DNA of 43,824 nt from Neisseria sp. GTDB lineage: Bacteria > Pseudomonadota > Gammaproteobacteria > Burkholderiales > Neisseriaceae. The notes under the pieces were generated by a model. The model was not told the DNA's origin, did no database searches, and saw nothing but the letters and a program-made list of their open reading frames with translations. The position numbers were made by a program, and so were the translations under genes. The DNA is taken from contig JAUNTY010000020.1 in assembly GCA_030538415.1 (NCBI GenBank), positions 1 to 43,824 on the forward strand, in the 5' to 3' direction. Shown here piece by piece: positions 1 through 43,824 of this stretch (position 1 is its first letter; each line of letters opens with the position of its first letter).

Positions 1-1237
1 ATTTCTTCTCGCCGAATTTCTTCTCGCCCCAGTTGCCGCCTTTGCCGCCCCAGCTTTTGCCTTTCGGTTTGCCTGCGCCGCCTTTGCCGCGTTTTCGGGT
101 CGGCTCCATGCCTTCGACAGTCATTTCGGGCAGTTTGCGGTCAACGTATTTTTCGATTTTGTGCACTTTCACATATTCGTTGACTTCGGCAAAGGTGATC
201 GCCAAACCGGTGCGGCCTGCGCGACCGGTGCGGCCGATGCGGTGCACGTAGTCTTCGGCCTGTTTGGGGAGGTCGTAGTTGATGACGTGGGTGATGGTCG
301 GTACGTCGATGCCGCGGGCGGCCACGTCGGTGGCGACGAGGATTTTGATGCGGCCTTTGCGCAAGTCCATCAGCGTGCGGTTGCGCCAGCCTTGCGGCAT
401 ATCGCCGTGCAGGCAGTTGGCAGAAAAGCCTTTTTCATACAATTCGTCGGCAAGCTGTTCGCTCATCACTTTGGTAGAAGTGAAAATCACGGCTTGGTCG
501 ATGTTGGCATCGCGCAAGATGTGGTCGAGCAGACGGTTTTTGTGGTTTTTGTCGTCGCAGTAGAGAAGTTGTTCTTCGATTTTGCCTTGGTCGTCAACGC
601 GTTCGATTTCAATCACTTCGGGATTTTTGGTGAGGTTGCGGGCGAGTTTGCCGACCGCGCCGTCCCAAGTGGCGGAAAACAGCAGGGTTTGGCGGGCTGC
701 AGGGGTGGCGGCGACGATGGTTTCGATATCGTCGATAAAGCCCATATCGAGCATGCGGTCGGCTTCGTCGAGAATCAATACTTCAAGGCGGTCGAAATCG
801 ATGCGGCCGCTGCGCATATGGTCCATCAGGCGGCCGGGGGTGGCGACGATGATGTCAACCGGGCGGCTGAGGGCGCGGATCTGCTGGCCGAAAGACGAGC
901 CGCCGACGAGGGTGACGGTGCGCAGCCATTTCATGTTTTGCGCGTAGGTTTGGGCATTTTTCTCAACCTGGGCGGCCAACTCGCGGGTGGGTGTGAGCAC
1001 CAGTGCGCGCGGGCCTTTGCCGGGTTTGTCGCTGCGGCGGGTGATGTGTTGCAGGGTCGGCAGCAGAAAGGCGGCGGTTTTGCCGGAGCCGGTTTGCGCC
1101 GAAGCCATGATGTCGCGGCCGTTCAATACGGCGGGAATCGCTTGCGCCTGAATCGGCGTGGGGGTGTCGTAACCGGCGGCGGTCAGCGCGGAGAGGATAT
1201 TTTTATCGAGGTTTAAGTCGGCAAATTTAACAGACAT
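1..1237 (-). CDS. rhlE: DEAD-box ATP-dependent RNA helicase, RhlE type (3' end outside window)
   Basis: The reverse strand reads MSVKFADLNLDKNILSAL and stays open to the left edge, giving about 412 visible residues. The helicase motifs appear in order: Q motif (TPTPIQAQAIP), Walker A/motif I (AQTGSGKTAAF), Ia (PTRELAAQ), Walker B (LDEADRMLDMGF), SAT (FSATWDG), motif IV-V (VATDVAARGID) and motif VI (YVHRIGRTGRAGR). The visible end is a basic Lys/Gly-rich tail (KRGKGGAGKPKGKSWGGKGG), typical of RhlE-like proteins that remodel RNA in ribosome assembly or decay. The start is the first ATG of the frame, preceded by a 315-bp intergenic region with a strong hairpin at 1325-1377. Only the last part of the tail is missing. 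Family assignment is firm; RhlE rather than another DEAD-box paralogue is inferred from motif spacing and the tail. Confidence 0.92.
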   Translation of the reverse strand, partial: MSVKFADLNLDKNILSALTAAGYDTPTPIQAQAIPAVLNGRDIMASAQTGSGKTAAFLLPTLQHITRRSDKPGKGPRALVLTPTRELAAQVEKNAQTYAQNMKWLRTVTLVGGSSFGQQIRALSRPVDIIVATPGRLMDHMRSGRIDFDRLEVLILDEADRMLDMGFIDDIETIVAATPAARQTLLFSATWDGAVGKLARNLTKNPEVIEIERVDDQGKIEEQLLYCDDKNHKNRLLDHILRDANIDQAVIFTSTKVMSEQLADELYEKGFSANCLHGDMPQGWRNRTLMDLRKGRIKILVATDVAARGIDVPTITHVINYDLPKQAEDYVHRIGRTGRAGRTGLAITFAEVNEYVKVHKIEKYVDRKLPEMTVEGMEPTRKRGKGGAGKPKGKSWGGKGGNWGEKKFGEKK

Positions 1238-1324
1238 GTTTTTCCTGAATCGGACAACAACACATTCTGCCTGAGACATTCAGGCAGCCGGAAGCAAGGG
1301 AGTGGGCAACAAGGAAAATGTTAC

Positions 1325-1377
1325 GCAAGGTTGTCGCAAGCCTTTTGGCTTGTGGTTAAACATCGGCGACAACCTGC
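1325..1377. other. Two-helix structured element in the rhlE / methyltransferase intergenic region
   Basis: The intergenic stretch 1238-1552 has no convincing gene. It contains an outer stem, GCAAGGTTGTCGC at 1325-1337 pairing with GGCGACAACCTGC at 1365-1377 (one bulged A), enclosing an inner hairpin AAGCC-TTTT-GGCTT at 1338-1351. Seen from rhlE it lies 88-140 nt upstream of the start codon, so it could be part of a long leader, as found for some cold-induced helicase mRNAs. No run of T follows, so a terminator is unlikely. Function is unknown. Confidence 0.4.
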
Positions 1378-1552
1378 AAATCAGAATACGCTCAAAGGCG
1401 TGCAAGCATGAAAATCAGCGGCTTGGGTTGGCTGAAGACGATGGCTTCAAAAGATAAGGAGCGGATGATAAAGAGGTTTGCCGACATGGTCAAGCACAAT
1501 CGGGTTAAGTAGGGTAAAATCAGCATTTTACCGAATCAGGCCGTCTGAAAAC

Positions 1553-2506
1553 ATGAGCGACATCACCGCGTTTGCCAACCGCTTGGGCAAAAATGCCAAA
1601 CACCAAATCAAATGGGCGCGCCGCCACGGCATCGAAGCCTGGCGGCTTTATGATCGCGACATTCCGCAATATCCGTTTGCCGTCGATGTGTACGGCGAAC
1701 ATATCCACTTGCAGGAATACGACACCGGCTGGCTGATGCAGCCGGAAGAATACGACGCTTGGCTGGCGGAGGTGGTGGAAGCGGTGGCGTTTGTGACCGG
1801 ATTTGCGCCGGAAAACATCCATCTCAAGCAGCGCGTGCGCCAGAAAGGCACGCAGCAATACGAGAAAACCGGCCAGTCGGGCGAGGATTTTACCATCGCT
1901 GAAAACGGGCGTTTATTCTGGGTGAACTTGGAAAAATACCTTGATACGGGTTTGTTTCTCGATCACCGCAACACCCGCAGGCGCGTGGGCGAAATGGCGG
2001 CTGGCAAGCGCTTTTTGAACCTGTTTTCCTACACCGGCAGCTTCAGCGTGTATGCGGCTACGGGCGGCGCGGTTAGCAGCGAAACCGTGGATTTGTCCAA
2101 CACTTATCTCGATTGGGCGCGGCGCAATTTCGAGTTGAACCGAATCGACACCGACGCGCATCAAATCGTGCGTGCCGATGTGTTCCAATATCTTCAGACG
2201 GCCGCAGAAGTAGGCAAACAATTCGATCTGATGGTGATGGATCCGCCGAGTTTTTCCAACAGCAAAAAAATGCTCGATATTCTTGATATCCAGCGCGACC
2301 ATCAAAAATTAATTGACGGCGTGATGAAATTATTGGCTTCAGACGGCCTGTTGTTTTTCTCGAATAATCTGCGCAGCTTTGAATTGGATGAAGCGGTGGC
2401 GCAGAAATATGCGGTGAAAGAGGTGTCCAAACAATCGGTGCCGGAAGATTTCCGCAACAAGAAAATCCATCGCTGTTGGGAAATCCGCCACCACCGGGCG
2501 GCGTAA
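1553..2506 (+). CDS. Class I SAM-dependent methyltransferase, RlmK-like
   Basis: 317 residues starting MSDITAFANRLGKNAKHQIK. I place the start at this ATG because an AGGCCGTCTGAA uptake sequence sits at 1538-1549 and the upstream codons encode nothing family-like. The C-terminal half holds a Rossmann methyltransferase fold: FLNLFSYTGSFSVYAA (SAM-binding motif I), then DLSNTYLDWARRNFELN (motif II) and VMDPPSFSNSKKM (motif IV, the DPPSF form of NPPY). This matches the RlmI/RlmK family that methylates 23S rRNA, where the C-terminal half of Escherichia coli RlmKL makes m7G2069. The N-terminal part (HLQEYDTGW, HLKQRVRQKGTQQYEK) also fits that half. It is a stand-alone K-type protein, as in many betaproteobacteria. 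The exact target base is inferred. Confidence 0.82.
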   Translation: MSDITAFANRLGKNAKHQIKWARRHGIEAWRLYDRDIPQYPFAVDVYGEHIHLQEYDTGWLMQPEEYDAWLAEVVEAVAFVTGFAPENIHLKQRVRQKGTQQYEKTGQSGEDFTIAENGRLFWVNLEKYLDTGLFLDHRNTRRRVGEMAAGKRFLNLFSYTGSFSVYAATGGAVSSETVDLSNTYLDWARRNFELNRIDTDAHQIVRADVFQYLQTAAEVGKQFDLMVMDPPSFSNSKKMLDILDIQRDHQKLIDGVMKLLASDGLLFFSNNLRSFELDEAVAQKYAVKEVSKQSVPEDFRNKKIHRCWEIRHHRAA

Positions 2507-2684
2507 TCATAATATTGCAGATATGGAAGTGAAAAATACACAAAGCCATGACGATTGCCGGATTGACGGCGATGCTGCCGGGTATGCCGTTGTCGGCAAC
2601 GCCGCATGCGGTGTAAGTGGTTTAGCCATACCTTCCGAAACCGGACGGTTTTTCCCAAACTCACGCTTGATGCTTGATAAGCAC

Positions 2685-3137
2685 TCAGGCCTTGCCGGTG
2701 CTGCCGAAGCCGCCTTCGCCGCGTTCGCTGGCGGCGAATTCTTCCACGACTTTAAATGCAGCCTGCACCACGGGCACAATCACCATTTGCGCGATGCGCT
2801 CCATCGGTTCGATGGTAAATGCCGTTTGGCTGCGGTTCCACACCGACACTTTCAATTCGCCCTGGTAATCTGAATCAATCAGGCCGACGAGGTTGCCGAG
2901 CACGATGCCGTGTTTGTGGCCGAGGCCGGAGCGGGGCAGCAACACGGCGGCGTAATCAGGGTTGGCCAGATGCACGGCCAGGCCGGTGGGCACGAGGTAA
3001 GTGTCGCCCGGCTGCAGGGTCACCGCTGCTTCGAGGCAGGCGCGCAAATCGAGCCCGGCGGAGCCGGGGGTGGCGTAGGCGGGCAGCGAACCGGCCATTT
3101 TCGGGTTGAGGATTTTCAGTTCGACTTCGGTTTGCAT
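2685..3137 (-). CDS. dut: dUTP diphosphatase (dUTPase)
   Basis: 150 residues, the normal length of the trimeric dUTPase. All five conserved motifs are visible: I ([11 protein letters not shown]), II ([10 protein letters not shown]), III ([13 protein letters not shown], with the uracil-discriminating loop and catalytic Asp), IV (ERIAQMV) and V ([10 protein letters not shown], the flexible C-terminal arm that closes over the phosphates). It hydrolyses dUTP to dUMP and pyrophosphate, keeping uracil out of DNA and feeding thymidylate synthesis. The gene reads leftward. The 178 bp between its stop and the methyltransferase stop hold no recognisable gene. A DUS hairpin at 3180-3206 separates it from the DUF533 gene upstream. 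Confidence 0.97.
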
Positions 3138-3179
3138 CTTTTGGCTTTCACAAAATTTTCAGACGGCTGATTATACACG

Positions 3180-3206
3180 AGGCCGTCTGAAAGATTCAGA
3201 CGGCCT
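3180..3206 (-). terminator. DUS inverted-pair terminator after the DUF533 gene
   Basis: AGGCCGTCTGAA (3180-3191) and TTCAGACGGCCT (3195-3206) face each other across 3 nt. It lies just past the stop of the leftward DUF533 gene and before dut. Inverted uptake sequences acting as rho-independent terminators are well known in Neisseria. A third, partial DUS (TTTTCAGACGGC) lies at about 3157-3168. Confidence 0.7.
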
Positions 3207-3256
3207 GCAAGAAACCCGGGCTGTTTGTCAAAGGAGTTTGCCGGATACGGCGGCGC

Positions 3257-3955
3257 TCAGAAGCCCGCCTGTTGTTCCAGCGATTCGACCAGTTGCCCGT
3301 CCAGCCCCAACGCTTGCGAGAGTTGGGCGAGAAAAACGATTTCCCTGCGGGTCAAATCGGCGCACACCATGCGGGCGGCCAGATAGGCTTCGGCGGCGAG
3401 TGCGGGATTTTGGCCGATGTCGCGGGCGATGTCGGCGGCGCCGGCGGGCTGTTGCAATTCTTGCGCCAGCCATTGCTGCGCTTCGGGGTCGGCCGCATCG
3501 GCTTCGCTGCGAATCAGGGTGAGTTCCGTTTCGTCAATCAGGCCGTCTGCCGCGGCGGCGGCAATCATGGTGCGCAGAATGATGCGGCCTGCATCTTCCG
3601 CTGCGGCTCCCCGGGGTTGGAAATCCTGTTCGAGCAATACGGGCGCGGTAGGGGCTGCGGCGGTTGTTTGCGCCTGATTGCGCTGCCAGCGCTGATAAGC
3701 CTGCCAGGCGAGTGCGCCGATGGCAGCCATCGAGCCTGCCTGCACAAGCTTGCCGCTGGTGCGTTTTTTGCCTTTGAACAAGGCGGAGAGCAGGCCGGCG
3801 GCTGCGGCACCGCCGCCGATTTTAATTAGTGTGTCGGTGCTGATGCCGCCGATGTTGTTGCTGCCTGATGCGGGCTGCCCGCTTTGGGCGGGGGGATTGG
3901 CAGTGTGGTTTTGGACGGCGCCCAAAACCTGGTTGAGCAGGTTGTTCAGATTCAT
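3257..3955 (-). CDS. DUF533 (YebE/TerB-like) inner membrane protein
   Basis: 232 residues from MNLNNLLNQVLGAVQN. An in-frame upstream ATG at 4000 exists, but its 15 extra residues (MALFFCCYPPTRKHR) look like non-coding sequence, so I use the ATG at 3955. Residues 1-40 are a short Gln/Pro/Ser-rich linker. A Gly/Ala-rich segment (IGGGAAAAGLLSALF) and a second hydrophobic stretch (SMAAIGALAWQAYQ) suggest membrane association. The C-terminal 130 residues are helical, with an acidic TerB-like pattern (MIAAAAADGLIDETELTLI and later DPEAQQWL). This matches DUF533, whose biochemical role is unknown. It stands alone between two DUS terminators. Confidence 0.8.
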   Translation of the reverse strand: MNLNNLLNQVLGAVQNHTANPPAQSGQPASGSNNIGGISTDTLIKIGGGAAAAGLLSALFKGKKRTSGKLVQAGSMAAIGALAWQAYQRWQRNQAQTTAAAPTAPVLLEQDFQPRGAAAEDAGRIILRTMIAAAAADGLIDETELTLIRSEADAADPEAQQWLAQELQQPAGAADIARDIGQNPALAAEAYLAARMVCADLTRREIVFLAQLSQALGLDGQLVESLEQQAGF

Positions 3956-4064
3956 GCGGTGCTTTCGGGTTGGCGGGTAACAGCAGAAAAATAGCGCCAT
4001 TGCCGGAAATCACAAGATGGCGGCGGATGTAAAAAAGGGTTGGAATGTGTATGCTTGTTGATGA

Positions 4065-4107
4065 ATAAAGGCCGTCTGAAACCAGAGTGGTTTCAGACGG
4101 CCTTTAT
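4065..4107 (-). terminator. DUS hairpin terminator of the AlgZ-like kinase gene
   Basis: A 19-bp perfect stem (ATAAAGGCCGTCTGAAACC at 4065-4083 pairing with 4089-4107) with a 5-nt loop. The ATAAA side gives a run of T in the leftward transcript, just after the kinase stop at 4129. Confidence 0.8.
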
Positions 4108-4128
4108 CTGCGTGTAAAAAAGCGCGCA

Positions 4129-5151
4129 TCAGCCGAACAGGCGGTTGACGTCGGAAGTTTTTTTGCGGTAGGGCAGGCGGATGTCGACGCGGAAAGTGCC
4201 GTCGAGCTGGCGGCTTCTGATTTTAGCGTCGTTGTCATACATCAGCGACAAGCGCTCCTGCAGGTTGCCCAGTGCCATCGAATTGCCTTTTTTCGGCGGT
4301 TTGACGCCGTCGGAGGAAGGTTCGGGCGGCACATAGGGGTTTTCGATGCGGATATAGATCCAGTGATTCTGGCGCGCGGTCAGCACCGAAATATAGCCGG
4401 GGCGGTGCGCCGATTCCACGCCGTGAAACACGGCGTTTTCCAGCAGGGGTTGCAGAAAGAGGTGCGGCGTTTCTGCGTCGTCGGGCGCCTGGTGCTGCCA
4501 CATGACCTGCACGCGGGTATGCCCCATGCGGATTTGCTCGATGGCGATGTATTCCTGCGCCCACTCGATTTCCTGCCCCAGCGTGCTGGTCTGGCTGCCG
4601 TCGCGCAACTGGGCACGAAACAGGTTGGCGAGGTTTTCCAGCAGCGTTTCGGCGTCGTAAGGGCGCAGGCGGATAAGGCTGATGGCAGCATTGAGGCTGT
4701 TGAAGAGAAAATGGGGGCGGATACGGGCGGTGAGGGCGCTCAGGCGGGCTTCGGAAAGCGAGGGCGCGAGGCTCTGGCGGCGGGTGGCCTCGGTGTACAT
4801 GAATGAGAGCGCAAACATGTTGAAGAGGACAAAATGCTGCCAGAAATGCTCCCGTGTGCCGAGAACAACGTAATCAACCAATACAAACACCACCGTGTTG
4901 ATGCAATGCGCCAGCACCACGGCGATGGCTTCGGGTTTGAGCTTCTGAAAGAAATCGGCGGTGGCATAGCCGAATATCAGGATAAACAGCAGGGTGGGCG
5001 CCGCCCAGCTGGCCTGTTGGTAAACCTGTTGCAGATAGCCCTGCGGCGAGCCGCTGATGAGCGGAAAAAGAAAGAGTATTGCCGTGCTTGACAGAATCAG
5101 GCGCAGCAGCGTGCCAAAATTTCGCATGTCCGGAACTGCAAAATGGGACAT
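4129..5151 (-). CDS. LytS/AlgZ(FimS)-type membrane sensor histidine kinase
   Basis: About 340 residues if translation starts at MSHFAVPDM; the in-frame ATGs at 5172 and 5127 are alternatives, and none has a clear ribosome binding site. Four hydrophobic segments lie at roughly residues 15-33, 51-67, 76-97 and 106-121. The His_kinase-type core follows, with RPHFLFNSLNAAISLIR (phospho-acceptor His near 147), and a degenerate GHKL ATPase (LFLQPLLENAVFHGVE as N box, then MALGNLQERLSLMY). In Pseudomonas aeruginosa the related fimS/algZ gene lies next to argH and is paired with algR for pilus and virulence control. Here argH is also the divergent neighbour, but no response regulator follows: the gene ends in a DUS terminator. 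Signalling partner unknown. Confidence 0.85.
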   Translation of the reverse strand: MSHFAVPDMRNFGTLLRLILSSTAILFLFPLISGSPQGYLQQVYQQASWAAPTLLFILIFGYATADFFQKLKPEAIAVVLAHCINTVVFVLVDYVVLGTREHFWQHFVLFNMFALSFMYTEATRRQSLAPSLSEARLSALTARIRPHFLFNSLNAAISLIRLRPYDAETLLENLANLFRAQLRDGSQTSTLGQEIEWAQEYIAIEQIRMGHTRVQVMWQHQAPDDAETPHLFLQPLLENAVFHGVESAHRPGYISVLTARQNHWIYIRIENPYVPPEPSSDGVKPPKKGNSMALGNLQERLSLMYDNDAKIRSRQLDGTFRVDIRLPYRKKTSDVNRLFG

Positions 5152-5160
5152 TATTTGACG

Positions 5161-5166
5161 TATAAT
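5161..5166 (+). promoter_or_regulatory. Possible -10 box for argH
   Basis: A consensus TATAAT lies 61 bp upstream of the argH ATG, inside the shared intergenic region with the sensor kinase. No good -35 hexamer is seen 16-18 bp upstream, so this is tentative. Confidence 0.3.
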
Positions 5167-5227
5167 GGGCATGAGCAACAAACTTTCTAGTGTGTTTGGA
5201 TTGATAAAACGTATAGTGGAACAAAAT

Positions 5228-6631
<1,404 letters not shown>

Positions 6632-6659
6632 TGTTTCTGAGCGTAAAGGGTTGAACGGT

Positions 6660-6690
6660 AAAAAGCATATTCTGCGGAATATGCTTTTTT
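6660..6690 (+). terminator. Rho-independent terminator of argH
   Basis: The stem AAAAAGCATATTC (6660-6672) pairs with GAATATGCTTTTT (6677-6689) across a TGCG loop and ends in a run of T. This is one of the few terminators here not built from uptake sequences. Confidence 0.9.
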
Positions 6691-6736
6691 GTTTGCAGGC
6701 CGACAGCGGGCAGGGTCGGCAGTGGCAGAACTTTAG

Positions 6737-6808
6737 TCTAGTCGGAGAAATTAGATTCTGATGCAAGGCGAGCCAACGCCGTAGCAGAAACTAATTTCTC
6801 CGACTATA
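6737..6808. repeat. Correia-type element, truncated copy (subfamily A)
   Basis: 72 bp. The left end (TCTAGTCGGAGAAATTAG) and right end (CTAATTTCTCCGACTATA) are inverted repeats. The middle keeps only GATTCTGATGCAAGGCGAGC and CAACGCCGTAGCAGAAA of the usual 108-bp core. Located between argH and the DUF945 gene. Confidence 0.8.
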
Positions 6809-6896
6809 TACCCATTCATAAAAATAACCTGACTGCGTTGGTTTATCTTGCCAACACTTTCATGATTTGCAGGGGCTGCCGGTGCGGATAAAAAAA

Positions 6897-6933
6897 TTCA
6901 GACGGCCTCAAACATGGTTTGAGGCCGTCTGAA
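6897..6933 (-). terminator. DUS hairpin terminator of the DUF945 gene
   Basis: TTCAGACGGCCTCAAAC (6897-6913) pairs with GTTTGAGGCCGTCTGAA (6917-6933) across 3 nt, 30 bp past the stop of the leftward DUF945 gene. An A-rich flank on the left gives the T run. Confidence 0.8.
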
Positions 6934-6963
6934 AGATGGCTGGAAACGCGGCATGCACGCTTT

Positions 6964-8589
6964 TCAGGGCATTGAGGCGGCGTCGGGAATGGTTTCCGGC
7001 TCAAGCGGATCGGCGGCAGGCTCGGAAGCGGTGCTTTCGGGCAGCATGTCGGTTTCGTTGAATTCGGGCTCGGGTTCGCTTTCAAATACCTTGCCGTTGA
7101 GGGTGAGCGTATTGTCGGCGAGCTCGATGCGGGTCGCCACCACGCCGTTGTCGAGTTTGAGGTAGCCTTCGCGCTGCATCGACTGAATGGTGCTGTCGAC
7201 CATCAGGCGCAGGGTTTCGTTGATGTCGTCAAGGCTGGCGCGGCCTTCGGCCAAGTCTTCCGGATTGACGCTGAACAGGTTGCCGGCCTGGTTGATGGCC
7301 AGTTGTTCCAGCAGCTGTTGCGGAATGTTCATGTCGAATTGCGCCTGCGTCTTGCGAATCATGGCGGCAAAGTCGTTCATGTCGGCTGCGGCCAGATTAT
7401 TGAAACGCAGCTCGCCTTTGACGTCTACCGTGCCTTGGGGCATCTTGAAGCTGAAGGTTTTTACTTTCAATACCGGATTTTGGGTGAACAGGCCGACGGC
7501 ATCGGTTTTGGCGGTTTGCAGAAGCTCGGCGCGGATTTGCTCTTCGCTCATTTCTTTGTCGGTCAGCTCGGCCAGCTTGGTCTTGATGGCCAGCAGGCCT
7601 TTGGCGTCAAGGTGTTCGGCGGCTACGTTGATGTCGAGCGGGCCGTATTGCTGGTCGCCATAGGTGAGGTTTTGAAACTGGAAGCGGCCTTCGCTGTCGA
7701 TCCATTCGCCGTTTTCACGGGTGTGGGTGTTGAATTGGAGTTTGTCGACCGCAACGGTGGCGGGCGCGATGGTGCCGGTGGGGTTGATGAAGGCGCCGAT
7801 TTGTAGATTGGTCACCAAGTTGACCAGCTCGTTGAGCTTCACGTTGTAATCCACGCCCCGGTTCCAGCGGACGGAGAGTTTGTCCAGCTTGAAGCTGCTG
7901 CTGCCGAGCGAGAGGCGGTTTTGGCCGTCGGTGGTTTCGGTTCGGATGTGCAGGTTTTCAAACGATGCGTCGCCTTGGTCGGCCAGCTTGACGTGCAGCG
8001 CGGGCGCGGTGTAGTCGTGGGTGTAGTCATCGAATCCCTTGCTGTAGCCGGTGCTGCCGCTGAGGCCCTGCCAGTCGAGGGCGATACCGGAAAGCTCTTC
8101 GTAGTCAAAGGCAGGGATGCTCATCTCCATCTTGCCGGCGCCGCTCAGGTAAACGGTGTTGCGCATGCTGACCGGCGGCTTGTCGCCGAAAAAGCGCGCC
8201 AATACTTTGGCCGCTTCCGGGTGATATTGGAATTCGGTATCCACTTGCGCACGCACAGGTGTGATGCCGCCTGCAAACGGGCCGTGGCGGACATGGTTGA
8301 CCAGGGTAATCGGCTCGTTGAGCACGGTTTTGAGGTTTTCGGGCAGGTATTGGCGGGCGTTGTGGAGCAGGGAAGGCTTGAGCCGGATTACCGTGGTTTC
8401 GGTGGCGCTGAACCAGCCGCGTTCGTAGCTGTGTGATTCCACGCTCAACAGGCTGGATTGCGACAGCAGCTTTTGCTGTTCGGCAAGGCTTTCTTCGGCC
8501 TTGATGCCAAGATAATAGGGCAGACCGAGAAACACGACCGCCAGCGCGAGCAGCGCGACGGCAGACAGGGTAATCAGGAGCTTTTTCAT
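6964..8589 (-). CDS. DUF945 (YdgA-like) membrane-anchored protein
   Basis: 541 residues from MKKLLITLSAVALLALAVVF. The single N-terminal hydrophobic segment (residues 3-24) is followed at once by GLPYYLGIKAEESLAEQQ, the start pattern of the DUF945/YdgA family. The rest is beta-rich, with recurring phrases such as SYERGWFSATETTVIRLKP (YDRGWFSS-like family motif), VRHGPFAGG and DVKGELRFNN. The C-terminal 40 residues are low-complexity Pro/Glu/Ala. The protein is likely anchored in the inner membrane with a periplasmic body. Function in this family is poorly defined. The gene is alone between a DUS terminator and a repeat-rich region. Confidence 0.85.
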   Translation of the reverse strand: MKKLLITLSAVALLALAVVFLGLPYYLGIKAEESLAEQQKLLSQSSLLSVESHSYERGWFSATETTVIRLKPSLLHNARQYLPENLKTVLNEPITLVNHVRHGPFAGGITPVRAQVDTEFQYHPEAAKVLARFFGDKPPVSMRNTVYLSGAGKMEMSIPAFDYEELSGIALDWQGLSGSTGYSKGFDDYTHDYTAPALHVKLADQGDASFENLHIRTETTDGQNRLSLGSSSFKLDKLSVRWNRGVDYNVKLNELVNLVTNLQIGAFINPTGTIAPATVAVDKLQFNTHTRENGEWIDSEGRFQFQNLTYGDQQYGPLDINVAAEHLDAKGLLAIKTKLAELTDKEMSEEQIRAELLQTAKTDAVGLFTQNPVLKVKTFSFKMPQGTVDVKGELRFNNLAAADMNDFAAMIRKTQAQFDMNIPQQLLEQLAINQAGNLFSVNPEDLAEGRASLDDINETLRLMVDSTIQSMQREGYLKLDNGVVATRIELADNTLTLNGKVFESEPEPEFNETDMLPESTASEPAADPLEPETIPDAASMP

Positions 8590-8655
8590 TGCTTCAGACG
8601 GATGATTTCAAAGCGTGAAGCATAGCATCATTTGATTGTTTTGTCTTTTCAGGGC

Positions 8656-8691
8656 TTCAGACGGCCTGATTGTGTGGGAAGGCCGTCTGAA
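8656..8691 (-). terminator. DUS inverted pair between the lipoprotein and DUF945 genes
   Basis: TTCAGACGGCCT (8656-8667) and AGGCCGTCTGAA (8680-8691) with a 12-nt loop. It probably ends leftward transcription from the lipoprotein gene. Confidence 0.6.
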
Positions 8692-8699
8692 AGAAAATA

Positions 8700-8759
8700 T
8701 ATAGTCGTTTCAATTTAGGGCGCAGTAACGCCGTAGCAGAAGCTACATCTCCGACTATA
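8700..8759. repeat. Correia-type element, degenerate short copy
   Basis: 60 bp beginning TATAGTCGTTTCAATTTAG and ending CTACATCTCCGACTATA. The core retains GGCGCAGTAACGCCGTAGCA. Much of the interior is lost and the left end is mutated. Confidence 0.6.
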
Positions 8760-8761
8760 CT

Positions 8762-8806
8762 ATGCCCATTCATAAAAACCGGCAGGCTGTTTTTGTGAAT
8801 GGGCAT
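8762..8806. repeat. Inverted repeat (hairpin) beside a Correia element
   Basis: ATGCCCATTCATAAAAAC (8762-8779) faces GTTTTTGTGAATGGGCAT (8789-8806) over a 9-nt loop. The sequence CCCATTCATAAAAA also directly follows the Correia copy ending at 6808, so it looks like a repeat that travels with, or is targeted by, these elements. It may also act as a terminator for the leftward lipoprotein gene. Confidence 0.55.
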
Positions 8807-8894
8807 CAAAACGAAGCTGCCGGACTCGTGGGTTGGCAAGGCATAAGTTGGCAAGGTATAAAAAGTGCCCGGGTGAACGCCCGGGCAAATGAAA

Positions 8895-9542
8895 TTAACG
8901 CAATTCGCGGATGTCGCGCCAACCCTCGTTGGTACGCACCAGCGTGGCGGTTTGGGTGCGGATGTTTCCAATACGCTCCCATTCGGAGCCGCCTTCTTTG
9001 AGCAGCTTTTTCGCCCAGCTTTCCGGCTTGAATTTGGCCTGGTAGGAGACTTTGGAAACGGTGACGCCGTCAGACGGCGTGGGTTGGGTAAACCAGTTGA
9101 TTTTGTCTACTTCTTGAGTGCCGATGCAGAAAAGCGGGCCGTGCGGGCTTTCGAGTGTTTGCGCCATGCCTTTTTCGGTCAGCTGGTAGCTGCGGATCTT
9201 GATTTTGTTGTCGTCGGGCGCGGAGAGGGTTTCGCTGTCGCCTTCTTTATAAAAGCCTTCCTTGTCAACGATTTTCAGTTGTTTGAGCGCGGTCTCGTTA
9301 ATCTTGTTGCCGTTCAGGTCGCGCTCGGCCACAAGGATAAGCGGCTCGCCCAGCATCACGTTGTTGCGGGATTCGAAACCTTGCGGATTTTGAATGTTTA
9401 ATGCCAAGGGCAGGCACACGCCGTTTTGTTTGGTGTATTGGTTGATGGATTTTTCAAAAGTGGATTTGCTGGCTTCTTTGCCGCCGGAGCAGGCGGCAAG
9501 CAGCGCGGCAGCGGCGATTGCGGTGAGCGCGGTTTGGTTCAT
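8895..9542 (-). CDS. Predicted lipoprotein, function unknown
   Basis: 215 residues from MNQTALTAIAAAALLAACSG. I chose this start because GGAG sits 6 nt before it, whereas the ATG four codons upstream has no ribosome binding site. The signal peptide ends in a lipobox (LLAAC, Cys 18), so the mature protein should be lipid-anchored. After CSGGKEASKSTFEKSIN the body is mixed alpha/beta and rich in Lys and Glu, with two later cysteines (GVCLPLAL and LFCIG). I do not recognise a family. It is monocistronic, with a 209-bp inverted-repeat element just upstream. Confidence 0.75.
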   Translation of the reverse strand: MNQTALTAIAAAALLAACSGGKEASKSTFEKSINQYTKQNGVCLPLALNIQNPQGFESRNNVMLGEPLILVAERDLNGNKINETALKQLKIVDKEGFYKEGDSETLSAPDDNKIKIRSYQLTEKGMAQTLESPHGPLFCIGTQEVDKINWFTQPTPSDGVTVSKVSYQAKFKPESWAKKLLKEGGSEWERIGNIRTQTATLVRTNEGWRDIRELR

Positions 9543-9574
9543 CAGTTTCTCCATGGTTTGTCGGCTGGGTTTAC

Positions 9575-9783
9575 CTAGGGCTTCCTGACCATTCGTTTAT
9601 GAGGGGATTTTTGTTCCTGAAAATGCAGATGCAAGGCTACTCAAAGAGGGCGGTTTTACACGCTACGCTAGTAAAACCAGCCAAAACGCAGCAAGATTGG
9701 GCATCTTGCGAGGCTTTTTAACGCAGCAGATGCGTTTTCAGGGGCAAAAATCCCCTCATAAACGAATGGTCAGGAAGCCCTAG
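9575..9783. mobile_element. MITE-like element with long terminal inverted repeats
   Basis: 209 bp. The left end starts CTAGGGCTTCCTGACCATTC and the right end is its reverse complement; the match is perfect for about 39 bp and continues imperfectly to about 57 bp. Both ends carry CTAG, which may be the target. It encodes no protein. Inside is a hairpin at 9652-9678 whose 11-nt loop also occurs at 36320-36330. A related, minimal palindrome occurs at 34579-34619. Confidence 0.75.
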
Positions 9784-9879
9784 AAGCATAGTCTTTTTTG
9801 CCGGGCTGTCCAACCCCTTTTGCAGTTTTCATGACAAAATGCGGCTCTGTTTGTAAAATAAGGCCGTCTGAAAAAAGAA

Positions 9880-10239
9880 ATGAACATGATGATTAAAATT
9901 TACGGCATTCCCAATTGTGATACAGTAAAAAAAGCACGCCGATGGCTGGCAGAGCAGGGCGTGGATTATGAATTTGTGGATTTCAAAAAAACGCCGCCGG
10001 GCGGGGCGCTGATTGAAAGCTGGTTGCAGGATATCCCGCTGGACGTGTTGTTGAACAAACGCGGCACGACCTGGCGCAAGCTGGACGACGAACAAAAAAG
10101 CGCGGCGGAAAGCCGCAGTGGGGCGGTGGCATTGATGGCGGAGCAGCCCAGCCTTATCAAGCGCCCGGTGCTGGATGCAAACGGCCGCTTTTACGCAGGC
10201 TTTCAGACGGCCTCTTATGAATCTGTTTTTGGCAAATAA
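9880..10239 (+). CDS. ArsC/Spx-family (YffB-like) thioredoxin-fold protein
   Basis: 119 residues. The opening IKIYGIPNCDTVKKARRWL has the single-cysteine CDTVKKA motif of the YffB branch of the ArsC family. It continues with VDYEFVDFKKTPP and LNKRGTTWRKLD (conserved Arg region) and SLIKRPVLD (the cis-Pro RPV loop). The family resembles arsenate reductase, but most YffB members are of unproven function and probably act on glutathione-linked thiols. ATG codons at 9880, 9886 and 9889 are all possible. An AGGCCGTCTGAA lies just upstream (9861-9872). lpxH follows after 10 bp, suggesting co-transcription. Confidence 0.85.
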   Translation: MNMMIKIYGIPNCDTVKKARRWLAEQGVDYEFVDFKKTPPGGALIESWLQDIPLDVLLNKRGTTWRKLDDEQKSAAESRSGAVALMAEQPSLIKRPVLDANGRFYAGFQTASYESVFGK

Positions 10240-10249
10240 CCATTATCTT

Positions 10250-10993
10250 ATGATGAATACACAAACTATCTTTATTTCCGATTTGCACCTCTCGGCCGAT
10301 GTGCCCGAACTCAACGCCTTGTTTTTCCGCTCGTTGCAAGAATGGCAGGGTAAAATCGATGCGCTGTATATTTTGGGTGATTTTTTTGATGTATGGGTAG
10401 GCGATGACGATGACAGCCCGTTTATTCAGAGCGTGGTTGCCGCGTTGGCCGATTTCAGCCGCCATACGCCGGTGTTTGTCCAACACGGCAACCGCGATTT
10501 TCTGTTGGGCAAGGCTTTTGCCGAAAAAAGCGGCATCACGCTGCTGCCGGAGCAGTATGTGGCGGAGCTTTACGGCAAGTCTTATCTATTGGTGCACGGT
10601 GATGAATTGTGCAGCGATGATGTGGCTTATCAGCAGTTTCGCGCCCAGTCGCGCAATCCGATGTGGCAGGCGGCGGTGCTGGCGAAGCCTCTGGCCGAGC
10701 GGCGCATGCTGGCGGGGCAAATCCGCATGATGAGTGAAACCAAAAAAAGCGCAGAGGGCAAAAGCGAGATTTCCGATGCCACCGAGACGGGCGTGCAGGC
10801 ATTGCTGCAAAAATATGCGGGTAAAGACATTGCCGCCCTGATTCACGGCCACACCCACCGCCCGGCCGTGCATGAGCACGCGTTTGACGGCAAGGCCATC
10901 AAGCGTTATGTGTTGCAGGATTGGGAAGGTAGTCGGGGCGGATATTTGAGCGTGGATGCAAACGGCATTCAAACCCATTTGCTGACGGCTTGA
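10250..10993 (+). CDS. lpxH: UDP-2,3-diacylglucosamine diphosphatase
   Basis: About 247 residues from MMNTQTIFISDLHLSAD. The calcineurin-like metallophosphoesterase motifs are all visible: DLHL, GDFFDVWVGDDD, GNRDFLLG, HGDELCSDD and HGHTHRP. The GDFFDxWxGDD form is typical of LpxH. It removes UMP from UDP-2,3-diacylglucosamine to give lipid X in lipid A synthesis, at the inner face of the inner membrane. The start is uncertain (ATG at 10217, 10250 or 10253; none has a strong ribosome binding site). Ends at 10993, with a DUS-derived terminator after it. Confidence 0.95.
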   Translation: MMNTQTIFISDLHLSADVPELNALFFRSLQEWQGKIDALYILGDFFDVWVGDDDDSPFIQSVVAALADFSRHTPVFVQHGNRDFLLGKAFAEKSGITLLPEQYVAELYGKSYLLVHGDELCSDDVAYQQFRAQSRNPMWQAAVLAKPLAERRMLAGQIRMMSETKKSAEGKSEISDATETGVQALLQKYAGKDIAALIHGHTHRPAVHEHAFDGKAIKRYVLQDWEGSRGGYLSVDANGIQTHLLTA

Positions 10994-11026
10994 AGCAGAA
11001 AAGCCAAGCATAAACTGAAAAACCGC

Positions 11027-11060
11027 AACAGGCCGTTTGTTTTCAGACGGCCTGTTTTTG
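11027..11060 (+). terminator. Terminator of lpxH using one degenerate uptake sequence
   Basis: AACAGGCCGTTTG pairs with CAGACGGCCTGTT and is followed by a T run (11055-11059). The right arm is a full DUS; the left arm has a mismatch (CCGTTTG). Confidence 0.75.
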
Positions 11061-11125
11061 CGTCTTGGGTTCAAAAATCCGGTATGTGTAAGCGACATTG
11101 TAACCGGTTGTTGTTTTTCATGAAT

Positions 11126-11155
11126 TTGTAACAGTTCGGTTTATTTTAGTAAAAT
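11126..11155 (+). promoter_or_regulatory. Possible promoter of the small RTX gene
   Basis: TTGTAA (11126-11131) and TAAAAT (11150-11155) are spaced by 18 bp in an AT-rich stretch 145 bp upstream of the RTX start. The hexamers are near-consensus, but unsupported by other evidence. Confidence 0.35.
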
Positions 11156-11299
11156 TGAATAAAATGTACCGTTAATCTTTGGCTGTAACCGCTGTTCTGC
11201 AAAGCGGCGGGAAAATATTTCAAATCAATTAGAATTCTCATGGCACAGGGTGTTTCTATCCTGTCTGGCGATGCACCAACATTATCCTTGGAGAACGAT

Positions 11300-12616
11300 A
11301 TGTCTTTTTACAGCTCAAAAATCAGCTGCGGCCCGTCTTACGGCAGCTATTCCTATGGCGGCTACGGTAAAGCTTCTTACGGCTTTGGCGGCTATTGCGC
11401 ACCGGTCAAAGCGCCGGTTTATTCTTGCCTGCCCGGCATCAGCGTCAAACAACCGGTAAAAACCGTGACCGTATTTTCCCTGTTTTCCATCAAAAGCCTG
11501 TTTGACTGCCTGAAACCGGCTTACCAATACTGCCCGAAACCCGAACCCAAACCGGAGCCGAAACCCGAGCCGAAACCGGATCCCAAGCCCGAGCCGAAAC
11601 CCGACCCCGAACCGCAGCCTGATCCGGATGACGATTGCGAAGAATGCGTGGATGTTGACGGCGACAATCCCGGCAATCAGTTCGGCGGCATCGACACCAA
11701 TCCGGGCAATATCATCAAGGATGTCATCCCGGATGAAGTGGGCGCGATTTACGGCACCGATGTCAAAGACACCATCTATGGCACCGATGGTGACGACGTG
11801 ATTTACGGCAAAGACGGTGCAGACGTGATTTATGCCGGCAACGGCAACGACATCGTTTATGGCGGCGCCAACGGCGACACCATCTACGGCGGTTATGGCG
11901 ATGACATTCTCTATGGCGGCGACGGTGACGACTACCTCAACGGCGGTCATGGTCATGACATTCTCTATGGTGGCAAGGGCGACGATGTGTATATGGTGCA
12001 GTTTGCGCCGGACGAAATCATCGAATTACCGGGTGAAGGCATCGATACTGTACGCACTTATCTTGACTACACACTGCCGGATAATGTTGAAAACCTGATT
12101 TTGATGGATAGTGCCAATCTTAATGGTACCGGCAATGAGCTTGACAATGTGATTATCGGCAATGCCGGTAACAACGTACTCAAAGGCCTTGACGGTAACG
12201 ACGAGCTTTACGGCAAAGGCGGCGACGACATCCTCTATGGCGGCGACGGCGACGACTTCCTCGACGGTGGTTCGGGCGACGACGTATTGTATGGCGGCGC
12301 AGGCGACGATGTTTACTACTACGACATCTGCTACGGCAACGACACCATTGTCGACACCGGCGGCAGCTGCGATATTCTGGCATTCGGCCCGAATATCAAG
12401 GCATCCGACCTGGGCTTCAGCATCAGCGGCAACAACCTGGTGATTGACATCAAAGGCAGCGAAGGCGACAGCATTACTGTTACCGACTGGTTCAAAGGTA
12501 GCGATTACCAAATCGAAAGCTTCTCGTTTGATGTAAACGGCACCTCATGGGACAGCAACCAGATTGCCAACGCCATTCAGGAACAAGTGCAGGCTCAGAC
12601 CAGCGGCATGATTTAA
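11300..12616 (+). CDS. Small RTX calcium-binding protein with Cys-rich, Gly/Tyr-rich N-terminus
   Basis: 438 residues from [20 protein letters not shown]. The start is fixed by GGAG 6 nt before this ATG; the longer frame from 11240 has no ribosome binding site. Residues 1-75 are rich in Gly, Tyr, Ser and Cys. Residues 78-110 are a Pro-Lys/Glu repeat ([13 protein letters not shown]). About 150-375 hold two blocks of GGxGxDxUx nonapeptides ([24 protein letters not shown]) that fold as Ca-binding beta-rolls. The C-terminal 60 residues match the haemolysin-type Ca-binding-related region ([21 protein letters not shown]). There is no signal peptide, so type I secretion is expected, but no such transporter is nearby. 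Nine cysteines are unusual for this class. Confidence 0.85.
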
Positions 12617-12638
12617 TTATTGGCGCTTGCTGTAGAAC

Positions 12639-12668
12639 AGGCCGTCTGAACGTTCAGACGGCCTTTTT
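12639..12668 (+). terminator. DUS palindrome terminator of the small RTX gene
   Basis: AGGCCGTCTGAAC immediately abuts its reverse complement (12639-12664), a perfect 26-bp palindrome, followed by TTTT. Confidence 0.85.
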
Positions 12669-12744
12669 GTTTTGTAAACAATCTGCCCGTAGCATGGGAA
12701 TTCGGTTAGAATTATTATTTCTATACCCAGCCAAGAGAAAGATT

Positions 12745-13608
<864 letters not shown>

Positions 13609-13654
13609 CCTCCGCCGAAGTAAAGGCAGATAAGCTACTCCAAATGCCATAAAA

Positions 13655-13775
13655 TATAGTCGGAGAAATGAGATTCTGATACAAGGCGGCTTGCTGCCTT
13701 GTATTTAAAGTAAGTTTTTCCACTATACGACAAGGCGAGCCAACGCCGTAGCAGAAACTCATTTCTTCGACTATA
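13655..13775. repeat. Chimeric Correia-type element (subfamily A ends, subfamily B segment inside)
   Basis: 121 bp. The outer ends are subfamily A (TATAGTCGGAGAAATGAG; CTCATTTCTTCGACTATA). Inside, after CAAGGCGGC, the sequence switches to the right half of a subfamily B copy (TTGCTGCCTTGTATT, then AGTAAGTTTTTCCACTATA, ending 13727) before returning to CGACAAGGCGAGCCAACGCC of subfamily A. This looks like a nested insertion that later lost its middle. Confidence 0.8.
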
Positions 13776-13786
13776 CATTGTGAAAC

Positions 13787-13816
13787 ATGCCGTCTGAAAA
13801 TTCATTCAGACGGCAT
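13787..13816. terminator. Inverted pair of AT-type uptake sequences
   Basis: ATGCCGTCTGAA (13787-13798) and TTCAGACGGCAT (13805-13816). It is the only inverted pair in the window made of the AT-DUS dialect; nearly all others are AGGCCGTCTGAA. It may terminate purC transcription. Confidence 0.65.
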
Positions 13817-14081
13817 TAATTTTATATGCCGGATAATATTTTTAGAGTTTTTGCTCTCTATGGCTGGAATTATTTCATTTAAAAGCATGTGATTAGCTTG
13901 AAAACAGTAGTCCTGCTTAAGCCGGAATGTTGGATATTTATATATTTATATTTTATTTCAGTAAGTTGGGTGATTAAAAAAATATTCTTTTGGTATGGTG
14001 TTTGTCATATTTGTCGGGTTATGATAGGCGGGCATTGGATTTTCAATGCAATTGAACAATCAAAAAACTCAGGAGAGCGTG
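13817..14081 (+). promoter_or_regulatory. AT-rich leader of the giant RTX gene
   Basis: 265 bp, clearly AT-rich against GC-rich neighbours (for example TATTTATATATTTATATTTT near 13935). It holds no credible gene. The ribosome binding site AGGAG (14071-14075) lies 6 nt before the ATG at 14082 and fixes the start. Several TATAAT-like words prevent choosing one promoter. Such AT-rich leaders are often silenced or environmentally controlled; that is inference. Confidence 0.4.
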
Positions 14082-17000
14082 ATGAACACTTCAGAAAATA
14101 CCAACGGCGGTTTGACAGGCAGCATACCGGCGGCACAGGCGCAGGATATGAGCCAGAACAATCCTGATTTCGTGTATGTTTACGGCACCGAGAGCGACGA
14201 CGTTTTGTATGGCAGCCTGGGGCGCACGGTCATCTACGGCCGCGGCGGCAACGACATCATCAACGGCCTGTCGGGTCTGGACATGATGTATGGCGGCGCA
14301 GGAGATGACGTATACCATATCAAGAGCAGCGAAGATAAAGTGATCGAAAATGCCAACGAAGGCATCGACACCATCTACAGCAGCGTGACCTACACAGCAC
14401 CGGAAAATGTGGAAAACCTGACACTGGTCGGCGAAGCCGCCATTGACGGCTTCGGTAACGCAGGCAACAACACCATCACCGGCAATGATCAGGCCAACCG
14501 TCTTGTGGGTGGCGGCGGCAACGACATCATTTATGGCATGGGCGGCGATGACATCATAGAAGGTGGCGATGGGAACGACATACTCTATGGCAATGACGGC
14601 GACGATACCCTCTACGGCGGCGCCGGTTACGACACGATATCCGGCGGCGCCGGAAATGACCTGATGATAGGCGGCGCAGGCAACGATACTCTCTATGGTG
14701 AAGATGGCGATGACACGCTTTACGGCGGAGTCGGCAACGACACCCTGATTGGCGGCCGCGGCAATGATGTGCTTTATGGAGAAGAAGGTAACGACAAGCT
14801 GAACGGGCAGGAAGGTGCCGACATCATGCGTGGCGGAATCGGCGACGACATTTATTATGTCGACGACATCGGCGATCAGGTATTGGAGGAAGCCGATGAA
14901 GGAACCGACCATGTTATCAGCACCATCGACTACACATTGGGCGAGCATGTCGAAAACCTGACCCTGATAGGGCGGGGCGCGATAAATGGCCGTGGCAACG
15001 ATGGCGACAACATCCTTACCGGCAACCATCAGGCCAACACACTCAGCGGCGGAGCCGGTAATGACACGCTTTACGGCATGGCTGGCAACGACGTGCTGGA
15101 AGGCGGCGACGGCGATGATGTGCTTGATGGTGGCGAAGGTGCAGATTTGATGCGTGGTGGTGAAGGTGATGATATTTATTACATCGATAATATTGATGAT
15201 GTGGTAGAAGAAACTGCCCATGCCGGAAACGACACCATCTACAGCAGCGTGACCTACACAGCACCGGAAAATGTGGAAAACCTGACACTGGTCGGCGAAG
15301 CCGCCATTGACGGCTTCGGTAACGCAGGCAACAACACCATCACCGGCAATGATCAGGCCAACCGTCTTGTGGGTGGCGGCGGCAACGACATCATTTATGG
15401 CATGGGCGGCGATGACATCATAGAAGGTGGCGATGGGAACGACATACTCTATGGCAATGACGGCGACGATACCCTCTACGGCGGCGCCGGTTACGACACG
15501 ATATCCGGCGGCGCCGGAAATGACCTGATGATAGGCGGCGCAGGCAACGATACTCTCTATGGTGAAGATGGCGATGACACGCTTTACGGCGGAGTCGGCA
15601 ACGACACCCTGATTGGCGGCCGCGGCAATGATGTGCTTTATGGAGAAGAAGGTAACGACAAGCTGAACGGGCAGGAAGGTGCCGACATCATGCGTGGCGG
15701 AATCGGCGACGACATTTATTATGTCGACGACATCGGCGATCAGGTATTGGAGGAAGCCGATGAAGGAACCGACCATGTTATCAGCACCATCGACTACACA
15801 TTGGGCGAGCATGTCGAAAACCTGACCCTGATAGGGCGGGGCGCGATAAATGGCCGTGGCAACGATGGCGACAACATCCTTACCGGCAACCATCAGGCCA
15901 ACACACTCAGCGGCGGAGCCGGTAATGACACGCTTTACGGCATGGCTGGCAACGACGTGCTGGAAGGCGGCGACGGCGATGATGTGCTTGATGGTGGCGA
16001 AGGTAATGATTTGTTGAGAGGCGGCGCGGGCAACGACACTTATTTCTTTACCCACGGCTACGGCCACGATACTGTTTTTGATTCAGACGGCCTCAATAAG
16101 GTTGTGTTCGGCGAGGGCATTACCCCCGAAGACATTTCCCTGAACGTGGTTTATCACGGCGACGACACGCAGCAGGCCGACTGGGTTATCGGCTTGGGCG
16201 GGGGCGCAGATACGCTGACCCTCAAAGACCAGCAAGGGTTTGAAGTGCCTGCGGCTGCCGAATTTGTGTTTGGCGAACAAGTGTTCAGTTACATCGAATT
16301 GGCTGAGTTGAAAGGCATCATCGACAATGTGCCCGAACCCGAACCCGAACCTCAACCCGAACCGTTGCAGGCCGAAGACGACCATGCCGCATTGTTCTTG
16401 AACGCCAATCCGGAAGGCCTGACCAACAGCCTGGTCAACAATCTCGGCGGCGAGCTTGGCTTCGGGGAAAACCTGTGGAATTTCCGCGATAGTTATATCG
16501 ATCTCTCCAGCGTATTCACCAACGGCATCAGCCTCTACGGCGGCAATTACAGCCATGCCTACATCGATAATACAGGTGTAATTTCTTTCAAACAGCCTTA
16601 TTCGCACGATAACCTTGGTATTTCAGGGGAGGATTACGAACCGGGTTCCGCCAACTGGTTTGCGCCTGCCATCGTGGTATTGGCACATCAGTCTTGGATG
16701 CGCCATGAGATTACCGAATATGAACGTGAACGACATCTGGAACTTACCGGTGAAATACTCGACTACCCCGTCTCGCCCGGCGGCAATTCAAGCGGCAGCA
16801 ATCAGATTTGGTATGATTTCGATGCAGACAGCAAAACCTTCACATTAACCGCGGATGATTTGCTCTATTTGGGTGAGAGATGGCTGCCTTACGGCAACAT
16901 TTTCCAGCTCAATGCCTATCAAGTCCAATTGCAGGATTTGGGCGACGGCAATACCCGCGTGATTTACCGTTACGAATCCGTAGAGGCTACCAGAAACTAT

Positions 17001-19937
17001 TTTGAATATTTAAGAGGATTCGCTTTCGCAGGTTATTGGAGGGGCGACGGCGAAACGCGTGAAGCGCTGTTCGAGACCCGACGATTCGATAATCTGCAAA
17101 ACAGCCTGATGCGCGATTTGCCCGAAAGCTCGAATACCGGCAGCCCGGGTGTGTTTGAATTCATTATCGATTCAGACGGCAATTGGAATGCGCCTCAGAA
17201 AAATACGCTGTTGATTGACGTATTGGCCAACGACCGTAACGAGGCGGATCGTGAATTGACTGTGGTGGCTGCAGAAGTGGTATCCGGTGCAGGCAGTGTG
17301 CAGATTGAAAACAACCAGTTGCGCTATGTGGCCGATATTCAGGCCATGAATGCCGACAGCGAACAAGTGGTGTTGTCCTATACCGTCAGCGACGGCAGCC
17401 AAACCAGCACGGCCAGGGTCAATATCGATGTGAGCCAGACGGCAGAACACGCCAACCGCGCGCCGTTGACGGAAAGTTTTGGCATTTCAATTGACAATGC
17501 TTATACGCCTTATACATTCAATGCCGATAACTTTACCGTGGCGGATAAAGACGGCGATAAGCTGCAATATGTTACCTTGGTCAGCCTGCCGCAAAACGGG
17601 CAGCTGATGCTGGATGGGGTGGCAGTTGCGGTCGGGCAGCAGGTTGCCGCTGCCGATTTGGGAAAACTGGTTTATCAGCCGGAGGCCAAGCTCGGCACGG
17701 AAACCATTGAGTTTACCATCACCGATGATGGCGGCACTTTGGCAGGCGGGCAGGATACCAGTGATGTGCATACCATTTGGCTTTCCGTGCCCAAACCGCA
17801 GCCCGAACCCGAACCCCAGCCGCAACCCGAGCCCGAACCGCAGCCCAATCCCGTCGTGCTGACCGCCGCCAACGACGCCGTGAGCCTGCAATTGAACACC
17901 AACGCCGAAGGCCTGACCAGCCATCTGGTGAACAACCTTGGCGGCGAATTGGGCTTCGGCGAGCAGAGTATTGCTTACAGCATGAATTATTGGGAAAACA
18001 TTCCGGTAAGCTTCGACCTGACCCCGGCATTTGCCCAAGGCATCAATTTGTTCGGCGGGCCGTATACGCAGGCCTATATTGATACCAATGGCACTTTGAG
18101 CTTCCAACGGAATTGGGACAGCCCCATCTATCTGTGGAATGACGAAGTCAGTGAGCCGTTGATTACACCGCTTGCTACGGCTTTTAGCCGGGTGGAAGGC
18201 AGCGGCGTGGTGTCTGAAGGCGGAAACTCCAGAGGCTCCAACAAGGTCTGGTATGACTGGGACAGCGGCAGCAAAACTGTTACCATCACCGGCGATGATT
18301 TGACTTACTGGACTTCTAGGTATATCGATGATATCAACGATTATGTCGACGTCTTGCTTACCGATGCCTACCAATTGCAGTTGCAAGACATCGGCAATGG
18401 CCAAACCCGCATGATTTATCGTTATGAAACTGTTCAGATAAATAGCGAATACGTTCCGGAAACGCCGCATACTGCCGGTTATCATCGCGGCGATGGTTAC
18501 AGCGTCGCTCCTTTGTTAGGTAAAGAATGGACTGATTATACCAACATCGCACAAATGCTCCCAGAAAGCAGCAATACCGACAGTAAAGGCGTGTTTGAAT
18601 TTATCATCGATGCCGACGGCAACCTGATTGCGCCGCAGCGCAACAGTGTGTTGATTGATGTGTTGGCCAACGACCACAGCAGCGACGGCGCGGCCTTGGT
18701 GCTGACGGCGGCGGAAGTGGTGTCCGGCAGCGGCAGCGTGCGGATTGAAAACAACCAGTTGCGCTACAGCGCCGACATGACAACCATGAGCAGCAGCAAT
18801 GAGCAGGCCGTGTTGAGCTATACCGTCAGCAACGGCAGCCAGACCGCCGCCGCCACGGTGGATGTGTCGCTGGCACTGGCGGCAGAACATGCCAACCGCG
18901 CGCCGCAAGTGCAAGACGACTATTTCTCCACCAGCCGCGGAACCAGCCGCGAATACACTTTCAGTATTGATGATTTCGCGATGATTGACAAAGACGGTGA
19001 TGCGTTGCGCTCGGTCAACATCACCCACCTGCCCGAGCAAGGCGAATTGATGCTGAATGGTGTAGAAGTTGCGCTTGGCCAGCAGATTGCCGCCGAAGAT
19101 TTGGGCGGCTTGGTGTACCGTCCGTCGGCAAGCGGCGGCGATTCGTCGTATCACAGCGATTCGATTGCCTTTACGCTGACCGACAACGGCGGCACATTGG
19201 CCGGCGGGCAGGATACCAGCAATGAGGCTGAAATATACCTCAATGCACACCAATGGAATCAAGCGCCGACTTCGCATTCGTTGGCGGTTAATCTAGAAGC
19301 CGGCGCCGTTTATCAGTTTGCGGCGGATACCATTGCCTTCAAGGATAACGACGGCGACGGCCTGCGCTCGGCGACGTTCACCGGCATAGAAAACGGCACT
19401 TTGAGCCTGGGCGGAACAGCCTTGGCCGAGGGCGCAACGGTAGCGGCCGCAAACATCGGCCGCCTGACCTTTGCGGTCGACGACGGCGCTTGGGGCTATG
19501 GCATCGGCCGGGTAAACTTCTCGGTAACCGATAACGGCGCGGATAATCCTGCTTATAACGGCGCAAGCCGGGAAGATGCATCCGGCTGGGGCTATCAGAT
19601 TGTCTTCAATGTGCAGGAAAAAGCCGCCGACGGCGGCGCCGATACTGTCGGTATGCGACTGGCTGAGTTGGGTGGCGATACCGTTATTTCGGGCAACGCC
19701 GATGCCGCGCTGGTGCCGGTTATCCATGCCGAACGCCAGTCTGCACAAGCCGCGCCTGCCGCCGACGAAAGCCTGTTGTCTGACAACAGCGGCGAGCAAA
19801 GCCTCGACAACGGCTTGTCGTTCCTGCTCGGCACAGCCGCAGGCAGCAGCGCGTCATGGAGCGGCGATGCCGCTTATGCCACCAGCTGGATGCCGCAGCC
19901 CGACGAGCAGCTTTATGCGGAAAATGCCATCGTCTGA
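14082..19937 (+). CDS. Giant RTX adhesin-like protein with N-terminal RTX repeats and duplicated nidogen-like modules
   Basis: 1,951 residues from MNTSENTNGGLTGS, start set by AGGAG. Residues 40-690 are RTX nonapeptides (GGAGNDTLYGEDGDDTLYGG) interleaved with NVENLTLVG-type segments. Residues 95-353 recur identically at 383-641. A Pro-Glu linker (near 750) leads to a nidogen (NIDO)-like module (SHAYIDNTGVISF, then SNQIWYDFDADSKTFTLT), an Ig/cadherin-like pair (LLIDVLAND; TVADKDGDKLQYV; ITDDGGTLAGGQDTS), a second Pro-Glu linker (near 1240), and a second copy of the same set. A final cadherin-like module and a Ser/Ala-rich tail (FLLGTAAGSSASW) follow. There is no signal peptide, so type I secretion is expected, though no transporter is in the window. 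It probably acts in surface attachment or biofilm. Module names rest on pattern recognition only. Confidence 0.85.
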   Translation: MNTSENTNGGLTGSIPAAQAQDMSQNNPDFVYVYGTESDDVLYGSLGRTVIYGRGGNDIINGLSGLDMMYGGAGDDVYHIKSSEDKVIENANEGIDTIYSSVTYTAPENVENLTLVGEAAIDGFGNAGNNTITGNDQANRLVGGGGNDIIYGMGGDDIIEGGDGNDILYGNDGDDTLYGGAGYDTISGGAGNDLMIGGAGNDTLYGEDGDDTLYGGVGNDTLIGGRGNDVLYGEEGNDKLNGQEGADIMRGGIGDDIYYVDDIGDQVLEEADEGTDHVISTIDYTLGEHVENLTLIGRGAINGRGNDGDNILTGNHQANTLSGGAGNDTLYGMAGNDVLEGGDGDDVLDGGEGADLMRGGEGDDIYYIDNIDDVVEETAHAGNDTIYSSVTYTAPENVENLTLVGEAAIDGFGNAGNNTITGNDQANRLVGGGGNDIIYGMGGDDIIEGGDGNDILYGNDGDDTLYGGAGYDTISGGAGNDLMIGGAGNDTLYGEDGDDTLYGGVGNDTLIGGRGNDVLYGEEGNDKLNGQEGADIMRGGIGDDIYYVDDIGDQVLEEADEGTDHVISTIDYTLGEHVENLTLIGRGAINGRGNDGDNILTGNHQANTLSGGAGNDTLYGMAGNDVLEGGDGDDVLDGGEGNDLLRGGAGNDTYFFTHGYGHDTVFDSDGLNKVVFGEGITPEDISLNVVYHGDDTQQADWVIGLGGGADTLTLKDQQGFEVPAAAEFVFGEQVFSYIELAELKGIIDNVPEPEPEPQPEPLQAEDDHAALFLNANPEGLTNSLVNNLGGELGFGENLWNFRDSYIDLSSVFTNGISLYGGNYSHAYIDNTGVISFKQPYSHDNLGISGEDYEPGSANWFAPAIVVLAHQSWMRHEITEYERERHLELTGEILDYPVSPGGNSSGSNQIWYDFDADSKTFTLTADDLLYLGERWLPYGNIFQLNAYQVQLQDLGDGNTRVIYRYESVEATRNYFEYLRGFAFAGYWRGDGETREALFETRRFDNLQNSLMRDLPESSNTGSPGVFEFIIDSDGNWNAPQKNTLLIDVLANDRNEADRELTVVAAEVVSGAGSVQIENNQLRYVADIQAMNADSEQVVLSYTVSDGSQTSTARVNIDVSQTAEHANRAPLTESFGISIDNAYTPYTFNADNFTVADKDGDKLQYVTLVSLPQNGQLMLDGVAVAVGQQVAAADLGKLVYQPEAKLGTETIEFTITDDGGTLAGGQDTSDVHTIWLSVPKPQPEPEPQPQPEPEPQPNPVVLTAANDAVSLQLNTNAEGLTSHLVNNLGGELGFGEQSIAYSMNYWENIPVSFDLTPAFAQGINLFGGPYTQAYIDTNGTLSFQRNWDSPIYLWNDEVSEPLITPLATAFSRVEGSGVVSEGGNSRGSNKVWYDWDSGSKTVTITGDDLTYWTSRYIDDINDYVDVLLTDAYQLQLQDIGNGQTRMIYRYETVQINSEYVPETPHTAGYHRGDGYSVAPLLGKEWTDYTNIAQMLPESSNTDSKGVFEFIIDADGNLIAPQRNSVLIDVLANDHSSDGAALVLTAAEVVSGSGSVRIENNQLRYSADMTTMSSSNEQAVLSYTVSNGSQTAAATVDVSLALAAEHANRAPQVQDDYFSTSRGTSREYTFSIDDFAMIDKDGDALRSVNITHLPEQGELMLNGVEVALGQQIAAEDLGGLVYRPSASGGDSSYHSDSIAFTLTDNGGTLAGGQDTSNEAEIYLNAHQWNQAPTSHSLAVNLEAGAVYQFAADTIAFKDNDGDGLRSATFTGIENGTLSLGGTALAEGATVAAANIGRLTFAVDDGAWGYGIGRVNFSVTDNGADNPAYNGASREDASGWGYQIVFNVQEKAADGGADTVGMRLAELGGDTVISGNADAALVPVIHAERQSAQAAPAADESLLSDNSGEQSLDNGLSFLLGTAAGSSASWSGDAAYATSWMPQPDEQLYAENAIV
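14366..15140 (+). repeat. Perfect 775-bp direct repeat, copy 1, inside the giant RTX gene
   Basis: Identical base by base, as far as I could compare, to 15230-16004. The offset is 864 bp (288 codons), so reading frame is kept. Begins CGACACCATCTACAGCAGCG and ends GGTGGCGAAGGT. Confidence 0.93.
15230..16004 (+). repeat. Perfect 775-bp direct repeat, copy 2, inside the giant RTX gene
   Basis: Second copy of 14366-15140. The 89 bp between copies (15141-15229) encode a spacer, ADLMRGGEGDDIYYIDNIDD and onward, that differs from what follows copy 2 (NDLLRGGAGNDTYFF). Confidence 0.93.
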
Positions 19938-19950
19938 TTATCTGCATCAA

Positions 19951-20058
19951 TATAGTCGGAGAAATTAGATTCTGATACAAGGCGGCGAGCCGCAGACAGT
20001 ACGGATAGTACGACAAGGCGAGCCAACGCCGTAGCAGAAACTAATTTCTTCGACTATA
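19951..20058. repeat. Correia-type element, full 108-bp copy (subfamily A)
   Basis: Ends are TATAGTCGGAGAAATTAG and CTAATTTCTTCGACTATA. The core reads CAAGGCGGCGAGCCGCAGAC, AGTACGGATAGTACGACAAG and CAACGCCGTAGCAGAAA, which is the Correia core in reverse orientation. It lies directly after the giant RTX stop. Confidence 0.88.
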
Positions 20059-20062
20059 AAAG

Positions 20063-20095
20063 CAGGCCGTCTGAAACGTTGTTTCAGACGGCCTG
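20063..20095 (+). terminator. DUS hairpin terminator of the giant RTX gene
   Basis: CAGGCCGTCTGAAAC (20063-20077) pairs with GTTTCAGACGGCCTG (20081-20095) over a 3-nt loop. The Correia element lies between the stop codon and this terminator. Confidence 0.8.
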
Positions 20096-20178
20096 TAATC
20101 TTTGCAAAATTCCCCGCTCGTCACACCCGCGCAGGCGCACTACTGTCCGGAATAAGCTCAGAGGCCGTCTGAAAAGCT

Positions 20179-20390
20179 GAAACCTTTGCAAAAAATCACT
20201 GTCGCACCCGCGCAGGCGGGTGCCTGGTGCAAAGTGCAGCTTTGCTTGTCTCTCCATTTTTCTGATTCTAAAAATCCAAAATGAACCATTAGGTTGTGCA
20301 TTTTCAGAACTGACAAGTTTGAGCTGAAGCGTTGCTTCAGACTGGGCACCCGCCTGCGCGGGCACAACGGTGATTTTTTGCAAGGGTCTC
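20179..20390. mobile_element. MITE-like element with IS1106-like ends
   Basis: Left end GAAACCTTTGCAAAAAATCA and right end TGATTTTTTGCAAGGGTCTC are inverted repeats. Just inside them CACCCGCGCAGGCGGGTGCC and GGGCACCCGCCTGCGCGGGC extend the pairing. GAGACCTTTGCAAAA is, from memory, the terminal repeat of IS1106-type (IS5 family) elements in Neisseria. No transposase is present, so it is non-autonomous. A further partial end (TCTTTGCAAAATTCCCC) lies at about 20099-20115. Confidence 0.6.
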
Positions 20391-20407
20391 GGCCTGAATG
20401 CATTAAT

Positions 20408-20684
20408 TAACGTGAGTTCTGGATAAGTATTTAAGATATCCTTATTATTTTCAGAAATTTACGCATCCCTATGGACAGAAAATCGCCAGATTTTCGTCAT
20501 TCCCGCGCAGGCGGGAATCCAGAAACCTGACATTTCCACAATGTTTTCAAGGTTTCTGAAACCCGACGACTGGATTCCCGCCTGCGCGGGAATGACGAAT
20601 CCTTGCGGATTCTGTCTGCCTCAGGGAGAAATACATTTCTGAAAATCGAAAGAGATTTCACTTGCTTGTCCCGAACCCACGTTA
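20408..20684. mobile_element. 277-bp element with 20-bp terminal inverted repeats and a NIME inside
   Basis: TAACGTGAGTTCTGGATAAG (20408-20427) and, reversed, TAACGTGGGTTCGGGACAAG (20684-20665) match at 17 of 20 positions. A single end of the same kind (TAACGTGAGTTCGGGATAAG) lies at 34460-34479. No coding capacity. The NIME at 20499-20593 sits inside, so the structure is composite. Confidence 0.6.
20499..20593. repeat. dRS3-flanked NIME repeat
   Basis: Two copies of the dRS3 form ATTCCC-N8-GGGAAT, with N8 GCGCAGGC and GCCTGCGC (20499-20518 and 20574-20593), flank a roughly 55-bp unit (CCAGAAACCTGACATTTCC onward). This is the standard Neisseria intergenic mosaic repeat arrangement. Confidence 0.85.
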
Positions 20685-20695
20685 TGGAAACCGGG

Positions 20696-22654
20696 CTACT
20701 GGCCGCGCAAAAACAATGCGTCCAATTCTTTCAGCGTCAGTTTTACCCAGGTGGGGCGGCCGTGGTTGCACTGGTTGCTGCGCGGGGTGCGCTCCATGTC
20801 GCGCAGGAGGGCGTTCATTTCGGGCAGGGTGAGTCGGCGGCCGGCGCGTACGGAGCCGTGGCAGGCCATGGTGGAGAGGAGGGCGTTTTCACGCTCGGCG
20901 AGGGCGCGGGCGGAGCCGTGTTCGGCGATTTCGTGCAGCATGTCGCGGGCGAGGGCGGCCACGTCGCTTTTGCCGAGCATCTGCGGCACGGCGCGCACGG
21001 CGAGGGTGTTGCCGCCGAGGTCGGACAATTCCAGCCCGTATTCGCGCAAGGTGTCGCCGTGGTCGGCCAGCGCGGCGGTTTCTTCGTGGCTGGCGGCAAA
21101 GGTGACGGGTATCAGCAGCTGTTGCGCGGCAAGGCGGCCTTGCCGTTCGCGCTGGGCTTTCATTTTTTCATAATTGACGCGCTCGGCGGCGGCATGCATG
21201 TCAACCAGCAACAGGCTGTCTTCGGCCTGGGCGAGAATGTAGATGCCTAATAATTGGGCGATGGCAAAACCCAGCGGCGGTGCATCGGTTTGGTCGTTGC
21301 CTGCCGGGCCGTCTGAATCGTGTTCAGACGGCCTGTGTCCGGCCTCATATGCCTGCTCGAATTGGCTTAATTCAGTGTCATCGTCGTTGTTTGCATTCGA
21401 TCGGTAAAGCTCGGCATAGGTATTGAGCGCGCTTTGGCTCTCGCGCAGCGACAGGCCGCGTTGCTGCGGCGTGCGGGCGGCGGGTGTGTAGGCGGCCGGG
21501 GCGGATTTGCTGCCGCCCGAAAACGCGCCGAAGCTGCCCTGTTGCGGCGGCGTTTGCAGCGTGAGGCTGTCTGAAAGCGGCGCGTCAGGGCTTTCAGACG
21601 GCGTGTTGATGCCCATCATTTGATGCAACACCTGCCCGGCATTGCCCACGCTCTCGGTCTGGTCGGCGCGGGTACCGGCCAGCGCTTTGTTGAGAGTATG
21701 GAACACGAGCTGGTGCACGGCCTGGCTGTCGCGGAAACGGATTTCGGTTTTGGTGGGATGCACGTTCACATCTACATTTTCCGGCGGCAGCTCGAGAAAC
21801 AGCACAAACGCGGGCGTAAGCGCGTTGTGGAGCACATCGCGGTAAGCCTGTTTCACCGCGTGCAGCATCACTTTGTCGCGCACGAAGCGGCGGTTGACGA
21901 AGCAATACTGCTGGCTGCTTTTGCCCTTGGCAAAGGTGGGCTTGGCAATCACACCGGTCAGCCGCATGATGCCTGCACCGCTGTCGATTTCAATCGAGGC
22001 CGTCTGAAAGTCTGCGCCGAGAATGGCGGCCACGCGCTCGTGCAGGCTTTGGACGGGATAGTCGAACACGGCTTTGCCGTCGCGTTGGAGCGAAAAGGCA
22101 ATCTGCGGATTGGCCAGCGCCAGCCGCTCCAGCATGGTGGCGCAATGGGCGTATTCGGTGTTTTCCGATTTGAGAAACTTGCGCCGCGCGGGGGTGTTGA
22201 AAAACAGCTCGCCCACTTCTACTGTGGTGCCGACCGGGTGCGCCGCCGCGCCGCCGGGGTGGAGCCTGCCGTCGGATGCACTGATGCGTTGGCCGTGGTT
22301 ATTTTCCGCGCGGCGGCTGGTGAGGGTGAGGCGCGAAACGGAAGCGATGCTGGCCAGACCTTCGCCGCGAAAACCCATGCTGGCGACGTGCTCCAAATCG
22401 TTGAGGCTGGCGATTTTGCTGGTGGCGTGGCGGGAGAGCGCCAGAGCGATGTCGTCGGCATGGATGCCGCTGCCGTTGTCGGTGACGCGGATTAACTTGA
22501 TGCCGCCGCCCGCCAGCTCGACGTTGATTTCGGTCGCACCTGCATCGATGCTGTTTTCAACGATTTCCTTGAGCGCGTTGGCGGGGCGCTCCACCACTTC
22601 TCCGGCGGCGATTTGGTTGACAAGGTGGTCGGGCAGGGCGGCGATGCGTTTCAT
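20696..22654 (-). CDS. mutL: DNA mismatch repair protein MutL (endonuclease type)
   Basis: 652 residues from MKRIAALPDHLVNQIAAGEV; an upstream TTG would add six residues but the ATG fits the family. The GHKL ATPase motifs are EIVENSIDAGA, DNGSGI and GFRGEGLASI. The linker (about 330-440) is poorly conserved and rich in Pro, Ser and Gln. The C-terminal domain has DMHAAAERVNYE near residue 484, matching the D(Q/M)HA-X2-E-X4-E metal site of nicking MutL proteins, as known for the gonococcal protein. So it should nick the mismatch strand itself, as expected in bacteria without MutH. CNHGRPTWVKL near the end is the other conserved block. The linker contains several uptake sequences, including an inverted pair at about 21308-21332. 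Confidence 0.96.
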   Translation of the reverse strand: MKRIAALPDHLVNQIAAGEVVERPANALKEIVENSIDAGATEINVELAGGGIKLIRVTDNGSGIHADDIALALSRHATSKIASLNDLEHVASMGFRGEGLASIASVSRLTLTSRRAENNHGQRISASDGRLHPGGAAAHPVGTTVEVGELFFNTPARRKFLKSENTEYAHCATMLERLALANPQIAFSLQRDGKAVFDYPVQSLHERVAAILGADFQTASIEIDSGAGIMRLTGVIAKPTFAKGKSSQQYCFVNRRFVRDKVMLHAVKQAYRDVLHNALTPAFVLFLELPPENVDVNVHPTKTEIRFRDSQAVHQLVFHTLNKALAGTRADQTESVGNAGQVLHQMMGINTPSESPDAPLSDSLTLQTPPQQGSFGAFSGGSKSAPAAYTPAARTPQQRGLSLRESQSALNTYAELYRSNANNDDDTELSQFEQAYEAGHRPSEHDSDGPAGNDQTDAPPLGFAIAQLLGIYILAQAEDSLLLVDMHAAAERVNYEKMKAQRERQGRLAAQQLLIPVTFAASHEETAALADHGDTLREYGLELSDLGGNTLAVRAVPQMLGKSDVAALARDMLHEIAEHGSARALAERENALLSTMACHGSVRAGRRLTLPEMNALLRDMERTPRSNQCNHGRPTWVKLTLKELDALFLRGQ

Positions 22655-23015
22655 GCGGGCTTTCTCGGCCAATAAAGTTTCAGACGGCCTTATTATAGCC
22701 CAGCGGGCAGGCCGGATGAAAACGGGTTTTCAGACGGCCTCAGGCAAAGCCGGGTCGGTTTGATCGGATCAGATACGGCAAGATGCGCCAAAGCTGAATG
22801 AAGCGCGGGGATTGGGGCTTGCTGACGGGTCGGTTTATGGAGGTATTTCGCCCCTGAAAACGCAGCGGATGTGCTTTTGGCACAAAAATATGATGATAGA
22901 TGGCACACCAGAAAGCCATAGGACAATATTTTCGGAAATATATTCTCTTTGTCATATCCATGCAGTTATAATAACAAGGCCGTCTGAAAACCGATAAACA
23001 AAAGAAAGGGAAAAC
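22655..23015 (+). promoter_or_regulatory. Intergenic region between mutL and lemA
   Basis: 361 bp with no gene. It holds three separate uptake sequences (near 22679, 22729 and 22978), the last just before lemA. A TATAAT at 22967-22972 is 44 bp before the lemA ATG and is a reasonable -10, but I see no well-spaced -35. AAGAAAGG before the ATG at 23016 is the ribosome binding site. Confidence 0.35.
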
Positions 23016-23603
23016 ATGGGCTTGCTGATTGCATTATTGTTGCTGGGAATTCTGGTGGTGTGGCCTGCATGGCTTTACAACAAACTGGTCAGGGCAAAAA
23101 ACCAGTATCTGAACGCGTTTGCCCAGATTCAGGTGCAGCTCAAGCGGCGCCACGAGCTGATACCGAATCTGGTCGATACCGTGCGCGCTTATCTGGTGCA
23201 CGAGCGTGAAACGCTGGAAGCGGTCACGGCGGCGCGCAGCCGCGCCGAGCAGTCGCTGCGTGCGGCTGCCGCCAATCCGGATGCCGCGTCGATGCGGGCG
23301 CTGGCCGACAGCGAAACCGCGCTCAACGGCGCCCTGCAGGGGCTGAACGTGGCCATCGAGGCTTACCCGGAATTGCGGGCGCAAGAGGCGGTGTTGCAGC
23401 TGAACGAAGCGCTCGACAACACCGAAAACCGCGTGGCTTTTGCGCGGCAGGCGTATAACGATGCGGTGATGCACTACAACACTTCGCGCCAACTGTTTCC
23501 GGCCAATATGCTGTCAGGCTTTTTCGGACACAAAAAAGACGCGGCATTGCTGAAGCTCGAACAGGCCGCCGAGCTGCAAACCGCGCCGCGCGTGCAACTG
23601 TAG
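23016..23603 (+). CDS. lemA: LemA family protein
   Basis: 195 residues. One N-terminal membrane segment (GLLIALLLLGILVVWPAWLY) is followed by the family signature NKLVRAKNQYLNAFAQIQVQ and KRRHELIPNLVDTVRAYL. Later come TAARSRAEQSL and NRVAFARQAYNDAVMHYNTS, also family blocks, ending in a four-helix body facing the periplasm. LemA proteins have no settled biochemical role; they are often encoded beside a membrane protease. Here the M48 protease gene begins 11 bp after the stop, so the two are probably co-transcribed and work together. Confidence 0.92.
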   Translation: MGLLIALLLLGILVVWPAWLYNKLVRAKNQYLNAFAQIQVQLKRRHELIPNLVDTVRAYLVHERETLEAVTAARSRAEQSLRAAAANPDAASMRALADSETALNGALQGLNVAIEAYPELRAQEAVLQLNEALDNTENRVAFARQAYNDAVMHYNTSRQLFPANMLSGFFGHKKDAALLKLEQAAELQTAPRVQL

Positions 23604-23614
23604 GCGCGGCGGCG

Positions 23615-25480
23615 ATGCGGTTTTTTGAAGCGCAAAAACAGGCGCGGCGGCAGAGCGTGCGGCTGGTATTATTGTATGCGGCGGCGCTGCTGCTGTCGGT
23701 GGCCGCGCTGACCTGGGTGACGGGCTGGCTGTTTCCGGGCGATACCGACAATACGGCCAAATATGCCTATACCGCCTCGGCATGGCTGGCGCTGATGCTG
23801 GGTGCCAGCGTTTACCGCCTGCGCCAGTTGTCGGGCGGCGGCTGGGTGGTGGCCGAAGCGCTTGGCGGCGAGCGGCTGCTGGCGCACGAAGCCGACCGGC
23901 AGCAGCGGCGGCTGATTAATGTGGTGGAAGAAATGGCGCTGGCGGCGATGTTGCCGGTGCCGAAAATTTATCTGCTGCCCGATGCCGGCATCAATGCGTT
24001 TGCCGCAGGCACATCGCCGGAAAACGCGGTTATCGGCATCACGCGCGGCGCCTTGCGCCAGCTTGACCGCGCCGAGCTGCAGGCGGTGGTGGCGCACGAA
24101 TTCAGCCACATCGCCAACGGCGACATGCTCCTCAATATGCGGCTGACCGGTTGGCTCTTCGGCTTGCAGCTGGTGGGCGTGTGCGGGCGGCATCTCTTTT
24201 TCGACGGCGCGGGCGGCGGCGACGGTTTGGCACACAAGAAAAGCGACGAAGCGCTGAAGAAAGAGGCAGAAGAAGCCGTGGCGGGCTGCCTGCTGCTGAT
24301 GCCTTACATGCTGGTGGGCGGCACGCTGATGCTGGTAGGCGGCTTGGGCAGCCTGCTGGCGGGCTGGATACAGGCGGCGATTTGCCGCCAGCGCGAATAT
24401 CTGGCCGATGCGTCGGCAGTGCAGTTTACCCGCCAGACCGACGGCATGGTGGGCGCGCTGCATAAAATTGCCGTGGCGCCGGTGCACCGCCTGCAGTCGT
24501 GGCATGCGGCGGAATATGCGCATTTCATGTTCGGCAGCGTGCGCGAGCCGGATATTCTGGACAAGCTGGCCGCCACCCATCCCGCCACCATCGAGCGCAT
24601 CCGCCGCCTCAGCCCGTTTCGCGCCCGCGATTTGGCCGATGAAATCGGCGCGGCGGAAAGCCTGCGTCTGGTCGGCTATGAGGGCTTGTTTGCGTTTGGC
24701 GGCGCCGGCGGCAAGGCGGATTGGGATGATGCGGAAGCGGATGCGGCCATGTTGGAGGCGGAGCAGCGTGCCGAAGCGATGCGCCGCCGGATAGAGGCTT
24801 TCCGCCCCGGCATGGCAGCGCGCACCGCAGAGTGGCAACGGCAGGCACCAAACGCCTGGCGCTCGGCCGCTGCCGACGGCGAACGCCTGCCGCTGCTGTT
24901 GGCCTGCATGCTGGCCGGTGTTGACGGTATTCCGGCGGATTTGCAACAGCAGTGGGCAAAACACAACCCGCTGCGCGCGGAAACGCTGGCGCGCTTGCAG
25001 CAAAAGCCGCTGCCTGCCGCTTATTACATCGATGTGCTCGAAAGCATGCTGCCGCATGCCGCCGCCGATGAGCTGCTGCCCGCGCTTTGCGCCGAAGCGC
25101 AGCAGCTTTTTGCCGCCAACAGGGCGCCGTCGCTGATGCAGGGCTGCGTGTGGCTGCTGTTGCAGGCTTATGCAGGCTGCCGGAATGTGGAAAACCGACC
25201 CGCGCAAGAGAAAAGCGGCAACGACACGGCGCAGATAGCCGCTTTTGCCGCTTTGGTCTTGCCCGTTTCGTTTCAGACGGCCTCGGTCAATATCCCACAG
25301 GCTGCCTGGCAATCGCTGCAAACCGCGCTTGATGATGCCGCCGGCCGACCCGAAGCCGTGCGCCGGCAGATACTGGCCGATTGCAGCCGCTATGCGGAAA
25401 CCGCCAACGACCGTTTGCGGGCAGATGCCTTGCTGCATACGCTGGGCGTATCGCTGGGCGTGGCAGCTGCTGCGGATTAA
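23615..25480 (+). CDS. M48 family membrane zinc metalloprotease
   Basis: 621 residues. Two N-terminal membrane helices (about 17-40 and 50-67) precede the catalytic domain. The zinc motif VVAHEFSHIANGD (HExxH near 160) and the downstream ligand in CRQREYLADASAVQ (Glu near 262) are intact. A hydrophobic pair (LLMPYMLVGGTLMLVGGLGS) lies between them, as in HtpX-like proteases. After about residue 330 comes a 290-residue Ala/Arg/Glu-rich helical extension, absent from HtpX (about 290 residues). The lemA-M48 pairing suggests joint action in membrane or envelope protein quality control; that is inference. The end is followed by a nested pair of Correia elements. Confidence 0.9.
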   Translation: MRFFEAQKQARRQSVRLVLLYAAALLLSVAALTWVTGWLFPGDTDNTAKYAYTASAWLALMLGASVYRLRQLSGGGWVVAEALGGERLLAHEADRQQRRLINVVEEMALAAMLPVPKIYLLPDAGINAFAAGTSPENAVIGITRGALRQLDRAELQAVVAHEFSHIANGDMLLNMRLTGWLFGLQLVGVCGRHLFFDGAGGGDGLAHKKSDEALKKEAEEAVAGCLLLMPYMLVGGTLMLVGGLGSLLAGWIQAAICRQREYLADASAVQFTRQTDGMVGALHKIAVAPVHRLQSWHAAEYAHFMFGSVREPDILDKLAATHPATIERIRRLSPFRARDLADEIGAAESLRLVGYEGLFAFGGAGGKADWDDAEADAAMLEAEQRAEAMRRRIEAFRPGMAARTAEWQRQAPNAWRSAAADGERLPLLLACMLAGVDGIPADLQQQWAKHNPLRAETLARLQQKPLPAAYYIDVLESMLPHAAADELLPALCAEAQQLFAANRAPSLMQGCVWLLLQAYAGCRNVENRPAQEKSGNDTAQIAAFAALVLPVSFQTASVNIPQAAWQSLQTALDDAAGRPEAVRRQILADCSRYAETANDRLRADALLHTLGVSLGVAAAAD

Positions 25481-25485
25481 TCGGA

Positions 25486-25695
25486 TATAGTCGAAGAAAT
25501 TAGATTCTGCTACGGCGTTGTCTCACCTTGTCGTACTATAGTGGAAAAACTTACTTTAATACAAGGCAGCAAGCCGCAGACAGTACAAGTAGTACGGCTA
25601 GGCGCAGTAACGCAGTAGTAGAGTAAGTTTTTTCACTATATCTGTACTGTCTGCGGCTCGACGCCTTGTATCAGAATCTAATTTCTCCGACTATA
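25486..25695. repeat. Correia-type element (subfamily A, outer) interrupted by a second Correia element
   Basis: Ends TATAGTCGAAGAAATTAG and CTAATTTCTCCGACTATA. The outer copy is split in its core at GTAC/TA/TCTGTACTG by the element at 25537-25640. Removing the inner element and one TA leaves a normal core (CTTGTCGTACTATCTGTACT), as in the uninterrupted copy at 26541. Confidence 0.9.
25537..25640. repeat. Correia-type element (subfamily B), nested in subfamily A copy
   Basis: 104 bp. Ends TATAGTGGAAAAACTTAC and GTAAGTTTTTTCACTATA are closer to the classical Neisseria TATAGTGGATTAA end than those of subfamily A. The target TA is duplicated. Confidence 0.9.
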
Positions 25696-25707
25696 TGTTG
25701 TTTCAAG

Positions 25708-25750
25708 CATCAAACAGGCCGTCTGAACGTTTCAGACGGCCTGTTTGATG
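25708..25750 (-). terminator. DUS hairpin terminator of dedA
   Basis: 20-bp arms (CATCAAACAGGCCGTCTGAA at 25708-25727 and its complement at 25731-25750) with a 3-nt loop, 20 bp past the stop of the leftward dedA gene. Confidence 0.8.
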
Positions 25751-25770
25751 GTGGCGGCAGCCGGTGAGGA

Positions 25771-26421
25771 TTATCGGTTTTTCGCAGCGGCGCGGCGCGC
25801 GCGGATGATTTCAATCACGCCCGGCAGGATGGAAATCACGATAATCGCCGCCAACACCAGCGCGAGGTTGTTTTTTACCGCCGGAATGTTGGCAAAGAAA
25901 TAACCGGCATAGGAAAACAACACCACCCACAATATCGCGCCGATGATGTTGTAGCGGATGAAGCGGCCGTAGTGCATATTGCCCATGCCCGCCACAAACG
26001 GCGCAAAAGTGCGCACAATCGGCACAAAGCGGGCAATGATAATGGTTTTGCCGCCGTGTTTTTCATAAAAAGCGTGGGTTTTGTCGAGGTAGGCGCGGCG
26101 GAAGATTTTCGAATCGGGGTTGGCAAACAGGCGTGTGCCGAAATATTTGCCGATGGCAAAATTGACCGCATCGCCCAGAATCGCCGCTACCAGCAGCAGC
26201 GCTACCATCAGGTGGATGTTCATTTCACCCAGCGCGGCGATGCCGCCCGCGGCAAACAACAGCGAATCGCCCGGCAGGAAAGGCGTGACCACCAGGCCGG
26301 TTTCGCAGAAAATAATCAAAAACAAAATGGCGTAAATCCACACGCCGTATTCGGCGGAGAGGGTCACCAGATGTTGGTCGATGTGGAGGATAAAATCAAT
26401 AATGGTGCTGATCACAGGCAT
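25771..26421 (-). CDS. DedA family membrane protein
   Basis: 216 residues. The DedA/SNARE-associated signature appears as [20 protein letters not shown], then [44 protein letters not shown] and [10 protein letters not shown]. There are about five hydrophobic segments including re-entrant parts. The conserved Glu in ETGL, Asp in PGDSL, and Arg in ARFVPIVRT are present. DedA proteins are thought to flip lipid carriers such as undecaprenyl phosphate or phosphatidylethanolamine and to support membrane potential. The gene is monocistronic and leftward, between a terminator and a Correia element. Confidence 0.93.
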
Positions 26422-26540
26422 CTTTCTCGAAAGGAAAAAACAAATGTTAACAAGGCCGTCTGAACATAAACTTAAGAGACGTCGATGCTTTCAGACGGCC
26501 TGATGTGTATGAAGTTCGTTATTTATAATAGTCGCGGCGC

Positions 26541-26648
26541 TATAGTCGAAGAAATGAGTTTCTGCTACGACGTTGTCTTGCCTTGTCGTACTATCTGTAC
26601 TGTCTGCGGCTCGCCGCCTTGTATCAGAAGCTAATTTCTCCGACTATA
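26541..26648. repeat. Correia-type element, 108-bp copy (subfamily A)
   Basis: Ends TATAGTCGAAGAAATGAG and CTAATTTCTCCGACTATA, with an intact core CTTGTCGTACTATCTGTACT. It lies between dedA and hda, so its ends could supply promoter parts for either. A spaced DUS pair (26455-26500) lies beside it. Confidence 0.88.
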
Positions 26649-26778
26649 TTTTTCAAAACCGGTTTATTGTAAGTGAAAACCGCATCCGCGCAAACCTCGG
26701 CAAACAAACGGCGCGGCTTGCCGCTGTGCGCGAAAACAACGTACAATTAACCGCCCTGATGCCTGCGGAAGACTTTCT

Positions 26779-27447
26779 GTGAACCAGCTTATTTTCGATT
26801 TTGCCGCCCAGGCCTACCCCGGATTCGACAAATTTCTGGGCACGGCCAACGCCGAGCTGCTGCATGTGCTGCAACAGCAACACGGCCAGTTTATCTATGT
26901 GTGGGGGCAGGAAGGCTCGGGCAAAAGCCACTTGCTGCAGGCGTGGGTGGCGCAGGCTTTGCAGGCCGGGCAGCGCGCCGTCTATGTTGACGCCGCCCGC
27001 TCACCGCTTACCGACAAGGCTTTCGAAGCCGATTATCTCGCCATCGACCAAGTGGACAAATTAAACGATGAAGAGCAGGCGCTTTTGTTTGCCGTATTTA
27101 ACCAGTTTCGCAACAGCGGCCAAGGCTTTTTGCTGCTTTCCGCCGATGTGCCGCCGCAGCAGCTGGTGATTCGCGAAGACTTGCGCACCCGTATGGGCTA
27201 CTGCCTGGTTTACGATGTGAAGCCATTGAGCGATCAGGAAAAAACCGATGCGTTGGTGAGCATGGCCGCCGCCCGCCAGATTACCGTTGATCCAGAAATC
27301 TTCCAGTATCTGCTCAACCACTGGCGCCGCGACATGGACAGCCTGATGCAGATGCTCGACACCCTCGACAACTACGCCGTCATGATGGGCAAACGCATTA
27401 CCCTGCCGCTGTTGCGCCAGCTTTTAAAACAACAGGAAACCGAATGA
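26779..27447 (+). CDS. hda: DnaA regulatory inactivator Hda
   Basis: 222 residues from a GTG start (MNQLIFDFAAQAYPGFDKFL). QLIFDF is the clamp-binding motif at the N-terminus used to hold the beta clamp. It has Walker A (GQEGSGKSHLL), a Walker B-like segment (YLAIDQVDKL), a sensor/Box VII region (IREDLRTRMGYCLVYDVKPL) and the lid helices typical of DnaA AAA+ domains, but no DNA-binding domain IV. It stimulates ATP hydrolysis by DnaA to prevent re-initiation. The stop overlaps the next start (ATGA, 27444-27447), so translation is probably coupled to the HAD phosphatase gene. Confidence 0.92.
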   Translation: MNQLIFDFAAQAYPGFDKFLGTANAELLHVLQQQHGQFIYVWGQEGSGKSHLLQAWVAQALQAGQRAVYVDAARSPLTDKAFEADYLAIDQVDKLNDEEQALLFAVFNQFRNSGQGFLLLSADVPPQQLVIREDLRTRMGYCLVYDVKPLSDQEKTDALVSMAAARQITVDPEIFQYLLNHWRRDMDSLMQMLDTLDNYAVMMGKRITLPLLRQLLKQQETE

Positions 27448-28112
27448 AAAATCTCGCCATTTTCGACCTCGACAACACCCTTATCAACACCGATTCCGAC
27501 CATTCATGGCCGCAATACCTGATGAAAAAAGGCGTGGTCGATGTCGAATACACCCGCGCCCAAAACGACAAATTCTATCAAGACTACTGCAACGGCTGCC
27601 TCGATATCGACGAATTCCTCGCCTTCCACCTTGAGCCCTTGAGCCGCTTCAGCATGGCCGAATTGGCCGAAATGCACCAAGAATTTACCGCCGAATTTAT
27701 TGCACCACACATCAGCCCGATGGCGAAAATGCTGGTGCAGAGCCACCGCGACGCAGGCGATGAGCTTTTGGTGATTTCTTCCACCAACGAATTCATCATC
27801 AGCCCCATCTGCCACCTTTTCGGCATTACCAACATCATCGGCACACAGCTCGAAATCGGCGCCGACGGCCGCTATACCGGCGGCTACATCGGCACGCCCA
27901 GCCTGAAAGAGGGCAAAATCACCCGTCTCAACCAATGGCTGGCCGCGCGCGGCGAAAGCATCGCCAGCTACGGCAAAACCTATTTCTACAGCGATTCCAA
28001 AAACGACTTGCCGCTGCTGCGCCACGTTTCCGACCCCGTCGCCGTCAACCCCGACGAAGAATTGTTCAAAGAAGCCACCGAAAAAGGCTGGCCGGTGTTG
28101 AATTTCAAATAA
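27444..28112 (+). CDS. HAD-IB family phosphatase (SerB-like)
   Basis: 222 residues. The nucleophile motif IFDLDNTLI (Asp 8 and Asp 10), motif II (LLVISSTNEF), the conserved Lys (LKEGKITRL), and motif III (FYSDSKNDLPLL) are present. The C1 cap is helical (DEFLAFHLEPLSRFSM). This is the HAD-IB subfamily with phosphoserine phosphatase and related monophosphatases; the precise substrate is unknown. It overlaps hda by 4 bp and is followed 11 bp later by cutA. Confidence 0.88.
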   Translation: MKNLAIFDLDNTLINTDSDHSWPQYLMKKGVVDVEYTRAQNDKFYQDYCNGCLDIDEFLAFHLEPLSRFSMAELAEMHQEFTAEFIAPHISPMAKMLVQSHRDAGDELLVISSTNEFIISPICHLFGITNIIGTQLEIGADGRYTGGYIGTPSLKEGKITRLNQWLAARGESIASYGKTYFYSDSKNDLPLLRHVSDPVAVNPDEELFKEATEKGWPVLNFK

Positions 28113-28123
28113 GGCCGTCTGAA

Positions 28124-28447
28124 ATGGCACAATACAAGCCCGTCATCGTCACCACCACCGCCGCCAACCGCGAAGAAGCCGAACGCATCGGCAGCGCGCT
28201 GTTGGCGCAAAAACTCGCCGCCTGCGTGCAGTACGAAAGCATCACCAGCCAATACGAATGGCAGGGCGAGCTGCACCACGACGAAGAAATCCGCCTCACC
28301 ATCAAATCCGCCCGCTGCCACTATAAAAGCATTGAAAAAACCATTGTTTCCCTACATAGCTACGACTGTCCGCAGATCCTGATGCAGTCCGTCAGCCAAG
28401 GATTCCGCCCCTATCTCAAATGGGCGAAAGCCGCCTTGGGCTTGTGA
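28124..28447 (+). CDS. cutA: CutA divalent-cation tolerance protein
   Basis: 107 residues from MAQYKPVIVTTTAANREEA. The family blocks are VIVTTTAANREEAERIGSAL, LAACVQYESITSQYEWQG (the AACVN/W-Q-G region) and LHHDEEIRLTIKS, ending with HSYDCPQILMQSV and YLKWAKAAL. CutA makes trimers and has been linked to copper tolerance; its role is still debated. The longer frame from 27935 overlaps the HAD gene and is not used. The DUS AGGCCGTCTGAA directly precedes the ATG (28112-28123), and the HAD stop overlaps it by one base. Confidence 0.93.
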   Translation: MAQYKPVIVTTTAANREEAERIGSALLAQKLAACVQYESITSQYEWQGELHHDEEIRLTIKSARCHYKSIEKTIVSLHSYDCPQILMQSVSQGFRPYLKWAKAALGL

Positions 28448-28501
28448 GGATAGGGCGGCAGCAAGCGCAGCCATATAGCGAGATGCAGTGGCAAACATCG
28501 C

Positions 28502-28571
28502 AGGCCGTCTGAAAGCGTGTATAATCCCGCCTTGCCTTTTCAGACGGCCTCAAGTAAACAGGCCGTCTGAA
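28502..28571. promoter_or_regulatory. Three uptake sequences around a -10-like box upstream of panD
   Basis: DUS copies at 28502-28513 and 28539-28550 form an inverted pair with a 25-nt loop that contains TATAAT (28520-28525). A third copy lies at 28560-28571. The pair may terminate cutA, while TATAAT may serve panD; neither is proven. Confidence 0.45.
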
Positions 28572-28609
28572 ACCTACAACGCTTTGAAATCAATACCAGA
28601 AAGAAAACC

Positions 28610-28993
28610 ATGTTCCGCACCATGCTCGGCGGCAAAATCCACCGCGCCACCGTTACCGAAGCCGATTTGAATTACGTCGGCAGCATTACCGTCGACCAAG
28701 ACCTGCTCGACGCCGCAGGCATCTGCGTGAACGAAAAAGTGCAAATCGTCAACAACAACAACGGCGCGCGCCTGGAAACCTACACCATCCCCGGCGAACG
28801 CGGCAGCGGCGTGATTTGCCTTAATGGCGCGGCGGCACGGCTGGTACAGAAGGGCGACATCGTCATCATCATGTCGTATGTACTGATGAGCAACGAAGAA
28901 GCCAAAAACCACGAGCCCAAAGTAGTGCTCGTCAACGAAAAAAACAAAATCCGCGGCATCATTCATTACGAACCGCCGCATACTGTGTTGTAA
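28610..28993 (+). CDS. panD: Aspartate 1-decarboxylase (proenzyme)
   Basis: 127 residues. The self-cleavage site Gly24-Ser25 in [10 protein letters not shown] generates the pyruvoyl group on Ser25. Other family blocks are [35 protein letters not shown], and [16 protein letters not shown] (active-site Gly-Ala-Ala region) with [10 protein letters not shown]. It makes beta-alanine for pantothenate and coenzyme A synthesis. It is the last housekeeping gene before the accessory dnd-like island and ends in a DUS hairpin. Confidence 0.97.
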
Positions 28994-29010
28994 AACCGGA
29001 ATTCAAATCC

Positions 29011-29044
29011 AAGGCCGTCTGAAAAGCAGTTTTCAGACGGTCTG
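29011..29044 (+). terminator. DUS hairpin terminator of panD
   Basis: AAGGCCGTCTGAAAA (29011-29025) and TTTTCAGACGGTCT (29031-29044). The right arm has a T/C change in the DUS (GGTCT instead of GGCCT). It marks the left edge of the accessory island. Confidence 0.7.
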
Positions 29045-29071
29045 CTTGTATTTGTGTGTTTGGGTTTAGAG

Positions 29072-29335
29072 TTAGGAGCTTATTTTCAATTCACTAAACA
29101 GCTGATTCAGCACTTCTACCGCATCCCATTCCAAAGCGCGGCAATAGCTGATGAATTCAAACACATCCAGCCGCCAGTCTCCCGTTTCTACCTTGCCGAC
29201 AAACGAATGCAATACGCCCAACCGCTCCGCCAGCGCACGCTGAGACAAACCCAGCGCCAACCTGCGCTGAGTAAATAAATGTCGCAAAAAAAGATGCTCG
29301 CTCGAGTGAACGGATAAACGCAGGTTCTTTTTCAT
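29072..29335 (-). CDS. XRE-family HTH regulator, divergent from dndC
   Basis: 87 residues from MKKNLRLSVHSSEHLFLRHL. A Cro/CI-type helix-turn-helix covers about residues 20-70: FTQRRLALGLSQRALAERLG, then FVGKVETGDWRLDVFEFI. There is no second domain, so it is a compact repressor. The start lies 50 bp from the dndC start, and a perfect palindrome (29335-29355) fills much of that gap and covers the regulator's own ribosome binding site. I infer autoregulation and control of the dnd operon. It is not a homologue I can name with confidence among known dnd regulators. Confidence 0.85.
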   Translation of the reverse strand: MKKNLRLSVHSSEHLFLRHLFTQRRLALGLSQRALAERLGVLHSFVGKVETGDWRLDVFEFISYCRALEWDAVEVLNQLFSELKISS

Positions 29336-29355
29336 TGCACCTGTTTCAGGTGCAA
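29335..29355. promoter_or_regulatory. Palindromic operator between XRE regulator and dndC
   Basis: A perfect 9-bp inverted repeat, TTGCACCTG and CAGGTGCAA, separated by TTT. It begins at the regulator's start codon and ends 30 bp before the dndC ATG. Its position fits a site where the XRE protein blocks both genes. Confidence 0.7.
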
Positions 29356-29385
29356 ATGAGATTAACCGATTGATTGAAACCTGAA

Positions 29386-30504
29386 ATGACCGCCATTCCT
29401 ATCCATGCTGTTGACGTATTCGACGACATCCGTGAAACCCTTGCAGCCGAATACCTTAATCAAAGCCAGTCTTACCCGTGGATTGTGACTTTTTCAGGCG
29501 GAAAAGACAGTACATTGGTCGCGCATTTGGTGTTTGAAGTGTTGGCAGAATTACCGCCTTCTCTGCGAAAGCGGCAGGTGTTTTTTGTTTCCAACGATAC
29601 TTTGGTTGAAAGCCCGCTGGTGGTTGCCCATATGCGCAGCGCCTTAGAGAAAATCCTCCACGCCGCCGCAATCTACAAACTGCCGGTATCAGGGCAGGTG
29701 ACCACGCCCGATTTAAAAGAGACCTTTTGGACTTTATTGATTGGTAAAGGCTATCCCTCGCCCAACCGCAATATGCGCTGGTGTACCGACCGCCTGAAAA
29801 TCCAACCGACCAGCAAATTCATTCTCGACAAAGCCGCGGAAAACGGTGCGGCAATCATCATTTTGGGCGTGCGTAAAGACGAATCCGCCACCCGCAAAGC
29901 CAGCATTGAAAGCCATCAAAATCTTCATAATTCCAACCTCACCCCGCACGGCAGTCTGCCGAACGCGTTGGTGTTTCGGCCGATTGTCGATTTAAGTACC
30001 GATGACGTATGGGAATTTCTCGCCTCGCACAACCCGCCGTGGGGTGGTACGCACGATGGTCTGATCAAACTCTACCGCGAAGCAGCGGGCGGTGAATGTC
30101 CGATTGTCTTGTCGCAGGACGAAGCCCCGGGCTGCGGCACCAATTCCAGCCGCTTCGGCTGCTGGACATGTACCGTCGTCAATAAAGACAAGAGCTTGCA
30201 AGGCTTTGTCGATGTCGGCAAAACCGAATTCCAGCCCTTAATCGAATTTCGCGATTGGTTGGTGGACATCAGGAACCGACCCGAATACAGACAGGTGGAG
30301 CGGCGTAATGGCACAGTCACCATCAAGCAGGGCAAACATATTCCCGGCCCGTTTACCGTTGAAGCACGGCAGATGATACTGGCGCGTCTAATCGATGTTC
30401 AGACGGCCTACGGCAGCGAATTAATCAGTCAGGAAGAAATCGAATTAATCAAACAAATTTGGGCACAAGACCTAATCCAAACCTATACAAGGAAAAACGC
30501 ATGA
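29386..30504 (+). CDS. dndC: DNA phosphorothioation sulfurtransferase DndC
   Basis: 372 residues from MTAIPIHAVDVFDDIRETLA; a TTG at 29374 would add four residues. The ATP pyrophosphatase motif is SGGKDSTLVAHLVFE (about 37). Further on, RNMRWCTDRLKIQPT and the cysteine cluster around GCGTNSSRFGCWTCTVVNKD, with QGFVDVG after it, are diagnostic of DndC, where the cysteines bind a 4Fe-4S cluster. DndC activates the DNA phosphate so that sulfur can be inserted. At 372 residues it is shorter than many DndC proteins. The stop TGA overlaps the ATG of the next small gene (30501-30504), so translation was coupled. It carries one DUS (30398-30409). Confidence 0.93.
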   Translation: MTAIPIHAVDVFDDIRETLAAEYLNQSQSYPWIVTFSGGKDSTLVAHLVFEVLAELPPSLRKRQVFFVSNDTLVESPLVVAHMRSALEKILHAAAIYKLPVSGQVTTPDLKETFWTLLIGKGYPSPNRNMRWCTDRLKIQPTSKFILDKAAENGAAIIILGVRKDESATRKASIESHQNLHNSNLTPHGSLPNALVFRPIVDLSTDDVWEFLASHNPPWGGTHDGLIKLYREAAGGECPIVLSQDEAPGCGTNSSRFGCWTCTVVNKDKSLQGFVDVGKTEFQPLIEFRDWLVDIRNRPEYRQVERRNGTVTIKQGKHIPGPFTVEARQMILARLIDVQTAYGSELISQEEIELIKQIWAQDLIQTYTRKNA

Positions 30505-30825
30505 ATACGGAAATATAGTCGGAGAAATTAGTTTCTGCTACGGCGTTGGCTCGCCTTGCCGTACTATCTGTACTGTCTGCGGCTCGCCGCCTTGTATCAG
30601 AATCTAATTTCTCCGACTATACAAGAACAAGTCGGTGATTTACTGTTGTGGAGCGATCCGGAAGCCAAGAAACTGATGGAAGAGATTGCTGCTGCACATA
30701 ATGTGGAAATTGAAGCGTTAGCAGAGTTGGTTGCATGGGAGCGGGAACAACAGGAACGTATACGTCGTCGCGGGATGACCGATGCTTTTGATGGAATTTT
30801 TGATAACAAAAAATACTGGAAATAA
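30501..30825 (+). pseudogene. Small dnd-associated gene interrupted by a Correia element
   Basis: The ATG overlaps the dndC stop (ATGA). It reads M-N-T-E-I and then hits TAG at the first bases of the Correia element (30514-30621). After the element the frame resumes as QEQVGDLLLWSDPEAKKLM and ends with FDGIFDNKKYWK, two bases before dndD (TAA-G-ATG). If the element is removed with one TA, the codons GAA-ATA-CAA-GAA join exactly and give a 72-residue, highly charged, helical protein. I recall a small uncharacterised protein family at this place in dnd operons and this fits, but I could not check it. A TTG at 30556 inside the element is in the right frame and might give a variant protein with a new N-terminus. 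Confidence 0.82.
30514..30621. repeat. Correia-type element, 108-bp copy (subfamily A), inserted in the dnd operon
   Basis: Ends TATAGTCGGAGAAATTAG and CTAATTTCTCCGACTATA, with core GGCTCGCCTTGCCGTACTAT and CTGTACTGTCTGCGGCTCGC. The flanking TA is the duplicated target. It splits the small gene after codon five. Confidence 0.93.
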
Positions 30826-30826
30826 G

Positions 30827-32878
30827 ATGTGGATTCATTCAATCAAATTGCGGAATTTCAAGTCTTACGACAATGCGGCATTCAGCTTTCCCAAGCCCAA
30901 GGGTGGGCGCAATATTGTGTTAATCGGTGCGGAAAACGGCCACGGTAAAACCACGCTGCTGGAAGCGGTTTATCTGTGTTTGTATGACAAAGATGCCATC
31001 AGCCATTTGCAGCGCGCGGGGTTGAATACACAGAAAAACACTTACCCCGAGTTTTTAAAATCGGCACTGTTCCATGAGGCAGAAACCAGATACGGTCAAT
31101 ACGCCATGAGTTTGGAAATCGAAATCCGCCAAAGCTATCGCGAAGCCGTGCACGGCTTGCGCATCCGGCGGAATTGGCATTTCAGCAGCGATAGAAATCT
31201 GATTGCAGGCGAACACGGCAGCTCGGTAACGGCGGAAATCCTGAAAAACGAACAATACGAATTTATTGATGAAAAAGACCTCGATAAATACACCAATGTT
31301 TTTGCCCTGCCGTTTGATTACGCACCATTTTTCTTCTTTGACGGCGAAAAAATCGTTCAGACGGCACAGCAAAGCGGTACGGGTTTGTGGCTGAATACGG
31401 CGCTGAAAGGCTTGTTGGGTGTCACCCTTTTGGAAAAACTAAGGGTTAGTTTGAAAGACTATCGCAGTAAGTGCATTTCCGAAGGTGCGACTGAAAAAAT
31501 GCTGGATGATTTGCGCAAAGCGGAGAGCAATCTGCAATCGGCAGAAGCGACTTTGCACGTGTTTCGCGAAGAGTTGACAGAAACGCAGGAAAAATGGCAG
31601 CAGGCGGCGGAAGCACGCGAATATCTGACGCAACAGTTGGGTGGCGGCAACGATATACGGACTTCAGACGATTTGCTGCGCCAGCGTGAAAAGCTGGAAA
31701 AAGAAATGGCAGAGTTTGAAGCCAAAGCCAAAGCTGCTGTTAAAGCCATGCCGCTGGCGTTTCTTCCTCGGGAAAGTCTGAATGCTTTGCGGCAGCAGTT
31801 GGAAAAAGAAAAAAACCGTTTGAACCACGAAGCGGGAAAAAATCAAATTGCCGAGAAAGTAGATGATTTTTGGGATGCTTTTGTTGCCAGTGATAAGGTT
31901 AATCAGGCATTGGGTGCAATGGCTAATATGATTTTAAGCCAGCCTTTGATGAAAGAGGCTGTAAAAGACTGTTGGGAGGATTTATTTTATCCGTTGCCGT
32001 CCGAGTGTGCAGATCAAATCGAACACAATTATCTGTCGGTCAATGCCCATGCGGAAATTCAAAACGAAATCGGCCGCTTGGAGGGGATGCCTCAGGAACA
32101 AATCGGTACGTTATTGGCGGAAAATGAGAAGCGGGAGGCCGAACGCAAGGCAATTTCGGCAGAAATCGAATTGCTGAGGGGAACCAATAAAGATGAATTG
32201 GTCGAGCAACTGAGAAACGTTACCGAGGAAACCGAAAAACTCAAAGAACGTATAGGCCATCTGAACAGTAACGTCATCCGCCAAGATAAGGATTTTCAGC
32301 GTTGGCAGAAAGAAGTTAAAGATTTGCAGGACAGAATCAGCGATGGCGATCCAAAGCTGAGAAAGTCGCGCAGAGCGGGTGAAGTAGATAAGGTGATTGT
32401 CCGGTTGACAGAAGAATTGCTGAAAAAGAAAGTGAAAGAAGTCGGTGAAGCGGCGACACGGATCAACCGTGCGATTGCCCATGACGAACGGATCGACAAA
32501 ATCCGCGTAGAAAGCGACGGACGCATGGGCATCTTCGGTAGAGACGGTTATGAATCACGGGTGGATTTGTCGGCCGGGCAGATGCAGATTCTGATTATGG
32601 CGCTGGTGTCGGCATTGGCAGAAGTCACCCGCTATCATGCGCCGTTTATCATTGATACGCCGCTGGCGCGTTTGGATGAAGGCCATCGGGAAGGGTTGTT
32701 CAAGCATTGGTGCAATTTGGAGCAACAGGTGCTTTTATTGTCGCAAGATACGGAAATCACAGCAGAAGTGTATCATCGCTTGTCGCCGCATATCAGCCGT
32801 ACTTATTTGGTGAAAGCGGAATCTTTAGACAGCGCGGGTGCACGTTCGCGAGTTGCTGCCGATGTTTATTTTGAATAA
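30827..32878 (+). CDS. dndD: DNA phosphorothioation ATPase DndD (SMC/Rad50-like)
   Basis: 683 residues from MWIHSIKLRNFKSYDNAAFS. Walker A is GAENGHGKTTLLEAVYLCL (about 34). A long coiled coil spans about 220-540 (for example KLEKEMAEFEAKAKAAVKAM). The ABC signature is DLSAGQMQILIMALVSAL (about 580), Walker B is FIIDTPLARLDEGHREGL, and the switch region LLSQDTEI follows. This is the DndD organisation, an SMC-like ATPase thought to act on DNA structure during sulfur incorporation. The ATG lies one base after the small gene stop. Base composition is more AT-rich than the flanking housekeeping genes. A stretch FDYAPFFFFDGEKIVQTAQQ follows the usual DndD pattern. Confidence 0.9.
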   Translation: MWIHSIKLRNFKSYDNAAFSFPKPKGGRNIVLIGAENGHGKTTLLEAVYLCLYDKDAISHLQRAGLNTQKNTYPEFLKSALFHEAETRYGQYAMSLEIEIRQSYREAVHGLRIRRNWHFSSDRNLIAGEHGSSVTAEILKNEQYEFIDEKDLDKYTNVFALPFDYAPFFFFDGEKIVQTAQQSGTGLWLNTALKGLLGVTLLEKLRVSLKDYRSKCISEGATEKMLDDLRKAESNLQSAEATLHVFREELTETQEKWQQAAEAREYLTQQLGGGNDIRTSDDLLRQREKLEKEMAEFEAKAKAAVKAMPLAFLPRESLNALRQQLEKEKNRLNHEAGKNQIAEKVDDFWDAFVASDKVNQALGAMANMILSQPLMKEAVKDCWEDLFYPLPSECADQIEHNYLSVNAHAEIQNEIGRLEGMPQEQIGTLLAENEKREAERKAISAEIELLRGTNKDELVEQLRNVTEETEKLKERIGHLNSNVIRQDKDFQRWQKEVKDLQDRISDGDPKLRKSRRAGEVDKVIVRLTEELLKKKVKEVGEAATRINRAIAHDERIDKIRVESDGRMGIFGRDGYESRVDLSAGQMQILIMALVSALAEVTRYHAPFIIDTPLARLDEGHREGLFKHWCNLEQQVLLLSQDTEITAEVYHRLSPHISRTYLVKAESLDSAGARSRVAADVYFE

Positions 32879-32889
32879 AGGGGAGAAAT

Positions 32890-34458
32890 ATGTACCAATT
32901 GGAACATAACGCAGCGTGGGATACCGATTATTTCCATACGCTGATGAGCGAGAAACGGATTATTTCCAGCAAAGAAGCCAAAGACATTAGAGATAAATTG
33001 ATGGATGCGGGCGCATTGCCGCCGTTGGACAGTAATTTTGACTGGGCAATGCTGTGTATCGGCTATTGTTTTGCCAAAGGATTCACTGAATCGGCAAACA
33101 GATTGCTTGCCGCGCCGAATGCCAAAGGAACGGAAATTCCATCGTTTCAAACCTGTTTTCAGGATTACTCGCGTCTGTGGCTGGTGTTGTTGAGCGAAAC
33201 GCTGTTCCACATCAATCCCGGTAAAGCCGTAAGCAAAGACGATTTGTACACCTTAATACAATCCCTTTGGCACACGGGTGCGGTGGAATTAGAACAATTC
33301 TGGGAAGGCTGTAAACGATTCAAGCCTGATTCCGATTTGGAAGCGCGGCAGGCATTTTTGAACGAACTGACTGATTTGGCGGTTAAAAATTCCGAAAATC
33401 GCCAAGTGGGAAATATTGAAGACAGCAATGCTCAATCTCTTGAGTACCCACCTGAAGAAATGGGTACTCGCTTAACAGAAGCATTGAAAAATCTGCATAT
33501 GGGTGCAGTGGAATTGAAATTTCTGACATCAGGTATTCGCTATGACTTTTACCGTGTCCGCTTTGCCAATTATCAAGAATGGGGAAAATTTCATACACAG
33601 CTTTGCTCTGCCTTGGGTTTTGACAGTAACCGGATTATAGCGGAGCGGTGCACTAAAAATAATATTGCTCATGCTTATGATGTGAAAATATTGCGTGATG
33701 AAAAAACATGGAAGCCACTGAGCAAGCAGATTTTTCAAACGGCATTATCTACTTATCAGGGTGATATGCTGTTGCCATTGTGCGTAGGTTCTGATGAGGT
33801 GGGGAAACCTGTGTTTGAAGATTTGGTTGAAGCACGGCATATTTTAGTAGGTGGTACGACTGGTGCGGGTAAATCAGTGATGGTCAGAACTCTGTTGCAC
33901 AGCTTATTTGAGCTGGTGGGTAACGATGAATTGGAAGTTGCTGTTTTAGACCCGGCCAATGACTATGCGGTATTCAAAGACAAATCTAATCTTTGGGGTA
34001 ATTGTATTTATGGTAAGCGTGATGAAATGCGGGGGCTGCTGGAAGAGTTTGTTGCCGAAATGGATAAGCGTTTGGAATTGCTGAAAGTGCATGATGTTGC
34101 TAATGTTTATGAGCTGAAATCGACCTTACGCCCGCAATCGCTGGTAATTATGGTGGAAGAGTTAGCAGCCTTGTTGGATAACGATAAAGAAACTGAAAGG
34201 CCGTTGGTTCAGCTTTTACAGGAAGGGCGGAAGACCGGTATTCATCTGATTATGGCAACACAAGAGCCGGACTCTAAAACTTTCTCAGCCCGTTTGAGGG
34301 CAAATATTCCGAGTCGGATTGCTATGCGCGTCAGCAAGCCCGGTTCTTCTGAAATGATTCTAGGTGAGTTAGGTGCGGAAAAATTAGTAGGAAAAGGTGA
34401 TCATTTGGTTCGCTGGAATAATGGCAAAGCGCAATTTTTACATGGTTATAATGTGTAG
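32890..34458 (+). CDS. DndE-like protein fused to an FtsK/SpoIIIE-type ATPase
   Basis: 522 residues; GGGGAG 5 nt before the ATG. Residues 1-150 look DndE-like: SSKEAKDIRDKLMDAGALPP, then FDWAMLCIGYCFAKGF, resembling the small DndE that binds nicked DNA. A middle part (160-290) has LHMGAVELKFLTSGIRYDFY. The C-terminal 220 residues form an FtsK/SpoIIIE ATPase: Walker A GGTTGAGKSVMVRTLLHSLF (about 321), Walker B (SLVIMVEELAALLD), then MATQEPDSKTFSARLRANIP and GELGAEKLVGKGDHLV. The FtsK part is certain; the DndE assignment of the N-terminus is pattern-based. The protein may combine DNA binding with DNA translocation. It is the last gene of the operon; a repeat end abuts its stop. Confidence 0.8.
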   Translation: MYQLEHNAAWDTDYFHTLMSEKRIISSKEAKDIRDKLMDAGALPPLDSNFDWAMLCIGYCFAKGFTESANRLLAAPNAKGTEIPSFQTCFQDYSRLWLVLLSETLFHINPGKAVSKDDLYTLIQSLWHTGAVELEQFWEGCKRFKPDSDLEARQAFLNELTDLAVKNSENRQVGNIEDSNAQSLEYPPEEMGTRLTEALKNLHMGAVELKFLTSGIRYDFYRVRFANYQEWGKFHTQLCSALGFDSNRIIAERCTKNNIAHAYDVKILRDEKTWKPLSKQIFQTALSTYQGDMLLPLCVGSDEVGKPVFEDLVEARHILVGGTTGAGKSVMVRTLLHSLFELVGNDELEVAVLDPANDYAVFKDKSNLWGNCIYGKRDEMRGLLEEFVAEMDKRLELLKVHDVANVYELKSTLRPQSLVIMVEELAALLDNDKETERPLVQLLQEGRKTGIHLIMATQEPDSKTFSARLRANIPSRIAMRVSKPGSSEMILGELGAEKLVGKGDHLVRWNNGKAQFLHGYNV

Positions 34459-34459
34459 A

Positions 34460-34479
34460 TAACGTGAGTTCGGGATAAG
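34460..34479. repeat. Single terminal repeat of the 20408-20684 element family
   Basis: TAACGTGAGTTCGGGATAAG starts two bases after the ATPase stop and matches the left end at 20408 at 19 of 20 positions. I found no matching right end before 34760, so this is a solo or decayed copy. Confidence 0.6.
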
Positions 34480-34578
34480 CATTTTAAGTAATTATTGGGA
34501 TTTCAGCCACTTATTCCTTCCCTCGCTTTTACCAGGGAGAATCAGAGTGGGGGTGATGCAAAGGTAGCCGTTGCAACA

Positions 34579-34619
34579 CTAAGGTTTCCTGACACCGCTG
34601 CGCTGTCAGGAAACCTTAG
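34579..34619. repeat. Palindrome with ends like the 9575-9783 element
   Basis: CTAAGGTTTCCTGACA (34579-34594) faces its reverse complement (34604-34619) over a 9-nt loop. It resembles CTAGGGCTTCCTGACC, the end of the 9575 element. It may be a minimal two-end derivative. Confidence 0.6.
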
Positions 34620-34665
34620 GCAACAGCTTTGACCAGTATTCATCAGTTAATAGTGTTCGAGGCAT

Positions 34666-34722
34666 GGCAGATAAGTGAGTTTTGTTTGGAGACAAAAATG
34701 CTAACTTATCTGCCTTTCTTTT
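34666..34722 (+). terminator. Likely terminator of the dnd operon
   Basis: GGCAGATAAGT (34666-34676) pairs with ACTTATCTGCC (34704-34714), followed by TTTCTTTT. The T run is on the plus strand. It is 208 nt past the last dnd stop. The rest of 34480-34760 shows no gene. Confidence 0.65.
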
Positions 34723-34760
34723 GCTTGATTTAATAATATGACAAGTAATTTTAAGGAGCC

Positions 34761-35324
34761 CTAGTCTTGCCAATCAATTTGCTCAATACGCATCATGGTG
34801 CTGCCGCGCAGCCAATATTTGTATGCAGGCTCGGATTGGTCATCATAGAGTGACAGGATGAGGTCTTTGAAGCTATCGGCCACAAACACGAGGTCTTTTT
34901 CATGGTTGATGTTGCTGCCCCAATCAAGCGAACTGTGATACCACAAAAACACCTTGCCCCAATTGTCATCGCGCACACCCATCAAAAGATGGATGGGAGA
35001 GACGGCATCGGCGATGATGAGATAACCTTCGGGGTAGCCGCTGCGGTAATATTGTTCATCCACCAACATCATAACGTGCGGCCACGTATACAATTCGGTG
35101 AGTGCCTGCGGGTTTTCGTCTAAAAACGCCGGCCAAGGGACAGTGGAAACGTCAAAGCAGTTGGGAAACGGAAAGCCGCCGGTGTATGTCAGGATGAAGT
35201 AGCGGTAATCATCGGGCAGCTTCCTTTGCCGTTTGGTTTCCCATGCCGAGAGGGATGGCAGAATATCGGCAGCCGTAAGGTTTGCGTTTTCTCTTCTCTG
35301 GTATATTCGGATATCGGTTTTCAT
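34761..35324 (-). CDS. SMI1/KNR4 (SUKH) family protein
   Basis: 187 residues from MKTDIRIYQRRENANLTAAD. The SUKH pattern is ETKRQRKLPDDYRYFILTYTGGFPFPN (Leu-Pro-x-Asp-Tyr and the Gly-Gly strand turn), then YLIIADAVSPIHLLMGVRDD and GKVFLWYHSSLDW, and a C-terminal acidic helix (SFKDLILSLYDD). SUKH proteins often act as immunity proteins against contact-dependent or polymorphic toxins. No toxin gene is seen in the window, so it may be an orphan immunity gene. It reads toward the dnd operon and shares no promoter with it. Confidence 0.78.
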   Translation of the reverse strand: MKTDIRIYQRRENANLTAADILPSLSAWETKRQRKLPDDYRYFILTYTGGFPFPNCFDVSTVPWPAFLDENPQALTELYTWPHVMMLVDEQYYRSGYPEGYLIIADAVSPIHLLMGVRDDNWGKVFLWYHSSLDWGSNINHEKDLVFVADSFKDLILSLYDDQSEPAYKYWLRGSTMMRIEQIDWQD

Positions 35325-35435
35325 GTTTGATTCCGGGTTGCTACATGCGCATGATACCGAGTATAGTCAAAACCATAGCTGCCCGGTAGCGGTTTCCCTG
35401 TCACCGGGCGCAACGATTTTCAGGAGATTTATACG

Positions 35436-36251
35436 ATGCGTATCAATAAAAACACCCGTTTGTGTATGTCGCTGGCCGGGCGGCCGGGCAATTTCGGCAC
35501 CCGTTTCCACAATTATCTGTATGAAAAACTCGGTCTTGATTTTGTTTACAAGGCGTTTACCACCGACGATATCGAGCATGCGGTCAAAGGCGTGCGTGCG
35601 CTGGGGATACGCGGTTGCGCGGTGTCGATGCCGTTTAAAGAAAGTTGCATGCCGTTTCTCGACGAATTGTCGGATTCTGCCCGTGCGATTGATTCGGTGA
35701 ACACGATTGTGAATGATGAAGGCCGTCTGAAAGCCTACAACACCGATTACATCGCGATTGTGAAACTGATTACGCAATACCGCCTCAACCCGCAGGCGCG
35801 CGTGATTGTGCACGGCAGCGGCGGCATGGCCAAGGCGGTGGTGGCGGCGTTTCGCGATGCGGGGTTTGCCCATTTGCAGGTTTATGCCCGCAACCGCGAA
35901 ACCGGCATGAAGCTAGCCGAAAGCTATGCTTATCCGTATCTCGATGCGCTGGATGGCGTTGCCGCCGATATTTTGGTGAACGTGACCCCCATCGGCATGG
36001 CGGGCGGAAAAGAGGCGGAAGCGCTGTCGTTTCCAGAGGCGCTTGTCGGGCAGGCGCAAACCGTGTTTGATGTGGTGGCGATGCCGTCTGAAACGCCGCT
36101 GATCCGTTGCGCGGCGGGCAAGGGCATACCAACCATTTCCGGTGCGGAAGTGATGATGTTGCAGGCGGTGGAGCAGTTTGTGCTTTATACCGGTCAGAGG
36201 CCGTCTGAAAGCCTGGTAGCAGAAGCAGCGGCATTTGCGCGGGCGGGGTGA
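35436..36251 (+). CDS. Shikimate dehydrogenase-like protein (HI0607/SdhL type)
   Basis: 271 residues from MRINKNTRLCMSLAGRPGNF, with AGGAG upstream. It has the AroE two-domain form. The substrate domain differs from AroE: GCAVSMPFKESCMPFLDELS replaces the usual NVTVPFKE, and the N-terminal substrate-binding Ser-x-Ser motif reads MSLAGRPG. The NADP domain has VIVHGSGGMAKAVVAAFRDA (GSGGMA) and DILVNVTPIGMAGG. This matches the SDH-like class of Haemophilus HI0607, with weak activity on shikimate and an uncertain physiological role, rather than the biosynthetic AroE. It contains an AGGCCGTCTGAA and one AT-type DUS (36081-36092). Right flank of the accessory island. Confidence 0.85.
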   Translation: MRINKNTRLCMSLAGRPGNFGTRFHNYLYEKLGLDFVYKAFTTDDIEHAVKGVRALGIRGCAVSMPFKESCMPFLDELSDSARAIDSVNTIVNDEGRLKAYNTDYIAIVKLITQYRLNPQARVIVHGSGGMAKAVVAAFRDAGFAHLQVYARNRETGMKLAESYAYPYLDALDGVAADILVNVTPIGMAGGKEAEALSFPEALVGQAQTVFDVVAMPSETPLIRCAAGKGIPTISGAEVMMLQAVEQFVLYTGQRPSESLVAEAAAFARAG

Positions 36252-36546
36252 AGCAAGCCTTGCGGCTTGCCACCCTCACCCTAACCCTCTCCCTTTTGCT
36301 CAAAGAGGGCAAGATTGACACGCTACGCTAGTCAATCTAAGCCGGAGAGGGGACTTAGGTTACAGGCCGTCTGAAAAGATTGCTGCGGTTCGGGCATGGT
36401 TTCTCGCTCATAAAGCCAGATTTCGTGGGCGAAGCCCACGCTACAACCTGTTTGAGGCCGTCTTAAACTGTCATTTCCTCAGCAATCTAATCCCCTCTCC
36501 CTAAGGGAGAGGGTTAGGGTGAGGGTGGCAAACCGCAAGGTTTGCT
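36252..36546. repeat. 295-bp element with about 45-bp terminal inverted repeats
   Basis: The left end (AGCAAGCCTTGCGGCTTGCC, then ACCCTCACCCTAACCCTCTC) and the right end (GAGAGGGTTAGGGTGAGGGT, then GGCAAACCGCAAGGTTTGCT) are nearly perfect inverted repeats. The left end abuts the stop of the previous gene. Inside are a hairpin with an 11-nt loop (36312-36338), a DUS (36364-36375), GTGGGCGAAGCCCAC and a damaged DUS. No coding capacity. Confidence 0.7.
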
Positions 36547-36624
36547 TAGCGCTGCTCAGACAATGGACAAATTTAACCCAAAGCCCCAACCCCAAAACAC
36601 ACAACCAACCGCAAGCACACCATC

Positions 36625-38346
36625 ATGTCCCCATCAAAAAAATCCCCGCTCAATACCCTGATGCGCCCCTATCGCCGCCGCCTCTACCTGCCGCTGTTGC
36701 TGGCATTGGCGGCGGTGGTGTTGCTGGTGTTGCAAAATGCTTTATTGGCGGACTTGTTTGCCGGTTGGTTGAACGCGGCGGCGGCGGGGCGGGCTTTGTC
36801 TTCAGACGGCCTTTACCGCTTGTTGCCGTGGATTGTCGGCTGTTTGCTGCTGCGGCCTTTGCTGGCTTTGGCAAAAGAGCGGCTGTTGCAGAATCTGAGC
36901 TTGGATATCCGCCATCAGTTGCGCCGCCGTTTGCTGGCATCGTTGGCGGTATTGGGGCCGGGGCGCAGTCATTTCGGCAGCGACGGCGCGTTGAGTACGC
37001 GGCTGCTGGAGCAGGTGGACGCGCTCGACGGCTACGTCAGCCGTTTTTATGTGCAGCGTACGGTGGCGGTGTTTACGCCTTTGCTGATTGCCGCGGCGGT
37101 GTTTGCCCACAGCAAATTGGCGGCGGCCTTGCTGCTGCTGACTGCGCCCTTGGTGCCGCTGTTTATGGTGTTGGTGGGCACGGCGGCGGCCGACAAAAGC
37201 CGCAGGCAGTTGGATACGCTGGCGCAATTGGGCGGGCGTTTTCTCGATTTGGTGCGCGGTATGGCGACTTTGCAGCGGCTGAATGCGACCGCGCAGGCCG
37301 AAGCGCAGGTATCGGCGGCGGCGCTGGCGTATCAAAAGCGCACGATGGGTGTGTTGCGGCTGGCGTTTTTGTCGGGCGCGGTGTTGGAATTGTTTGCCTC
37401 GCTGGCGATTGCGCTGGTGGCGGTTTACCTCGGCTTGGGCTTGCTCGGCGTGTTGCCGTGGGCGCAGGGCGAAATTCCCGTGCCGTATCGCAGCGCGCTG
37501 TTTATCCTATTGCTCGCGCCGGAATTTTACGCACCGCTGCGCCAGCTCGGCAACGATTACCACGCCAAGGCGCAAGCGGCCGCGGCGGCGGAAGCCTTGC
37601 AGCCTTTGCTGGATGTGGAAAGGCCGTCCCCGTCTACTACATACGGGGATGACGTTTCTGAAAGCGGTTTGCGCCGTTGGGGTTTGACCGCTGCGCCGTC
37701 TTTAAATATTGAAAACCTCAGCATCGCGGGCGAAGCGGGGCGGCAGCGTTTGGCGGCAGTTTCTTTTCAGACGGCCTCGGGCGGGCGCATCGGCATCGGC
37801 GGCGAGAGCGGCAGCGGCAAATCCAGTTTGCTGCAAGCCTTGCTCGGTTTTAGCGCTTATCAGGGGCGGATAACGGTGAACGGCGAAGATTACGCCGCCT
37901 TGGACAAAACATATCTGCAAACGCAAATCGGCTATCTGGCGCAAACCGCCACGCTGTTGCCCGGCAGCATCGCCGACAATCTGCGGCTGGCGAAAGCCGA
38001 TGCCGATGAAGCGCAGATGCAGGCTGTTTTGGCGCAAGTCGGCTTGTGGGACTTGGTTTGCCGTTTGCCGCAAGGTCTGGCAACGGCCTTGGGGGAACGC
38101 GGGCAGGGCTTGTCAGGCGGACAGCAGCAGCGGCTGTCGCTGGCGCAATTGCTGTTGCGCGACACGCCTTTGTGGCTGCTCGACGAACCGGCGGCGCATC
38201 TGGATGAAGAAACCGCCGCCGAGCTCTATCAGGTGTTGGGCGACATCAGCCGCGGCAAAACCGTGTGGCTGGTGAGCCACGATTTGGCGGCGGTGGACTG
38301 GCTCGATAAAACCGTGTGGCTGGAGGGTGCGCAAAATGAGCAATAA
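36625..38346 (+). CDS. cydD: Thiol reductant ABC exporter subunit CydD
   Basis: 573 residues. Six transmembrane helices occupy about 20-320 (LYLPLLLALAAVVLLVLQNA onward). The nucleotide-binding domain has Walker A GESGSGKSSLLQALLGF (about 393), signature QGLSGGQQQRLSLAQLL (about 495) and Walker B LWLLDEPAAHLDEE with the H loop WLVSHDL. CydDC exports glutathione and cysteine to the periplasm and is required for cytochrome bd assembly. The linker (about 330-345) contains a 30-bp in-frame insertion that splits an uptake sequence. It overlaps cydC by 11 bp. Confidence 0.93.
   Translation: MSPSKKSPLNTLMRPYRRRLYLPLLLALAAVVLLVLQNALLADLFAGWLNAAAAGRALSSDGLYRLLPWIVGCLLLRPLLALAKERLLQNLSLDIRHQLRRRLLASLAVLGPGRSHFGSDGALSTRLLEQVDALDGYVSRFYVQRTVAVFTPLLIAAAVFAHSKLAAALLLLTAPLVPLFMVLVGTAAADKSRRQLDTLAQLGGRFLDLVRGMATLQRLNATAQAEAQVSAAALAYQKRTMGVLRLAFLSGAVLELFASLAIALVAVYLGLGLLGVLPWAQGEIPVPYRSALFILLLAPEFYAPLRQLGNDYHAKAQAAAAAEALQPLLDVERPSPSTTYGDDVSESGLRRWGLTAAPSLNIENLSIAGEAGRQRLAAVSFQTASGGRIGIGGESGSGKSSLLQALLGFSAYQGRITVNGEDYAALDKTYLQTQIGYLAQTATLLPGSIADNLRLAKADADEAQMQAVLAQVGLWDLVCRLPQGLATALGERGQGLSGGQQQRLSLAQLLLRDTPLWLLDEPAAHLDEETAAELYQVLGDISRGKTVWLVSHDLAAVDWLDKTVWLEGAQNEQ
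37629..37658 (+). repeat. 30-bp in-frame insertion inside an uptake sequence in cydD
   Basis: The DUS reads AGGCCGTC (37621-37628), then 30 bp, then TGAA (37659-37662). The insert holds the hairpin CCCCGT, loop CTACTACAT, ACGGGG, and ends with TC, a possible 2-bp duplication. It adds ten residues (P-S-T-T-Y-G-D-D-V-S) between RPS and ESG. Confidence 0.6.
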
Positions 38347-39967
38347 AGCCTTTCAATTGCGCGAACTTTTCCGCAGCCGCCGACAGATGTGGGCCATCGC
38401 CTGGGCGCTGGGCGCGATGACGCTGTTGGCCAGCGTGGCTTTGCTGGCGGTGTCGGGCTGGTTTATCAGCGCGGCGGCGGTGGCGGGCATTTCCGCGCTG
38501 GCGACGGCTTATACCTTCGATTATTTCCGCCCCGGCGCGATTATCCGCACGCTGGCGATTGCGCGCACCGCCGGGCGTTACGGCGAGCGGCTGGCTTCGC
38601 ACAATGCGGTATTGGCCTTGCTGCGCGATTTGCGCTGTCGCTTTTTTAACCGTTTGGCCGCCGCGCCCGTGCACCAACAAGCCGCCTCGGCAGACAGCAT
38701 GCACCGGCTTACCGGCGATATCGATTTGCTCGACCAACTGCCGCTGCGCCTGTTGATGCCGTGGCTGTGGGCTTTGCTGCTTCAGACGGCCTTTGCCTTG
38801 TGGCTGTGGCTGCTTGCGCCGGCTGTGTTGGTTTATGTGTTGCCGCTTTTATTGGCAGCGGGCGTGGTGTTGCCTTTGCTGGCGGCGAAACAGGGCATGG
38901 CTTTGGCGCGGCAGGACACCGAAGCCGCCGAGTTGCGCCGCCGCCGTTTGCTGCAGCCCTTGAGTTTGCTGACTTCGCTGCTGTTGTGGCGGCGTTGGCC
39001 GGATTGCGAGCAGGCGTTTCTCGCAGCCGATGCCGCGCACGGGCGTTTACAGCGGCGGCAACAGCGCTTGGCGAGTATTTATGTGTGGGCGCAGCAATGC
39101 CTGCTGGCCTTGGCGGCGGGGGTGTTGTTGTGGCAGGCGTGGCCGCTGTTGCAGAGCGGGGCGTTGGGCGTGCCGCTGCTGCTGGCCTTGCTGCTGGCTT
39201 TGTTCGGTCTCAACGAAGCCCTGATGCCGCTGGCGGCGCAGTTTATGGCACTTGGTTTCAGCACCGCCGCCCGCGACCGCCTCAACGAATTGGGCGCACC
39301 AAGTGATGACGTGGCCGTCGGCAAACAGCCGTGGCCGTCTGCGCCGTGGCGCATCGAAGCCGAAAACCTCAGTGTGCGTTATCCGGGTGCGTTGAACGGC
39401 GCGGAAAACGTCGGTTTCAGCCTGCAAAACGGCGAAGCCTTACTGATTGCGGGGCGCTCCGGCGCGGGCAAATCCACCTTGCTGGCCGCATTGGCGGGCG
39501 AGCTTGCGCCTTTGTCTGGCCGTCTGAAACTCAACGGGCGGGATTGGGCGGATTTCGACCATGCGCAAGCGATTGGCTTTCTCGCGCAACAAGTGGATAT
39601 TTTCGACCTCACGCTGGCGGAAAACCTGCGCCTCGGCAATGAAAGCGCCGACGATGCCGCTTTGTGGCAGGTGTTGGAAAAAGTGAAGCTGGCAGAATGG
39701 GCGAAGGCGCAGCCGCAAGGCTTGAACACGCGCTTGGGCGAATACGGCGCTGCGGTGTCGGGCGGACAGGCGCGGCGGATTGCCTTGGCACGGCTGCTGT
39801 TGAAGCCGCACGCGCTGCTGCTGTTGGACGAGCCTTTCGCCGGATTGGATGCTGCCAACCGCGAAGCCGTCGCCGCCATGCTGCTGCGCGAGCAGGCGCA
39901 GGGTTTGCTGATTGTGGTCAGCCATCAGCCGCCAACCAGCAAGGATTGGCGGAAACTGGCCGTCTGA
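38336..39967 (+). CDS. cydC: Thiol reductant ABC exporter subunit CydC
   Basis: 543 residues from MSNKAFQLRELFRSRRQMWA. The membrane part includes LLASVALLAVSGWFISAAAV (a CydC-type first helix with the SGWFI motif) and FDYFRPGAIIRTLAIARTAG, a CydC hallmark. The nucleotide-binding domain has Walker A GRSGAGKSTLLAALAG (about 372), signature AAVSGGQARRIALARLL and Walker B LLLLDEPFAGLD, then VVSHQ. It forms the heterodimer with CydD. The start overlaps the end of cydD (38336-38346). Ends with the DUS-like GGCCGTCTGAAAGG. The cydABX operon begins 256 bp further on. Confidence 0.93.
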   Translation: MSNKAFQLRELFRSRRQMWAIAWALGAMTLLASVALLAVSGWFISAAAVAGISALATAYTFDYFRPGAIIRTLAIARTAGRYGERLASHNAVLALLRDLRCRFFNRLAAAPVHQQAASADSMHRLTGDIDLLDQLPLRLLMPWLWALLLQTAFALWLWLLAPAVLVYVLPLLLAAGVVLPLLAAKQGMALARQDTEAAELRRRRLLQPLSLLTSLLLWRRWPDCEQAFLAADAAHGRLQRRQQRLASIYVWAQQCLLALAAGVLLWQAWPLLQSGALGVPLLLALLLALFGLNEALMPLAAQFMALGFSTAARDRLNELGAPSDDVAVGKQPWPSAPWRIEAENLSVRYPGALNGAENVGFSLQNGEALLIAGRSGAGKSTLLAALAGELAPLSGRLKLNGRDWADFDHAQAIGFLAQQVDIFDLTLAENLRLGNESADDAALWQVLEKVKLAEWAKAQPQGLNTRLGEYGAAVSGGQARRIALARLLLKPHALLLLDEPFAGLDAANREAVAAMLLREQAQGLLIVVSHQPPTSKDWRKLAV

Positions 39968-40003
39968 AAGGCAGGTTGACAAGCTTGGGTAATCGGCGTT
40001 TAA

Positions 40004-40038
40004 TTGTATGATACAAACTATATATTGTACTAATACAA
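40004..40038. promoter_or_regulatory. Tandem palindromes in the cydABX promoter region
   Basis: TTGTA-TGA-TACAA (40004-40016) and TTGTA-CTAA-TACAA (40025-40038). Centres are about 21.5 bp apart, two helical turns. They resemble paired operators of a dimeric regulator; TTGTA arms differ from the classical FNR TTGAT. The remainder of 39968-40223 is AT-rich and holds no gene. Confidence 0.5.
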
Positions 40039-40223
40039 AATAACATGTGCTGTATTAAGATGGCTCCGATTCATATTGGTGCCTTTGAAATACGGCATAA
40101 TTTGCCGGGATTTCGCGAAAAAAGCAGGTTTTAAAGGTAAATCTCCTTTTATAAAGCGGGCTGCCGGCGTTAAAATGCGCATTACTTGTAATTAAATTTC
40201 ATATCACACATAGGAGCATCAAT

Positions 40224-41768
40224 ATGGACTTGGTCGAATTATCGCGGCTGCAATTCGCGATTACCGTTTTGTACCATTTCTTGTTTGTGCCGCTGACTTT
40301 GGGTTTGGCGTGGATTCTGGTTATCATGGAAGCCGTATACGTGATGACCGGTAAAGAAATCTACCGCGACATGACCAAATTCTGGGGCAAACTTTTCGGC
40401 ATCAACTTTGCCTTGGGCGTTACCACCGGTATCACCATGGAATTCCAGTTCGGCACCAACTGGTCTTATTATTCCCACTATGTAGGCGATATTTTCGGCG
40501 CGCCGCTGGCACTGGAAGGGCTGATGGCCTTTTTCCTCGAAGCCACGCTGGTGGGGCTGTTTTTCTTCGGCTGGGACAGGATGTCGCGCCGCCAGCACCT
40601 TATGGTGACGATATTCATGGCTTTGGGCACCAATCTTTCGGCCTTGTGGATTTTGGTGGCCAACGGCTGGATGCAAAATCCGGTCGGCGCGGCGTTTAAT
40701 TTCGAAACCATGCGCATGGAGATGACCAGCTTTGCCGATGTGTTTTTCAATCCGGAGGCGCAAAATAAATTCGTACACACCGTGTCGGCAGGTTATGTAG
40801 CCGGTTCGATGTTTGTGCTGTCGATTTCCGCTTGGTATATCCTGCGCAAGCAAGATGTGGAATTTGCCAAAAAGAGCTTCCGCATTGCCGCCGCATTCGG
40901 CATGGCGTCGATTTTGTCGGTGCTGGTGCTGGGCGACGAATCGGGCTACAACATCGGCAAGGCGCAAAAAACCAAAATAGCGGCGCTCGAAGCCATGTGG
41001 GAAACCGAGCCTGCGCCTGCCTCGTTCAACCTGATTGCCATTCCCAATGAAAAAGAGATGAAAAACGATTTTGCCATCCATATTCCGTATGTGATGGGCA
41101 TTATCGGCACGCGTTCGCTGGATACGCCGATTCCGGGCATTAAAGAGATTATTGCCGAAAACGAGCAGCGCATCGACTCGGGGCGTCATGCGGTCACGGC
41201 TTTGGAAGCCTTGCGCAAAGACAATAAAAATACCGAAGCGCAGGCTGTGTTCCGCCAACATCAGGAAGATTTGGGCTTCGGCCTCTTGTTGAAAAAATAT
41301 GTGGACGACGTAAGCCAAGCCACGCCGGAAATGGTAGCGCAGGCGGCGCGTGATTCGGTGCCGACCGTATGGCCGATGTTTCTTACCTTCCGCCTGATGG
41401 TGGCTTGCGGTTTTGCCATGCTGCTGGTATTCGGCCTGAGTTTTTGGTCTTCATTGAAAGGCACGTTTACGCAAAAACCGTGGTTGCTCAAGTTGGCCGT
41501 GATTTCTTTGCCGCTGCCTTGGATTGCCATCGAATCGGGCTGGTTTGTGGCCGAATACGGCCGCCAGCCGTGGACGATTTACGGCGTGCTGCCCACGCAT
41601 CTTTCCGCTTCATCCCTTTCCATCAGCTCGCTTTACGGCTCGCTGGCAGGTTTTATTGCGTTTTATACCGTATTGCTGATTATCGAAGTGTATCTGATGC
41701 AGAAATACATCCGCATCGGGCCGGGCTCGCTCGGCACGGGTCGTTACGATAATGAAGAAAGCCATTAA
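40224..41768 (+). CDS. cydA: Cytochrome bd ubiquinol oxidase subunit I
   Basis: 514 residues from [20 protein letters not shown], with AGGAG upstream. His 18 in VLYHFLFVP is the haem b595 ligand position. [18 protein letters not shown] is the CydA signature, and the long Q-loop (about 250-380) puts it in the long Q-loop class, as in Escherichia coli. Other blocks are [16 protein letters not shown] and [19 protein letters not shown] (His 186 region). It reduces O2 to water using quinol, with a high oxygen affinity. cydB begins 11 bp after the stop. Confidence 0.96.
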
Positions 41769-41779
41769 GGAGGCGGAAC

Positions 41780-42934
41780 ATGGATATTGTGAATTTATTT
41801 GATTACGCCACCTTGAAATTCATCTGGTGGCTGTTTATCGGCTTTCTGCTCATCGGCTTTGCGGTGATGGACGGCCACGATATGGGCATCGGCACTTTGC
41901 TGCCTTTCGTGGCGAAAACCGATGAAGAACGCCGCATCGTGATTAACAGCATCGGCGCGCACTGGGAGGGCAACCAAACCTGGCTGATTACCGGCGCAGG
42001 TGCGATTTTCGCCGCCTGGCCGATGGTGTATGCCACCGCGTTTTCCGGTTTTTACTGGGCGATGCTGGCGGTATTGTGGGCGATGTTTTTCCGACCGGTG
42101 GGTTTCAAATACCGCAGCATGATTCAAAACGATACCTGGCGGCGCACTTGGGACTGGTGTTTGTTTATCGGCTCGTTTGTGCCCGCTTTGTTGTTCGGCG
42201 TGGCAATCGGCAATGTGATTTTAGGCGTGCCGTTTCATTTCGACGACAATATGCGCTCGTTTTACACCGGTTCTTTCTGGGCGCTGCTCAACCCGTTTGC
42301 ATTGCTGTGCGGCGTGGTGGCGGTGGCGATGTTGGTATTCCACGGCGGCGTGTATCTGATGCACCGTACCGAAGGCGTGGTGTACCGCCGCACCCGCAAT
42401 ACCCTGATTGCCAGCGCCCTGATTACGCTGGCGGCATTCAGCGCCGCCGGCGTGTGGGTGGCGACGGGCATCGACGGCTATGTGGCGGTGAGCGGCCTGA
42501 CGCCGGGCGAGCTGGCCAATCCGCTGGCCAAAGAAGTGGTGCAGCAAAGCGGCGCGTGGTTGCAAAACTACCAACGCTGGCCGTTAACCATGTTGGTGCC
42601 TGCGCTGGCTTATTTCGGCATCATCGCGGCCTTGTTGCTGGCGCGTGCCGGTAAAACCTTGTTGGCGTTTGCGGCTTCGTCGCTGAGCATACTCGGCGTG
42701 ATTGCCACTTTCGGCGTGTCGCTGTTTCCGTTTATCCTGCCCAGCAGCAGCGATTTGCGCTCCGGCCTGACCGTGTGGGATGCGACCTCCAGCCACCTCA
42801 CGCTCACCATCATGTTTTTCGCCACCGTAATCATAATGCCGATTGTGATGGCTTATACGAGCTGGGCTTTCCGTGTGATGCGCGGCAAGGTAACGGCGGA
42901 ATACGTGCGCGAAAACAATCACAGCGCATATTGA
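41780..42934 (+). CDS. cydB: Cytochrome bd ubiquinol oxidase subunit II
   Basis: 384 residues from MDIVNLFDYATLKFIWWLFI. The family pattern is GFAVMDGHDMGIGTLLPFVA, SIGAHWEGNQTWLITGAGAI and LLNPFALLCGVVAVAMLVFH; a later block is GVSLFPFILPSSSDLRSGLT, then WDATSSHLTLTIMFF. There are eight to nine membrane helices, as expected. It pairs with CydA, with which it forms the bd oxidase core. AGGAGG lies upstream of the ATG. A DUS hairpin follows before cydX. Confidence 0.96.
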   Translation: MDIVNLFDYATLKFIWWLFIGFLLIGFAVMDGHDMGIGTLLPFVAKTDEERRIVINSIGAHWEGNQTWLITGAGAIFAAWPMVYATAFSGFYWAMLAVLWAMFFRPVGFKYRSMIQNDTWRRTWDWCLFIGSFVPALLFGVAIGNVILGVPFHFDDNMRSFYTGSFWALLNPFALLCGVVAVAMLVFHGGVYLMHRTEGVVYRRTRNTLIASALITLAAFSAAGVWVATGIDGYVAVSGLTPGELANPLAKEVVQQSGAWLQNYQRWPLTMLVPALAYFGIIAALLLARAGKTLLAFAASSLSILGVIATFGVSLFPFILPSSSDLRSGLTVWDATSSHLTLTIMFFATVIIMPIVMAYTSWAFRVMRGKVTAEYVRENNHSAY

Positions 42935-42942
42935 CGGATGCC

Positions 42943-42979
42943 TTTCAGACGGCCTGAATATTGCAGAGGCCGTCTGAAA
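42943..42979 (+). terminator. DUS inverted pair between cydB and cydX
   Basis: TTTCAGACGGCCT (42943-42955) and AGGCCGTCTGAAA (42967-42979), loop 11 nt, followed by an A-rich stretch rather than T. It may be a weak terminator or RNA processing point that lowers cydX relative to cydAB. Confidence 0.5.
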
Positions 42980-43002
42980 GCAAAAAAAGAAAGGAATAGA
43001 AT

Positions 43003-43134
43003 ATGTGGTATTTCGCATGGATATTGGGCTTGGGCTTTGCCGTATTGCTGGCGGTGATGAACGCCATGTGGGGCGAGTTTGAGCAAGATCGCAAGGAAAG
43101 CCTTGCCGCCGCACGCGAAGACGCCGGGCATTGA
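43003..43134 (+). CDS. cydX: Cytochrome bd accessory subunit CydX
   Basis: 43 residues: MWYFAWILGLGFAVLLAVMN, then a charged tail starting AMWGEFEQDRKE and ending in AGH. MWYFAWILG is the CydX/YbgT signature. The single helix spans about 2-20 and the rest is charged and cytoplasmic. CydX stabilises the haems of the bd oxidase. AAAGGAATAG is upstream of the ATG. It lies 68 bp after cydB, separated by a DUS hairpin. The ORF is short and easily missed. Confidence 0.93.
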   Translation: MWYFAWILGLGFAVLLAVMNAMWGEFEQDRKESLAAAREDAGH

Positions 43135-43174
43135 ATCATGCATGAGACATGCAACCGCTGTAGGCCGAAATAAA

Positions 43175-43282
43175 TATAGTGAAAAACCTTAATTCCTACT
43201 ACGGCGTTGCTGCGCCTAGCCGTACTATCTGTACTGTCTGCGGCTTGCTGCCTTGTATTAGAAATTAAATTTTTCCACTATA
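43175..43282. repeat. Correia-type element, 108-bp copy (subfamily B-like)
   Basis: Ends TATAGTGAAAAACCTTAATT and AATTAAATTTTTCCACTATA. Core GGCGTTGCTGCGCCTAGCCG and TACTATCTGTACTGTCTGCG. It lies downstream of cydX. Confidence 0.88.
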
Positions 43283-43370
43283 GCAAGGGTGGGTGGCAGG
43301 TTTATGCCATTCAAAAGATACGAGCCGCTTCGTTGTGTGATTGATGCTGCTTCAACACAATACAGAGGCC

Positions 43371-43426
43371 GAGACCTTTGCAAAATACCTTTTGCGATGC
43401 AGCAAAAGGTATTTTGCAAAGGTCTC
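43371..43426. mobile_element. Palindromic IS1106-like end pair
   Basis: GAGACCTTTGCAAAATACCT at the left and its reverse complement at the right, ending GGTCTC, with a 6-nt centre (GATGCA). It looks like two outward-facing ends of an IS5-type element with nothing left between. It may also add terminator activity. Confidence 0.6.
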
Positions 43427-43455
43427 AGGCCGTCTGAAACAGTTTCAGACGGCCT
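43427..43455 (-). terminator. DUS hairpin terminator of hemA
   Basis: AGGCCGTCTGAAAC (43427-43440) and GTTTCAGACGGCCT (43442-43455), 15 bp beyond the stop of leftward hemA. Confidence 0.75.
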
Positions 43456-43469
43456 TTGCTTTATGACTT

Positions 43470-43824
43470 TTATTCGGAACGCGTGGTGTCGGGATGGTCG
43501 AGGTGGTAAATCCGGGTAACGGCGTCTACCAGACTGCCGTCTTGCGAGGTGGCCTTGTTGAGCGTGCGGGTGGGGGAATGCAGCAGTTTGTTGGTCAGCT
43601 GCACCGACAAGCGCTCAAGCACTTCTTCGGGCGGTGTGCCTTTGGCAAGCTGCTTCATGGCGCTTTCGAGCACATGGCGGCGGGCGCGCTCGCCTTCGTC
43701 GCGCAGGGCACGGATAAGCGGCACGCTTTGGCGGCTGCGTTGCCATTCGATAAATTCGGCCACTTTGCCTTCCACCATGTTTTCGGCTTCGGCGGCGGCT
43801 TTTTGGCGCGCTTCTTTGCCGGAT
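43470..43824 (-). CDS. hemA: Glutamyl-tRNA reductase, C-terminal part (5' end outside window)
   Basis: 117 residues visible. The reverse strand reads GKEARQKAAAEAENMVEGKV, then AEFIEWQRSRQSVPLIRALR, VLERLSVQLTNKLLHSPTRT and IYHLDHPDT. The EFxxWxRS, PxIRALR and LTNKLLHxPT patterns are those of the HemA C-terminal dimerisation domain. The enzyme reduces glutamyl-tRNA to glutamate-1-semialdehyde, the first step of C5-pathway haem synthesis. The active-site Cys and NADPH domain lie beyond the right edge. Confidence 0.93.
   Translation of the reverse strand, partial: SGKEARQKAAAEAENMVEGKVAEFIEWQRSRQSVPLIRALRDEGERARRHVLESAMKQLAKGTPPEEVLERLSVQLTNKLLHSPTRTLNKATSQDGSLVDAVTRIYHLDHPDTTRSE

Follow-up and report, generated by a model that had tools for sequence, protein, structure and literature searches.

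For the contact between the sulfurtransferase DndC and the ATPase DndD of DNA phosphorothioation systems, the portion of PMC12193691 consulted for Escherichia coli B7A describes a predicted complex in which residues 433 to 482 of DndC lie against the globular domain of DndD. The same portion reports that a DndC L458D/E462A/R471A mutant loses DndD in a pull-down, and a helix in the last ~60 residues of DndC is said there to contact the DndD coiled coil. The interface rests on complex prediction and mutant data rather than on a solved structure. A fusion of DndE to FtsK has already been named (PMC10853773, sections consulted), and disruption of genes by Correia elements is likewise on record (PMC2649163, sections consulted). 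Pfam holds a family, PF20306 (Sp-DndD), described as 'Small protein found in certain Dnd DNA modification systems', with no function given.

Here we describe a dnd operon of Neisseria sp. that contains a gene of this small family between dndC and dndD, split by a miniature element. The operon lies in a stretch of 43,824 nucleotides, hereafter the window (contig JAUNTY010000020.1 of assembly GCA_030538415.1, G000; 2.84 Mb in 106 contigs). A match to the NCBIfam model of neisserial histidinol-phosphatase (408.4 bits, cut-off 400) and the Correia-type repeats agree with this genus. From its sequence, the DNA-marking system of this strain is probably crippled.

The dnd operon and the interrupted small gene

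The features of the operon on which the following sections draw are listed here.

29072..29335, minus strand: HTH (Xre-type) regulator, divergent from dndC (Pfam HTH_31/HTH_3)
29386..30504, plus strand: dndC, short form, 372 aa from ATG, catalytic core only (TIGR03183, PAPS_reduct)
30501..30518, plus strand: stub formed by the first five codons of the small gene, followed by a TAG made by the element (sequence; intact counterpart in G046)
30514..30621, no strand assigned: Correia-type miniature element, 108 bp, with non-canonical ends and a duplicated TA (ends, copies, core)
30556..30558, plus strand: in-frame TTG inside the element and its hairpin, candidate new start (SD pairing −3.1 kcal/mol)
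30619..30825, plus strand: remainder of the small gene, 68 codons plus stop, PF20306 Sp-DndD (Pfam; hhalign to DndC tails)
30646..30648, plus strand: in-frame TTG beyond the element, candidate restart that would spare the whole PF20306 domain (SD pairing −8.5 kcal/mol)
30827..32878, plus strand: dndD, 683 aa, ABC ATPase, open (TIGR03185, PADLOC)
32890..34458, plus strand: dndE-FtsK/HerA fusion, 522 aa, open (FtsK_SpoIIIE; N-terminal part resembling DndE)

The short DndC matched TIGR03183 above the cut-off (375.4 bits, profile positions 8 to 364 of 447) and is without the usual C-terminal tail, while DndD scored 239.7 bits against TIGR03185, slightly below the cut-off of 245.85. No operon hit was to the NCBIfam DndE model. 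The absence of DndE suspected from this was rejected, as the N-terminal part of the FtsK fusion aligned with DndE at an hhalign probability of 98.4, where 50 shuffles gave at most 1.5. A cysteine desulfurase is present elsewhere in the genome (IscS, over cut-off). With homologues of DndC, DndD, and DndE together in one operon, the Dnd system is, as judged by these matches, otherwise complete (DndC, DndD, the DndE part, and IscS). The HTH regulator adjoins dndC in 13 of the 16 relatives' stretches. Among the DndFGH families, TIGR03238 had no match in this genome, weak sub-cut-off matches in 9 of 17 genomes, and none above the cut-off in any of the 17; TIGR03237 had none in the 17 genomes. The control genomes gave no match to either family, so these negatives do not establish absence. 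If a DndFGH partner is absent, loss of the mark should not endanger the cell.

Two further observations concern the surroundings. The dndE-FtsK product is 58% identical to that of the closest relative, G046, compared with 94% for dndC and 87% for dndD, which suggests exchange or fast change of this putative target-recognition subunit. Downstream of the operon, on the opposite strand, lies a gene of the SUKH/SMI1-KNR4 family (34761-35324), and beyond it an ORF whose product carries the N-terminal domain of shikimate dehydrogenase.

A preliminary description of this DNA, made from its letters alone, had proposed that the small gene begins in an ATGA overlap with dndC, stops in the first bases of an element, and resumes in another frame behind it. 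Each of these positions was confirmed: the ATG (30501-30503) overlaps the dndC stop TGA (30502-30504), the premature TAG is at 30516-30518, and the frame resumes at 30619-30825, runs without an internal stop to a TAA, and is separated by one base from the ATG of dndD at 30827. The TTG at 30556 is in frame with the remainder, as had also been stated. The net insertion is 106 bp, not a multiple of three, with a duplicated TA. An intact reading frame with its own start is absent from the small gene of the window, as the remainder has no ATG ahead of the PF20306 domain.

A total of 83 genomes of the family Neisseriaceae were searched; dndC was found in 17 and the small gene in 16, the window genome being included in both counts. 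In the genome missed at first, G059, a profile search found a divergent small ORF at this position (E 2.4e-10). In all 16 other dnd-bearing genomes, dndC is thus followed by a small ORF that stands alone and is uninterrupted; the gene is whole where the window has it broken, and the proposal that a gene of a real dnd operon was interrupted is supported. None of the related operons lacks the gene, and none of the 16 relatives' proteins starts with residues derived from the element; the opposite outcomes would have spoken against that proposal. The possibility that the small gene is a chance ORF was rejected on its conservation in all 16. An ATG stands near the dndC stop in 15 of them (at the offset of the window in nine, with a longer overlap in four, and at or after the stop in two); the small ORF of G016 has no ATG ahead of the domain, and its dndC, dndD, and dndE-FtsK are all broken.

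The intact site was read directly in G046, with no joining of the window's flanks. Its gene of 72 uninterrupted codons has the same ATGA overlap and agrees with both window flanks across the insertion point, in accord with the earlier claim that removal of the element and one TA restores a frame of 72 residues. The flanks align to one unbroken stretch of G046 (86% over 402 bp and 82% over 401 bp), and a chimeric assembly was rejected on this ground. With at least 40 near-identical copies scored in an assembly of 106 contigs, an assembler could have placed a repeat between these flanks; both nevertheless belong to one operon that is uninterrupted in G046, and the TA duplication and complete ends fit a real insertion, which leaves such an artefact very improbable indeed. 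The small gene has a dN/dS of 0.074 relative to G046, equal to that of dndD; this value mostly predates the insertion, is uninformative as to its age, and cannot reveal a loss of the gene.

Other operons of the family are also broken: dndC, dndD, and ftsK in G016 (L139), ftsK in G025 (L131), dndD in G059 (L137), and dndC, whose start is missing, in G042 (L138). Frames in these four genomes show no inserts of the kind found in the window.

The inserted element

The element is 108 bp long, within the 104-108 or 153-157 bp by which Correia elements are defined, and ends in perfect inverted repeats of 18 bp; its arms match at 32 of 54 positions. Its hairpin is predicted at −54.2 kcal/mol, and no Rfam family was found at the element at gathering score. 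At least 40 near-full-length copies occur in the genome, this one included (all 40 scored, out of 536 first-look candidates), and among these the closest other copy is 99% identical. The two exact 16-bp ends are found at 10 places in this genome, including this one, and in none of the 16 other dnd-bearing genomes. The insertion had been called recent, and this stands only in a relative sense, on exact ends confined to this genome of the 17 and on the 99% identical copy.

Some match to the element was found in 40 of the 46 genomes of the genus, this one included. Similar ends also occur outside this genome and are not confined to it, since matches extend over the full length in three others: a copy in G016 (91% over positions 1-107), several in G018 (82-89% over about 1-108), and one in G019 (81% over 1-108). 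Many of the genus matches listed cover the core only (about positions 26-82, 95-98% identity). Eight such places were read, and Correia-type ends were recognized by eye in four of them (L158, L161, L162, and L163); two in G026 have a related end, and two in G046 a quite different one.

Compared with the four Correia repeat variants printed in PMC5039591, the end of the element has 6 to 8 mismatches in its first 18 bases. A strict Correia element was rejected, as the ends differ from the 26-bp Correia repeat and only the core is common. The element had been described as a 108-bp Correia copy; the length is borne out and the core is shared, but the terminal repeats are not the published 26-bp repeat. 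By sequence comparison it is a Correia-type variant with its own ends.

Two observations on the element family were made in passing. Across the genus, a core of ~57 bp (positions 26-82; L156-L163) carries terminal inverted repeats that differ from genome to genome at the eight places read, with end types that comprise the Correia type, a G026 type, a G046 type, and that of this genome; the cores look as if they were paired with locally mobilisable ends. At 25486-25695 of the window, one Correia-type element is nested in another, the outer having ends like this genome's type and the inner starting TATAGTGGAAAAACTTAC.

Relation of the small protein to the DndC tail

The remainder of the small gene scored 52.3 bits against PF20306, over the gathering cut-off of 27.2 (E 5.9e-14, residues 15-61 of 68), and it stands in a Dnd operon, adjoining dndD. 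On a Burkholderia glumae plasmid, a gene between dndC and dndD bears the PGAP name 'DNA modification system-associated small protein', which likewise implies no function. The preliminary description had treated the protein as a component of the operon and missed what its sequence relationships suggest, namely, that it corresponds to the C-terminal domain of DndC.

DndC frames were compared at 80 loci, fetched with a DndC alignment among 246 relatives. Among the matches listed, the tail beyond the core measures 80 to 170 residues in 61 of 81 DndC frames; the remaining 20 frames stop at the core or are truncated. Ten long-tailed frames (eight from Bacillota and two from Arcicella), in which the query alignment had ended early, are not in the tail profile, and one of the 61, L056, was left out of the resulting 51 as its frame is doubtful, so that 50 tails were used. 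Behind short DndC frames, matches to the small-protein profile follow directly at L044-L052 and L054, the last of these weak (E 0.005). Eight of these ten split loci outside the family contributed to the profile, from which L048 and L054 were left out; G016 and G059 are absent from the alignment of small proteins.

Aligned profile to profile, 23 small proteins and the 50 tails gave an hhalign probability of 96.7 (E 3.6e-10), whereas 100 column shuffles gave at most 2.5. An earlier form of this test scored 83.7 with Neisseriaceae proteins only and 95.6 with split members from elsewhere. When the small profile is aligned with full-length fused DndC (513 columns), its hit occupies columns 422-470 (hhalign 95.3), and the short DndC covers columns 36-392, directly ahead of it. 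The Pfam Sp-DndD model matches 11 of 44 fused DndC proteins with E values of 0.05 or less (the lowest 3.5e-11), and L086 is over the Pfam cut-off at residues 402-448. With the Neisseriaceae-only profile, L086 alone fell below E 0.01 (1.6e-4), with the next seven in the range 0.04 to 0.5; evidence of this sequence-to-profile kind for a detached tail is weak.

Structure models were consulted as well, with a fold alignment of 44 of the 50 remaining fused DndC proteins. The predicted model of the fused L086 protein (pLDDT 85.5) ends in helices at 401-414, 418-430, 438-451, and 455-468. In the alignment, helix 14-26 of the window protein is the counterpart of the first, and its single long helix, 31-67, that of the second and third; the model of the window protein is of modest confidence (68 aa, pLDDT 77.7, pTM 0.49). 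A PDB fold search with the 68-residue model returned one meaningless match (E 9.7). With the sequence of one fused DndC as the query, no solved DndC structure was found at E up to 1e-5. In a DndC fold search, the best 50 of 928 matches were sulfurtransferases and other enzymes of PP-loop types. From the DndC lengths, profile matches, and structure models, we infer that in Sp-DndD the C-terminal domain of DndC exists as a protein of its own. Separately, the Thiocystis violacea locus L108 (6850-7263) has a single in-frame stop between the DndC core and its tail, possibly a first step of such a split or else a sequencing error.

On E. coli DndC, the small profile aligned with residues 437-484. 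The protein used was that of GCM74-1-1, with 544 aa compared with 540 in B7A and the same letters at positions 458, 462, and 471. The small protein of the window retains the equivalents of L458, E462, and R471. At the first position, leucine is found in all 23 small proteins and in 46 of the 50 tails; the second, with E in 12 and Q in 7 of the 23 small proteins, and the third, with R or K in 14 of 23, are not strictly conserved. At L060 the small gene lies directly ahead of dndD, away from dndC, which comes last, and weaker matches to the small profile (E 3e-4 and 1e-3) stand ahead of a second dndD at L055 and L063. Given the homology to the docking stretch of E. coli and a small gene that accompanies dndD where dndC lies apart, the small protein is probably an adaptor that docks the short DndC to DndD. 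As read by eye, the domain order of L060 (547-6495, Planctomycetota) is a desulfurase-like gene, the small gene, dndD in pieces, an ORF with an AAA+-like part, and a short dndC, so that the same parts recur there in another arrangement.

A different role would make the small protein a regulator or phage sensor like PbeB of CxC-ATPase systems, so that its loss unleashes the system. Such a role has been predicted for the small protein of related CxC/PbeABCD systems in the sections of PMC10853773 consulted, and the DndD of the window scores higher with the PADLOC PbeC model (379.1 bits) than with the DndD model (270.6 bits). PbeB is, however, described there as mostly disordered and fast-evolving, whereas the small protein of the window is predicted to be helical and is homologous to DndC tails. 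The operon moreover encodes DndC and a DndE fusion. The PbeA component of those systems is an HKD nuclease-helicase, and among the listed hits of the operon's genes no nuclease family appears; we regard a PbeB-like role as quite unlikely.

Predicted consequences of the insertion and comparison with known systems

Under the adaptor interpretation, the DndC polypeptide of this operon type would stop after its catalytic core, and the DndD-binding tail would be made separately, as an Sp-DndD of ~72 aa from an overlapping gene that bridges the sulfurtransferase DndC to the ATPase DndD. In the window, the Correia-type element has inserted at a TA in codon 5 of this presumed stand-alone domain and ends the protein after five codons; docking, and hence phosphorothioation, would be lost or strongly reduced. 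A stable hairpin between dndC and dndD may in addition lower DndD, and RNase III can cut such hairpins in published Correia elements (PMC2649163, sections consulted). That dndC, dndD, and dndE-FtsK all remain open is as expected of a young lesion. On the sequence evidence, we hold with reasonable, though incomplete, confidence that the element split a stand-alone, DndD-docking DndC tail and that docking and phosphorothioation are lost or strongly reduced.

Since the whole PF20306 domain (residues 15-61 of 68) lies beyond the element in a frame with no further stop, a leaky internal start could keep the domain. By a crude measure, SD pairing amounts to −5.2 kcal/mol at the native ATG, −1.5 at dndC, −3.3 at dndD, −3.1 at TTG 30556, and −8.5 at TTG 30646. 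Among the ATG, GTG, and TTG codons listed, the last, which is residue 10, shows the strongest SD-like pairing. The preliminary description had offered TTG 30556 as a new start; a protein made from it is possible, and its weak pairing is no ground for exclusion because the starts of dndC and dndD score no better. Initiation at TTG 30646, ATG 30676, or TTG 30556 would let docking survive and make the insertion nearly silent. These candidates, however, are located within or downstream of a hairpin of about −54 kcal/mol, no ATG precedes the domain, and ATG 30676 is within it. A start at TTG 30646 would partly lose a DLLLW motif that is invariant in 15 aligned small proteins, and the SD-like stretch ahead of it is altered in G046 and so is not a kept signal. 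Rescue by an internal start consequently appears possible but not likely.

The element might instead act chiefly on expression, through a promoter or RNase III processing site that shifts the dndC:dndD ratio, and loss of the small protein would be secondary. Both kinds of site are reported for Correia elements in the sections of PMC2649163 consulted, the hairpin is strong, and dndD, whose SD is weak (−3.3) and whose start lies one base after the small gene, may need translational coupling. The ends nonetheless differ from published Correia repeats, so that promoter and processing data may not transfer, and we rate a chiefly regulatory effect as rather unlikely. From these sequence comparisons, the insertion most likely deprives the system of its DndC-DndD adaptor, so that phosphorothioation would be weakened or abolished.

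A second interruption was found in Nitrosospira sp. Nsp2 (L048 7119-8522), where an insertion lies within the counterpart of the small gene and the flanking dndC and dndD are open. The insertion holds two adjoining ORFs of 276 and 87 aa on the opposite strand, which we take to be an IS3-type transposase pair. The first half of the small gene matched the small profile at E 2.6e-6; the second matched weakly (E 0.023) and was in addition recognized by eye. This insertion is independent of that in the window, and it is suggestive that a gene this small was hit twice, although the Nitrosospira case was found by looking there. One might imagine that the docking domain is a separable on/off adaptor, repeatedly hit by mobile elements while the catalytic dndC and dndD stay open, an idea we hold to be unlikely. 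If true, modification could be switched off and later restored, either when the element excises or through gene transfer, the host being naturally competent.

What would be new here is that Sp-DndD is equated with the tail by which DndC docks to DndD, together with its repeated natural interruption; the name Sp-DndD itself stands in Pfam. In the literature searched, mostly without subscription journals, we found no link of Sp-DndD to the DndC tail and no occurrence of 'Sp-DndD', 'PF20306', or the element end as a string; the PGAP name was absent from the matches listed. An unexplained family would thereby gain a testable function, that of a DndC tail holding DndC to DndD. Operons of the split type would offer a natural two-piece system in which to probe the DndC-DndD contact in DNA phosphorothioation, and the window a natural knock-out of a gene that an independent insertion has also struck in a distant bacterium.

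In comparison with known systems, the element resembles the Correia repeat enclosed elements (CREE, nemis) in its 108 bp, TA duplication, inverted ends, many copies, and ~57-bp core, and differs from them in its terminal repeats. The gene disruptions by CREE in N. gonorrhoeae (PMC2649163, sections consulted) are events of the same kind, with another host gene and another element subtype. The operon is like the Dnd systems with DndE-HerA/FtsK (clade 3 in the sections of PMC10853773 consulted) in that dndD stands beside a HerA/FtsK protein with a DndE-like N-terminal part, and unlike them in that DndC comes in two pieces; a fused DndC with an FtsK-like partner was found at L070 and L113. Relative to the C-terminal region of DndC in the E. 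coli dndBCDE system, the small protein is homologous over residues 437-484, including L458, E462, and R471. It stops shortly past that stretch and by length has no counterpart of the last ~60 residues of E. coli DndC, and the tail in the window, unlike that of E. coli, would be a separate protein from an overlapping gene.
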